NCBI RefSeq assembly: GCF_900112335.1 | Contig: NZ_FOLG01000023.1 | Location: 1-49,959, forward strand | Source of the DNA: Tropicimonas isoalkanivorans | Lineage (GTDB): Bacteria > Pseudomonadota > Alphaproteobacteria > Rhodobacterales > Rhodobacteraceae | DNA length: 49,959 bases | Direction: 5' to 3' | Part shown: positions 1-49,959 of the stretch, one piece after another | How positions within the stretch are numbered: position 1 is the first letter of the stretch | Layout: the number at the start of each line of letters is the position of its first letter | The notes under the pieces: model-generated | Seen by the model: only the letters and a program-made list of their open reading frames with translations | Told to the model about the DNA's origin: nothing | The model's database searches: none | Translations under genes and position numbers: made by a program

Positions 1-334
1 CCGAAGGAACGGTCGGGCTTGGAAAGAGGACTGCCCGGCTGCCAAGGCGCGCAACGAAACCCTGCGCGCCACGCCTCACTACGGTCGGGCATTCTGGAAG
101 CGATGGACCGGATACCACGCCCGCAGCCGCGTGGAGGCCAAGATGCGATGCCTGAAGGCCTTCGGTGAGCGCATCGCCGCGCGGGATCCCGATCGCCAAA
201 CCGCCGAAATTCACATCCGGGTCGCCCTTATCAATCGCTTCAACGCGATCGGCACTGCCGAGGTCGTCCGCGTGGCCTGAGCCTGAACGGGAAAGGGGCA
301 CTCACGCCTCGGGCCGCCTTTCTACAACAACGCC
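1..334 (+). mobile_element. IS5-family insertion sequence, right end (partial)
   Basis: The window opens inside an insertion sequence. It contains the 3' part of the transposase gene, then about 40 bases of non-coding end, then a terminal inverted repeat at 320-334 (TTCTACAACAACGCC). The reverse complement of that repeat matches the element end at 49788-49802 at 14 of 15 bases (GGCGTTGTTG followed by C or T, then AGAA). The two partial elements have the same orientation. The outer flanks differ, so they appear to be separate copies. Confidence 0.85.
2..280 (+). CDS. IS5-family transposase, C-terminal fragment
   Basis: Ninety-two codons of an open frame run from the window edge to TGA at 278-280. 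The protein carries the C-terminal DDE-transposase signature of Rhodobacterales IS5 elements: WKEDCPAAKARNETLRAT, then GRAFWKRWTGYH, then RVEAKMRCLKAFGERI, whose glutamate is the likely last acid of the DDE triad. It ends in NRFNAIGTAEVVRVA. The upstream part lies outside the window, so I cannot tell whether the gene is intact. From memory of the family, this fragment and the N-terminal fragment at 49854 belong to the same transposase type of roughly 300 residues. Confidence 0.85.
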   Translation, partial: RRNGRAWKEDCPAAKARNETLRATPHYGRAFWKRWTGYHARSRVEAKMRCLKAFGERIAARDPDRQTAEIHIRVALINRFNAIGTAEVVRVA

Positions 335-466
335 TTCTGGGCCGCCGCTTTCATTCTCTGATGAGGGAACCTCGGCCTCGATGCTCGGCATGAAGCGCGC
401 AAATATTGAACGCGCCCGTTGCGCGCTCTGACCAAACATCGAATAGGATACTTAACGCGCGGCCTG

Positions 467-646
467 TCACCTATCCCGCGTCTTTCGAGACTCCTTCGGC
501 GTGTCGTCGTATTCATCCGACAAGATTCGCCGACTGTCGCCTTCGGGGTCGTCATACTGGTCCGTTCGAACGGCCCAGAAAAACGCAGCGAGACCGACCC
601 CGCCGAGAAAGAGCGAGATGGGGATCAGAAAGGCGAGGACTTCCAT
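467..646 (-). CDS. ccoS: cbb3 oxidase assembly protein CcoS
   Basis: A 59-residue protein with one N-terminal membrane helix (about residues 3-25, VLAFLIPISLFLGGVGLAAF) followed by FFWAVRTDQYDDPEGDSRRI, the classic CcoS pattern of a helix and then a short acidic tail with a YDDPEG-type motif. CcoS is needed to mature the haem/copper-loaded cbb3-type oxidase. The ATG at 646 lies 4 bases after the ccoI stop, so it is the last gene of the ccoGHIS operon. A longer reading frame exists upstream but would overlap ccoI. Downstream are 132 bases with no gene and then the IS5 end. Confidence 0.92.
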   Translation of the reverse strand: MEVLAFLIPISLFLGGVGLAAFFWAVRTDQYDDPEGDSRRILSDEYDDTPKESRKTRDR

Positions 647-650
647 CGGC

Positions 651-2855
651 CTACCGAAGCCGGAGGGAATTGAGCGACACGGTGATCGACGACGCCGACA
701 TGGCAAGGGCCGCAGCGAGCGGCGTGGCGAGACCGGCAATCGCGATGGGCACCGCGATCACGTTATAGACTGTCGCGATCGTGAAGTTTTCCCTGATCCG
801 AACGACCGCCGAGCGCGCAGTGATCACGGCGGACGCGAGCGAGGAAATATCCTCTCCCAGCAGAACAATGTCGGAGGCGACACGGGCCGCATCGAGCGCG
901 GAGGCAGGCGAGATGGACGCATGGGCCGCAGCCAGCGCCGCCGTGTCGTTAAGCCCGTCGCCAACCATCAGGACGCGCCGCCCGGCTTCGCGCAGGGCGA
1001 TGACGCGCGCAGCCTTGTCCGCCGGGAGGGCCTCAGCCGTCACGTCCTCGATGCCCAAACGTTCGGCGAAGTCGCGCACCGCAGGCCCGGCGTCTCCGGA
1101 AATGAGCGCGACGGAAAGGCCCGCGTCCTTCAGCCCTTGTACCGCGGCCTCGGCGCCGGGCCGCAACCGGTCGCTGAACGTGAAGCAAACCGGTGCCTCC
1201 CCCTCGACCGCGAGCCACGTCGCCGTTCGTGCCGTGGGCTGCGCTCCCACCCATGCCGCGCGGCCGATCCGAACGCGACGCCCCCGCCAGCGGCCTTCGG
1301 CGCCATACCCCGGCACTTCGATAACATCCTCGACCTCCCGCGCCACAAAGCCACGCTCCTGTGCCGCCTCGCAGATCGCCCGCGCCAACGGGTGGGACGT
1401 GCCGCCCGCCAACCCGGCCGCAAGGCGCAACGTGTCTTCCGGAACCGCGTCCGCGTCCTCCAGAACCGGCGTTCCAAGCGTCAGCGTCCCGGTCTTGTCG
1501 AAGACCACGGTGTCGACCTCCGCCAGACGTTCGAGCGCCGTGCCGTCCTTGATCAGCATTCCGTTGCGGAAGAGGCGTCCAGACGCAGCGGTCGTCACGG
1601 CCGGAACCGCCAGCCCGAGCGCGCAGGGGCAGGTGATGATGAGGACCGCCGCCGCGATGTTGATCGCGAGCCGCGCGTCGCCGGTATAGAGATACCAGCC
1701 CACACCAGCCACGAGAGACAGAATGTGCACGCCGGGTGCATAGAGCCCCGCGGCGCGGTCGGCCAGCGAGGTGTAGCGGTTCTTGGTGCTTTCGGCCATG
1801 GCCACCAGATCGGCCATGCGGTGCAGGGAACTGTCGCGCCCGGCAGCCGTGACGCGCACGGTCAGCGGGCCGGTCAGGTTCACCTCGCCCGCGCTCACCT
1901 CGCGCCCGGGTTCGGCGAAAACGGGGACGGTCTCCCCCGTGAGGAGGGAGCGGTCTATCTCGCTGGTGCCCTCGGTGATGACGCCGTCCACAGGCATCCG
2001 CCCGCCTGGCCGCACCCGGATCAGATCACCTGCGGCAAGCTCCGCCACATTGACCGTCTCCGACACGCCGTCGACGAGCCGCTCTGCACGCGGCACCTCC
2101 AGCGCGGCCAGTTCCTCCGCCGCTGACCGGGCGATGGCGCGTGTGCGATGATCGAGGTAGCGGCCCGCCAGAAGGAAGAACGTGAGCGATATGGCAGCGT
2201 CGAAATAGGCATGCTCGCCGGAATGCGCGGTCTCGTAAAGCGAGGTCCCGAGCGCCAGCAGGATCGCCAACGTGATCGGCACGTCCATGTTGAGCCGGCC
2301 GTGGCGGAGGGCGGACCGGGCGCTGCGAAAGAATGGCTGCCCGGAAAAACCGATGGCCGGAATGGCGATGGCCGCCGAGATCCAGTGAAAGAGGTCGCGC
2401 GTGGCATCGGCGGCCCCGGACCACACGGCGACGGACAGCAGCATCACGTTCATCGCGGCGAAACCTGCCACCGCCAGCCGCATCAGAAGCTCCCTGCCCT
2501 GCCGGTCCGTCGCGGTGGTGCTGAGCGCGGAGCTTTCGAGCTCGTGCGCCTCGTAGCCGACCCCCCGAACCGTCTCCATCAAGGCGTCGGCCGTCACGCC
2601 CGGGTCCGCCTCGACCGTGGCCCTCCGGAGCGTGAGGTTGACACGCGCGGACCGCACCCCCGGGTGCCCTTCGAGCGCCCGTTCCACCGTGGTGATACAA
2701 AGCCCGCAGTGCACCCCGGGCAGAGACAGCATTAGGCGCCCCTGCCCCGCGTCCTCCCTCGCGCCGCTTGCGGCCAGCCTCCGCGCCATCGGGGCTGCGT
2801 CACACGCCGGGCAGGCCGACGGTGTGGGAGGCGCGGTGTAGGTGCTGTCTGTCAT
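651..2855 (-). CDS. ccoI: copper-transporting P1B-type ATPase CcoI
   Basis: A 734-residue heavy-metal P-type ATPase that supplies copper for assembly of the cbb3 oxidase active site. Visible features: an extra N-terminal CPAC pair (residues 15-18), a heavy-metal-associated domain with GVHCGLC (Cys50/Cys53), about eight hydrophobic helices, the phosphatase loop TGE in LLTGETVP, the CPC transmembrane metal site in ITCPCALG, the phosphorylation site DKTGTLT, and the hinge GDGLNDTAAL. The double Cys motif and the place between ccoH and ccoS argue for CcoI (CopA2/FixI type) rather than a detoxifying CopA. It starts 6 bases after ccoH ends. The long plus-strand frame over the same bases is an antisense shadow. 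Confidence 0.96.
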   Translation of the reverse strand: MTDSTYTAPPTPSACPACDAAPMARRLAASGAREDAGQGRLMLSLPGVHCGLCITTVERALEGHPGVRSARVNLTLRRATVEADPGVTADALMETVRGVGYEAHELESSALSTTATDRQGRELLMRLAVAGFAAMNVMLLSVAVWSGAADATRDLFHWISAAIAIPAIGFSGQPFFRSARSALRHGRLNMDVPITLAILLALGTSLYETAHSGEHAYFDAAISLTFFLLAGRYLDHRTRAIARSAAEELAALEVPRAERLVDGVSETVNVAELAAGDLIRVRPGGRMPVDGVITEGTSEIDRSLLTGETVPVFAEPGREVSAGEVNLTGPLTVRVTAAGRDSSLHRMADLVAMAESTKNRYTSLADRAAGLYAPGVHILSLVAGVGWYLYTGDARLAINIAAAVLIITCPCALGLAVPAVTTAASGRLFRNGMLIKDGTALERLAEVDTVVFDKTGTLTLGTPVLEDADAVPEDTLRLAAGLAGGTSHPLARAICEAAQERGFVAREVEDVIEVPGYGAEGRWRGRRVRIGRAAWVGAQPTARTATWLAVEGEAPVCFTFSDRLRPGAEAAVQGLKDAGLSVALISGDAGPAVRDFAERLGIEDVTAEALPADKAARVIALREAGRRVLMVGDGLNDTAALAAAHASISPASALDAARVASDIVLLGEDISSLASAVITARSAVVRIRENFTIATVYNVIAVPIAIAGLATPLAAALAMSASSITVSLNSLRLR

Positions 2856-2861
2856 GCCCGG

Positions 2862-3308
2862 TCAGTTCAGGTGCAGTTCGAGCCGCTTCTTGAATGGCGT
2901 GCCGTCCGGTGCCGTGGCAACCATGCGAATGTCCCAGTTGCCCGGGGCAAGATCCACCGGCGCGGTGAACGTGCCATCGCTGTAGGCGAAGTCAGGCGTA
3001 AAGTCGTCCTTCACGTGGGTTGCCCGCCCCACGGTGGCATCGAGGCTTTCCACCTCCACCGGGTAGCCGCGTTTGCTCGTGAAGGCGATGGTCAGCAACC
3101 CGTCCTCGACATCGGCCGCAACATTCCAGCCAAGCGCCTCCTGCGCGGCACGGTCGGCATCGAAATGCTGGCTTGCGACGTAGCTGTTCTTCACTTCCAG
3201 CCCGGGAAACGTGCCAACCGCCATCACCGCCAGCGTGATGTTCACGCCGATGACCACGGTGAAGGCGCCGGCCGTGATGAGGAAGACCTTCCGGCCCGTC
3301 AATGCCAT
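2862..3308 (-). CDS. ccoH: cbb3 oxidase assembly protein CcoH (FixH)
   Basis: A 148-residue protein with one N-terminal membrane anchor (about residues 8-30) and a periplasmic domain. The stretch after the anchor, VKNSYVASQHFDADRAAQE, and the later GW are typical of FixH/CcoH. The protein binds early cbb3 assembly intermediates and works together with the copper ATPase CcoI. It lies 2 bases after the ccoG stop and 6 bases before ccoI, so it is translated from the same operon mRNA. Confidence 0.93.
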   Translation of the reverse strand: MALTGRKVFLITAGAFTVVIGVNITLAVMAVGTFPGLEVKNSYVASQHFDADRAAQEALGWNVAADVEDGLLTIAFTSKRGYPVEVESLDATVGRATHVKDDFTPDFAYSDGTFTAPVDLAPGNWDIRMVATAPDGTPFKKRLELHLN

Positions 3309-3310
3309 GC

Positions 3311-4876
3311 TCAGTTCGCTCCCGTTCCGACGAATGTGGAGTCCTTATACACGCGTTCGCCGCTGGACAAATCCTCGATCCAGAACCGGATGTCGGAACG
3401 GTTGGCTGTCGCCGCCTCCGAACCGGCTGGGGCCAGCACATAAATCCGCTCCTTGCCGGTCGTGTCTGCGGGAACCATGAAGCTTTCGTAGGGTGTCCCC
3501 TCGACGGCAATCCGCAGGTCCGGATGCGCGCTCTTGATGGAGACGCGGAAACGCCGATCCTCGCCGTGCTTGTTTCGCAGCCCGAAGTCGTAGGTGTTGC
3601 GGATGGTGCCGTCGGACAGTGTCACAAAGGTCGGCTGGCGAACCGGGTGGACGGTGGCGGAAATGTCCGGCCGGATGAAAAGCGCCACCACCAAGCCGAT
3701 ACCAACGGCGGACCACAGGAAGGTGTAGAGCAGCGTGCGCACGCGGAAAACGTGGCGCCAGACAGATTTCGGCGCCTCGCCCTCGCGTTCGCGCACCTCG
3801 TCACTCAGGGCGAGGTAGCCGATCAGCCCGCGTGGCTTGCCGATCTTGTCCATGATGTCGTCGCAGGCATCGATGCAAAGCGCGCACGTGATACATTCGA
3901 GCTGCTGGCCGTCGCGAATGTCGATGCCCATGGGGCAGACGTTCACGCAGGCCATGCAGTCGATGCAGTCCCCCGGCCCCGCCGGCGCGCCCGCAGGTAT
4001 GTCGCCGCCGACCTGCAGCTCCTTGGTGGGATAGGGGGTAGCCTCGTATTTCACCTCGCCCGGGCCGGCCGGACGCGACGTCGCCTCCGCCTGCGCAGCC
4101 TGCGCCATCGACCTGCGGCGCACGTTCCCCTTGCCACGCGGTTCGCCCCGCCATTCACGATACGCGACGGTGATCGTGTCCGGGTCCATCATTGCGGCCT
4201 GAATGCGCGGCCAGGGGCACATGTAGATGCACACCTGCTCACGCATGAACCCCCCAAAGACCAACGTGGTGAAGGTCAGAACGCCGATGGAGGTGTAGGC
4301 CGCCGGATGCGCGTCGAACGTGAAAAGATCGCGCAGCAGTGTTGGCGCGTCGGTGAAATAGAACACCCAGGCGCCGCCCGTGGCGATGGCGATCAGCGTC
4401 CAGACAAGGTACTTCGTGGCCCGAAGGCGCAGCTTCCGGCCATCCATTTTCTTTTGCCGGTGCAGCCGCAAGCGGGCGTTGCGGTCGCCTTCGATCCAGC
4501 GTTCGACAAGGATGAACAGATCCGTCCAGACCGTCTGCGGGCACGTGTACCCACACCAGACCCGCCCGAGGGCCGACGTGAACAGGAAGAGCCCCAGGCC
4601 AGCCATGATGAGCAGCCCCGCGACGAAGTAGAACTCGTGCGGCCAGATCTCGATCCAGAAGAAGAAGAAACGGCGGTTTGCCAGATCGACCAGCACCGCT
4701 TGATCGGGCAAGTTGGGACCGCGGTCCCACCGGATCCAGGGCGTCAGATAGTAGATGCCCAGGGTCACGATCATGATTCCCCACTTCAGATTCCGGAATC
4801 GGCCGTAGACCTTTCGGGGAAACACGGGTTCGCGCGCGGAATAAAGTTGCTCGGTCTGGCTGCCAGTGTCGCTCAC
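3311..4876 (-). CDS. ccoG: membrane iron-sulfur protein CcoG (RdxA/FixG)
   Basis: A polyferredoxin-type membrane protein that takes part in copper reduction and delivery during cbb3 oxidase assembly. It has about five membrane helices and two ferredoxin-like clusters, CIDCMACVNVCP and CITCALCIDAC, around residues 300-345, plus CGYTCPQT and CIYMCPWPR. I chose the GTG at 4876 (521 residues; SVSDTGSQTEQ region). It has a GGAG 8 bases upstream, and the longer frame, open to 5143, would run through the FNR box at 4943 and the predicted promoter. It is the first gene of the ccoGHIS operon. Confidence 0.93.
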   Translation of the reverse strand: MSDTGSQTEQLYSAREPVFPRKVYGRFRNLKWGIMIVTLGIYYLTPWIRWDRGPNLPDQAVLVDLANRRFFFFWIEIWPHEFYFVAGLLIMAGLGLFLFTSALGRVWCGYTCPQTVWTDLFILVERWIEGDRNARLRLHRQKKMDGRKLRLRATKYLVWTLIAIATGGAWVFYFTDAPTLLRDLFTFDAHPAAYTSIGVLTFTTLVFGGFMREQVCIYMCPWPRIQAAMMDPDTITVAYREWRGEPRGKGNVRRRSMAQAAQAEATSRPAGPGEVKYEATPYPTKELQVGGDIPAGAPAGPGDCIDCMACVNVCPMGIDIRDGQQLECITCALCIDACDDIMDKIGKPRGLIGYLALSDEVREREGEAPKSVWRHVFRVRTLLYTFLWSAVGIGLVVALFIRPDISATVHPVRQPTFVTLSDGTIRNTYDFGLRNKHGEDRRFRVSIKSAHPDLRIAVEGTPYESFMVPADTTGKERIYVLAPAGSEAATANRSDIRFWIEDLSSGERVYKDSTFVGTGAN

Positions 4877-4942
4877 GGAGATCTCCGGTGGCTGAAGGTT
4901 CGCGATGTCGCCCGTTCTAGGGGCGCGCAAGAAAAGGCGTCT

Positions 4943-4956
4943 TTGATATGCATCAA
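4943..4956 (-). promoter_or_regulatory. FNR box upstream of ccoG
   Basis: TTGATATGCATCAA is a perfect TTGAT-N4-ATCAA palindrome. Reading the minus strand, 21 bases separate its end from a possible -10 (TAGAAC, 4 of 6 matches to TATAAT). This fits class II FNR activation with the site centred near -41.5. The predicted start near 4908 gives a leader of about 32 bases before the ccoG GTG. Confidence 0.85.
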
Positions 4957-5063
4957 TTAGGGCCCGGGGCCCAGTCCTTGCGGAGACACATACCAAATGA
5001 GCCACTGACAGGAACTGCGCCCGCGTGTCGCGTGCATTCAATTGAATGTGATTTGAGGATATA

Positions 5064-5122
5064 CCAAATAAAGGCGCCCCGGCTCTCCTAGGAAACGCGC
5101 GAACAGGACGGAGAGCCGGGGC
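5064..5122 (-). terminator. intrinsic terminator of the candidate small RNA
   Basis: On the minus strand a perfect 13-bp stem (GCCCCGGCTCTCC with GGAGAGCCGGGGC, bases 5110-5122 and 5076-5088) closes a 21-base loop and is followed by GCCTTTATTTGG. No protein gene ends just before it, because ccoP already has its own terminator at 5331-5361. It therefore ends a separate short transcript. Confidence 0.75.
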
Positions 5123-5218
5123 GTATCTTCCAGGGGAGGACACCCTCTGGAAACGCTATGTCATTGGGGTTCAGGACGGTGCGTCGCCAGTCTCGGCGAA
5201 AGTGCCTCCCGAACCGTT
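5068..5218 (-). ncRNA. candidate FNR-activated small RNA between ccoP and ccoG
   Basis: Inferred transcript of about 150 nt. Its promoter is the perfect FNR box at 5253-5266, with TACAAA (4 of 6 to TATAAT) correctly placed at 5225-5230 and a predicted start near 5218. Its end is the 13-bp hairpin and T-rich run at 5064-5122. Inside are a hairpin with arms TCGCC/GGCGA and a second, strong hairpin at 5128-5152 (TTCCAG, one bulged A, GGG; loop; CCC, CTGGAA). The loop of the second is pyrimidine-rich (TGTCCT) and runs into CCCC, so it could pair with Shine-Dalgarno sequences. A 51-codon open frame from ATG 5243 crosses this interval, but it would start upstream of the predicted transcript, so I do not call a protein. 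Confidence 0.6.
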
Positions 5219-5252
5219 GTCCTTTTTGTAGGGCGGTGGGCATGGGCCGGCC

Positions 5253-5266
5253 TTGATCCAGATCAA
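5253..5266 (-). promoter_or_regulatory. FNR box without an adjacent protein gene
   Basis: TTGATCCAGATCAA is a perfect FNR consensus. It lies 65 bases downstream of the ccoP terminator stem and about 377 bases from the ccoG start, which has its own FNR box. On the minus strand it is spaced for class II activation of a start near 5218, at the head of the candidate small RNA. Confidence 0.82.
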
Positions 5267-5324
5267 ATAGATTTCTCAGATGTGGCTTTTAGCTCGCATA
5301 CCCGCCATGCTCCACACGCAAGAA

Positions 5325-5361
5325 AAGCATCGCCCCGCCCCCGGTTTCCGGGGACGGGGCG
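5325..5361 (-). terminator. terminator of the ccoNOQP operon
   Basis: On the minus strand, just after the ccoP stop, a GC-rich hairpin forms (arms at 5348-5361 and 5331-5344, 3-base loop, one mismatch in 14 pairs). It is followed by ATGCTTTTCTTG. It separates ccoP from the transcription units further on. Confidence 0.8.
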
Positions 5362-5387
5362 AGCCGCCTTGCATCCAGATGAGCGCG

Positions 5388-6284
5388 TTACTGCTCCTCG
5401 GCGACACCCCCACCGAGGCTGTGCACATAGGTTGCTACGGCACGCACCATGGCTTCGTCCAGCACATCGGCGGGCGCCCCGCCACGCGGCGGCATCACGC
5501 CGCCACGCCCGTTCTGGAGGGTCTCGTGAAGTGTCTCCGGATCCCCACCATAGAGCCAGATCGCATCGGTCAGGTTCGGAGCTCCGACAGCGATGTCGCC
5601 GGTCCCGTCGTCCCCGTGGCAGGAGGCGCAGTTGTCGAGGAAAATGGTCTCGCCGGCACTGGCAAGCTCCTGATCATGATCCTGCGCCGAGATCTGCTGC
5701 ACGTAAGCGATGACCTGGTCGATTTCCTCAGGCGAGAGCAACTCGTCGCGGCCGAAAGCCAGCATGTCGCCGAAGCGCGATTCGTCGTTGTAGCGGATGC
5801 CGTAGGAGATCGTCGTGTGGATCTCGTCGATCGTGCCGCCCCAGAGCCAGCTGTCGTCGAGCAGGCTCGGGTACCCGCCGGACTGTTGCCCCTGAGCGCC
5901 CGCGCCGTGACACTGAGCGCACCAAGTGCGGAAGACGGCAGCGCCGGCATTCTGGGCATAGCTCATCAGCTCCGGATTGTTCGGAATATCCGCCAATTCG
6001 GTATCGACCAGCTGTTGCTTGATATCGGCGTTCGCATCCTCGAACCGCGCCATTTCCGCCGCCACGTTCGCGCGCGTCGAATGACCGAGCAACCCGGCGG
6101 TGGCGTGGTTCACAAGCGGCCAAGCCGGGTAAAGGATCGTGTAGATCAGCGCCCAAACGACCGTTGCGTAAAAGGTCCACAGCCACCAACGGGGAAGAGG
6201 ATTGTTGTATTCCTCGATCCCGTCCCAGCTGTGGCCGGTCGTTTCGACCTCATTCTTTTCTTTCTTCACAGGTTTTTTGCTCAT
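5388..6284 (-). CDS. ccoP: cbb3 cytochrome c oxidase subunit III, dihaem CcoP
   Basis: A 298-residue dihaem cytochrome c that passes electrons into the cbb3 oxidase. A membrane segment lies near residues 34-55 ([18 protein letters not shown]), after the usual cytoplasmic start with [11 protein letters not shown]. The haem c sites are CAQCH (residues 122-126) and CASCH (219-223); Met-containing stretches (GDMLAFGRD and GGVMPPRGG) supply likely axial ligands. The ATG overlaps the ccoQ stop by 4 bases, so the two are translationally coupled. Length is normal for the family. Confidence 0.97.
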
Positions 6285-6499
6285 TCCCGATCCTCCTTGG
6301 GGTCAGGCTCCGCCCGAGGCGCCCGCGGACTTTCGTCTGACGGCGCATCCTCGTGGCGGAAGATGATGTTTGCACTGTCGCGATGCTCCCTGGAGCCGCC
6401 GGGCCGAAAGACCCAGACGATCACCCCAAGGAACACGAGCACGAGGAACAGCAGGACCCAGCTGTCCGCGAAGGCGCGAAGGACGGAGTATGTGTCCAC
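6281..6499 (-). CDS. ccoQ: cbb3 oxidase subunit CcoQ
   Basis: A 72-residue small membrane protein: short N-terminus, one helix (about residues 14-33, [17 protein letters not shown]), then [16 protein letters not shown] and an acidic, proline-rich tail. The RPG..EH.DSA..IF pattern is typical of CcoQ/FixQ, which stabilises the cbb3 complex and protects it against oxygen. It lies 13 bases after ccoO and overlaps ccoP by 4 bases. Confidence 0.93.
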
Positions 6500-6512
6500 G
6501 CTCCCCTGCCCC

Positions 6513-7340
6513 TTACCGGCTTGCGACAGGTTCGAAGGTCGAGAAGTCGACGAGCGTACCCAGCATCTGCAGATAGGCGATCAGCGCGTCCATCTCCGAA
6601 ACCCCCGGCTGGCCGTCGAAGTTGCGCACCTGCGCCCCCGGGTACCGTTCAAGCAGCGCGTCGTAGTCGCTGTCCGGATCGGCCTGGGCTCCGAAGTCCA
6701 CCAGCGCGTTTTCCAGCATCTCGTCGCTGTAGGGCACGCCAACGGTGCGGTTGGTACGCATCACGTCCTCGATGTACCGTCCGTCCAGGGGACGGTCGAG
6801 CAGGAAGCCGTATTTCGGCATCACTGACTCCGGTACGACGGACTGCGGGTTCGTCAGGTGATCGACGTGCCAGTCATCCGAATAGCGCCCGCCGACGCGG
6901 GCGAGGTCTGGCCCCGTCCGCTTCGAGCCCCATTGGAACGGGTGGTCGTACTTCGACTCCGCAGCCAGCGAGTAGTGACCGTAGCGCTCAACCTCGTCCC
7001 GCATCGGCCGGATCATCTGGCTGTGGCAGACGTAGCAGCCTTCGCGGATGTAGATATTGCGCCCCTCGAGCTCCAACGGGGAGTAGGGGCGCACACCCTC
7101 CACATCCTCGATGGTGTTCTCAAGGTAGAACAGCGGCGCGATCTCCACGATACCCCCGATCGTCACGACCAGGAAGCTGAGGACGAAGAGCAGTGTCGCG
7201 TTGGTCTCGATGATCCTGTGCTTGTCGATCAGCTTGGTGTGATGCGGCAGTTCGTTGGGGATTTCCTCCGGGAAGTCCTTGAGCTGGCTGACGTTCGGAT
7301 CCTTGTCGGGATCGGTGATCTTGTCGTTTTCGGTGGTCAT
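6513..7340 (-). CDS. ccoO: cbb3 cytochrome c oxidase subunit II, monohaem CcoO
   Basis: A 275-residue membrane-anchored monohaem cytochrome c of the cbb3 oxidase. The signal-anchor helix is near residues 49-71, and the haem site CYVCH is at residues 102-106 in the family pattern [20 protein letters not shown]. It is some 30 residues longer than the usual protein of about 240, because of an acidic N-terminal extension ([13 protein letters not shown]). The start is supported by GGAGGG and GGAGA just upstream. It lies 13 bases downstream of ccoN. Confidence 0.96.
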
Positions 7341-7353
7341 TCTCCGACCCTCC

Positions 7354-8961
7354 TCATTCGGCCGGCGCCGCGACGGGGGCGGACGCTTCTTTAGGCGCTC
7401 CCCGGGTCACGGTGAGCCAGAGATTGACACACATGATGATGGCGCCGGTCAGGTAGAGCACACCGCCCAGCCCCCTGACGACGTACATCGGGAACTTCGC
7501 GGCGACGGTGTCGGCGAAGGAGTTCACGAGGAAGCCGTTGGCGTCCACTTCACGCCACATCAGGCCTTCCATGATCCCGGTCACCCACATCGAGGCTGCG
7601 TAGAGTACGATGCCGATGGTGGCGAGCCAGAAGTGCCAGGAGACGGCGCTGTAGGAGTAAAGCCGTTCCCGCTTCCAAAGGCGCGGGGTCAGGAAGTAGA
7701 GCGCACCGAACGTGATCATGCCGTTCCAGCCAAGGGCGCCGGAGTGCACGTGGCCGATCGTCCAGTCCGTGTAGTGGCTGAGCGAGTTGACCGCCTTGAT
7801 CGACATCATCGGCCCCTCGAAGGTGGACATGCCGTAGAAGCCGACCGAGACCACCATCATGCGGATGATCGGGTCGGTACGGAGCTTGTCCCAGGCGCCG
7901 GAAAGCGTCATCAGGCCGTTGATCATGCCACCCCAGGAGGGCATCCACAGCATGATCGAGAACACCATGCCCAGCGTCGAGGCCCAATCGGGCAGCGCGG
8001 TGTAGTGCAGGTGGTGCGGGCCGGCCCAGATGTACAGGAAGATCAATGCCCAGAAGTGGATGATCGAAAGCTTGTAGGAAAACACCGGACGCTCGGCCTG
8101 CTTCGGGACGAAGTAATACATCATGCCGAGGAAGCCGGCCGTCAGGAAGAAGCCCACAGCGTTGTGGCCATACCACCACTGCGTCATGGCATCCTGAACG
8201 CCGGAGAACACCTGCACGGACTTGGCGCCGAAGATCGAAACCGGCAGCGAAAGGTTGTTCACGATGTGCAGCATCGCAACGGTGACGATGAAGCTGAGGT
8301 AGAACCAGTTCGCGACGTAGATGTGCTTTTCCTGGCGTTTGAAGATCGTTCCCAGGAACACCATCAGGTAGCACACCCAGATGATCGTCAGCCAGAGGTC
8401 CACATACCATTCAGGTTCCGCGTATTCCTTGGACTGCGTTGCACCCAGAAGGTAGCCGGTCGCCGCCAGAACGATGAACAACTGGTAGCCCCAGAACACC
8501 ACCCAGGCCAGGTTGCCGCCCCAGAGCCGCGCGGCGGAAGTCCGTTGGACCACGTAGAACGAGGTTGCGAGCAGGGCGTTGCCGCCGAAGGCGAAGATCA
8601 CCGCCGACGTGTGCAACGGCCGGAGCCGCCCGAAGTTCATGTATCCCTGCGCCCACTCGAAGTTCAGGTCCGGGAAAGCGAGTTGGAAAGCGATGAACGT
8701 GCCGGCCAGAAAACCGACCACGCCCCAGAACGCGGTGGCGATTACGCCGTAGCGCACGACGCCGTCGAAATAGCCCACGGCCACTTCCGGCGCTGGCTTC
8801 TCCTCGTCAATCCGACGCACGCTCCAAATAAATGCCACGCCCGCCGCGAGCATTATGATGATCGCGTGGACGAGATAGGCTGCATCGCGTGCGTAGTTGG
8901 CCGCTATGGCCGCACAAAGCGCCACCAGCCCCAACGCCACGATCTTGGCGTAATCCCACAT
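7354..8961 (-). CDS. ccoN: cbb3 cytochrome c oxidase subunit I, CcoN
   Basis: A 535-residue haem-copper oxidase subunit holding low-spin haem b and the haem b3-CuB site where oxygen is reduced. Typical C-family features are [19 protein letters not shown] (haem ligand His), [18 protein letters not shown] (CuB His with the cross-linked Tyr further on), [18 protein letters not shown] (CuB His pair) and [16 protein letters not shown]. Twelve or more membrane helices are evident. It is the first gene of ccoNOQP. The leader carries AAGGGA upstream of the ATG and an FNR-type box about 95 bases away. Confidence 0.98.
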
Positions 8962-9053
8962 AGTGTGTCCCTTGGTTTGTATAAGGGGGGGACCAATTTC
9001 CTCCCCTTCTGCGGTTTCTCATTCGCTTTGGAGGATATGAGGGACAGGCCGCT

Positions 9054-9067
9054 TTGATCTAGGTCAA
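9054..9067. promoter_or_regulatory. FNR-type box between ccoN and the usp gene
   Basis: TTGATCTAGGTCAA matches the FNR consensus with one change in the right half-site (GTCAA for ATCAA). It lies almost exactly midway between the divergent starts of ccoN (8961) and the universal stress gene (9162), with its centre about 100 bases from each. It could serve either promoter or both. The -10 elements are weak, so I do not fix a transcription start. Confidence 0.72.
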
Positions 9068-9161
9068 TGTCGTCGCAGGAGACATTTGAGGCAGGTCATG
9101 GTGGCCCGCATTTGCGGAGCCTAGAGTCGCCGCAGATTAGAATACCCCGGAGGCGGGCCAA

Positions 9162-9998
9162 ATGGCTTACAAATCTATTCTTACCGTCGTCACGAGCAGC
9201 GACATCGCCGCCTCGGCGTTGGAGGGCGCTGCGGAGATGGCGAACAACCAGGACGCACATCTCGACATCCTCTCGCTGGGGATCGACCACTCGACGCCCG
9301 GCTACTACTATGCAGGCACGAATGCGCTGATCGAACAGGCCACGCTGGATCGGGCGCGTGAGGAGGCGGAGCAGATCGACATTGCCGTCGGCGCCGCCAT
9401 GGAAGGCGCCGCCTGCCGGTGGGCGAGCGATGCCGCGCTCGCGCAGATCGGAACGATCCAGAACCTCGTCGGCAACCGGGCGCGGTTTGCCGATCTGGTA
9501 GTTCTGCCCAAACCCTATGGCGAGAGCAGGGGAATTGCCGACGAAGCCGTGCTGGAAGCCGCGCTTTTCGCCGGAAACGTGCCGGTGCTCGTTCTGCCGC
9601 AAGGGAAACTGCCGCCACAATTCGCGAAAATCGTCATCGCCTGGAACCAGAGCGCGGAGGCGCTGGATGCGGTACGTGCCGCCCTGCCCCTTTTGCAACA
9701 GGCTCACTTGAGCAACATCGTCATCATCGACCCGCCGCGCCACAGCCCGGACCGCTCGGACCCGGGCGGGATGCTGTCGCAAATGCTGGCGCGTCACGGT
9801 GTTCGCGCGGAAATCTCGGTTGTCGCCGCAACCATGCCGCGAACGGCGGACGTGCTCGCGCGACATTGCGAGGACCAGCAGGCCGATCTTCTGGTGATGG
9901 GGGCCTACGGCCACTCGCGCTTCCGCGAGGCAATTATGGGCGGGGCCACGCGGGACACGTTGGAGGCGGCCAAGATCCCGGTTTTCATGAGCCATTGA
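9162..9998 (+). CDS. universal stress protein, tandem Usp domains
   Basis: A 278-residue cytoplasmic protein made of two UspA-like halves. The first (about residues 1-145) begins MAYKSILTVV and ends in VPVLVLPQG. The second (about 155-278) keeps the ATP-binding glycine pattern, GAYGHSRFREAIMGGATRDT near the C-terminus; the first half lacks it. Start: ATG after GGAGGCGGG. It is divergent from ccoN and shares the FNR-type box at 9054. Usp genes beside fnrL and cco clusters are common in Rhodobacterales, which suggests a role in low-oxygen adaptation, but no biochemical function can be read from the sequence. Confidence 0.9.
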   Translation: MAYKSILTVVTSSDIAASALEGAAEMANNQDAHLDILSLGIDHSTPGYYYAGTNALIEQATLDRAREEAEQIDIAVGAAMEGAACRWASDAALAQIGTIQNLVGNRARFADLVVLPKPYGESRGIADEAVLEAALFAGNVPVLVLPQGKLPPQFAKIVIAWNQSAEALDAVRAALPLLQQAHLSNIVIIDPPRHSPDRSDPGGMLSQMLARHGVRAEISVVAATMPRTADVLARHCEDQQADLLVMGAYGHSRFREAIMGGATRDTLEAAKIPVFMSH

Positions 9999-10021
9999 GG
10001 TCGAAACCAATTTCGGCCTAC

Positions 10022-10051
10022 GGGCGGTTTCCCCACGGAATCGCCCCGTTT
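10022..10051 (+). terminator. possible terminator between usp and fnrL
   Basis: An imperfect hairpin (GGGCG...TTCC, loop, GGAA..CGCCC) followed by CGTTTCCCC lies 24 bases after the usp stop. The two genes are convergent, so it may serve usp. The T run is short, so this is only a candidate. Confidence 0.4.
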
Positions 10052-10122
10052 CCCCATGATTTATCGGCAGAGACCCTTCGTGTAGCCCAAGCCCACGCGG
10101 CGGTTTCGACGTGTCGCATGCG

Positions 10123-10869
10123 TCAGACAGGCATGCCGCCGTCCGTATCGTCCCCGGTTTCCAGCATAAGGCGATCGAAGTCCGGCACCGAAACGTGACG
10201 TTTTCCAGCCAGTTGGATGACGCCCTCCCGCTTGAGCGCGGAAACCTGACGGCTGACCGTTTCCAGCGTCAGCCCAAGGTAATCGGCCATCGCCTCCCGC
10301 GTCAGCGGCAGGTCGAACTCCATCCGGCCAGAGGGAACACCGCGTGTCAGCGAGGCGTCACGGCGGGCAATGATGGCCAACAGGCTCGCGATCTTCTCCC
10401 GCGCGGTCTTGCGGCCAAGCAGGAGCATCCACTCGCGCGCCGCGTCCAGTTCGTCCAGCGTCATTTCCAGCAGGCGCTGCGCGATGTGGGGTGTTGATCG
10501 CATCAATTCTTCGAACGGACGGCGGCGGAAGCAGCACATCACCACCTCGGTGGTGGCGGTCACATCATAGCTCGCCACCTCGCGCCCGGGCCGCCCCATG
10601 AAATCCGAGGGGAGAAGCAGCCCGACCATCTGGGTCCGACCGTCCTCCAGCGTCTGGCTCAGGGTGGCAATGCCGCTAACCATTGTGGCAACGAAATCCA
10701 GCTTGTCGCCCGTCCATGCGATGGTTTGCCCGGCCTCGAACGACCTGTAATATTTCATTTCCTCGAGTTGGTCCAACTCGGGGGCCTCGCAGCGTGCACA
10801 AACGGCCCGGTGCCGGATGGGGCAATCCGCACAATCCACGTGGGTCAGTTCGATTTCCTGCATCTCCAT
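10123..10869 (-). CDS. fnrL: oxygen-sensing Crp/FNR-family regulator FnrL
   Basis: A 248-residue transcription factor. The N-terminus carries Cys13, Cys16, Cys24 and Cys27, and Cys112/Cys113 (VMCCFRRR) lie in the effector domain, giving the ligands for an oxygen-labile [4Fe-4S] cluster. A cNMP-binding-like beta-barrel is followed by a helix-turn-helix near residues 182-212 (REAMADYLGLTLETVSRQVS). Its recognition helix has E-T-V-S-R, the FNR-type reading head for TTGAT. It is the evident regulator of the four FNR boxes in this window. One box lies only 16 bases upstream of its own ATG, where bound protein would block RNA polymerase, so negative autoregulation is likely. Confidence 0.95.
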   Translation of the reverse strand: MEMQEIELTHVDCADCPIRHRAVCARCEAPELDQLEEMKYYRSFEAGQTIAWTGDKLDFVATMVSGIATLSQTLEDGRTQMVGLLLPSDFMGRPGREVASYDVTATTEVVMCCFRRRPFEELMRSTPHIAQRLLEMTLDELDAAREWMLLLGRKTAREKIASLLAIIARRDASLTRGVPSGRMEFDLPLTREAMADYLGLTLETVSRQVSALKREGVIQLAGKRHVSVPDFDRLMLETGDDTDGGMPV

Positions 10870-10884
10870 CCGCGCGCACCAATC

Positions 10885-10898
10885 TTGATCTCAATCAA
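10885..10898. promoter_or_regulatory. FNR box between fnrL and hemN
   Basis: TTGATCTCAATCAA is a perfect FNR consensus. Its centre (10891.5) is 42 bases upstream of the hemN ATG and 22 bases upstream of the fnrL ATG. That geometry fits activation of hemN from a start at or next to its ATG, and repression of fnrL. Confidence 0.85.
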
Positions 10899-10933
10899 GG
10901 TCCTCCCGGCGCCTCCTTCGTAAACGTAGGCGC

Positions 10934-12289
10934 ATGAACACCATACCGCAACTTGCGAAACTTGGGCTCTTTGACGCCCGGGTCCCTCGCTATACCAGCT
11001 ATCCGACCGCCCCGCACTTCAAGAATGATGTGCGTCCCGGCCATTTCGCCGCCTGGGTCAGATCCCTGCCCCGCGACTCAAGGGTGTCTCTATATATACA
11101 TATTCCTTTTTGTAGAAGGCTCTGCTGGTTCTGCGCCTGCCGGACCCAAGGCACGTCGAGCCTTTCGCCGGTTGCGGGATACCTAGAGACGCTCAAAGCA
11201 GAAATCTCTATGCTGGCGGAGGCCCTTCCAGAGGGCGTCAAACTGTCCGCGCTGCATTGGGGCGGCGGAACCCCGACTCTTCTCTCGGCAGAGATGATGA
11301 CCGATCTTGCCGAATCGGTGTTCCGGGCGGTCCCGATGGCCGAGGGTGGCGAGTTCTCGGTCGAAATCGACCCCAACGAGATAGATGATGCGCGACTTGA
11401 AGCGCTGGCCGCCGCCGGAATGACCCGCGCCTCCATCGGCGTGCAGGACTTCGACCCCGAAATCCAGAAGATCATCGGACGCGAGCAGAGCTTCGAAGTG
11501 ACCGAAGCCGCCGTGAACGCCATCCGCGCGCGTGGCGTCACGAGCCTGAACGCCGATATCCTCTACGGCTTGCCCCACCAGAACCGTGCGAAGATCACCG
11601 AGAGCGTCCAGAAGCTCTTGTCTCTCTCGCCGGACCGCGTCGCCCTCTATGGCTACGCGCATGTTCCCTGGATGGCACGCCGGCAGACGATGATCCCCTC
11701 GGACGCCCTGCCGACGCCAGAAGAACGGCTCGACCTGTTCGAGACGGCCCGGCGGCTTTTCGTCTGGGACGGCTACGACGAGATCGGCATCGACCACTTC
11801 GCGCGGAGCGGCGATTCAATGGCACAGGCGGCCCGCGACGGCACGCTGCGACGTAACTTCCAGGGTTACACGGTTGATCCGGCCCCGGCCCTCATCGGGC
11901 TCGGCGCTTCGGCGATCTCGCGTTTCCCGCAAGGCTACGCGCAGAACATGTCCGGAACGGGCGACTATACGAAGGCCATCCGCGAGGGACGGTTCGCGAC
12001 CGGCCGGGGACATGCCTTCGCCGGGCAGGATCTGATGCGGGCCCGGATGATCGAGACGTTGATGTGCAACTTCCGCATCGACCGCGAAGAGATCCTTAAG
12101 GACTGGGGCGGCAACACGGCCCTGCTGGACGATATGTTCGGCAAGGCGAAGGAGACGTTCGGCGACTTCGTGTCCCTCACCAAAACCGGACTGGCAATCC
12201 CGGAAGAAGGCCGTCCCTTGGCGAGGATTATTGCGCGCGCCTTCGACGCCTACGAAATGGACAAGGCCGGCCACAGCCACGCGATCTGA
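10934..12289 (+). CDS. hemN: oxygen-independent coproporphyrinogen III oxidase HemN
   Basis: A 451-residue radical-SAM enzyme that decarboxylates coproporphyrinogen III to protoporphyrinogen IX in haem synthesis without oxygen. The iron-sulfur motif is C-x3-C-x2-C at Cys60, Cys64 and Cys67 (IHIPFCRRLCWFCACR). Other family signatures are YTSYPTAPHF, LHWGGGTPTLL, ASIGVQDFDPEIQ and the HemN-specific C-terminal domain with EYTxDP-like NFQGYTVDP. The ATG has no good Shine-Dalgarno (only AGG). The FNR box is spaced so that transcription could start at the ATG, so the mRNA may be leaderless. It is convergent with yejF. Confidence 0.96.
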   Translation: MNTIPQLAKLGLFDARVPRYTSYPTAPHFKNDVRPGHFAAWVRSLPRDSRVSLYIHIPFCRRLCWFCACRTQGTSSLSPVAGYLETLKAEISMLAEALPEGVKLSALHWGGGTPTLLSAEMMTDLAESVFRAVPMAEGGEFSVEIDPNEIDDARLEALAAAGMTRASIGVQDFDPEIQKIIGREQSFEVTEAAVNAIRARGVTSLNADILYGLPHQNRAKITESVQKLLSLSPDRVALYGYAHVPWMARRQTMIPSDALPTPEERLDLFETARRLFVWDGYDEIGIDHFARSGDSMAQAARDGTLRRNFQGYTVDPAPALIGLGASAISRFPQGYAQNMSGTGDYTKAIREGRFATGRGHAFAGQDLMRARMIETLMCNFRIDREEILKDWGGNTALLDDMFGKAKETFGDFVSLTKTGLAIPEEGRPLARIIARAFDAYEMDKAGHSHAI

Positions 12290-12303
12290 CCGGCCACGCC
12301 GGT
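12289..12303. terminator. small hairpin between convergent hemN and yejF
   Basis: ACCGGC-CAC-GCCGGT forms a 6-bp stem exactly between the two stop codons. There is no T run on either strand, so it may end transcription weakly or not at all. Confidence 0.3.
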
Positions 12304-13919
12304 TAGGCCGAGCGCTCGATCTGGTCGTCGAGGTTGAATGCCGCCGCGATCAGGTCGCGCGTGTACTCCGTCTTTGGCTCCTGAAAAATCTCCTGCGCGA
12401 GGCCGCTCTCGAGGATATCGCCATTACGCATCACGATGACCTTATGGCTCAACGCGCGCACCACCCGCAGGTCGTGACTGATAAACAGGTAGGCAAGGCC
12501 ATGGTCCGCCTGCAACCGCCTCAACAGGTCCACGATCTGCACCTGCACAGTCATGTCGAGCGCCGAGGTCGGCTCGTCGAGCACCACCAGACGCGGACGC
12601 AGGATCATCGCCCGCGCGATCGCGATTCTTTGACGCTGACCCCCTGAAAACTCGTGCGGGTAGCGGTGCATGGTGGCCGGGTCGAGGCCGACCTCCACCA
12701 TGATGTCGTGCACCAATTCCCGCTTCGACCGGGCCCGGTCCACCCGGTGCACGCCCAGGCCCTCCGCAATGATCTGCTCCACGGTCATTCGCGGGCTCAG
12801 GCTGCCATACGGGTCTTGAAAGACGATCTGCATATGCTGGCGCAGGTCACGGAGTTGCCGTTGCGGCCGCCCCTGCACGTTCTCGCCCATGAAGACGACG
12901 GGTCCCTCGCTCGCAATGAGCCGCATGATAGCGAGCGCGAGGGTCGTCTTGCCAGATCCACTCTCCCCGACGATCCCCAGCGTCTCCCCCGCCCGGACAG
13001 ACAAAGTCGCCTCGTTGACCGCTTTCACGTACCCGACCGTGCGCCGCAGGAAGCCACGCTGGATCGGAAACCAGATGCGCAGATCTTCCGTGGCCACGAT
13101 CTCCTCCGGATCGCCTTCGATCGGAGCCATGATCCCCTTCGGTTCGGCAGCCAGCAACTTGCGCGTGTAGTCGTGCTTCGGGTTGGCAAAGATTTCCGCC
13201 GTCTGCCCGGTCTCGACGATCTCGCCGTCCTTCATTACGCATACCTTGTCGGCGATCCGGCGCACGATCCCCAGGTCGTGGGTGATGAACAGAAGGCTCA
13301 TGCCCTCGGCGGCCTTCAGCTCCGCCAGCAGCGCCAGGATCTGCGCCTGGATCGTCACGTCAAGCGCTGTGGTCGGCTCGTCGGCGATCAGCAACTCAGG
13401 CCCGTTTGCCAGCGCCATTGCAATCATGACGCGTTGCCGTTGACCGCCTGAGAGCTGGTGGGGATAGGCGCCCAGCCGGGTTTCCGGGTCCCGAATCCCG
13501 ACCTTGTGCAAGAGTTCTAGAACCCGCCTGCGCGCCTCCTCACCCACGACGCTCTGATGCAGCGCGATGGACTCGGTCAGCTGTTTCTCCAGCGTGTGCA
13601 GGGGGTTGAGGGAAGTCATCGGCTCCTGGAAGATGAAGCTGATGTCGTTGCCGCGCACATCCCTCAACGCCTTTTCTGGCGCCCCAACCATCTGCCGGCC
13701 GTTATAGGTGATCGACCCCGCAATGGTGGCATTGTCTCCCAACAGACTGACCGTCGAAAGCGCAGTCACCGACTTGCCAGAGCCGGACTCGCCCACGAGC
13801 GCCACAGTCTCGCCCTTGCCCACGCGGAAAGACACGCCCTTGACCGCCGGGATATCCCGGCCGTCCTGCCGGAAGGTCACGCGCAGATCGCGCACCTCCA
13901 GAAGACTCGGCTCAGCCAT
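12303..13919 (-). CDS. yejF: peptide ABC transporter ATPase YejF (two nucleotide-binding domains)
   Basis: A 538-residue fusion of two ABC ATPase domains that powers a Yej-type oligopeptide importer. Domain 1 has Walker [10 protein letters not shown], signature LSGGQRQRV and Walker B LLIADEPT. Domain 2 repeats these as [18 protein letters not shown] and LVVLDEPT. I chose the ATG at 13919 ([12 protein letters not shown]), after GGGAGGGATC; the frame stays open for 46 more codons, but those read as non-coding. It is the last gene of yejABEF and is separated from yejE by an unusual 138-base gap. Confidence 0.93.
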
Positions 13920-14057
13920 GATCCCTCCCCCCAGGCGCGTGAGCGACGCCCCGGACTTCTTGTGTCTTGAAATATCCTCGGGGGGAGCGGCCCGGACCGT
14001 GTCCGGGGTGCGCGTGGGGCAGACGGCCCCCCGGCCTATGGGTGTCGCAAGGGCCAA
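13920..14057 (-). other. yejE-yejF intercistronic gap with palindrome and possible dispersed motif
   Basis: On the minus strand this gap holds CCCGGAC-ACG-GTCCGGG (13991-14007), directly followed by a stretch reading CCCCCGAGGATATTTCAAGA and continuing ACACAAGAAG. From memory, sequences of the form GAGGATATTT..AAGAAGAAG are scattered between genes in many Rhodobacteraceae. I found no second copy in this window. No gene is visible here. Confidence 0.5.
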
Positions 14058-15218
14058 TCATTGGAACGTCTTCCGCGGGTCAAACGCATCCCGGACCCCT
14101 TCGAAGATGAAAACCAGCAGCGACAACATCGCCGCGAAGACGAAGAACGCCGTGAATGCAAGCCACGGAGCCTGCAGGTTCTGTTTGGCCTGCAGCGTGA
14201 GCTCACCCAGGGAGGGCGCCGAGGACGGCAAGCCAAATCCGAGAAAGTCCAGCGAGGCGAGTGTCCCGATGGTGGCGGTGACGATAAAGGGCAGCATGGT
14301 CAGCGTCGCCACCATGGCGTTGGGCAGCATGTGGCGGAACATGATCGTCCAGTTGGAGACGCCAAGCGCCTTCGCAGCGCGGACGTATTCCAGGTTTCGC
14401 GCCCTGAGGAACTCCGCCCGGACGACGCCCACGAGTGCGGGCCAGCCGAAGAGGATGGTGAGGAACGCCAACAGCCAGAAACTTCGGCCCAGAATCGCGA
14501 ACATGATGATGATGATGTAGAGCGACGGCGTCGACACCCAGATCTCGATGAACCGCTGGAAGACAAGATCGATCCAGCCGCCAAAGAAGCCTTGCACGGC
14601 GCCTGCAACGATGCCGATGATCGAGGCCGAGACCGTCACGATCAGCGTGAACAAGATCGAAAGCCGAAAGCCGTAGATCACCCGTGCCAGCACATCCCGC
14701 GTCGCGTCGTCCGTGCCGAGCCAGTGGTCTGAATCCGGAGGCGACGGTGCGGGGCCGTTCAAGTTGTTCGGCGTGTTGTAGCTGTATGGGATGATCGGCC
14801 AGACCATCCACCCAGCTACCACCTCTTCGCCATTGATCTCGGTTGCCCCGCCATCCACCTGCTCGATGACGCCCTCGGGGTCGTCGAAACAGTCCAGCAG
14901 GCCGCCGGAGACGATCAGGCATTGCACCTCCACGTCCCTGTAGACCGCCTCCGTCGGGAAGTCCCCGCCGAAGTCCGTCTCGGGATAAAAGTTGTGCACC
15001 GGAAAAAAGTAATCCCCGCGGTAATTGATGACGATCGGCCGGTCGTTCGCAAGAAACTCTGCAAAGAGCGACAGCACGAAAAGCACCGAGAAGATGATGA
15101 GCGACCAGTAGGCGCGGCGGTTCCGTTTGAAGTTGCGCCATCGGCGCTGGTTCAACGGTGACAGCCGCAGTATGCCTTTCCTGGGTCGGGCGGGTGTCTC
15201 GACAGCCTGATCGGTCAT
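14058..15218 (-). CDS. yejE: peptide ABC transporter permease YejE
   Basis: A 386-residue inner-membrane permease. An N-terminal helix (about residues 38-58) is followed by a periplasmic segment of about 110 residues. The binding-protein-dependent permease domain of about five helices comes next, with the EAA loop near EYVRAAKALGVSNWTIMFRH. The long insertion after the first helix is typical of YejE, as opposed to DppC/OppC, which are shorter. It begins 1 base after yejB and works with YejB, YejA and YejF. Confidence 0.92.
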   Translation of the reverse strand: MTDQAVETPARPRKGILRLSPLNQRRWRNFKRNRRAYWSLIIFSVLFVLSLFAEFLANDRPIVINYRGDYFFPVHNFYPETDFGGDFPTEAVYRDVEVQCLIVSGGLLDCFDDPEGVIEQVDGGATEINGEEVVAGWMVWPIIPYSYNTPNNLNGPAPSPPDSDHWLGTDDATRDVLARVIYGFRLSILFTLIVTVSASIIGIVAGAVQGFFGGWIDLVFQRFIEIWVSTPSLYIIIIMFAILGRSFWLLAFLTILFGWPALVGVVRAEFLRARNLEYVRAAKALGVSNWTIMFRHMLPNAMVATLTMLPFIVTATIGTLASLDFLGFGLPSSAPSLGELTLQAKQNLQAPWLAFTAFFVFAAMLSLLVFIFEGVRDAFDPRKTFQ

Positions 15219-15219
15219 G

Positions 15220-16302
15220 TCACACCTTCCGGCTTTCGAAGTCGATCCGTGGGTCGACGAGGACGTAGGTGAGATCCGAAATGATCCCGATCAGAAGCCC
15301 GATCAGCCCGAAGACGTAAAGCGTGCCGAAGACCACTGGATAGTCCCGCGCGACCGCCGCCTCGAAGCCCAGCCGGCCCAGTCCGTCGAGCGAGAAGATC
15401 GTCTCGATGATGATCGACGCGCCGAAAAACACGCTGAGGAAGGCGGCCGGAAAGCCCGCGATCACGATGAGCATGGCGTTGCGGAACACGTGGCCATAGA
15501 GCACGCGGGATTCGCTCAGGCCCTTGGCCTTGGCGGTGATGACATACTGCTTCTTGATCTCGTCTAGGAACGAATTCTTGGTCAGCAGCGTCAGCGTGGC
15601 GAAGCTGGAGATGGTGGAGGCGACGACCGGCAAAGTGATGTGCCAGAAATAGTCGCCAATCTTCCCCAGCAGACTCAACTCATGCCAGTTGTCTGAGGTG
15701 AGCCCCCGAAGCGGAAAGATCTGCCAGTAGGAGCCGCCAGCGAACAACACCAACAGCAGAATGGCGAACAGGAAGCCAGGGATCGCGTAGGCCACGATGA
15801 TGAAGCCGGACGTCCAGGTATCGAAGGACGATCCGTCCTTCACGGCCTTGCGGATGCCGAGCGGGATCGAGACGATATAGGCGATCAGCGTGGACCACAG
15901 CCCCAGCGAGATCGAGACCGGCATCTTCTCCAGCACCAGATCGACCACCGAAATGGAGCGAAAGTAGCTCTCCCCGAAGTCGAAGCGCAGATAGTTTCCC
16001 AGCATGGTCAGGAAGCGTTCCACCGGCGGTTTGTCGAAGCCGAACTCCTTTTCGAGCTGTTCGATGAATTCCGGCGGCAACCCGCGGGCACCAATGTAGT
16101 CCTCGTTGACGGTTTCCAGTTCCGCCCCGCTGCCGCCGTTGCCCGAGAAGCCCTCGAACACGTCGCCCTGCCCCTCGATCTGGGCAATGACCTGCTCGAT
16201 TGGTCCGCCGGGGACGAACTGCGTCAGGACGAAGTTGATTAGCATGATCCCGAACAGCGTCGGAACGATCAGCAGAAGCCTGCGGAGAAGATAGGCGCCC
16301 AT
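15220..16302 (-). CDS. yejB: peptide ABC transporter permease YejB
   Basis: A 360-residue permease partner of YejE. It starts with the first-helix signature of the DppB/OppB family ([20 protein letters not shown] and FVPGGPIEQ). The EAA loop is [20 protein letters not shown], and the family ending is [14 protein letters not shown] polar insertion (residues about 45-70, glycine- and glutamate-rich) is a YejB trait. It sits 1 base after yejA, so yejA, yejB and yejE are probably co-translated. Confidence 0.93.
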
Positions 16303-16303
16303 A

Positions 16304-18196
16304 TCAGTTCAGCGCGCCCGCCTCTTTCAACGCCGCCGCCTTTTCCGGGTTCACCCACCAGTAGCTCAGGTATCCCAGATCGTACGGAGGCAAGGTCTCG
16401 GGGTGCTCGTACATGTCGTAGTAGGCCACCCAATAGTCCGGAATGTAGCCATCCGGCACGATGAAGAACTCGTAGCGCAGCGCCCTGTCGAGCGCCATGA
16501 GCGCCACGTCCGTTTCCTCCTGCGACTGCGCCTCGAAGGACGCCTCGATGATGGCGTCCACGAGGGGGCTGGCGAGACCCGCCGGGTTGAACAGGCTGAA
16601 CTCTGCCTCGCGAGAGCCGTACATCTGGCTAAGTCCCCCGCCGGTGGACAGGAAGGCGCCGTAGCGTGTGGAATACAGCATGTCGTAGTCGCGATCCCGC
16701 TGGCGCAGGGTGTATTGGGACGGATCGACCTTTTCGTAGCTTGCCTGAACGCCGATCTGTTTGAGGTTCTTCACGAAGATTTCGTGCATTGCCTCCACCG
16801 AACTCTCGATATTCGTCGGAATCAGCATGTTGACCCGCAACTCTTGCCCGTCGGCGTTACGGCGCACACCGTCGGAACCGGTGGTCCAGCCGGCCTCCTC
16901 CAGCAACCGGGAAGCCGACCGCAGATTGCGGCGGTCCCCAACCCGATCGGCATCGGATTCGTGCGCGACGGGCACGGGGTCCGCCAACAGGTCGTCGGGC
17001 ACCACATCGCCGAGTGACTCCAGAAACGCCAACTCTTCGCCTTCCGGTACACCTTGTGCCTCGACATGGGTCCCCTGAACGAACGACGATCGCGGCGCAT
17101 AGAGCCCGTACCGAAGCGCCTGGTTGCTCCACTCGAAGTTGAAGGCGAGCGCTATGGCTTGCCGCACGCGCTTGTCCTGAAACTGCGGCTTGGCAAGGTT
17201 GAAGACAAAGCCGGTCGGGTTCGGCGGGCTGCCGTCGGCGATTTCCTCCAGCTTGACCACGCCCTTCTTCACCTTCGGGAAGTCGTAGGAGGTGGCCCAC
17301 AGCTTCGGGTCCGTCTCCACGCGGAAAGTGTATTCACCGGCCTTGAAGGCCTCGAACAACGCCGTCTGGTCCGAGAAATACTCCACGCGGATTGTGTCGT
17401 AGTTGTTCCGGCCGCGGTTGAAGGGGATGTCCGCGCCCCAGTAGTCCTCCCGCCGTTTGTAAACGATCCGGCGGTTCACGTCGTAGCTTTCCAGCTTGTA
17501 CGGACCGGAGCCGACGGCCACCTCTAGCCGCGGCTCATCAAGGCGACGCGAGGAATCGGCTTCGAACCAGGCCTTCGAAAAGACCGGCGTGGAGCCCACG
17601 GTCTCAATGCGCGAGCGCTTGGATTCCTCGGGATTGAAAGTGAATTTCACAGTGTGCTCGTCCAGCGCCTCGGCGCTGTCGACCATGCGATCGACGGCCT
17701 GCGCATATGAGGGCAGGCCCTGCGTGATGAAGAGCGTGTGGGAGTAGACCACATCCTCCGCCTTGACCGGTGTGCCGTCCCAGAAGGTCGCCTCCGGCCG
17801 CAGGTGGAAGATAACCCAGGACTTGTCCGCGGCGTATTCGAGGCTTTCGGCGAGGATGCCGTAATACTGCCCCACGCTGTCCTCGGTGGACTCGATGAGC
17901 TGATCGTACTGCAACGTGGTCAGCGCACCGGCGCGACCCTTGCGGGAATAGGGATTAAGACTGTCGAAGGTTCCCGATGCGCCCAGCACCAATTCCCCGC
18001 CCTTGGGTGCGTCCGGATTTACGAAATCGAAATTCTGGTAGTCCGGCGGATAGTCGAGCTCGCCGAAATAGGAATAGCCGTGGGACGTGATGATTTCTTC
18101 GCTATCCTGCGCCGTGGCCGCACAGGCCGTGGCCAGCGCCGCTCCGGCGAGAATAGCGCGCGCCATCGTTCCGGCATTCCGAATTCGCATAGGCAA
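16304..18196 (-). CDS. yejA: periplasmic peptide-binding protein YejA
   Basis: A 630-residue family 5 solute-binding protein. The signal peptide is clear (basic start, hydrophobic [13 protein letters not shown], likely cleavage after ATAQ). Then come the family features GEPxYP-like [33 protein letters not shown], the [20 protein letters not shown] signature and a C-terminal lobe ending [13 protein letters not shown]. It delivers peptides to YejBE; in enterobacteria the same system imports peptides and microcin C. It is the first gene of the yej operon. The 172 bases upstream lead to the cytochrome c gene terminator. Confidence 0.93.
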
Positions 18197-18293
18197 GTCC
18201 CTCTGAAGGCTGTTTCCGTCCGACTTCCTTGTCGAACTACCTATCTATGCGGCGCGCCGATGTTCAAGTTGCGATTGCGTGACAGCCCGTGAA

Positions 18294-18336
18294 CCCAAAA
18301 GATTCGGGCCGCCACCCCTCCCCAGGGCGGCGGCCC
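18294..18336 (-). terminator. terminator of the cytochrome c gene
   Basis: On the minus strand, after the cytochrome stop, GGGCCGCCGCCC pairs with GGGTGGCGGCCC around a loop of about 7 bases. It is followed by GAATCTTTTGGG. Confidence 0.75.
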
Positions 18337-18368
18337 GCACTTTGAACACGCACACAAGGGCGCGAAGT

Positions 18369-18890
18369 TCAGCTTCCGGTGCTTTGGAGATAGGCGATGA
18401 TATCCGCGCGATCTTCGGCCTTCTTGAAGCCCGCGAAGGACATCTTGGTACCCGGGGCGTAGCCCTTCGGATTTTCCAGGAACCCGTTGAGGTTTTCAGG
18501 TGTCCAGACGTCCGCAACCGCTTCCAGAGCGCCTGAGTAGGCAAAGTCCGGAACCGAATCCACCTCCCGGCCAACGACGTTGTGCAGGGTTGGTCCGGTC
18601 TTGTTCACGCCGGGGTCGAGCACGTGGCACGCTTGGCACTTCTTGAAGAGCTTCTCGCCGCTCCCTGCGTCCGCGTTTGCCAGCAGCTCGCCGAAATCGA
18701 CCTCTTCCGCCGGCTCCGCGCTCGCTTCCTCGCCGCCCGTCGAGATGATATAGGCCTGCGCCGTCTCGTCGCCGTGTCCGCCGCCACCGACGTGAAACAG
18801 CGATTCAGCGGCCCAGACGCCGAGCAGAAAAACCAGAAGAGAGCCGCACAGGGCGCCGACGATCTTTGTGAGAGTCATCGTGTCGAACAT
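18369..18890 (-). CDS. cycM: membrane-anchored cytochrome c (CycM/c552 type)
   Basis: A 173-residue class I cytochrome c on an uncleaved N-terminal anchor (residues about 7-28, LTKIVGALCGSLLVFLLGVW). A Gly/His/Glu-rich linker leads to the haem domain. The haem site is CQACH (Cys85-His89) and the sixth ligand is the Met in GTKMSFAGF. The start MFDTMTLTK resembles Paracoccus CycM, and a GGCGGGAT lies before it; the frame is open further upstream but without support. Such cytochromes carry electrons from the bc1 complex to terminal oxidases, and here the cbb3 oxidase is a plausible acceptor. It is divergent from pheA. Confidence 0.88.
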   Translation of the reverse strand: MFDTMTLTKIVGALCGSLLVFLLGVWAAESLFHVGGGGHGDETAQAYIISTGGEEASAEPAEEVDFGELLANADAGSGEKLFKKCQACHVLDPGVNKTGPTLHNVVGREVDSVPDFAYSGALEAVADVWTPENLNGFLENPKGYAPGTKMSFAGFKKAEDRADIIAYLQSTGS

Positions 18891-19014
18891 GTCGCATCCC
18901 GCCTTAAGAACCTTTCGCGCATCTATCATGTTTCCCACCCCGTCGCGCAAGGTGTAGTTTGCTCGCCACCCCGCCATTTCGTCGCATTGTTTTGAATATG
19001 ACCGCGAATACCCC

Positions 19015-19854
19015 ATGACAGATCGACCACGCATCGCCTTCCAGGGTGAACTCGGCGCATACTCCCACCAGGCCTGCTACGACGCCCGGCCGGACTATGA
19101 GCCCCTGCCCTGCCACACCTTTGAGGAGACCATTGAGGCGGTGCAGTCCGGCCGGGCGGAGCTGGCCATGCTGCCGGTGGAGAACACCACCTACGGTCGG
19201 GTGGCGGACATTCACCGGCTGCTGCCGGAGAGCGGGCTGCACATCGTGGACGAGGCATTCGTGCGGGTGCACATCAGCCTGATGGCTCTGCCCGGCGTCC
19301 ACATCGACGAAATCGAACTGGTCCGCGCGCATTTGGTGCTGTTGCCGCAATGTCGTGGCTTCCTCGAGACCTTCGGCATCCGGGGCGAGGCCGCCGCGGA
19401 CAGTGCGGGCGCCGCCGCCGACATTGCGAGAAAAGGCCTGAGAAACGTCGGGGCACTCGCTTCGGACCTCGCGGCGGAGGCCTACGGTCTCAACATTCTT
19501 GCCCGCCATATCGAGGACCAGGAACACAACACGACCCGCTTCCTCATCATGTCGCGGGAACCGAACCTCGAGCGGCGCGGCGAGGACGGTATGATGACGA
19601 CCTTCGTCTTCCGCGTGAGGAACATCCCGGCAGCGCTCTACAAGGCGCTCGGCGGGTTTGCCACCAACGGCGTCAACATGACGAAGCTCGAAAGCTACAT
19701 GGTCGACGGCTCCTTCTCCGCGACGCAGTTCTACGCCGACATCGAGGGCCACCCGGACGACCGAGGCGTCCAGCTCGCGATGGAGGAACTGGATTACTTC
19801 ACCGACAGGCTCGATATCCTGGGTGTCTACCCCGCCGATCCGCGGCGGAACTGA
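19015..19854 (+). CDS. pheA: prephenate dehydratase
   Basis: A 279-residue monofunctional enzyme that converts prephenate to phenylpyruvate in phenylalanine synthesis. The catalytic domain (about 1-180) has FQGELGAYSHQA, LPVENTTYGRV and the TRF motif in EHNTTRFLIM. The regulatory ACT domain (about 195-270) has ALGGFATNGVNMTKLESY, with the ESxx phenylalanine-binding stretch. No chorismate mutase domain is present. The ATG has no Shine-Dalgarno. A 6-codon frame (ATG 18998, MTANTP) ends overlapping it and might couple translation. It is divergent from the cytochrome c gene. Confidence 0.95.
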   Translation: MTDRPRIAFQGELGAYSHQACYDARPDYEPLPCHTFEETIEAVQSGRAELAMLPVENTTYGRVADIHRLLPESGLHIVDEAFVRVHISLMALPGVHIDEIELVRAHLVLLPQCRGFLETFGIRGEAAADSAGAAADIARKGLRNVGALASDLAAEAYGLNILARHIEDQEHNTTRFLIMSREPNLERRGEDGMMTTFVFRVRNIPAALYKALGGFATNGVNMTKLESYMVDGSFSATQFYADIEGHPDDRGVQLAMEELDYFTDRLDILGVYPADPRRN

Positions 19855-19889
19855 CCGGGGAACTCAGGCGCCCCGGTCGACCGCACTCG

Positions 19890-20351
19890 TCAGCCGAGTG
19901 CGCGTGTCACCTTGCGCGCCGCGTTAAGAACCGCAGCGTGGTACCGCTTCTCGATCCGGCCGCTCGCCAGCTTCAGCGCGCTCATGGTCATTTTGCCCAT
20001 GGCCCCTCTCGACGAAAGCTCCGTCACGACCCGCAGCCGGGACGTCCCGCTCTCAACCTCCTTGACGATCACCCGAACCGTCCCGTCGATGCCAGTCGCC
20101 ACAGTTTTCAAAACGATGCGATGCGGTCGCTCGACCTTTTCGACCGCAAGGCCGACCTTGCCCGACATCAGCTTGTGCTTTGACTGCGCTTCCCAGGACG
20201 CGCCCTCGCTCATGCCGGGTGCGGAGCCCTCAACCCGTTTCAACTCCAGCCCGAGGGCCGTCAGCAATTCCGCCCAGAACTGTTCCTCTGCGACTTCCGC
20301 CCAGACCGCGTCGACGGGGGCATTGATCTTGGTTCCGGCCGCGAGCTTCAT
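19890..20351 (-). CDS. SRPBCC-fold protein (CoxG-like), function unknown
   Basis: A 153-residue START/SRPBCC-type ligand-binding protein. It begins MKLAAGTKINAPVDAVWAEV, the usual first strand and helix of the fold, and has alternating strands ending in a long C-terminal helix (YHAAVLNAARKVTRALG). There is no signal peptide or membrane segment. The ATG at 20351 follows AGGAGACACC; the frame is open to 20507 but that part looks non-coding. It lies 55 bases downstream of nudC on the same strand. The ligand cannot be predicted. Confidence 0.8.
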   Translation of the reverse strand: MKLAAGTKINAPVDAVWAEVAEEQFWAELLTALGLELKRVEGSAPGMSEGASWEAQSKHKLMSGKVGLAVEKVERPHRIVLKTVATGIDGTVRVIVKEVESGTSRLRVVTELSSRGAMGKMTMSALKLASGRIEKRYHAAVLNAARKVTRALG

Positions 20352-20406
20352 GGTGTCTCCTGAGATTGCTGTGTCGGTATGTTCATTGCCGTTCCGACCG
20401 TGGCCG

Positions 20407-21375
20407 TCAATCCAACCGGTCTGCCAGCCAATGCGACAGCAGGAAATGGGCGATCGCCCCCTCGCGAGCGCCGCGGATCTCCGGGTGCCGTCCCGCGAAG
20501 ATCGCAAGCACCTCTTCCCGGCTGATCCACCGCGCGTCTTCGATCTCTTCAGGGTCCAGCCTGATTTCTGCGGACAGCGCGGAGGCCTTGCATCCGATCA
20601 TGAGCGACGCCGGAAAGGGCCAGGGTTGCGACGCGAGGTAGGTCACGTCCCCCACCGCGACGCCCGTTTCCTCGAACACCTCGCGGCGCACCGCCGCCTC
20701 GACGGTTTCGCCGGGTTCGATGAAGCCGGCCAGCAAGGAATACATGCCGTCCGGCCAACCCGGGCTCCGACCCAGCAAAACCGAATTACCGCAGGTGACC
20801 AGCATGATGACCACCGGATCGGTGCGCGGGAAGTGAAAGGCGCCGCAGGCAGGGCAATTTCGCTGCCACCCGGCCTGCGCCGGCAAGGACTCGGCGCCAC
20901 ACCGGGCACAGAAGCGGTGAGCCCCGTGCCACGCCAACAGCCCGCGTGCGGTCGCCGCAAGTTCGGCATCCCTCGGCGCCAGACGCGTCATCACCATCTT
21001 CAGATCGGCGAAGCGGTGGTCCTCCGGGAACTCCGGGTGGGTCTGCTCCGAATGGTCCGCGAAAGCGCCCACGGTTGAAACGTCCTGCCCGTCCGGCTCC
21101 CATCCGGACACATCGAGCGCAAACCAGGCCGACTCCTCGCTGCGGCCGAGAAAAATCGGCGCTTCCTTACGGGAGGCGAGCAGGTTGGACCCGCGGGGGA
21201 CGGACGCAAGCGACAGCACCCCATCGCCACGCACCATCGGCTTGGACCGCCATATCGGCAAAAGCCGAGTGGTCGGGTCGTGCAGCATACGTTCGAGTTC
21301 TGCCGCGTCGGCACGAAGCGCCGCCGACCTGTCCAGCCCGCCCCCGCCGAAGGTAACCGTTTCCGCCAACCGCAT
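20407..21375 (-). CDS. nudC: NAD+ diphosphatase NudC
   Basis: A 322-residue Nudix hydrolase that cleaves NAD(H) to NMN and AMP; the family also removes NAD caps from RNA. An N-terminal substrate domain is followed by a zinc ribbon (CARC and CPAC, about 20 residues apart). The catalytic domain has the full Nudix box G-x5-E-x7-REVFEE-x-G (GFIEPGETVEAA then VRREVFEETGV) and the NudC signature SQPWPFPASLM. I start at ATG 21375 (MRLAETVTF). The frame is open to 21444, so up to 23 more residues are possible. Confidence 0.93.
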   Translation of the reverse strand: MRLAETVTFGGGGLDRSAALRADAAELERMLHDPTTRLLPIWRSKPMVRGDGVLSLASVPRGSNLLASRKEAPIFLGRSEESAWFALDVSGWEPDGQDVSTVGAFADHSEQTHPEFPEDHRFADLKMVMTRLAPRDAELAATARGLLAWHGAHRFCARCGAESLPAQAGWQRNCPACGAFHFPRTDPVVIMLVTCGNSVLLGRSPGWPDGMYSLLAGFIEPGETVEAAVRREVFEETGVAVGDVTYLASQPWPFPASLMIGCKASALSAEIRLDPEEIEDARWISREEVLAIFAGRHPEIRGAREGAIAHFLLSHWLADRLD

Positions 21376-21585
21376 TCGTACTGCCCCTGCTTTGATCCTG
21401 GCGACACATGGCATGTCGGTCGGACCAAGGCAAACCCGCCGCAACGTTCGCAGATCGCACCCAGATTCGCCTTGAAGCGGACTTACCGATGGGAGAAAAG
21501 CGGGCGCCTACGCGGAGAGAGCCGGCCACCGTCGAACTGTACCCGCGATCACGACCCTCGCACGCCCCCTCCCCCAAGCCGCCGA

Positions 21586-23529
21586 ATGTGCCCCGCGGCC
21601 AGTCCCAAAGTTGCCCTGTTGATCAAGCTGCACCCCTTTACAGCGCGCGCCTGCCCTCATCAGGCCCACCTTCGGATTATGGAGACGACCGATCTCCACA
21701 TGCACGTCTACCCCTACGACTATTACTCCGACCGCCCGGTCGACACCGTGGGCCTCGCGCGGACGGCGACGATCATCGAGGCATTCCGGGCGGAAGCCGC
21801 GAACTCGATCCTGGTCGACAACGGCGACTTCCTTCAGGGCAACCCCATGGGGGACTACATTGCCTATGAACGGGGGATGCGGGAGGGCGACGTGCACCCG
21901 GTCATCGCGGCGATGAACGCGGTAGGGTTCGACGCGGCGACCCTCGGCAATCACGAATTCGACTACGGCCTCGATTTCCTCGGAAAATCACTCAGCGGCG
22001 CCGCGTTCCCCATTGTCTGCGCGAATGTCACCCGAAAGTCCGCCACGAAACCCACGCGCGATCAGACCTATGTCGCCCCGTATGCAATCCTGAACCGGAC
22101 CGTAGCCATGGGGGACGGCACCGAGCATTCGATCCGCATCGGCCTTATCGGCTTCGTGCCGCCACAGGTGATGACCTGGAACCGCCGGCATCTGGAGGGC
22201 AAACTTGAAGCCCGCGACATCGTGGAGGCGGCGGAAGCCTGGGTTCCGCAGATGCTGGAGGAGGGGTGCGACCTCATCGTCGCGCTCTCGCATTCCGGAA
22301 TCGCCGAGGCAACGCGCACCGAGATGATGGAGAACGCCTCGGTGCCGCTGGCCGAGGTCACCGGGATCGACGCGCTGATGACGGGGCATTCCCACCTGGT
22401 TTTCCCCTCCCCCACGTTCGCAGACCACCCGGCCGTGGACGCCGAGGCGGGTACGATCCACGGCAAGCCCGCAGTCATGGGCGGATTCTGGGGCTCGCAC
22501 ATGGGTCTTGTCGACCTGTTGCTGGAGCGCGACGGCGGAACCTGGCGGGTTGTGACCGCGCAGTCGGAGGCGCGACCGATCTCAAAGCGGGATAGAAACC
22601 GCTCTGTCATCCCGCTCGTGGGCGATCATGGCGACGTGCTGGACGCCGTCCGGCAGCAGCACGAGGAAACGCTCGTCTACGTGCGCCGGGCGGTGGGAAA
22701 GACGGCGACGCCCCTCCACTCGTATTTCGCGCTCGTGACCGGCGACCCGTCGGTTCAACTCGTCTTGGATGCACAGAGGTGGTACGTGGCGCAGATGCTT
22801 GCCGGAACGGAATACGAGGGCCTGCCGCTGCTTTCCGCTGCGGCGCCGTTCAAGGCCGGAGGCCGGGCCGGGCCCGAGCATTATACGGACGTGCCTTCCG
22901 GGGACCTGGCGATCAAGCATGTCGCGGATCTCTACCTCTATCCCAACATGATACGGGCGGTGAAAGTGACCGGCGCGCAGCTTCGCGACTGGCTGGAGCG
23001 GTCGGCCGGTCTCTTCAACCGCATAACGCCCGGCAGCCACGATGCGCCGATGCACGATCCCGCCTTCGCTTCCTACAATTTCGATGTGATCGACGGGGTG
23101 CGGTATCGGATCGACCTCTCCCGGCCCTCGCGTTTCGGAGTTCAGGGCGAGGTGCTGAACCCCGCCTCGCGCCGCATTGTCGATCTCGAATACCTTGGCC
23201 GTCCGGTGACCGATGCGATGCACTTTATCGTCGCCACCAACAGTTTTCGCGCGGCCGGCGGGGGCGCCTTTCACGGAGCATTCGACGGCACAATCGTGTT
23301 GGACGCGCCGGACACCAACCGCGACGCCATCGTCCGATACATCGCCGAAAAAGGCGCCATCGCTCTGGCGCCAAAAGACACATGGGGGTTCCGACCGATG
23401 CCCGGGACGACCGTAACCTTCCGAACCGGCCCACGGGCTGCCAAACACGCCAGGGATATTGCGGATGTGGCGATAGAGGAGATCGGACTCGACGAGGACG
23501 GTTTCGCTCTTTACCGGATGACCCTTTGA
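21586..23529 (+). CDS. 2',3'-cyclic-nucleotide 2'-phosphodiesterase / 3'-nucleotidase
   Basis: A two-domain metallophosphoesterase and 5'-nucleotidase protein of about 647 residues (CpdB-like). Metal-binding motifs include METTDLHMHVYPYDYY, DNGDFLQGNP, GNHEFDYG, LSHSG and TGHSH. The C-terminal substrate domain has VLDAQRWYVAQ and AAGGGAFHG. CpdB is normally exported, but I see no convincing signal peptide. The frame is open far upstream and the start is uncertain. ATG 21586 lacks a good ribosome-binding site, and a TTG just after it is possible. Role: salvage of cyclic nucleotides and 3'-nucleotides. Confidence 0.88.
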   Translation: MCPAASPKVALLIKLHPFTARACPHQAHLRIMETTDLHMHVYPYDYYSDRPVDTVGLARTATIIEAFRAEAANSILVDNGDFLQGNPMGDYIAYERGMREGDVHPVIAAMNAVGFDAATLGNHEFDYGLDFLGKSLSGAAFPIVCANVTRKSATKPTRDQTYVAPYAILNRTVAMGDGTEHSIRIGLIGFVPPQVMTWNRRHLEGKLEARDIVEAAEAWVPQMLEEGCDLIVALSHSGIAEATRTEMMENASVPLAEVTGIDALMTGHSHLVFPSPTFADHPAVDAEAGTIHGKPAVMGGFWGSHMGLVDLLLERDGGTWRVVTAQSEARPISKRDRNRSVIPLVGDHGDVLDAVRQQHEETLVYVRRAVGKTATPLHSYFALVTGDPSVQLVLDAQRWYVAQMLAGTEYEGLPLLSAAAPFKAGGRAGPEHYTDVPSGDLAIKHVADLYLYPNMIRAVKVTGAQLRDWLERSAGLFNRITPGSHDAPMHDPAFASYNFDVIDGVRYRIDLSRPSRFGVQGEVLNPASRRIVDLEYLGRPVTDAMHFIVATNSFRAAGGGAFHGAFDGTIVLDAPDTNRDAIVRYIAEKGAIALAPKDTWGFRPMPGTTVTFRTGPRAAKHARDIADVAIEEIGLDEDGFALYRMTL

Positions 23530-23709
23530 AACCGTCCGCCGTTCTCTGGCATTGCGCGTGCAATGGCTGATCTACCGCTCCCCCGATGTGCGCAGGGGCA
23601 ACAAATGCCGCGCCTATCGGCCTCGCAGCTTTCGGGAATACCTTTTAGGATGCGCCCGTTGGAGTGGAAACTGCGCGAGGCCATGCCCCGCGCGACCGAG
23701 GAGCGCCGC

Positions 23710-24483
23710 ATGGGGCACCCCCCGCTGATCGTGTTCACCGACCTTGACGGCACTTTGCTGGATCATGAGTCCTATTCGTTCGACCTTGCGCGACCGGCGC
23801 TTGACCGCCTCGCCGCGGCGGGCATTCCGCTGATCCTCGCCTCGTCCAAAACGGCGGCGGAACTAGACGCATTGCGACGCGCCGTCGGATGCAGCGACTA
23901 TCCCGCAATCGTCGAGAACGGCGCCGGTTTGCTCGAGGCCGATCCTGACACGGATGACGGGGAATATGCCCGCCTGCTGGACGCGCTCGAACAGGTCTCG
24001 CCCTATCTGCGGGCTTATTTCGTAGGCTTTTCCGATCTCGGTGTGACTGGCGTGGCACGAGTGACGCGCTTGCCGCCCGACGAAGCGGCGCTTGCCGCGA
24101 AGCGGCAGTTTTCCGAGCCGGGGCTGTGGCACGGAGGGCCAGAAGACCTCTATGAATTTCTACACGCGTTGGAACGGGTCGGTGTTGTGGGGCGGCGCGG
24201 CGGGCGCTTCCTGACGCTCTCCTTCGGCGGCAGCAAGGCAGATCGGATGGACGACATCGCTGCGCGCTATGGAAACCCGCCACGGCTGGCCCTCGGGGAT
24301 GCGCCAAACGACCGGGAAATGATCGAGACAGCCGACCATGGGGTGATCGTCGCCAACCCTCACGGCGCCCCCCTGCCCCCGCTTTCCGGCGAAAAGGCTG
24401 GGCGCATTCAACGAACCACGGCCCCCGGACCGGAGGGCTGGAACACAGCGGTGCTCGAGTTGCTTGACACGCTGGACACCTAG
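23710..24483 (+). CDS. HAD phosphatase, glucosyl/mannosyl-3-phosphoglycerate phosphatase type
   Basis: A 257-residue HAD hydrolase of the MpgP/GpgP group. HAD motif I is FTDLDGTLLD (residues about 9-18), motif II ASSK, the lysine motif GGSKADRM and motif IV LGDAPNDREM. The cap domain between them has the family pattern IVENGAGLL. The ATG at 23710 follows GAGGAG. It lies 15 bases before a GT81-like glycosyltransferase, which suggests it removes the phosphate from glucosyl-3-phosphoglycerate to give glucosylglycerate, a compatible solute. Confidence 0.85.
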   Translation: MGHPPLIVFTDLDGTLLDHESYSFDLARPALDRLAAAGIPLILASSKTAAELDALRRAVGCSDYPAIVENGAGLLEADPDTDDGEYARLLDALEQVSPYLRAYFVGFSDLGVTGVARVTRLPPDEAALAAKRQFSEPGLWHGGPEDLYEFLHALERVGVVGRRGGRFLTLSFGGSKADRMDDIAARYGNPPRLALGDAPNDREMIETADHGVIVANPHGAPLPPLSGEKAGRIQRTTAPGPEGWNTAVLELLDTLDT

Positions 24484-24498
24484 GACAGGAGACGCCCC

Positions 24499-25719
24499 AT
24501 GGCGGATTTTCACCAGAATGGCAATATCGCCACGCTTCACAACCTGCGGTCCAGAAGCACCGAGGACATCTCCTCCGAGATCGCCAACTATGCCACCAAA
24601 CGAAAGGTCTCCCTGATCCTGCCCTCGCTCTATTCGGAGCTGGAGGGGGAGGCGTTGCCCGCGATTCTCGCGGAACTGTCCGAAGTCCCCTTCCTGAACC
24701 GCATCGTGATCGGGCTCGACCAAGCCGACGAGAGCCAGTTCCGCCACGCCCGGCAGTTCTTCTCCGTCCTGCCGCAGAAGCATGACGTGCTGTGGAACGA
24801 CAGCCCACGCATGCAGAGCATCCACAAGCGCCTCGAGGAACTGGGCCTGGGGCCGATCGAGGCGGGCAAGGGCAAGAACGTCTGGACGTGCCTGGGCTAC
24901 CTGCTCGCCTGCGCCGACAGTTCCGTGGTCGCCATCCACGATTGCGACATCATCACCTACTCGCGGGACATGCTGGCGCGGCTGGTCTATCCGGTCGCCA
25001 ACCCCAACTTCCCCTACATGGTCGCAAAGGGCTTCTACCCCCGAACGGACGGCAAAAAACTCAACGGCCGGGTGTCCCGCTTGCTCGTCTCGCCGCTTCT
25101 GATCGCTCTCAAACGCGTCATCGGGGATCGGGACTACATCGACTACCTGCGGTCTTTCCGCTATCCGCTCTCCGGCGAATTCGCCATGCGCTCGCCCATC
25201 CTCGCCGATTTGCGGATTCCCTCCGACTGGGGGCTGGAAATCGGCGTGCTGTCCGAAGCCTGGCGGAACCTGGCGCCCAAGTCGGTCTGCCAGGTGGAGA
25301 TATCGGACGCCTATGACCACAAACACCAGCCGCTCAGCGAGGAGGACGCCACATCCGGCCTGTCCCGGATGTCCGTGGACATCTGCAAGGCGATCTTCCG
25401 CAAGCTTGCGGCGGACGGCACGGTGTTCTCCGAGGAGATCTTCCGCTCGCTGAAAGCCACCTACTACCGCTCCGCGCTGGACCTGCTGGATTGCTACTAC
25501 ACAGACGCGAAGATGAACGGCCTCTCGCTCGACCGTCACCGTGAGGAGCAATCCATAGAGATGTTCGCGCGGAACATCGTGCAGGCGGGCCAGGTCTTTC
25601 TCGAAAACCCGGCCGAAACGCCCTTCATTCCTACGTGGAATCGGGTGCATGCGGCAGATCCCGATCTGTTGCGGGATATGCTGTGGGCGGTGAACAAGGA
25701 CGCAGAAGAGTACTCCTGA
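24499..25719 (+). CDS. gpgS: GT81-like glucosyl-3-phosphoglycerate synthase
   Basis: A 406-residue GT-A fold glycosyltransferase. It has VSLILPSLYSE for nucleotide binding, the D-x-D-type metal motif IHDCDII (Asp148-Asp150), and the segment YPLSGEFAMR, close to the PLAGEYAGR of GpgS enzymes. Length is near that of archaeal and Persephonella-type GpgS and longer than the mycobacterial form. Paired with the preceding phosphatase it would move glucose from NDP-glucose to 3-phosphoglycerate. GT55 mannosyl-3-phosphoglycerate synthase is the main alternative; the motifs favour GT81. Start: ATG after GGAGACGCCCC. Confidence 0.8.
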   Translation: MADFHQNGNIATLHNLRSRSTEDISSEIANYATKRKVSLILPSLYSELEGEALPAILAELSEVPFLNRIVIGLDQADESQFRHARQFFSVLPQKHDVLWNDSPRMQSIHKRLEELGLGPIEAGKGKNVWTCLGYLLACADSSVVAIHDCDIITYSRDMLARLVYPVANPNFPYMVAKGFYPRTDGKKLNGRVSRLLVSPLLIALKRVIGDRDYIDYLRSFRYPLSGEFAMRSPILADLRIPSDWGLEIGVLSEAWRNLAPKSVCQVEISDAYDHKHQPLSEEDATSGLSRMSVDICKAIFRKLAADGTVFSEEIFRSLKATYYRSALDLLDCYYTDAKMNGLSLDRHREEQSIEMFARNIVQAGQVFLENPAETPFIPTWNRVHAADPDLLRDMLWAVNKDAEEYS

Positions 25720-25812
25720 CCCCCCTGCGGTTCGTTTTCGCATATCGAACCGGCGGCCCGTACGGGTTGCCGGTGTTCGTCATCGTTTGAATGGCGAGGA
25801 GAACGACTTGTC

Positions 25813-26466
25813 CTAGTCGAGCCCGGCAACGATCGCGCGGAGCGTCTCAATTCCCGCGCCGGTCTCGGAAGACGTGACGACGAGTTCCGGGAACGCCGCT
25901 GGATGCGGTTGGAGCCTGGCCCGAACCTGGTCCAGAATCTTTTCCCGGTCTGCGGCCTTCACCTTGTCCGCCTTCGTCAGGACGACCTGAAACGGCACGG
26001 CGGCGGTGTCCAGCAGAGACAGGATCTCTTCGTCAACCGCCTTGATCCCGTGGCGGCCGTCAATCAGCACGAAAGCGCGGCGCAGCGTTGGACGGCCCGA
26101 CAGGTAGGCCTTGAGCAGGCGCTGCCACTGAGCCACCACCGCAACCGGCGCCTTTGCGAAACCGTAGCCGGGCAGGTCCACGAGGTAGTGGCTGTCCTGC
26201 AGCGTGAAGTAGTTGATCTCCTGCGTCCGCCCCGGCGTATTCGACGTCCGCGCCAGTGCCTTGTGGCCGGTCAACGCGTTGATAAGCGTCGACTTCCCGA
26301 CGTTGGATCGTCCCGCGAAGCAGACCTCCATCCGGTCCGCCGCCGGCAGACCGGACATGGCCACGACGCCCTTTACGAACTCCGTTCGGCCGGCAAAGAG
26401 CTTGCGGCCCCGCTCCATCGCCTCGACGGAAGGCGCCTCGACAACCGGGAAGGGGAGAGTGTTCAT
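25813..26466 (-). CDS. engB: ribosome-assembly GTPase EngB (YihA/YsxC)
   Basis: A 217-residue TRAFAC GTPase needed for assembly of the large ribosomal subunit. G1 is [11 protein letters not shown] (about 48-58), G2 the Thr in [10 protein letters not shown]3 DLPGYGFA, G4 LTKADK and G5 VTSSETGAG. It overlaps the acetyltransferase gene by 4 bases and follows the yidC and MOSC genes on the same strand. yidC near engB is a familiar gene order in alphaproteobacteria. Confidence 0.95.
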
Positions 26467-27101
26467 TCCGCCGCCTCCAGCGCGGCAATATCGGCGCCGC
26501 GGATCGCATTCAGGTTCCGGTCGATGCGCTCAACGGGCCAGTCCCACCAGGCGACCGCCAGCAGCCGCTCCACCGTCTTGTCGTCAAAGCGGCGACGCAG
26601 TTCACGCGCCGGGTTGCCGCCAACCACGGCATAGGGACGCACGTCGCGCGTCACCACGCTTCCGGCGGCGACAATCGCACCCGCCCCGATGGTGACGCCA
26701 GGCATCAGTCGTGCCTCCGTGCCGATCCAGACGTCAGGGCCGATCACTGTATCGCCACGGTTTTCGGCAGTCCATGTGGACGGATCGAATCCTTGCTCCC
26801 AACCGCCACCGAAGATGTTGAACGGGAAGGTCGAGAAGCCCCCCATCGCGTGGGTGCCGCCGTTCATGTGGATCTGAACGCCATAGGCGATCGCGGTGAA
26901 GGCGCCGATTACCAGCTTGTCGCCGATAAATTCATAGTGGTGGAGGACGTTCCGGCTAAAGAAATCGCCAGTCTCGTAGCGGTCGTCGTAGTAGGCGAAC
27001 CGCCCCACGTCGATATTCGGCAGCCCTTCCGCGAGCGGCCGAAGAAAAGTCGTCGCCGGGTAGCTCTCCATGGGATGCAGCCTGTCGGGGTTCGGCGCCA
27101 T
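26463..27101 (-). CDS. left-handed beta-helix acetyltransferase (Vat/CatB-like)
   Basis: A 212-residue hexapeptide-repeat acyltransferase of the xenobiotic acetyltransferase family. Hexad repeats run from [18 protein letters not shown] to [17 protein letters not shown]. Between them is the Vat-type loop [17 protein letters not shown] with the catalytic His. It resembles streptogramin and chloramphenicol acetyltransferases, but chromosomal members of this kind usually have unknown or housekeeping substrates, so I would not call resistance. Start ATG 27101 overlaps the MOSC gene stop (TGATG); its 3' end overlaps engB by 4 bases. Confidence 0.85.
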
Positions 27102-27859
27102 CAAGACACCTCCACAGGATCGCCGACGGTCAGCTTGCCACCCTCCAGAACCCGCGCGTACGTGCCGAACTCGCGGTGCCCAAAGGCGGCTTCCAGAGCG
27201 CCGAGCGTATCCCCGTCCTCCCGCCCCGTTTCCGGGTCGGCCTTCGTGGCGTTGCACCTCGTGATCGGCCGTTCGATCCGCAGGCGCGCGTCACCGATGC
27301 GAATCTCCCTCCCGATCCAATCGGATTCGGCCCAGGGCGACAGCCCATCCAGCCACAGATTTCCCCGGAATCGGTGGATAGACAGGGCCCTCCCCATCCG
27401 TCGGCCCAGGTCTTCCAGCGACGCGAGGTTCAGAACGGAGACGAACGGCTTTTCCACGTCGGTCATGGCCTGATCGCCAGCCGACACCAGTCGAGCGGGG
27501 GCCGGCCGGGTCGCAGGCCAGAGCGGGGCAACCCAGGCAATCACGGCCGGAGTGGCTTCGGGGCTGTCAGGGTCCAGTTCCAACGGCGGCCTGTCGGGAT
27601 GGGTCAGTCGCAGGCGCTGGCCGCTGTCCAGCATTTCCGCCCGAATCGCCATCAATGGCGGCGATGCGACACCACGCACGAAGTTGCGCTTGGCGTGCCA
27701 GCCGCCCGGGTCACCGTCAAACGCAGCAGCCTCATGCGCTAGTGCCCAGAGTCGGTCGAACGGCAGGACCCGCCCTGCGTCCACTTCCACGGCCCGCAAC
27801 TCCTCCCACCCGAGCGACTTGATCGGGTGGCGGACGATATGGGCGAGTCGGGCGGTCAC
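27101..27859 (-). CDS. MOSC-domain protein
   Basis: A 252-residue protein with an N-terminal MOSC beta-barrel domain ([17 protein letters not shown]) and a C-terminal MOSC domain. The conserved cysteine lies in [16 protein letters not shown] (Cys near residue 203). The domain binds sulfur or molybdenum cofactor in relatives such as YiiM, YcbX and MOCO sulfurase. YcbX-like detoxification of N-hydroxylated bases is a possibility, but it lacks the C-terminal ferredoxin domain of YcbX. It overlaps yidC by 4 bases, so the two are coupled. Confidence 0.85.
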
Positions 27860-29661
27860 TTGGCGTCGGGTTTCTTGCGCCTGAAGGTCGACAGGATATT
27901 GCCGAAAACGTCAGGCTTGTAGCCGTGACTCCGCATGATGAGGTACTGCTGGGTGAAGGTGATCGTGTTGTTGGTGATCCAGTAGAGGACCAGACCGCTC
28001 GCGAAGTTTCCGAGCATGAACATGAACACCCAGGGCATCCAGGCAAAGATCATCTGCTGGGTCGGGTCGGCGGGCGCCGGGTTCAACTTCTGCTGCAGCC
28101 ACATCGAGATACCGAGCAGGATCGGCAGAACGCCCAGCGAGATGATCTGCAGCGCGCCAAGTTCTGGGACGGACCAGGGCAGCAGGCCGAAGAGGTTCAG
28201 GATCGACGACGGGTCCGGCGCCGAGAGGTCGCGGATCCAGCCGATCCACGGGGCATGACGCAGCTCGATGGTGACGAAGATCACCTTGTAGAGCGAGAAG
28301 AAGATCGGGATCTGCATGAGGATCGGCAGACAGCCGGAGGCCGGATTCACCTTTTCCTTCTTGTAGAGCTCCATCATCTCCTTCTGGAGCTTCATCCGGT
28401 CGTCCCCGGCGCGCTCCTTGAGCTTCTCCATCTCCGGCTGGAGTTCCTTCATCTTCGCCATGGAAGAGTAGGACTTGTAGGCCAGCGGGAAGAGCAGCGC
28501 CTTGATGATGAGCGTCAGGGCGATAATCGACCAGCCCATGTTGCCGATCAAATTGTTCAGGAAGTGCAGGACGCGGAAGATCGGCTTCGTCAGGAAGAAG
28601 AACCAGCCCCAGTCGATCGAGTCGACGAAGCGATACACACCGTCCTCGTCCTGATAGTCGCGAATCGTTTCCCACTCCTTGGCGCCGGCAAACAGGCGCG
28701 AGGATTGGGTGAGCGTCTGACCCGGAGCGATTTCTGCGGTCGCGTATACGGTTTGGGTCTGGTAGATCCCTGCACTCGGCTGGAACAGCATGGTCTGCTT
28801 GAATGGCGTGCCGGACTGCGGGATCAGCGTGGTCATCCAGTACTTGTCCGTGAAGCCGATCCAGCCGTTCTCCGCGACCTCCTCGGTCTCGGCCGGAACG
28901 CCGAGGGCGGGGTCAGTTTCGAGATCCTCGAAATCGCCGTACTTCTTCTCGATGAGGTTACCGTCGGCCATGGCGACGACGCCCTCGTGCAGGATGAAGA
29001 AGCTGCGTGTGTCGGGCAGGCCATGACGGGCGATGATCCCGTAGGGCGCGGCGCGAACCGTCGCATCGGTGGGGTTCTCGACCGATTGGGTCACGGTGAA
29101 CATGTAGTTGGCGTCGACGGCCAGTTCCCGGCGGAAGATCAGGCCCGACGGGCTGTCCCACCGCAGGATGACCGGCGATTCCGGCGTGAGCGTCTCTCCC
29201 GATTCCACGGACCACAGTGTTTCGGTCCCGGGAACGTCGCTGGCCTCCAGCCCGCCACCCGCGGCCCAGCCGAAGAGTGAGTAGTAAGACCCGTCGCCAC
29301 CAACCGGGTCCAGCAGGCGGACGTTCGGAGAATCCGCATCGAGCGTTTCGCGATAGTCGTTCAGCAGAAGGTCGTCGATCCGGCCGCCAGCCAGCGAAAT
29401 GCTCCCGGTCAGCCGCGGCGTCTCCACGGCGATCCTTGGAGCATCCTCCATCGGCGCCGGGGCGTTCGCGGCGGCCGCAGTCTCGGAATCCGCCGTTTGC
29501 GGCGGCGTCACGGTCGTCGCCTCCCCGGTCTGGGCTTCCGTGACCGCCGGCTGCGGCTCGTTCACCGGCGGTTGCTCGGGCGGGAACAGCAGAAACCAGC
29601 CCAGAATGACGAGGAAGCTGAGCGCAGTTGCGAGGATGAGGTTCTTGTTCTGATCGTCCAT
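27856..29661 (-). CDS. yidC: membrane protein insertase YidC
   Basis: A 601-residue inner-membrane insertase. The first helix (residues about 8-26, LILATALSFLVILGWFLLF) is followed by a Pro/Ala/Thr-rich linker. Then come a large periplasmic beta-sandwich (to about residue 340) and five C-terminal helices. The conserved cytoplasmic hairpin reads KMKELQPEMEKLKERAGDDR, and NPASGCLPILMQIPIFFSLY is the family signature. The ending RSHGYKPDV is usual for alphaproteobacteria. It heads the yidC-MOSC-acetyltransferase-engB unit. rpmH, rnpA and yidD, often upstream, are not here; a c-di-GMP gene lies there instead. Confidence 0.97.
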   Translation of the reverse strand: MDDQNKNLILATALSFLVILGWFLLFPPEQPPVNEPQPAVTEAQTGEATTVTPPQTADSETAAAANAPAPMEDAPRIAVETPRLTGSISLAGGRIDDLLLNDYRETLDADSPNVRLLDPVGGDGSYYSLFGWAAGGGLEASDVPGTETLWSVESGETLTPESPVILRWDSPSGLIFRRELAVDANYMFTVTQSVENPTDATVRAAPYGIIARHGLPDTRSFFILHEGVVAMADGNLIEKKYGDFEDLETDPALGVPAETEEVAENGWIGFTDKYWMTTLIPQSGTPFKQTMLFQPSAGIYQTQTVYATAEIAPGQTLTQSSRLFAGAKEWETIRDYQDEDGVYRFVDSIDWGWFFFLTKPIFRVLHFLNNLIGNMGWSIIALTLIIKALLFPLAYKSYSSMAKMKELQPEMEKLKERAGDDRMKLQKEMMELYKKEKVNPASGCLPILMQIPIFFSLYKVIFVTIELRHAPWIGWIRDLSAPDPSSILNLFGLLPWSVPELGALQIISLGVLPILLGISMWLQQKLNPAPADPTQQMIFAWMPWVFMFMLGNFASGLVLYWITNNTITFTQQYLIMRSHGYKPDVFGNILSTFRRKKPDAK

Positions 29662-29815
29662 TAAGAGATCACCGCCGTCCTTGGTACCCGGTTGCGCGCA
29701 GGTTCAATCCGTCGTGGGCCGAAACGTCAAGCAGATTCCCGTCCCATCGCGGACGCCCGATGCCTCTGAAGCCCGGCAAAGACGTCGCACCTAGAGGGCA
29801 ACAGACGGGGTATCC

Positions 29816-31354
29816 TCAATGCATGGACTTGCCGATCTGTGGTGCGAAACCAAGTTTCGCCGAGTGACGGTCCATCCAGTCCATCGTGTCCTCGAACGGC
29901 ATTGGGCGCGCAATGCTGTAGCCCTGAACATGGCCGCAGCCCAATTGCGCCAGCATGGCGTGCTCTCCGATCGTCTCCACCCCTTCAGCCAGCGTTTCCA
30001 GGTCAAGTCGCTCCGCCATGGAGAGAATTGCGGAGGCCATCTGCTGCTGATTTCGGTCCGTGTCGACGCGCGTCACGAAGGACCGGTCGATCTTTATGCG
30101 CTTGACCGCGAAGCGCCGGATGTTGGCGATGGAGGCGTGACCCGTTCCGAAATCGTCAAGGTCGATCTGGCACCCGAGGGTAGCGAGGGCCACGATATTG
30201 TTGCTGATGAAATCGTTGCTCGCGTCGGCAACGACCGTCTCCAGCACCTCGACGTTAAGGCGATCCGGGGTCAGGTCGAAACGGTCAAGCTCCCACCGGA
30301 TTCGGTCCACCAGGCGCGGATTACGCAATTCGGCGCCGGTGAAATTGATGCCAACCCGCGGCACCCGGTAGCCGGCCTTGTCCCACATGCGCAGGGCAGA
30401 GAGACTGTTGAACAGCATTACCTCGCCCAGCCGCTCGATCATCCCCGCCGCTTCGGTTGCCTCCAGGAAATCCGAAGGCGGCAAGACGCCGCGCTCGGGA
30501 TGGACCCACCGCACCAAGGCCTCGAAGCCGGAGACCTGGCCCGTATCTGTGCAGATCTGGGGCTGGTACCATGGGCGGATCTGATCCCCGTCGAAAGCCC
30601 GGGAGATTTCTTCGGATAGCGCATGCCGGACTTCGACAGCCGCGCTCATTTCGGCGGAGTAGGCGCGGATCTGAGCGCTGCCGGCGCGGCGGGCCTCGTC
30701 CATCGCGACCTCAGCCGACTCGATCAGCGCTTCGCCGTCGCGTGCGGGCGCCCGGCGGGCGAGGCAAAAGCCGATGGAGGCAGAGACGTAGACGGTGGTT
30801 GCGTCGACACTGATAGGCTCGGCAATCGCTGCCTGGATGCGCTCTGCGACCCGCAGAGCGACTTCCATGTTGGCTTGGCGAACGGGCCCGAGCGCGAGAG
30901 CATAGCGATGCTCAACCAGTCGCGCGGCGACATCACCGGGCCGGGTGACGCTGACAATCCGGTCGGCTGTCCGGCGCAAGACGTCTTCCGTGGCGGCACT
31001 TCCCAGCGACTCGGCCACCTCCGCGAAGTCGTCGATCTGGATCACGAACGCGACGGTGGATTGGCCTTGCCCCTCGTAGCTCTCCAGAAATTGATCGAGC
31101 GTATCGATAAGATAGCTGCGGTTTGCGAGGCCGGTCAGCCCGTCAAGCCGTTCGATATTCCGATCCCCCTCGAACAACCCTCCCAGCATGAGCACCATGG
31201 GGAAGGTCACGGAGGTTATGATCAGCACCCCCTCCCCGCCAAACCAGTACCCGCCGAACATCAGCGCAGGGAGAAAGGCCAACGTTTGCGGCCGGTTGAA
31301 AGCATTGGTCAACCGGCGTCGGATCTGGCGAAAACGGTATGCGGGCCTTGGCAT
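29816..31354 (-). CDS. membrane c-di-GMP phosphodiesterase with degenerate GGDEF domain
   Basis: A 512-residue protein: two N-terminal membrane segments (about residues 24-60), a GGDEF domain beginning at DGLTGLANRSYLIDTL, and a C-terminal EAL domain. The GGDEF signature is replaced by VEHRY, so cyclase activity is unlikely. The EAL domain keeps EALVRW, NFTGAEL, the E in EVLETVV, DDFGTGHASI, KIDRSFV and EGVET, so it should hydrolyse c-di-GMP, perhaps with the GGDEF domain acting as a GTP sensor. No other sensory domain is seen. Confidence 0.92.
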   Translation of the reverse strand: MPRPAYRFRQIRRRLTNAFNRPQTLAFLPALMFGGYWFGGEGVLIITSVTFPMVLMLGGLFEGDRNIERLDGLTGLANRSYLIDTLDQFLESYEGQGQSTVAFVIQIDDFAEVAESLGSAATEDVLRRTADRIVSVTRPGDVAARLVEHRYALALGPVRQANMEVALRVAERIQAAIAEPISVDATTVYVSASIGFCLARRAPARDGEALIESAEVAMDEARRAGSAQIRAYSAEMSAAVEVRHALSEEISRAFDGDQIRPWYQPQICTDTGQVSGFEALVRWVHPERGVLPPSDFLEATEAAGMIERLGEVMLFNSLSALRMWDKAGYRVPRVGINFTGAELRNPRLVDRIRWELDRFDLTPDRLNVEVLETVVADASNDFISNNIVALATLGCQIDLDDFGTGHASIANIRRFAVKRIKIDRSFVTRVDTDRNQQQMASAILSMAERLDLETLAEGVETIGEHAMLAQLGCGHVQGYSIARPMPFEDTMDWMDRHSAKLGFAPQIGKSMH

Positions 31355-31447
31355 GTGTCCTCTTCCTCGTACTGGCTGGGCGCCATTCGAGGCAAAGGCT
31401 AGCCGACCGTTTTCAGCAGCTGCTTAACAGACGAGCGCAAACTGTCT

Positions 31448-32293
31448 TCAATTTTCCGAAGATTCTCCGGGCCGCCGCGTCAGGCCCACAAAATCGAACA
31501 GATCCGGGTCGAGCAGATGCGAGGGACGCGCATTCATCAGCGCGCGGAACATCTTTTGCCGGCGCCCGGGGTGATTGGCCTCCCACCCGTCGATCAGGGC
31601 CTTCACCTGCTGGCGTTGAAGCCCGTCCTGGCTGCCGCACAGGTCGCACGGGATGATCGGGTAATTCATGGCCGCCGCGAAACGCGCGCAATCGGCCTCG
31701 GCCACATGGGCGAGCGGGCGGTAGACGAAAAGATCCCCCTGCTCGTTCAGCAGTTTGGGCGGCATCGTCGCCAGCCGCGACCCGTGAAAAAGGTTCATGA
31801 AGAACGTCTCGAGGATGTCGTCACGGTGATGGCCCAGAACCACCGCCGAGCACCCCTCCTCCCGCGCGATGCGGTAGAGGTTGCCGCGGCGCAGGCGCGA
31901 GCAGAGCGCACAATAGGTCCGCCCTTCCGGCACCTTGTCCATGACGATGGAATAGGTGTCCTGATACTCGATCCGGTGCGGCACCCCCATGCGTTCCAGA
32001 AATTCCGGCAGGACCGTCGCCGGAAACCCGGGCTGGCCCTGATCGAGGTTGCAGGCGAGCAGGTCGACCGGCAGCAGGCCGCGCCATTTCAACTCGTGCA
32101 GCACCGCGAGCAGCGTATAGCTGTCCTTGCCGCCAGACAGGCACACCAACCAACGCGCGTCGCGCTCGATCATGCCGTACTGCTCGACGGCCTCCCGAAC
32201 TTCGCGCACGATCCGCTTGCGCAGCTTCTTGAACGCCGTCGTGTCGGGCGCGCCATGGAACAGCGGATGGATATCGTCCAGATCGTCGAACAT
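31448..32293 (-). CDS. ttcA: tRNA 2-thiocytidine synthetase TtcA
   Basis: A 281-residue ATP pyrophosphatase that makes 2-thiocytidine at tRNA position 32. The PP-loop is SGGKDS (residues 53-58). The [4Fe-4S] ligands are in [14 protein letters not shown] and [18 protein letters not shown] follows in [14 protein letters not shown]. The length is normal. It lies 45 bases downstream of the FAD-linked oxidase gene on the same strand, so it may be co-transcribed with it. Confidence 0.95.
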
Positions 32294-32338
32294 GGGCGTG
32301 CTATGCCAGATTGCCGCAGCGGGGGGAAGGCGCGTCGA

Positions 32339-33745
32339 TCACGCTTCCGGCAGGACCTTTCCGGGGTTCATCAGGCCCTCGGGGTCGAGCGCCGCCTTCA
32401 CTTGCCGCATCACCTTCAGCGCGACCGGATCCTTGCGCCGCCGCATGGAGGCAAGCTTGGATTTGCCGATCCCGTGTTCGGCGGAGAAGCTGCCGCCGAG
32501 GGACAGGGCCTGATCCTCCACCGCCGCCAGTACGGGGTCGTAAAGGTCATCGCTGCTGATCAGGGCGCTGTAATGGATGTTCCCGTCGCCAAGGTGGCAA
32601 ACGATGAGCGGGTAGGCCTCCGGGTCGAGGGCCGGAAGTTTCGATGCCATGCCATCGAGAAACGTCTGCACCCGGTCGAGCGGCACCGAGACATCTGCAT
32701 TCACAAAGGGGGGCTTGCCCAGGGCCACATCGGCGTGATGCTCGCGGCGATTCCACATCTCGGCGCGCTGTGCCTCGCTTCGGGCGACCACTGCATCGAG
32801 CACAGTGCCCTCCTCCAGCATCTCGCCCAGAAGTGTCTCGAGATCGTCGACGACAGGCAGCGATCCGTCCGGGGCGGGGGTCGCGTCCCGCGGGGCGGTG
32901 GCGCCGACCTCCACGAGGATGTTGACGTCATAGGTCCGGTCGAAGGGCGGTCGCATTTCCTTGAAGTGATCGCACCAGGCCTCGACCGTGGCGCCCGGCA
33001 TATACTCGAAGGCCTCCACGGCGCCGCCAGTGGCCTCCTGCAGGCGGTTCAGAAGCGCCAGTGCGTCATCGAGCGACGACAGGGCGACCATGGCGGTCGC
33101 GTAGGCCGACGGCTTTGGCACCAGTTTCAGCGTCGCTGCAGTGATGATACCGAGTGTACCCTCGGCGCCGATGAACAGGTCCTTCAGGTCGTAGCCCGAA
33201 TTGTCCTTGTGCAAAGCAGTCATCAGGTCCAGCACCTCGCCCGACGGCAGCACGACCTCGAGACCGAAGCACAGCCCGCGCGTGGAACCGTAGCGCAGCA
33301 CGTTCGATCCGCCCGCATTGGTCGACAGGCACCCGCCGATCATCGCCGAGCCGCGAGCGCCGAATGTCAACGGAAACGTCAGCCCGTGGGCGGCCGCTTC
33401 GGCGTGGAGCGTGTCCAGCACGACGCCAGCCTCGACCACGGCCACCCGGGCCTCCGGCCGGATCTCCCGGATGGCGTTCATCCGCTCCAAAGACACCATA
33501 ATTGCATCCGACGCGTACGTGCCGCCGCAGAGCCCGGTGTTCCCACCGACCGGAACGATCGCCACGCCAGCCTCGGATACGATCCGGACGACGTCCGCAA
33601 CCTCCGCGGTATTGGCCGGGCGAACGACCGCCAGCGGGACGGCAGAGTAGACGGCCGTCCAGTCCGTAGCGTATCGCGCGGTGTCAGTGCCGGTCAGAAC
33701 GTGCTGTGCGCCAATGGCCGCGCTAAGCCTGTCAAGAAGTGTCAT
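32339..33745 (-). CDS. FAD-linked 2-hydroxyacid oxidase/dehydrogenase (GlcD/D-2-HGDH type)
   Basis: A 468-residue VAO-family flavoenzyme. The FAD-binding PCMH domain has VRPANTAEVADVVR, IVPVGGNTGLCGG and GGCLSTNAGGSNVLRYGSTRG. The C-terminal cap domain ends in the ligand pattern CHLGDGNIHYS and ..SAEHGIGKSK. Candidates are D-lactate, D-2-hydroxyglutarate or glycolate dehydrogenase, which sequence alone does not separate. No glcE or glcF follows, which argues against glycolate oxidase. Its ATG overlaps the tesA stop by 4 bases. Confidence 0.88.
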   Translation of the reverse strand: MTLLDRLSAAIGAQHVLTGTDTARYATDWTAVYSAVPLAVVRPANTAEVADVVRIVSEAGVAIVPVGGNTGLCGGTYASDAIMVSLERMNAIREIRPEARVAVVEAGVVLDTLHAEAAAHGLTFPLTFGARGSAMIGGCLSTNAGGSNVLRYGSTRGLCFGLEVVLPSGEVLDLMTALHKDNSGYDLKDLFIGAEGTLGIITAATLKLVPKPSAYATAMVALSSLDDALALLNRLQEATGGAVEAFEYMPGATVEAWCDHFKEMRPPFDRTYDVNILVEVGATAPRDATPAPDGSLPVVDDLETLLGEMLEEGTVLDAVVARSEAQRAEMWNRREHHADVALGKPPFVNADVSVPLDRVQTFLDGMASKLPALDPEAYPLIVCHLGDGNIHYSALISSDDLYDPVLAAVEDQALSLGGSFSAEHGIGKSKLASMRRRKDPVALKVMRQVKAALDPEGLMNPGKVLPEA

Positions 33746-34422
33746 GGTGACGGTTTTGCCCCCTCCTCCGGCTCGCTTTCAATGCGGCCGATCAGCGTTT
33801 CCACCTGCGGGCCGAGTGCTGCGACGATTCGAACGACGCCCTCCGCGTTCGGGTGAATGCCGTCTGCCTGCAGATAGCGCCCCAGGTCCGAGGGCGGCTC
33901 ACCGCCATCTGTAAGCCCGGCCAGGAAACTCGGGGCGTAGAGAGTGTCGAAGGTTTGGGCCAGGTCGGGATAGATCCCGTCGAACGCCGCCTTGTACTCC
34001 GGGCCGTAATTGCCCGGTGCCGGCAACCCCACCAGCAGCACCTCCACCTGGCCATCGGCCGCAGCCTGAAGGATGCCGCGCAGGTTTTCGCGGCTGTTGC
34101 CGGGGTCGATCCCCCGGAGCAGATCGTTGCCCCCGAGTGCGACGATCATTCCGTCGACCTCCGGTGTCAGCGTCCAGCCGACGCGGGACAGCCCGCCGGC
34201 CGTCGTGTCTCCGGAGACGCCCGCGTTGATGATCGTCACGTCGTGACCACGTTCCTGCAGCCAGTCTTGCAACTGTGGCACGAACCCCTGCTCCTGCGGC
34301 AACCCGTAGCCTTGAGTAAGGCTGTCGCCGAGCGCCGCGATCGTGATCTCTTGCGCGGCGGAGGCAGTTGCAAGCGCCAGAAGGGCCGCAGTCAAGCACG
34401 CCGCCTTGTTCACTCCTCGCAC
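33742..34422 (-). CDS. tesA: SGNH-family lysophospholipase/arylesterase TesA
   Basis: A secreted SGNH hydrolase of about 226 residues. Block I is ALGDSLTQGYGL (nucleophile Ser), block II Gly in NAGVSGDTTAGG, block III ALGGNDLLRG and block V DGIHPNAEG (catalytic Asp/His). A signal peptide is visible: NKAACLTAALLALATASAAQ. I prefer the GTG at 34422; a GTG at 34413 is also possible. Genes tesA (-), ybbA (+) and ybbP (+) form the same divergent set as in E. coli. Confidence 0.88.
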   Translation of the reverse strand: MRGVNKAACLTAALLALATASAAQEITIAALGDSLTQGYGLPQEQGFVPQLQDWLQERGHDVTIINAGVSGDTTAGGLSRVGWTLTPEVDGMIVALGGNDLLRGIDPGNSRENLRGILQAAADGQVEVLLVGLPAPGNYGPEYKAAFDGIYPDLAQTFDTLYAPSFLAGLTDGGEPPSDLGRYLQADGIHPNAEGVVRIVAALGPQVETLIGRIESEPEEGAKPSP

Positions 34423-34465
34423 TGCCCCATATGCAAACCGATGACCGAAACCGGAGGCCCGCCGC

Positions 34466-35155
34466 ATGCCAGACCCAATCCTGTCCCTCGCGGATGTGTC
34501 GTTGTCGCTGGACGGCAACGCGGGTCGGGTCGAGATCCTGCGCGGCATCTCGCTGGAAGTCGCGGAGGGTGAAACCTTGGGGCTTATCGGACCAAGCGGG
34601 TCGGGCAAGTCCTCTCTCCTCATGCTCATGGGCGGGTTGGAGCGCGCATCCTCTGGCACCATCATGGCAGCCGGCCACGACCTGTCAGCCATGGGCGAGG
34701 ACGCGCTTGCCCGCTTTCGTCGACATCATATGGGGGTCGTCTTCCAGAGCTTCCATCTGATTCCAACGATGACCGCGCTGGAAAACGTCGCGACGCCGCT
34801 GGAACTGGCCGGCGCAGACGATGCGTTCGACCGCGCGGCGCAGGAGCTTGCCGCCGTCGGGCTGTCGAACCGGATGGACCATTACCCCGCACAACTGTCC
34901 GGCGGCGAGCAGCAGCGGGTTGCCCTGGCGCGCGCGGCGGCACCGCGACCCCGACTGTTGCTGGCGGATGAGCCCACCGGCAACCTTGATGGCCACACAG
35001 GCGAGGCGATCATGGAGCTTTTGTTCGGGCTGCGTGACCGGCACGGGGCGACGTTGATCCTCGTGACACACGCCCCGGACCTCGCGGCGCGCTGCGACAG
35101 AATTCTGAGATTGTCCGACGGGCGGATCGACACCGACGCACGGGCCGCGGAATGA
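34466..35155 (+). CDS. ybbA: ABC transporter ATPase YbbA (LolD-like)
   Basis: A 229-residue ABC ATPase of the MacB/LolD group. Walker A is GPSGSGKSS, the Q-loop VVFQSFHLIPTMTALENV, the signature LSGGEQQRV, Walker B LLLADEPTGNLDG and the switch His VTHAPDLA. The group couples ATP use to FtsX-type permeases working on substrates in the outer leaflet or periplasm. It overlaps ybbP by 4 bases, and divergent tesA makes a YbbA assignment better than LolD. Confidence 0.92.
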   Translation: MPDPILSLADVSLSLDGNAGRVEILRGISLEVAEGETLGLIGPSGSGKSSLLMLMGGLERASSGTIMAAGHDLSAMGEDALARFRRHHMGVVFQSFHLIPTMTALENVATPLELAGADDAFDRAAQELAAVGLSNRMDHYPAQLSGGEQQRVALARAAAPRPRLLLADEPTGNLDGHTGEAIMELLFGLRDRHGATLILVTHAPDLAARCDRILRLSDGRIDTDARAAE

Positions 35156-37686
35156 GCCTGCGGGTCGCGGCAAGAATTGCCCGCCGGGAACTGCGCGGCG
35201 GGCTTCGCGGGTTCCGCGTGTTCCTCGCCTGCCTCGCACTCGGTGTTGCGGCAATCGCGGCAGTCGGGTCCGTCCGCGCGGCAATCGAAGCCGGACTCGC
35301 CCGCGATGGCGCCGTCCTGCTTGGCGGCGATGCGGAGATGTCCTTTACCTACCGCTTCGCCGACGAGGCAGAACGCGCCTGGATGGACCAGAACGCCGAT
35401 GCGATTTCCGAAGTGGTGGATTTCCGCTCCATGGCAGTGGTCGGCGCGGGCGATGATGAGGAGCGCGCGCTGACCCAGGTCAAAGGGGTCGACGGTGCCT
35501 GGCCGATTTACGGCACCGCGGAGCTTTCGCCCGACATGCCCCTCGATGAAGCGCTTTCCGATGTGGACGGACAGCCCGGCGGGGTAATGCAGCGGGTACT
35601 GGCGGAACGCCTCGGGCTGGAAACAGGAGACGCCTTCAGGCTCGGTACACAGACGTTCCGGCTGACAGCCCTGCTGGAACGAGAGCCCGATGATGCTGGC
35701 GACGGATTCGGCCTTGGCCCCCGCACCCTGGTCAGGACGGAGGCGCTGGCAAACTCGTCCCTTCTGGAGCCCGGGACGCTGTTCGAGACGCGCTATCGCC
35801 TAAAAGTTCCACAATCCACAGATCTGGAGGCCATGCGGGCCGACGCTCAACAACGCTTTCGGGATGCCGGAATGCGTTGGCGCGACAGCCGAAACGGCGC
35901 GCCCGGTATCGCTGCGTTCGTCGACAGGCTGGGGGCGTTCCTCGTGCTGGTTGGGCTCGCTGGCCTCGCAGTTGGCGGTGTGGGCGTCTCCGCTGCGGTG
36001 CGCGCCTACCTCGAGGGCAAACGCGAGGTAATCGCGGTGCTGAAGACGCTCGGCGCCGGAACGCGAACGATCTTCGCTGCGTACCTGATGCAAATCGGCG
36101 CCCTGTCGATTCTCGGCATTGCTCTGGGGTTGGCGCTCGGTGCTGTGCTTCCGCTGCTGCTCGCGCCCTTCATCGCGGGCAGCCTGCCGCTCTCGGCGGA
36201 ATTCGGTATCTACCCCGGCCCGCTGGCAGAGGCCGCAATCTATGGCGGCTTGACCGCGCTTCTCTTCACCCTCTGGCCCCTGGCCCGCATCGAAGAGGTC
36301 CGCGCGGCCTCCCTCTTCAGGGACGCGGTCTCCGGCACGCGCCGTCTGCCACGGCCGGCCTATCTCGCCGCGACGGCTCTGCTGGCAGTTGCACTGGTCG
36401 GGTGCGCCGTCTGGCTCTCCGGTATGGCAACACTCGCGCTCTACGTCGCGGCGGGCTTGGTCGGGTCGCTCGCCCTGCTGACAATGGCCGCGCAGGGCGT
36501 GCGGCACCTCGCGCGACGGGCGGCACGCGCGCAAGTGGTGCGCGGGCGGAGTGCCCTTCGACTGGCGCTCGGCGCGGTCGGCGGGCCGGGCGGAGAAGCG
36601 ACGTCGGTCGTGCTCTCCCTCGGGCTAGGGCTGACCGTGCTGGCGGCCGTCGGCCAGATCGACGCAAACCTTCGGAGCGCAATCGACCGGGACCTGCCGG
36701 AGGTCGCGCCCTCCTATTTCGTGGTGGATATCCAGCCGGACCAATTGGAAGGGTTCCTGACCCGCGTGGAGACAGATCCCGGCGTAAGCCGCGTCGAAAC
36801 CGCCCCGATGCTGCGCGGCATCATCACGCGTATCAATGGCCAGCCCGCCCGGGAGGCGGTGGGGGAACACTGGGTCCTGAATGGAGACCGCGGGGTGACC
36901 TATTCCGCGCAGCCCACAGCGCGGACCACAGTGACCGCCGGAGAGTGGTGGCCGGAAGATTACGCCGGGACGCCGCAGGTCAGTTTCGCCGCCGAGGAGG
37001 CGGAGGAGATGGGCCTCCAGCTTGGCGACGAGATCACCGTGAACATCCTCGGCCGGGACATCACTGCGGAGATCACCAGCTTCCGGGAGGTCGATTTCTC
37101 CACCGCTGGCATCGGCTTCATCTTGTCCATGAACCCCTCGGCGCTCGCCGGGGCGCCCCACAGCCATATCGCCACGATCTACGCCGCACCTGAGGCCGAA
37201 GCCGCCCTCCTGCGGGACCTCGCCCGGGCCTATCCGAACATCACCGCAATTCGCGTCCGCGACGCCATCGACCGGGTGTCCGAGGTGCTCTCCGGCATCG
37301 CCGCCGCGATCACTTATGGCGCGATGGCGACGCTGGCCACCGGTATCGTGGTGCTGATCGGCGCGGCGGCCGCCGGAGAGCGCGTCCGCATCTTCGAATC
37401 GGCCGTCCTGAAGACCGTTGGGGCTGTCCGGTCACAGATCCTTGGCTACTTCGCGATCCGCTCCGCTCTGCTCGGCGGAGCGGCCGGACTGGTGGCGATC
37501 TTCTGCGGCGGACTTGCGGGCTGGGCCGTCACGACCTTCGTCATGGAGACGGACTATGTCTTTGAGCCAGTCTCGGCGCTGATGATCGTCGCAGGCGGCG
37601 TGGCGGCCACGCTGATCGCCGGGCTTGCCTTTGCCTGGAGGCCGCTCGCGGCGCGGCCGGCATCCGTCCTGAGGGCGCGCGAATAA
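35152..37686 (+). CDS. ybbP: FtsX-family ABC permease YbbP
   Basis: An 844-residue permease with about ten membrane helices. These are an N-terminal helix (VFLACLALGVAAIAAVGSVR), a periplasmic domain, a first FtsX-like block (about 260-420), helices near 400-440, a second periplasmic domain, and a final FtsX block of three helices (about 715-840). This double-block layout is that of YbbP rather than LolC/E. It forms an ABC complex with YbbA. The substrate is unknown, and the link to the TesA lipase suggests lipid traffic. Confidence 0.92.
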   Translation: MSLRVAARIARRELRGGLRGFRVFLACLALGVAAIAAVGSVRAAIEAGLARDGAVLLGGDAEMSFTYRFADEAERAWMDQNADAISEVVDFRSMAVVGAGDDEERALTQVKGVDGAWPIYGTAELSPDMPLDEALSDVDGQPGGVMQRVLAERLGLETGDAFRLGTQTFRLTALLEREPDDAGDGFGLGPRTLVRTEALANSSLLEPGTLFETRYRLKVPQSTDLEAMRADAQQRFRDAGMRWRDSRNGAPGIAAFVDRLGAFLVLVGLAGLAVGGVGVSAAVRAYLEGKREVIAVLKTLGAGTRTIFAAYLMQIGALSILGIALGLALGAVLPLLLAPFIAGSLPLSAEFGIYPGPLAEAAIYGGLTALLFTLWPLARIEEVRAASLFRDAVSGTRRLPRPAYLAATALLAVALVGCAVWLSGMATLALYVAAGLVGSLALLTMAAQGVRHLARRAARAQVVRGRSALRLALGAVGGPGGEATSVVLSLGLGLTVLAAVGQIDANLRSAIDRDLPEVAPSYFVVDIQPDQLEGFLTRVETDPGVSRVETAPMLRGIITRINGQPAREAVGEHWVLNGDRGVTYSAQPTARTTVTAGEWWPEDYAGTPQVSFAAEEAEEMGLQLGDEITVNILGRDITAEITSFREVDFSTAGIGFILSMNPSALAGAPHSHIATIYAAPEAEAALLRDLARAYPNITAIRVRDAIDRVSEVLSGIAAAITYGAMATLATGIVVLIGAAAAGERVRIFESAVLKTVGAVRSQILGYFAIRSALLGGAAGLVAIFCGGLAGWAVTTFVMETDYVFEPVSALMIVAGGVAATLIAGLAFAWRPLAARPASVLRARE

Positions 37687-37689
37687 CCC

Positions 37690-38586
37690 TCAGGCGCGCG
37701 CGCGCCTCTGCACCGCGTTCTCGGCCCAGGCCATGCTCGCAGGGGCCGCTTTGCCGGAATCACTTGCAGCCACCTCTTCCGGCAGAAGGAAGAAGGCGAC
37801 GGATTTGCAGTCCCGTTTCGGCGGGAGCATCCGGTGCGTGGGGGAGGCATAGCGCCCGCCGGACCAGTCGCTCAGGCGATCCCCGACGTTCACAATGATC
37901 GCTCCCGGCCTGTTCGGTACATCGATCCAACCATCATCGCCATCCGAGAGCACCTGCACTCCCGCGTCTCCATCGGCCAGCAACAAGGTCAGCGTCCCGG
38001 CGTCCCGGTGCGGACCGGTAGCCATGTCTCCTTCGGCAGCGGTGCCGGCCGGATAGCGGAAGAGGCGCAAGGTCGCGTCCGGGCGGCGAAAACGGCGGTC
38101 GAACCAGTCATCGGGCAAGCCGAGGTCTGCCGCGACAGCGTGATGTAGGGCAAGTGCCAACGTTTGCGCCGCATGAAAGTACCGCAGCATCGTCTCGCGG
38201 AAATCCGGCAGGTCGGGCCATAGGTTGGTGCCACGATAGGGCGTTCCCCAGCGGGCCTGCGGCGCTCCGCCGGGCGCTTCCGGGCCGATGCCGAAGGCTT
38301 CTTTTCGGTCGGGCCTTTGGTTGTCAGGCCCGAGCGACTCGGTACCCAGCTTGATCCACCCCCTGTCTCGCGGGCGAGACGGGACATGGAGCGTCCGTTT
38401 CTCCGCTTCGGTCAGTTCGAAAAGCTGTCCGGCCCTGGTGAAAACCGCGTCGGTCAGGGCCGCGTCGATTCCGTGGTCGGTCAGCAGGAAGACACCTGGC
38501 CCGCGACATGCGGCTCCAAGGTCACGAACGAAACCGGCGCGGTCGGTGCCGCGGGAAAATCGTCTCCAGTCGAGGACAGGAATCAA
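37690..38586 (-). CDS. 2OG-Fe(II) oxygenase, isopenicillin N synthase-like
   Basis: A 298-residue non-haem iron dioxygenase of the IPNS/flavanone hydroxylase fold. The N-terminal DIOX_N region (IPVLDWRRF; PGVFLLTDHGID) is followed by the catalytic beta-helix with GPHRDAGTLTLL (iron ligands His and Asp) and SPTHRM (second His). The usual R-x-S 2-oxoglutarate motif is weakly kept (KSVAFF), so the cosubstrate is not certain. I chose TTG 38586, which has a strong GAGGAG 8 bases before it; the frame is open far upstream, but over sequence antisense to mnmH. Substrate unknown. Confidence 0.83.
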   Translation of the reverse strand: MIPVLDWRRFSRGTDRAGFVRDLGAACRGPGVFLLTDHGIDAALTDAVFTRAGQLFELTEAEKRTLHVPSRPRDRGWIKLGTESLGPDNQRPDRKEAFGIGPEAPGGAPQARWGTPYRGTNLWPDLPDFRETMLRYFHAAQTLALALHHAVAADLGLPDDWFDRRFRRPDATLRLFRYPAGTAAEGDMATGPHRDAGTLTLLLADGDAGVQVLSDGDDGWIDVPNRPGAIIVNVGDRLSDWSGGRYASPTHRMLPPKRDCKSVAFFLLPEEVAASDSGKAAPASMAWAENAVQRRARA

Positions 38587-38925
38587 GCGGGGCCTCCTCT
38601 CAGTTGGCGCGCGGGACAAACGGAAAGGGGCGACAGACAGGGTGGGAGCTGCCCTGCCTGCCGCCATTGGCCGTTCGGCCGTGGTATACTTGCAGTGTCG
38701 TTCAGCGCTGTTCGCACGCGCGCAGTTGCCTCTTTCCTCTATCGTAGGACCGTCCTGATCATTCGGTCTAACGGAAGCCTCGTGGGGACGATATTTCTCG
38801 CAGAATAATGTGGCGCGGCTGTGCAGCCGGAAGCATCGCTGCGCAAATTCTGGGCGCACCTTGTCTGAACGACGGGAGCGCGAGCGGCTTTCGCCCGCGC
38901 GGCACCTCGGATAGACAGGAGTGCG
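38587..38925. other. intergenic region between the oxygenase and mnmH, with hairpin
   Basis: 339 bases without a gene, between divergent starts. At about 38627-38663 the two arms GGCGACAGACAGGG and CCCTGCCTGCCGCC face each other. On the minus strand the two mismatches become G-U pairs, giving a continuous 14-bp RNA stem, followed by CCTTTCCGTTT some 50 bases before the oxygenase start. It may be a leader structure or attenuator. The mnmH side shows only its ribosome-binding site (AGGAG). Confidence 0.45.
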
Positions 38926-39999
38926 ATGGCCTACGATCTGCCCGACCTCTCCACCCCCCTGACACTCCCGTTCGACTCGGTGATCGACGTTCGCTCGCCG
39001 GCCGAATTCGCGGAAGATCATGTTCCAGGCGCCATTTCCCTTCCCGTCCTCAGCAACGAGGAGCGCGCGGAGGTGGGCACGATCTACAAGCAGGTCAGCC
39101 CCTTCAAGGCACGCAAGGTCGGCGCGGCCCTGGTCGCGCGCAACGCCGCGCGACATATCGAAGGGCCTCTGGCGGACAAGGACGGCGGCTGGAAGCCGCT
39201 GGTCTACTGCTGGCGTGGCGGCCAGCGGTCCAATTCCTTTGCCTCGATCCTTGCGCAGATCGGGTGGCGCTCCGACGTGCTGAAGGGAGGCTATCGGAGC
39301 TATCGACGCGCCGTCGTGGAACACCTCTATGATCAATCGTTGCCACACCGGCTGGTTCTGATCGACGGCGACACCGGGACGGCCAAGACCGAGCTTCTGC
39401 ACATGGTTGCGGCGCGGGGTGGGCAGGTGCTCGACCTTGAAGGTCTGGCCAACCATCGCGGCTCCGTGCTCGGGCCGCGACCAGGGGGCCAGCCAAGCCA
39501 GAAAATGCTGGAAACCCGCCTAACGCAGGCGATTGCCGCGCTGGACCCGGCCCGCCCGGTACTGGTGGAGGCCGAGAGCAGTAAGGTCGGCGACCTGCTG
39601 GTGCCGCCCGCGATCTGGGCCGCGATGAAGGACGCGCCAAGAATTCGGATGCAAGCGAGCGTGGAGGATCGCGCCCGGTACCTCGCCCGCACGTACGCTG
39701 ACATTTCGCAGAATGCCGAAGAGCTGAAGCAAATCCTCGGGCTCCTCGTCCGGCTGCAAGGCCACAAGCGCGTCTCGGAGTGGCAGGCGATGGTGGATGC
39801 CGGCGAATTCGAGGCATTGGCGCTGGACCTCGTGACCCAGCACTACGACACCCGCTACGCGAAGGCCCGCAGCACGGCCGGCACGCCGGCGGCGCAGCTC
39901 GACATCACTCTCGATCGGGACGGTCTCGAACGCGCGGCCGATGCCTTGGTTCCTCTCGTGGGCCAGGTGTCGGAGGAGCGGGTCAGCGAACCGATATGA
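38926..39999 (+). CDS. mnmH: tRNA 2-selenouridine synthase MnmH (SelU)
   Basis: A 357-residue enzyme that replaces sulfur by selenium in the wobble uridine of tRNA, using selenophosphate. The N-terminal rhodanese domain has IDVRSPAEF and the active-site loop YCWRGGQRS (Cys95). The C-terminal P-loop domain has GDTGTAKTELL (about 144-154) and LDLEGLANHRGS, a family signature. ATG after AGGAG. Its 3' end overlaps the convergent selD gene by 17 bases, which pairs the selenium donor gene with the selenium user. Confidence 0.95.
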   Translation: MAYDLPDLSTPLTLPFDSVIDVRSPAEFAEDHVPGAISLPVLSNEERAEVGTIYKQVSPFKARKVGAALVARNAARHIEGPLADKDGGWKPLVYCWRGGQRSNSFASILAQIGWRSDVLKGGYRSYRRAVVEHLYDQSLPHRLVLIDGDTGTAKTELLHMVAARGGQVLDLEGLANHRGSVLGPRPGGQPSQKMLETRLTQAIAALDPARPVLVEAESSKVGDLLVPPAIWAAMKDAPRIRMQASVEDRARYLARTYADISQNAEELKQILGLLVRLQGHKRVSEWQAMVDAGEFEALALDLVTQHYDTRYAKARSTAGTPAAQLDITLDRDGLERAADALVPLVGQVSEERVSEPI

Positions 40000-42160
40000 A
40001 GGGCGCGCCTTCGGTAACCGTGCCGATCCGAGCGGCGGCGAATCCCGCGCCGCGCAACTCTGCCAGACAGGCCTCCGCCTGATCATCCGCCACGGCAGCC
40101 AGCAATCCGCCCGCGGTCTGGGGATCGAACAAAAGCTCCGCGCGCGGCCCCGTCGGAAGCGCCATCCGCGCCGCGACCTCCCGATTGTCGGGATAGAGCG
40201 TCGAACGGACTCCGGCGTCGGCCAGCGCCTCGGCCCCCACGTAGATCGGCACGGAAGCCAGATCGATTTCCGCCGCGACCCCCGAAGCGTCACAGATACC
40301 CAGCAGATGCCCGGCCAGCCCGAAGCCGGTCACGTCGGTCATCGCATGGGCCTGACCGAGGACTTTCGCCGCCTTCCCTTGCGGGCATGTCATGATCTCC
40401 AGAGCCGCCAGAACATCGGCCCCCCGCGCCCTGCCCTGCATCTCTCCGGCAAGAAGCGTTCCCGACCCGATGGGCTTCGTCAGCAGCAATGCATCTCCTG
40501 GCGCGGCCCCGGCAAGGGTGATCGCCCGATCCCCCACGAGGCCGGTGACGGTAAATCCCACCGTCATTTCGGCACCGACGCTGGTATGCCCGCCCACCAG
40601 GTCCGCCCCCTCCGCGCGAAAGACCTCGACCGCGGTGGCAAGGATCTCTCGCAGCGTCGCGGCCTGCATCTCCTCCCGCAATCGGGGCAGGACGAGGCTC
40701 GCAAGCGCGGCCTGTGGTGCGGCCCCCATCGCCCAGACGTCGCCGAGCGCATGGACCGCCGCAATGCGTGTGAGCAGAACAGGATCTTCGGTGAATGCGC
40801 GGATGTGGTCGGTCGTCAGCACCTGACGCGCATTCCCTGTGGCCAGCACCGCGGCGTCGTCACCCGGCGCTGTCAGCACATCGGCCCGAGACGGCGGAGG
40901 GAGGCTCTCCAATGCAGCCGTCAGGCGCCCCTGCGGAACCTTCGCGCCGCACCCGCCGCATAGCGGCGCATCCCCGAGGACGTCATCGACCTCCCTCGCC
41001 CGAACCGCGGGCAGCGGCGCCGGTGGCATCTTTGGCAGGTCGTGGAACTTTCGCATGAACTTCCGGTCGATGTGGTCCTTCCACCGCCACAGCCAGCGCC
41101 CGGAGACGGTAATGCCATGCCGGTCGGCCACCGCTTCCTTGGCGCCAAGCGATATGAGCTTGAGGTAGTCCTTCTGCGGGCGGAAACGCTTCTCCGGCGT
41201 CCCGGCCAAGTCGGACCGCAGGTTGGCCATCAGGACCGGAGCCGCCCGAACGGCGTAAAGGCCCGCCTTCGGACGGGGCGCGAAGGTCAGATGAGCGCAG
41301 TCACCGCATGCGAAGATCTTCGCATCGGTCAGGCTGCGCAGGTCCGGCCCCACGCTGACGAATCCGTCATGCGTCTCCAGCCCGAGCGTTTCGACCCAGG
41401 GGTGGGCACGGGCCCCGGCAGCCCCGAGCGTGAAGGTGGAGCGCACGCTCCTCCCCCCTTCCAGGCGCACGCCATCTGCCAGAACCTCGCGGACGGCGGT
41501 CTCTTCCCTCAGCACGATCCCCACCCGACGCAGGCGCTCGAACAGGACCATACGGGTATCCGGCGCCAATCCGGCCAACGCGACACCGCCATCGACCATG
41601 CTGATCCGCGGCTTGACCCCGAGCGCGTTCAACCGGTGGTGCATCGCCAGCGCCAGCTCCACCCCCGCGACACCGGCCCCGATCACGCAAACGTCCGGCT
41701 CAGCCGCACCCGCCACCACGTCGGCACACCATTCGTCCCAGGTGCGGGCGAACCGTTGCAACGGCTTGGCCGGAATGCCGTGCTCGGCGAAACCCGGCAC
41801 CTCCGCCATGTCGCTGTGGATGCCTACATCGAGGGAGGCGACGTCGTAACGGATGTCAGGATGCCCGGGCACATGGATCAATCCGGCCTCGCGGTCGATC
41901 CCGTCAACCGCGCCGACAACCAGGCGCGCCCCGGCAAACCGGGCGAGTTTCACCAGATCGATCTCCAGATCGTCCCGCCCGTAATGCCCCGCCACATATC
42001 CCGGCAGCATACCCGTATAGGGTGCCGTTGGCCCCGGATTGATGACCGTAACACGTACCCCTGGCAGTGGCCTCATCCCCCACATGCGCAACACCAGCGC
42101 ATGGGCATGCCCGCCGCCGACGAGGACGAGATCTCTGGTAAGTGGCATGTGCGATTGCAT
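39983..42160 (-). CDS. selD: selenide, water dikinase SelD fused to an N-terminal NADH dehydrogenase-like flavoprotein
   Basis: A 725-residue fusion. Residues about 1-360 are a pyridine-nucleotide-disulfide oxidoreductase of the NDH-2 kind: first FAD-binding motif LVGGGHAHALVLRM, second dinucleotide motif VIGAGVAGVELAL and FACGDCAHL. Residues about 390-725 are SelD, with the active-site segment CGGCGAK (Cys equivalent to E. coli Cys17), DDAAVL and the ATP-grasp-like glycine-rich features. It makes selenophosphate from selenide and ATP, and the flavoprotein half may supply reductant. The catalytic residue is Cys, not selenocysteine. The start at ATG 42160 has GGAGG 6 bases upstream. Confidence 0.94.
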   Translation of the reverse strand: MQSHMPLTRDLVLVGGGHAHALVLRMWGMRPLPGVRVTVINPGPTAPYTGMLPGYVAGHYGRDDLEIDLVKLARFAGARLVVGAVDGIDREAGLIHVPGHPDIRYDVASLDVGIHSDMAEVPGFAEHGIPAKPLQRFARTWDEWCADVVAGAAEPDVCVIGAGVAGVELALAMHHRLNALGVKPRISMVDGGVALAGLAPDTRMVLFERLRRVGIVLREETAVREVLADGVRLEGGRSVRSTFTLGAAGARAHPWVETLGLETHDGFVSVGPDLRSLTDAKIFACGDCAHLTFAPRPKAGLYAVRAAPVLMANLRSDLAGTPEKRFRPQKDYLKLISLGAKEAVADRHGITVSGRWLWRWKDHIDRKFMRKFHDLPKMPPAPLPAVRAREVDDVLGDAPLCGGCGAKVPQGRLTAALESLPPPSRADVLTAPGDDAAVLATGNARQVLTTDHIRAFTEDPVLLTRIAAVHALGDVWAMGAAPQAALASLVLPRLREEMQAATLREILATAVEVFRAEGADLVGGHTSVGAEMTVGFTVTGLVGDRAITLAGAAPGDALLLTKPIGSGTLLAGEMQGRARGADVLAALEIMTCPQGKAAKVLGQAHAMTDVTGFGLAGHLLGICDASGVAAEIDLASVPIYVGAEALADAGVRSTLYPDNREVAARMALPTGPRAELLFDPQTAGGLLAAVADDQAEACLAELRGAGFAAARIGTVTEGAPFISVR

Positions 42161-42295
42161 GGGGACCTCCGGACTGGGCGCAAGAGAACCGGAGGCGTGG
42201 GAGAAGGTAAAGCCGGGATATTCCACGCACCGCCCTCGCCGTCCGCCCGATCACGTACGACGGCTGACCGGGAACGATGGCCGGACGAAATCCCC

Positions 42296-42324
42296 TTGAC
42301 GGCTCTGCTCCGGTCCATTACCTC
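42296..42324 (+). promoter_or_regulatory. likely promoter of tRNA-Met
   Basis: TTGACG (5 of 6 to the -35 consensus) at 42296-42301 is followed by a poor -10 region around CATTACCTC at 42316-42324, about 20 bases before the tRNA. Spacing and position suit a stable-RNA promoter. Confidence 0.5.
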
Positions 42325-42340
42325 CCCGCCATCGCTCCGG

Positions 42341-42417
42341 GGCGGAGTAGCTCAGTTGGTTAGAGCAGCGGAATCATAATCCGCGTGTCGGGGGTTCAAG
42401 TCCCTCCTCCGCTACCA
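42341..42417 (+). tRNA. tRNA-Met(CAT)
   Basis: A 77-base cloverleaf with encoded CCA. The acceptor stem is GGCGGAG with CTCCGCT, the D arm GCTC..GAGC, the anticodon stem GCGGA/TCCGC around loop ATCATAA (anticodon CAT), and the T arm has GGTTCAAGTCC. It resembles the elongator tRNA-Met of alphaproteobacteria. A CAT tRNA for Ile (lysidine type) is less likely. Confidence 0.95.
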
Positions 42418-42709
42418 GAGAAATCAAGCACTTAGCGGCTTCTCAGAGACGACTATCCTCGTTCTACCCTCATTTTCTCGCTCCCGACAGTGGATTGGTG
42501 ACCGTGCGTGAATTGGTTGTTTCCAATCTGCGCCACCAGATGTTGTGGCTTGGCGTTGTCCTGGGCACAGCCCGCCCCTATCTTCAACGTCAAGACCAGC
42601 GGTTGGCCGCAACCCCACCGTCTAGAGAGGACAATTGCGGCAAACTGGCGTGGTGGATGGGTGGCTGGTACAACAAGCGCCCCTCATCCATGAGAAGATG
42701 GAGACGCTC
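42418..42709 (+). other. region after tRNA-Met with no clear gene
   Basis: About 290 bases follow the CCA end. The first bases read AGAAATCAAGCACTTAGC, a sequence type I associate with tRNA 3' ends used by integrases in this group, but no integrase gene or second copy of the tRNA 3' end is present in the window. Short open frames here have no family features. Confidence 0.4.
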
Positions 42710-42823
42710 ATGCGAGCAACTTTCATCCTCGAAGCCAGCAAGTCGGACGGTGCGGTGTACCGTATGCAGACGACCTTGGACGTGTACGTTCTCGGCTGGC
42801 TGTTGAGGGGTATCGGGCTTTAA
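42710..42823 (+). CDS. possible 37-residue protein with its own terminator
   Basis: ATG at 42710 has GGAG six bases upstream. The frame encodes MRATFILEASKSDGAVYRM, then a part ending LDVYVLGWLLRGIGL, and stops 11 bases before a strong intrinsic terminator. There is no recognised family. The C-terminal hydrophobic stretch could bind membrane. A gene for a small RNA ending at the same terminator is the alternative. Confidence 0.45.
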   Translation: MRATFILEASKSDGAVYRMQTTLDVYVLGWLLRGIGL

Positions 42824-42834
42824 GACTTGCCCGA

Positions 42835-42870
42835 GAGGTCGTCCCTTGGGGCGGCCTCTTTCGTTTTTCG
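42835..42870 (+). terminator. strong intrinsic terminator downstream of the small open frame
   Basis: GAGGTCGTCCC pairs with GGGGCGGCCTC (11 bp, with G-U pairs, 2-base loop) and is followed by TTTCGTTTTTC. The T run is on the plus strand, so it ends a plus-strand transcript coming from the tRNA or small-protein side. Confidence 0.8.
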
Positions 42871-43043
42871 GTCATTCATCACGATGCTACCAACGGTAGC
42901 CACATAGAGACAGGGCGATCACCATGCACATGACATCGCTTATCTCCCGTTCCGACATGCCAGGGCGCACGTCCAGTTTGGGCTGACGCCGGCCATCTGC
43001 TGCGCCACGTATGAGCGGCGAGAGTGCGTCGGTTACAAACTCG

Positions 43044-44375
43044 TCACTCGCGCGGAGCGTCTTTTGTGAGGAGGTCGCCAATTTCCCGACGCTCAGCTGC
43101 CACGAGGGGGATCAGCGCTTCCTCTTCGGATTTGCGATCAGGTTGCGTCGTTTGTTCTGGCGCCGATGGAGGTGCCGATTTCTCGCGAGGGTGCGATCGC
43201 GCAGGAACATCGGACAGCTTTCCGGACCCTTCAAGGCGGATGCGATAGGTCGTGTCGGGGATGGCGACACCGGCGGCTTCGATGGCGGCCTTCACCAGGC
43301 GAATGGCGTCGCCGCGTGCCGTGACGAATCCGGTCTGGTCCTGGTCGATCCAGCCGGTCACCCTCAGAATCGCGCCAGACTCGGTGATGTTCTCGATCCA
43401 GACCAGTTCCTCCGGGTCATCGAGGACAAAGGGCTGCGCTTTCAATGCCTCCTGAGCCAACACCCGCGTCGCCTCGAGGCCGGCATCGGGATCGATGCCG
43501 ATGTCGAAGCTGAACCGCCGGGCCGGGTTCTGGGTATAATTCACGATCCGACCCTTGAAGACCGAGGCGTTGGGGATGCGAATGTGGTTTCCGTCCAACG
43601 ACAGGAGGATCGTCGCGCGCGAGGTCAGTCGGATCACGCGCCCCACGTCCCCCTCGATTTCGATGAGATCATTCGGCAGGAATGGCTGGCGCAGGCTCAG
43701 CATGATGGAGGCGACGAAATTCTCTACAGTGTCACGGACAGCGAAACCGATCGCCAGTCCCACGATGCCGGCCGCGCCGAGAATGGTCCCCAGGAGCGCT
43801 GCCGCCCCGAGCAGATCAAGCGCGACGACGATCCCGACGATGCCACACGCAACACGAAAGGCCTGACGGTAGATCGCCGCGATAAAGGCGTTCGGCGCGA
43901 TACGATCCCAGAACCGCAGGCGCGACAGCAATATCCCGACCGCAACGATCGCCGCGAACGCGGCCACGGCGAGGAACAAGAGGGGCAATCGGGCGATGAA
44001 CTGATCGGTACGTGCACGGAAGCGCTTGAATGCCGGATTGATCTGTCGCGAGAGGTCGTCGGAGGCCGCCAATTCATTGTTCACCGCGACAACGCCTTCG
44101 AGACGCTCGGCAATGCCGGCGACATCCCGGCTGTCGGCCGGGTCTGCGATGTCGCCTGCGAGCGTGACCACGCCGGCGTCCACGGAGACCGTTATCTCGT
44201 CGTGGTCGAGCGCGCTGACGATGGCGCGTAGACGGTCGGCGATTGCCTGGTCCGAGGGCGTATTCTCGACGGCAAGGACTTTGGGGACATCAGGTCCCGC
44301 GCCGTTCTCTTGCGCGGGAGCTTGCGCCCCTGTGGTCGACAGTAGGCAGACGAGTAGAAGAAAGAGACGCCTCAT
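43044..44375 (-). CDS. mechanosensitive ion channel (MscS family) with N-terminal BON domain
   Basis: A 443-residue protein. A signal peptide (RLFLLLVCLLSTTGAQA) is followed by a BON domain (about residues 38-100, with ITVSVDAGVVTLAGDIADP). Three membrane helices come next. The MscS pore region is GTILGAAGIVGLAIGFAVRD, followed by the beta domain PFLPNDLIEIEGDVGRV and a C-terminal alpha/beta domain. The Glu/Pro/Ser-rich tail looks disordered. Fusion of a periplasmic BON domain suggests interaction with membrane lipids or the envelope. Likely role: release of solutes on osmotic down-shock. Confidence 0.9.
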   Translation of the reverse strand: MRRLFLLLVCLLSTTGAQAPAQENGAGPDVPKVLAVENTPSDQAIADRLRAIVSALDHDEITVSVDAGVVTLAGDIADPADSRDVAGIAERLEGVVAVNNELAASDDLSRQINPAFKRFRARTDQFIARLPLLFLAVAAFAAIVAVGILLSRLRFWDRIAPNAFIAAIYRQAFRVACGIVGIVVALDLLGAAALLGTILGAAGIVGLAIGFAVRDTVENFVASIMLSLRQPFLPNDLIEIEGDVGRVIRLTSRATILLSLDGNHIRIPNASVFKGRIVNYTQNPARRFSFDIGIDPDAGLEATRVLAQEALKAQPFVLDDPEELVWIENITESGAILRVTGWIDQDQTGFVTARGDAIRLVKAAIEAAGVAIPDTTYRIRLEGSGKLSDVPARSHPREKSAPPSAPEQTTQPDRKSEEEALIPLVAAERREIGDLLTKDAPRE

Positions 44376-44699
44376 GACCTATCGTTAGCGGAAGGCTGGA
44401 GGATCATCCATCCGTAGTCGTGAACATGGGCTTCTTATTCCTGCAGTGACGGATGGTTTTGGCTGAGTGAGGGCTCAGGGGGCGATGACAGGCCGTTTCG
44501 GACGGTCGAACGATCAAAGAAACTCAAGAGACGGCCGAAATCCGATCGTTTGCCGGATCATTCGTGAGGATCTAATGTACGTCAGACAAGAACATTTGCA
44601 CCGCTCAGCTCGCGGTGCGTGAGCATCAGTTCCCGGGAGCGGGGCAGCCAGAGACATGGATGGCCCCGCTCCGGCAAAGAAATTTCAACGTGGGGCATT
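44376..44699. other. intergenic region between the MscS gene and the secreted-protein gene
   Basis: 324 bases between divergent genes. It holds an inverted repeat CCATCCGT (44408-44415) and ACGGATGG (44449-44456) followed by TTTT, and GATCG/CGATC-rich stretches further right. I see no gene and cannot place a promoter with confidence. Confidence 0.4.
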
Positions 44700-45119
44700 A
44701 TGCAAATCCGCAGCATTCAACGCGTGGTCATCCTTCTCTCCCTGATAGCGTCCTCCGTCGCGGCAGACACCATTCCGGACTTCGACGAGGATGGGCCATT
44801 CCGAGAGGGTGAGGGCTTCGGCAACCCGGCCACCTGCGATACGATCGGCGATTGGATCGACCGGGTGCCAGAATATGACGGGCGGATATCCATGACCATC
44901 ACTGGGGAGATTGTCGAAAGCCACTGGGATGGGGCGCTCGCGTACCTGATCATGTGCGAACCCGAAGAGGTTCAGGTGATGTGCATCACGTACTCCCCTG
45001 CAGAGGTGAACGGGGAAACCATCATGTTTGCTGGTGGATACAACCGGAGCGGAGAGCGTCAAGTGGTCCTCGATCCCTGCCTGGTCTTCCCAAATGAGGC
45101 ATCGTCGGATCTCAAGTGA
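44700..45119 (+). CDS. small secreted protein of unknown function
   Basis: A 139-residue protein. The signal peptide is QRVVILLSLIASSVAA with likely cleavage before DTIPDF. The mature part is acidic and has four cysteines (ATCDT, IMCEP, VMCIT and DPCLV), which suggests two disulfides in the periplasm. Alternating strand-like segments (GRISMTITGEIVES, ALAYLIMCE, VQVMCITY, QVVLDPCLVF) look like an OB-type barrel. No family recognised. ATG after GTGGGG; longer versions of the frame lack support. Confidence 0.65.
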   Translation: MQIRSIQRVVILLSLIASSVAADTIPDFDEDGPFREGEGFGNPATCDTIGDWIDRVPEYDGRISMTITGEIVESHWDGALAYLIMCEPEEVQVMCITYSPAEVNGETIMFAGGYNRSGERQVVLDPCLVFPNEASSDLK

Positions 45120-45272
45120 CCCGTCGAGCCACCCCAGTCAGAAGCATTTCGTCAACGGACCAAATGTGAAACACGACAAAGGGAGTGCTCCTGCTCGCCG
45201 CTGCGTCTACACCGGGCGTAGCGACAGATCCCGTGCCGTGACGCGACGGGGGTCGATCTGGTATACTGAGCC

Positions 45273-45857
45273 ATGTGCCGGCTGCTGGTCCATTCCATCG
45301 CTGCACCCCTGTTCCTGCTGCAGATGTCCGCAGGTGCACGGGCGGAATTACCTGCCTGCGGACCGCTCGACATTCCGGTTCTCCGGGTCGAACCGCGTCC
45401 GCCGCAGTATCGGACCTTTTGTGCGACACGGCCGGATCAATGCCCGACGGCCGGCGACGTGTCCCTCCAATTGGATGCCAACAATCTCCGGACCATCGAA
45501 ACGACAAATCTTGCGGTAAACGCGGAGATCGAGTTTCTGCCGGATATGCAGTGCTACGGTCTCGAGGACCATTGGACGCTGCCGACGGATGGCTACGGGG
45601 ACTGCGAGGACATTGCCCTGGAGAAGCGGCGACGGCTTGTAGGAGCCGGTCTGCCGGCGGGGGCACTGACGCTCGCCATAGGGCATCATGAGGTCGAGCT
45701 GTTCCCCCATGCCGTGCTGCTTCTGGAGTCAGATCGCGGAACCCACGTCCTCGACAACCTGACAGACCGCATTCTCTGCTGGAGCGGCGCGCCTTATATC
45801 TACGAGCGGAGAGAGCGAGCTGATGGAATGTGGATCCGGTTCGAGCGGCCGGACTGA
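45273..45857 (+). CDS. secreted transglutaminase-like cysteine protease (BTLCP, LapG-type)
   Basis: A 194-residue protein with a signal peptide (LVHSIAAPLFLLQMSAGARA). The catalytic pattern of the bacterial transglutaminase-like cysteine protease family is present: Cys in DGYGDCEDIALEKRRRL, His in FPHAVLLL and Asp in HVLDNL. The family includes LapG, which cuts large RTX adhesins from the cell surface, but most members have unknown substrates. A truncated RTX-repeat gene lies 3.5 kb away. The GGDEF-EAL protein in this window is not built like LapD. Confidence 0.82.
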   Translation: MCRLLVHSIAAPLFLLQMSAGARAELPACGPLDIPVLRVEPRPPQYRTFCATRPDQCPTAGDVSLQLDANNLRTIETTNLAVNAEIEFLPDMQCYGLEDHWTLPTDGYGDCEDIALEKRRRLVGAGLPAGALTLAIGHHEVELFPHAVLLLESDRGTHVLDNLTDRILCWSGAPYIYERRERADGMWIRFERPD

Positions 45858-46148
45858 ACCCGAACATGCGCCCTTCGCCGCGTGGCGTTGCCCTCAACCG
45901 GTGTGGCGACCGGCCTTGTGCAGAACACGCCAGACCGGCCCCCGCTCGATGGCGCCGTCATGTTGAGGCAAGGTTTGATCCATGCTTGCGCGCAGTCTAA
46001 GGTTTGCATGCGGATTTCGCGATGGATTGAATTCGATGATTAGCCGGTTGGGACAGCTTTCCCGATTGCGCCGGGGAAAATGCGCAGGAGCGTCAATCGC
46101 TTTGGCTCTGCTCTCCGATCCTGTCTGGCAGCGGAAGGAACTGATCCG

Positions 46149-46991
46149 ATGACCCCGCGCCGCATCCTCACCTCGCCTCTCCTCCATTTCTTCGTCCTCG
46201 GCGGACTCGTCTTCGTCCTCTATGGAGCGATGACACCGCCGGGCGAAGGTAACGCACGAGAGGATACGCTGATCCTGTCGGAGCCAGATGCCGAACGGCT
46301 GGCGGCACAGTTTTCGGCCACGTGGATGCGTAAGCCGACCGAGACGGAGCTGGCGGGCCTCATGAGGGACTGGGCGGCCGAGGAGGCGCTGGTGCGCGAG
46401 GCGCTGTCACTCGGGCTCGACCGGGGTGACGCCATGGTGCGCAACAGATTGCGGCAGAAAATGCTGTTCATCGCCGAAGCCCCTGCGGCTGCCATGTCCC
46501 CCGATGAAACGGAACTCTCAGCCTACTACGAAGCGAACACGGAGCGGTTCGCACGGCCCGGTTCATTGTCCTTCACTCAGGTGCCGGTGCCAGAGGAGAC
46601 CACGGAAGAGGACGTTGCAGCCATGTTTGCGGCGCTGGAAGACGATACCGCCATCGCGGAAATGGCCCGCTCCTCATTGCTCCCCGCCGATATCGAGGGA
46701 ATGGCGGCGCCCGCCGTGGACCGGGTGTTCGGGACGGGCTTCGCCGCCGCCCTGGCGGACCTGCCGCTTAAGCAGTGGGACGGGCCGGTTCAGAGCGCCT
46801 ATGGCCGCCATCTGGTGCGCGTCACGGCACGAAGTGCCCCAACCTTGCCTCCGCTGGGTAGCGTGCGCGACACCGTTCTCTCCGACTGGCGCGCAGAGGA
46901 AGCGCGCAAGATCCGGGAAGCCTTCATCGACGCGCTACTGGAACGGTACAAGGTCGAGTTGCCTGCTCCCGCCGAGGTGCTGGCCCGATGA
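46149..46991 (+). CDS. membrane-anchored PpiC-type peptidyl-prolyl isomerase
   Basis: A 280-residue protein. One N-terminal membrane helix (about 10-27, LLHFFVLGGLVFVLYGA) is followed by a SurA/PrsA-like chaperone helix region (WAAEEALVREALSLGLDRGD, VRNRLRQKM) and a parvulin-like domain. Active-site conservation is weak. The end, WRAEEARKIREAFIDALLERY, is usual for this group. It overlaps the HupE-like gene by 4 bases, so the pair is co-translated. Start ATG 46149, with GGAAGGAA about 14 bases upstream. Confidence 0.82.
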   Translation: MTPRRILTSPLLHFFVLGGLVFVLYGAMTPPGEGNAREDTLILSEPDAERLAAQFSATWMRKPTETELAGLMRDWAAEEALVREALSLGLDRGDAMVRNRLRQKMLFIAEAPAAAMSPDETELSAYYEANTERFARPGSLSFTQVPVPEETTEEDVAAMFAALEDDTAIAEMARSSLLPADIEGMAAPAVDRVFGTGFAAALADLPLKQWDGPVQSAYGRHLVRVTARSAPTLPPLGSVRDTVLSDWRAEEARKIREAFIDALLERYKVELPAPAEVLAR

Positions 46992-47986
46992 AAAGGCTGG
47001 CGGCACTCCTTCTGTTGCTCGTCGCTCTTTTGCAGCCCGGTGCGGCGGCGGCTCATGCACTCGACCCGGGTTACCTTGAGTTGGCCCCCATGGGCGGGGA
47101 TCGTTGGCGCGTCGCGTGGCTCGTGCCGGATGTCTCGGGCCGGCCAATGCCGATTTCCGTCAGCCTGCCGGATGGGTGTGACTCCACTCCTCCGCCGGAA
47201 CCGGTCTTTGACGGCCGGGCGTGGGCGACCGCCCATGTCGTGACCTGCGCGCAGGGGATCGCGGGCGGCACGATCCGGATCGAGGGCCTGGAACAGACGC
47301 GAACAGACACCCTCGTGCGCTACGAACTCGCCCCCGGCGACGCCCGGACGGAGCGGCTTACGCCCGGCAATCCGGCGTTTACCGTGCAGGCGGACCCTGG
47401 GCGCGGCGCCATCCTCGTGAGCTACATCGGGCTTGGCATCTCGCATATTTTGCAAGGCGCGGACCACCTGCTGTTTGTCCTCGCCCTGCTCCTGCTGATC
47501 CGGGAACCGCGCCGCCTGCTGTGGACCATCACCGCCTTCACGCTCGCCCACAGCATCACCTTGGCGGCCGCTTCGCTCGGATGGCTGGAGATGCCGTCCG
47601 CCCCGGTCGAAGTGGTGATTGCCCTCTCCATCGTCTTTCTCGCCTTCGAACTCGCCCTGCCCCCGGAACGTCGGGACCCCATCGCCATCCGCTGTCCGGC
47701 CCTCGTCTCGTTCGGCTTCGGCCTGATCCACGGCCTCGGTTTCGCTGGCGCGCTGAGGGAGATCGGCTTGCCGCGCGGCGACATCCCGTTGGCGCTCTTT
47801 GCCTTCAACGTGGGCGTGGAGTTGGGCCAGTTGCTCTTCATCGGCACTGTCTTGGCTCTGGGCGCATTGGCGCGCCGTCTCCTACCCTTTTTTGCGCGCA
47901 ACGCGACGCGGCTTACCCGGGTGGCCAGCTACGGCATCGGAAGCGTCGCCGCTTTTTGGGTCATAGATCGGATCAGCGGGTTCTAA
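46988..47986 (+). CDS. HupE/UreJ-family membrane protein
   Basis: A 332-residue protein. A signal peptide (RLAALLLLLVALLQPGAAAA) is followed by a periplasmic domain of about 120 residues and six helices. The conserved histidine motifs are GISHILQGADHLLFVLALL, LAHSITLAAA, and HGLGFAGAL near FGFGLIHGLG. HupE and UreJ move nickel in hydrogenase and urease systems, but no such enzymes are seen here, so the metal is open. It overlaps the upstream PpiC-type gene, a pairing that suggests the isomerase helps fold an exported partner. Confidence 0.85.
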   Translation: MKRLAALLLLLVALLQPGAAAAHALDPGYLELAPMGGDRWRVAWLVPDVSGRPMPISVSLPDGCDSTPPPEPVFDGRAWATAHVVTCAQGIAGGTIRIEGLEQTRTDTLVRYELAPGDARTERLTPGNPAFTVQADPGRGAILVSYIGLGISHILQGADHLLFVLALLLLIREPRRLLWTITAFTLAHSITLAAASLGWLEMPSAPVEVVIALSIVFLAFELALPPERRDPIAIRCPALVSFGFGLIHGLGFAGALREIGLPRGDIPLALFAFNVGVELGQLLFIGTVLALGALARRLLPFFARNATRLTRVASYGIGSVAAFWVIDRISGF

Positions 47987-49159
47987 GTGGCGCGCCGAAG
48001 CGATCCGCCTGCGAAAGGACGCTCTCGCCAAAACAACGGCGTTCCGGGCATCGCGCTTTGCTGGTGACTTGGGGATCCGGGGGTTGGAGGGTGTAACCTC
48101 GGCAGGCGGGGCGCCCGGGGGATCCCTGCGCTGCGCCTATCATACGCTGTCGGTTGGTGTGTGCCCACCAGAGCAATCGCTCAACCACCAACAGCCCACG
48201 GTCTGCTTACACTCTTCACTCGCCCCGGTGGACACAGGAGAGTTTTCCCACTCCGGCGTGGCGGAATATGGGCGGTGGTTCGAAGCTTTCGGGGGCATTC
48301 CGCGGCAGCGGAAATCACGTCTGGCACCGTCGGCCGCCCTCCGTGACCGAGAGACCGTCGCGATTTGTCGACGTAATTTCCGCAACGGCAGCTTTAACGC
48401 CGCCTGGCGGACCAATATGCGCATCGCGCGCGGCAACCTCTTGTCTCCATATAGTATTTCGGCGGATTTGATGCGCGATGTGTAGACATCCGGTGCGGCG
48501 CTTCCGGCTGCGGGAAGCCACTGGCCCGTCCACTCGCTCCCCAATTTGAGGCAACTTGCGCCCGCATGCGGCGATCTGTTCGGGGGCTAAATTGTGACGC
48601 TCCGTGCCCAAAGTCCGCGAAATATGGTAAACGCTTGGTGACGGACTGCGCCGATGAATCCCCGAAGAGAGGGTGACGCGGCGGCGATCATGGTAAAGCA
48701 GACCTGTCGCGGTCGCGGCGCCTGACACAGCGACTTCCGGCCGGAGCCACCCGAACGTTTCTCGCCGATCCGTGCCCGGCGCGTCCTTTGCGCCCACAGG
48801 AGGCCGCGAACCGAGACCGATAGCGTGTGCCGACACCGTGCCAATCACCCTGCCGGCGGTTCGCGCCAACATCACGATGAAGGCGATCGCACACGGACTC
48901 ATCAGGCCCGCTAGGCGTGGCATCTGATGACTGGCTCGGGACATGACTAACTCCGTTCGGGAACAATGTGATCGTTTTTCCGTGATTGAAAACGTCTAGG
49001 AATTTCATGGCACAAACTGGGCGGGGATCGGGAACGATCTTGGCGGCGAGACCGACTGGCAAGAGTCCGCCTGCGGCATCGCGACGGCTTGGCTTGTATT
49101 CGCGCGTCGGTGCGCGTATTTGCAGCGCCGAGAGCAAAGACGGCGACGAGCGCGGGAAT
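47987..49159. other. 1.17 kb without a supportable gene, between hupE-like gene and secE
   Basis: Unusually long for such dense DNA. On the minus strand an open frame of 209 codons (48315-48944) starts with GGAG at good spacing and a hydrophobic stretch (SPCAIAFIVMLARTAGRVIG), but the rest is Arg/His-rich and matches nothing I know. The plus-strand frames are no better. I see no tRNA, SRP RNA, RNase P RNA or tmRNA signature. It could hold a decayed gene or an unrecognised RNA. Confidence 0.4.
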
Positions 49160-49162
49160 ATG

Positions 49163-49354
49163 ATGGCGAACCCACTTCAGTTCATTCAGCAAGTGCGTAC
49201 CGAAGTGGGCAAGGTCTCCTGGCCGACCCGCCGGGAGGTTCTTCTGACCACCGCGATGGTGTTTGTCATGGCGACCCTGACGTCGCTCTTCTTCTTTACC
49301 GTTGATCTGATTATCCGCACCGGCCTGACGCAGGTGTTGCGGATGCTCGGCTGA
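49163..49354 (+). CDS. secE: preprotein translocase subunit SecE
   Basis: A 63-residue single-helix subunit of the Sec translocon. It has the family core QFIQQVRTEVGKVSWPTRRE (amphipathic helix with the conserved VxWP) and one membrane helix (about residues 29-50). The second of two adjacent ATGs is used here; GCGGGAA lies upstream. nusG, which follows secE in nearly all bacteria, is not found; an RTX remnant and an IS5 end are there instead. Confidence 0.95.
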   Translation: MANPLQFIQQVRTEVGKVSWPTRREVLLTTAMVFVMATLTSLFFFTVDLIIRTGLTQVLRMLG

Positions 49355-49372
49355 GGCCGAGGCCAGCGGCAC

Positions 49373-49390
49373 GGGGGCACAACGGCCCCC
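49373..49390. terminator. hairpin between convergent secE and the RTX remnant
   Basis: GGGGGC-ACAACG-GCCCCC lies between the two stop codons. It has no T run on either strand, so it may act as a weak bidirectional terminator. Confidence 0.35.
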
Positions 49391-49401
49391 GCCCCCGATA
49401 T

Positions 49402-49787
49402 TCAGATGATGTCGATGTCGTTGAGCAAGTCGCCCTTGTCGTCCTCTCCCAACACGCGCAGGGTGTTTCCGCCGCTGAACGTGAAGAGGATGTCATTCCC
49501 CTTGACCTCAGCGTAACTCCGAACGACCTCGCGCACGCTGAGTTTCCCGACCCACAGGGAGTCGTCCAGCACGAGCGTGTCGACATCGTCGGGGAAATCG
49601 ACGACCCGGTCCTTGCCGCCATTGAAGATGAACGCGTCCTGTCCACCGCCGCCGATCATGACGTCGTTGCCGGCACCACCGTTCAATTTGTCGTTTCCGG
49701 CGTCTCCCCTGAGCCTGTCGTTTCCGGCGTCGCCAAACAGGCGATCCCTGCCGCCAAGCCCGAACAGGGCATCGTCGCCCTTCGCGC
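49402..49787 (-). pseudogene. RTX calcium-binding protein, 5' part lost to IS5
   Basis: The minus-strand frame encodes the C-terminal part of a hemolysin-type calcium-binding protein. Nonapeptide repeats read GDDALFGLGGRDRLFGD, AGNDRLRGDAGNDKLNGG and AGNDVMIGGGGQDAF. The usual capping part follows (FIFNGGKDRVVDFPDDVD..LVLDD) and the end is NDIDII. The frame runs without a stop into the IS5 terminal repeat at 49788, so the start of the gene is cut off. Such proteins are exported by type I secretion using the C-terminal signal, which is intact here. Confidence 0.85.
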
Positions 49788-49959
49788 GGCGTTGTTGCAG
49801 AACTCAGCCGGTGAAGGATTCACATCGGGAATTCATGCGGTTAGACGAGGTACATGAGCAAGCCCAAGCCCGCCCGCTACCGCACAACGAACTGGTCCAC
49901 CTACAACGATGCGCTCAGGAAGCGCGGGTCGCTGCTGATCTGGCTGGACAAGGAGATGG
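49788..49959 (+). mobile_element. IS5-family insertion sequence, left end (partial)
   Basis: The element starts with the inverted repeat GGCGTTGTTGCAGAA at 49788-49802. It is followed by about 50 bases of leader and the start of the transposase gene, and runs off the window. It is inserted in the RTX gene. Confidence 0.85.
49854..49959 (+). CDS. IS5-family transposase, N-terminal fragment
   Basis: ATG at 49854 after GAGG opens a frame that reaches the window edge (35 codons): SKPKPARYRTTNWSTYNDAL, then RKRGSLLIWLDKEM. This is the characteristic N-terminus of Rhodobacterales IS5-family transposases and belongs with the C-terminal fragment at the left edge. Confidence 0.85.
   Translation, partial: MSKPKPARYRTTNWSTYNDALRKRGSLLIWLDKEM

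What the first reader, a model, noticed from the sequence alone, without database searches (positions are those of the whole stretch)
5064..5266. Candidate FNR-activated small RNA between ccoNOQP and ccoGHIS
Seen: a perfect FNR box (5253-5266), a TACAAA -10 at class II spacing, about 150 nt of structured sequence, and a 13-bp stem with a T-rich tail, all on the minus strand. ccoP has its own terminator before it and ccoG its own FNR box after it, so the box is unexplained by protein genes. The hairpin at 5128-5152 presents a CCTCCCC stretch that could pair with ribosome-binding sites, which recalls the CCUCCUCCC-loop small RNAs known in Rhodobacter. Inference: an oxygen-responsive regulator RNA carried inside the oxidase cluster.
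Basis: partly seen in the sequence, partly recalled or inferred. Interest (0 to 1): 0.8.

Follow-up and report, generated by a model that had tools for sequence, protein, structure and literature searches.

The report
FNR-driven small RNA beside cbb3 oxidase
A small RNA hairpin with a nearly fixed loop sits beside the high-affinity oxygen-respiration genes of many bacteria of one large family, seems to be tied to the low-oxygen regulator FNR, and looks built to pair with the start of other respiration mRNAs.

Summary
The informative part is not the CCTCCCC hairpin but the terminator hairpin: its stem covaries (13 of 13 pairs) around a fixed loop, CUGUUCGCGCGUUUCC. A model of it matches 199 of 390 genomes of the window's order, none of the 16 without ccoP, and no Rfam family. 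Of 152 distinct places with the exact loop, 91 lie within 100 nt of the ccoP stop and none has its own FNR box; 49 lie farther away and 48 have one, with a class II -10. Of 32 model-negative genomes, 18 keep a shorter loop word, CUGUUCGC, after ccoP; there its complement lies at the predicted first bases of the ccoG mRNA in 10 of 15. The ctaD (aa3 oxidase) start carries >=7 nt of loop complement in 22 of 42 model-positive and 0 of 28 model-negative genomes. I infer a base-pairing sRNA acting on assembly factors, the competing aa3 oxidase and perhaps fnrL. Targets are predictions; duplex energies do not single out ctaD in this genome.

The parts
5388..6284 (-). ccoP, last gene of ccoNOQP, upstream of the RNA
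   Evidence: ORF; FixP_N match at 6111-6251; NCBIfam ccoP
5330..5362 (-). intrinsic terminator after ccoP, separating the operon from the RNA in this genome
   Evidence: 15-pair stem with T-rich tail
5253..5266 (-). perfect FNR box TTGATCTGGATCAA
   Evidence: box at the matching place in L002, L088, L096, L138
5225..5230 (-). -10 element TACAAA; predicted +1 at 5218
   Evidence: over 54 aligned boxes the A at -11 is present in 46
5168..5215 (-). 5' hairpin; the sequence here differs between species
   Evidence: differs in L002, L088, L096, L138
5127..5153 (-). second hairpin containing CCTCCCC; seen in 5 of 19 loci compared
5075..5123 (-). conserved terminator hairpin of the RNA (14 bp, 21-nt loop)
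   Evidence: model R1 hit at 5072-5125, 66.3 bits; covariation
5091..5106 (-). conserved loop CTGTTCGCGCGTTTCC, proposed pairing seed
4943..4956 (-). separate FNR box for ccoGHIS
3311..4876 (-). ccoG (start GTG inferred at 4876)
   Evidence: ORF, which lists it from an upstream GTG; start placed from the sequence; NCBIfam CcoG

Best explanation
It is a small regulatory RNA of the FNR regulon of Rhodobacteraceae. In some lineages, as here, it is transcribed from its own class II FNR promoter. In others it is the 3' end of the ccoNOQP mRNA. It ends in an intrinsic-terminator hairpin whose large, fixed loop is the pairing seed. At low oxygen the loop pairs with the ribosome-binding region or the extreme 5' end of respiratory mRNAs: ccoG, the aa3-oxidase gene ctaD, and possibly fnrL. 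It most likely blocks translation and so favours the cbb3 oxidase and balances its assembly factors. Shown by comparison: conserved RNA hairpin, link to FNR boxes, complementarity enriched at these sites. Inferred: that the RNA is made, that it pairs in the cell, and that the effect is repression.
For: Covariation in 13 of 13 stem pairs, 96.3% of cells paired, 0 of 500 shuffles as good. Found in 199 of 390 order genomes, 0 of the 16 without a FixP_N (ccoP) match. FNR box in 48 of 49 distant copies and 0 of 91 ccoP-adjacent ones. -10 at class II spacing. Two to four model hits per genome in one genus, mostly about 92 nt apart. 18 of 32 model-negative genomes keep CTGTTCGC within 150 nt of the ccoP stop, reversed word 0 of 32. 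GCGAACAG or GCGCAACAG in 24 of 140 ccoG leaders, 23 of these starting at +1 to +4 as predicted from the FNR box. ctaD: >=7 nt in 22 of 42 model-positive versus 0 of 28 model-negative genomes, genera 15 of 31 versus 0 of 20, against 17 of 317 general gene starts; 0.5% of 3000 dinucleotide decoys do as well. fnrL: 20 of 67 distinct leaders, 0 of 3000 decoys. FnrL raises ccoN promoter activity in R. sphaeroides (PMC4263372, passages).
Against: No transcript data. Relatedness inflates the counts. For ctaD, random decoys that keep two AGGA words reach the observed count in 75 of 2000, and 10 of its 22 sites are AACAGGA, close to an ordinary Shine-Dalgarno. Duplex energy for ctaD in this genome (-18.8) is about the mean of 34 window gene starts (-18.3). 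fnrL enrichment does not depend on the full hairpin (16 of 50 versus 4 of 20, p 0.39). In full-loop genomes ccoG is a weak candidate (8 of 126 with >=8 nt; 4-5% of decoys as good). Two real hairpins (L018, L022) have no box within 165 nt and no ccoP match upstream. 191 of 390 genomes have no model hit, and 14 of 32 of these examined lack the short word too. In R. capsulatus FnrL raised ccoNOQP only 1.5-fold (PMC4634722, passages), so 3' UTR copies need not be strongly FNR-driven everywhere.
Confidence: 0.7

Rival explanations
1. The hairpin loop is a protein-binding or mRNA-stability element at the 3' end of ccoNOQP, not a pairing sRNA; the standalone copies are decoys for that protein.
For: The loop is more fixed than a seed with few targets needs (partly by selection of loci), and most copies sit just after ccoP (91 of 152).
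Against: Complement at the start of the ccoG mRNA in short-loop genomes and at ctaD starts only where the model matches is not expected. Standalone FNR promoters argue for a free RNA.
Confidence: 0.15
2. It is a plain transcription terminator or insulator; the FNR box serves nothing or reads through into ccoG.
For: GC-rich stem with a T-containing tail; ccoG starts 231 nt downstream of the loop in the window copy.
Against: A terminator needs no fixed 16-nt loop; ccoG has its own FNR box; the box tracks the hairpin, 48 of 49 versus 0 of 91; tandem copies are redundant for termination.
Confidence: 0.07
3. The CTGTTCGC and GCGAACAG words are DNA operator sites around the ccoG promoter, not RNA pairing partners.
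For: In short-loop genomes they form an inverted repeat flanking the ccoG FNR box, with GCGAACAG at +1 or +2.
Against: In the full-loop copies CTGTTCGC keeps its strand and its place in the loop of a covarying hairpin, and persists although most ccoG leaders there (103 of 116) lack the complement.
Confidence: 0.05

Closest known systems
FnrS of Escherichia coli
   Same: sRNA directly regulated by FNR that represses target RNAs under anaerobic conditions (PMC4263372, passage)
   Different: No Rfam match here, so not the same family; other lineage and locus; proposed seed in the terminator loop
NarS-type 3' UTR sRNAs of FNR operons (recalled, from no call)
   Same: RNA at the 3' end of an FNR-controlled respiratory operon acting on a neighbouring gene
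   Different: Here the same RNA is sometimes in the 3' UTR and sometimes has its own FNR box
CcsR1-4 of Rhodobacter sphaeroides
   Same: sRNAs of the same order, several copies in a row
   Different: CcsR come from an RpoHI/II promoter and are processed from the ccaF1 transcript (PMC10253847, passages); the CCUCCUCCC motif (recalled) is absent here
RSs0019 and RSs2461, sRNAs of R. sphaeroides with FnrL sites
   Same: FnrL ChIP-seq sites in their putative promoter regions (PMC4263372, passages)
   Different: RSs2461 is cotranscribed with RSP_0847 from an RpoHI/II promoter and RSs0019 is RpoE-dependent (PMC3320616, passages); the passages do not place either at ccoP (RSP_0693)

Membership tests
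FNR-activated base-pairing sRNA (the kind to which FnrS belongs) | FNR box at class II spacing to a -10 | tested here: met
   Window box and TACAAA; profile over 54 boxes
FNR-activated base-pairing sRNA (the kind to which FnrS belongs) | conserved structured RNA with a terminator | tested here: met
   the T tail is modest
FNR-activated base-pairing sRNA (the kind to which FnrS belongs) | conserved complementarity to target mRNAs | tested here: inconclusive
   Enriched at ccoG, ctaD and fnrL with controls, but energies not discriminating and fnrL not dependent on the full hairpin
FNR-activated base-pairing sRNA (the kind to which FnrS belongs) | transcript made at low oxygen, FNR-dependent | not testable with these tools
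   No expression data
Any family of Rfam 15, FnrS included if held there | sequence and structure match | tested here: not met
   No match at gathering score at this locus; at E up to 10 in 4900-5400 only six weak matches, all far below their gathering scores
CcsR sRNAs | CCUCCUCCC loop motif (recalled) | tested here: not met
   Motif absent from the locus; four of seven bases of CCTCCCC are paired
CcsR sRNAs | downstream of a DUF1127 gene, RpoH promoter (PMC10253847, passages) | tested here: not met
   Locus lies between ccoP and ccoG with an FNR box

The most novel reading that the evidence does not exclude
A family-wide RNA switch between terminal oxidases: one RNA loop, kept under FNR but moving in evolution between the 3' UTR of the cbb3 operon and a free-standing FNR gene, that silences the aa3 oxidase (ctaD) in one clade, meets the very first nucleotides of the ccoG mRNA in another, and feeds back on fnrL.
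Probability: 0.4. Interest if true: 0.87.

Novelty: new variant of a known kind. Interest (0 to 1): 0.74.

Why it matters
The shift from the aa3 to the cbb3 oxidase in this order is usually explained by transcription factors (recalled). A conserved RNA tied to FNR at the cbb3 locus, with complementarity to the competing oxidase and to the assembly operon, would add an RNA layer to the oxygen response of genera such as Paracoccus, Roseovarius and Thioclava (named carriers), and gives precise loop and target mutations to test. It might also bear on a published puzzle: in R. capsulatus FnrL raises ccoNOQP RNA but lowers ccoGHIS RNA (PMC4634722, passages); whether that species has the hairpin was not checked. 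The alternation between 3' UTR and own promoter is a clear natural case of an sRNA gene changing its mode of expression while keeping its control.

Tried and rejected
The CCTCCCC hairpin as the key feature: rejected as the family-wide element because it is partly paired and was seen in 5 of the 19 loci compared. Four of those five are nearly identical over it, so it may still matter in that clade.

A known Rfam family: none. A coding reading: short frames cross the region (51 aa, 5243-5088; 31 aa, 5266-5171), but both begin upstream of the predicted +1, and the 5' part differs between species. I did no codon-level test.

Own-genome scans for GCGAACAGG before ATG (35 sites) and GGAAACGC before ATG (65 sites) were too noisy alone. 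rpoA (named from its translation only) has the site in the own genome and in G186 and was not pursued. Duplex energies did not discriminate. A GbsR/MarR-like gene with the site in two genomes (L297, L298; named from its translation only) was not followed. One search also shows the site before unrelated-looking genes.

Exact loop matches in a Verrucomicrobia MAG (L097) and an Achromobacter genome (L135) match the model over the loop only and were treated as chance.

Sampling. Twelve of its 152 places could not be classed. The 32 model-negative genomes (of 175 with ccoP) were taken mostly from the top of the FixP_N list, not at random. The ctaD test used 70 of the 100 genomes with a ctaD match and the fnrL test 70 of 98: 30 best hits each plus 40 picked for spread. 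Alignment A2 includes four antisense matches and one degenerate copy. The 317 background starts include two antisense hairpins and some ccoG. The form GCGCAACAG was added after seeing the data.

Papers. A search for three loop words found no paper; other searches were judged from capped listings. The supplement of PMC5107571 with all 167 sRNAs was not read, so Paracoccus denitrificans RNA-seq may already hold this RNA.

Full report
What is there. On the minus strand between ccoP and ccoG the window has, in order, a strong terminator for ccoP (5362-5330), a perfect FNR box (5266-5253), a TACAAA -10 placing +1 at 5218, three hairpins folding at z = -4.1, and a separate perfect FNR box for ccoG (4956-4943). 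The last hairpin (5123-5075) has 14 pairs and a 21-nt loop. ccoN, ccoP, ccoG and fnrL are named by NCBIfam. The window's genus is probably Tropicimonas: the congeneric genome G007 has a contig of the same length as a record named uncultured Tropicimonas.

The conserved part. Searching 198 family genomes with the 166-nt DNA gave hits in 52, of which 48 lie within query positions 99-165, that is at the last hairpin. The 30 of these read in full share the loop CTGTTCGCGCGTTTCC while the stem changes. A covariance model (R1) matches 199 of 390 order genomes at least 90% complete; in a class-wide sample of 289 genomes it has three hits, all in the window's own family. On 103 distinct rows all 13 pairs show double changes, 96.3% of cells pair, and no shuffle in 500 does as well; sliding the partners drops pairing to 39-54%. 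That alignment was fitted to the model, which favours the structure. No Rfam family matches at this locus. Of the 390 genomes, 374 have ccoP (FixP_N); none of the 16 without it has the hairpin.

The FNR rule. From 181 loci I kept 152 places with the exact loop and distinct flanks. In 91 the loop lies 19-99 nt after the ccoP stop codon, and none has an FNR box in the 60-165 nt upstream. In 49 it lies farther away, and 48 have a box there, at -78 to -162; the exception is the second of two tandem copies. Twelve places were not classed: two cut short, six with a box but no ccoP in reach, two chance loop matches, and two real hairpins without a near box (L018, L022; L022 has one at -198). About 3% of random 118-nt stretches of these loci hold a box. 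Aligned on 54 boxes, an A at -11 stands in 46, T or C at -12 in 41, T at -7 in 25, C at -1 in 29 and A at +1 in 28, as in class II FNR promoters. The simplest reading is that this RNA is kept under FNR: as the tail of ccoNOQP, whose promoter FnrL raises in R. sphaeroides (PMC4263372, passages) and, 1.5-fold, in R. capsulatus (PMC4634722, passages), or from its own promoter. One genus has two to four model hits per genome, mostly about 92 nt apart.

A shorter version. Of 32 model-negative genomes with ccoP that I fetched, 18 still have CTGTTCGC 13-66 nt after the ccoP stop; the reversed word occurs in none, and the reverse complement occurs in 7 of the same stretches. In single-sequence folds at least 5 of the 8 bases are unpaired in 10 of the 18. 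So the core seed is probably CUGUUCGC, with GCGUUUCC added in the full-loop clade (inference).

Targets. In short-loop genomes GCGAACAG lies in the ccoG leader in 10 of 15, always 48 or 49 nt after the start of the FNR box, that is at the predicted +1 or +2. Over 140 ccoG leaders with a recognised box, 24 hold GCGAACAG or GCGCAACAG, and 23 of these begin at offset 48-51. Shuffled words stand there in 0.09 leaders on average against 15 for GCGAACAG, although shuffles can return the word itself. The loop complement would then be the very 5' end of the ccoG mRNA, overlapping its Shine-Dalgarno in several. In full-loop genomes ccoG is weaker (13 of 116, 8 of them with the extra C; 8 of 126 with >=8 nt). 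A search for CGCGAACAGGA before ATG in 101 genomes (capped list) turned up ctaD in all five sampled genomes of one genus, and fnrL once; CtaD is the best NCBIfam match of that 500-residue piece, below the whole-protein cut-off. Over 70 ctaD starts, >=7 nt of complement within 30 nt occurs in 22 of 42 model-positive and 0 of 28 model-negative genomes (Fisher 7e-7; genera 15 of 31 versus 0 of 20). General gene starts show 17 of 317. In the window's own genome the ctaD start reads AGGAAACGC-ATG, nine nucleotides complementary to the second half of the loop. fnrL leaders show 20 of 67 (0 of 3000 decoys), with no significant difference between model-positive and model-negative genomes (16 of 50 versus 4 of 20).

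Weak points. Related genomes are not independent. Decoys that keep two AGGA words reach the ctaD count in 75 of 2000, dinucleotide decoys in 0.5%; for ccoG in short-loop genomes 0.2-3.5% and in full-loop genomes 4-5% of decoys do as well. Ten of the 22 ctaD sites are only AACAGGA. Duplex energies do not separate ctaD from other starts in this genome. Direction of regulation is inferred: covering a Shine-Dalgarno usually represses, but pairing at an extreme 5' end can also protect an mRNA (recalled).

Comparison with what is known. The kind, an FNR-regulated sRNA, is known from FnrS (PMC4263372, passage); no Rfam model matches here. It is not a CcsR RNA: no CCUCCUCCC, other neighbours, FNR box instead of an RpoH promoter (PMC10253847, passages). 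RSs0019 and RSs2461 of R. sphaeroides have other origins (PMC4263372 and PMC3320616, passages). In P. denitrificans, which carries the hairpin 55 nt after the ccoP stop (L119), 167 sRNAs were listed (PMC5107571: abstract, section 12 and passages); its main text has no word beginning with cco, and its full table was not read. My paper searches showed no report of this RNA in their capped listings.

Verdict. Observation confirmed; FNR-activated sRNA supported by comparison; CCTCCCC mechanism not supported. The most informative new facts are the near-perfect either-or between ccoP 3' UTR and own FNR box, and the match between the loop and the predicted first bases of ccoG mRNA.

Noticed in passing
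window 10885-10898: A third perfect FNR box lies just upstream of fnrL (10123-10869, minus), suggesting autoregulation.
   Followed up: partly
window 9054-9067: One-mismatch FNR box between ccoN and the divergent universal-stress-like gene, the likely ccoNOQP promoter site.
   Followed up: no
L014:578-630: A weak second copy (28.6 bits) just downstream of ccoP in a genome that also has a free-standing FNR copy, possibly a remnant of the 3' UTR form.
   Followed up: no
L202-L207: Tandem copies of the hairpin about 92 nt apart after ccoP in one genus; two contigs of G379 end inside the array.
   Followed up: partly
L297, L298: A GbsR/MarR-like gene (named from its translation only) has CGCGAACAGGATTTTGG just before its start codon in two genera.
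   Followed up: no
L018: A complete copy of the hairpin lies between a cation-efflux-like and a transporter-like gene (read from ORFs), with no ccoP or ccoG match in the locus.
   Followed up: no
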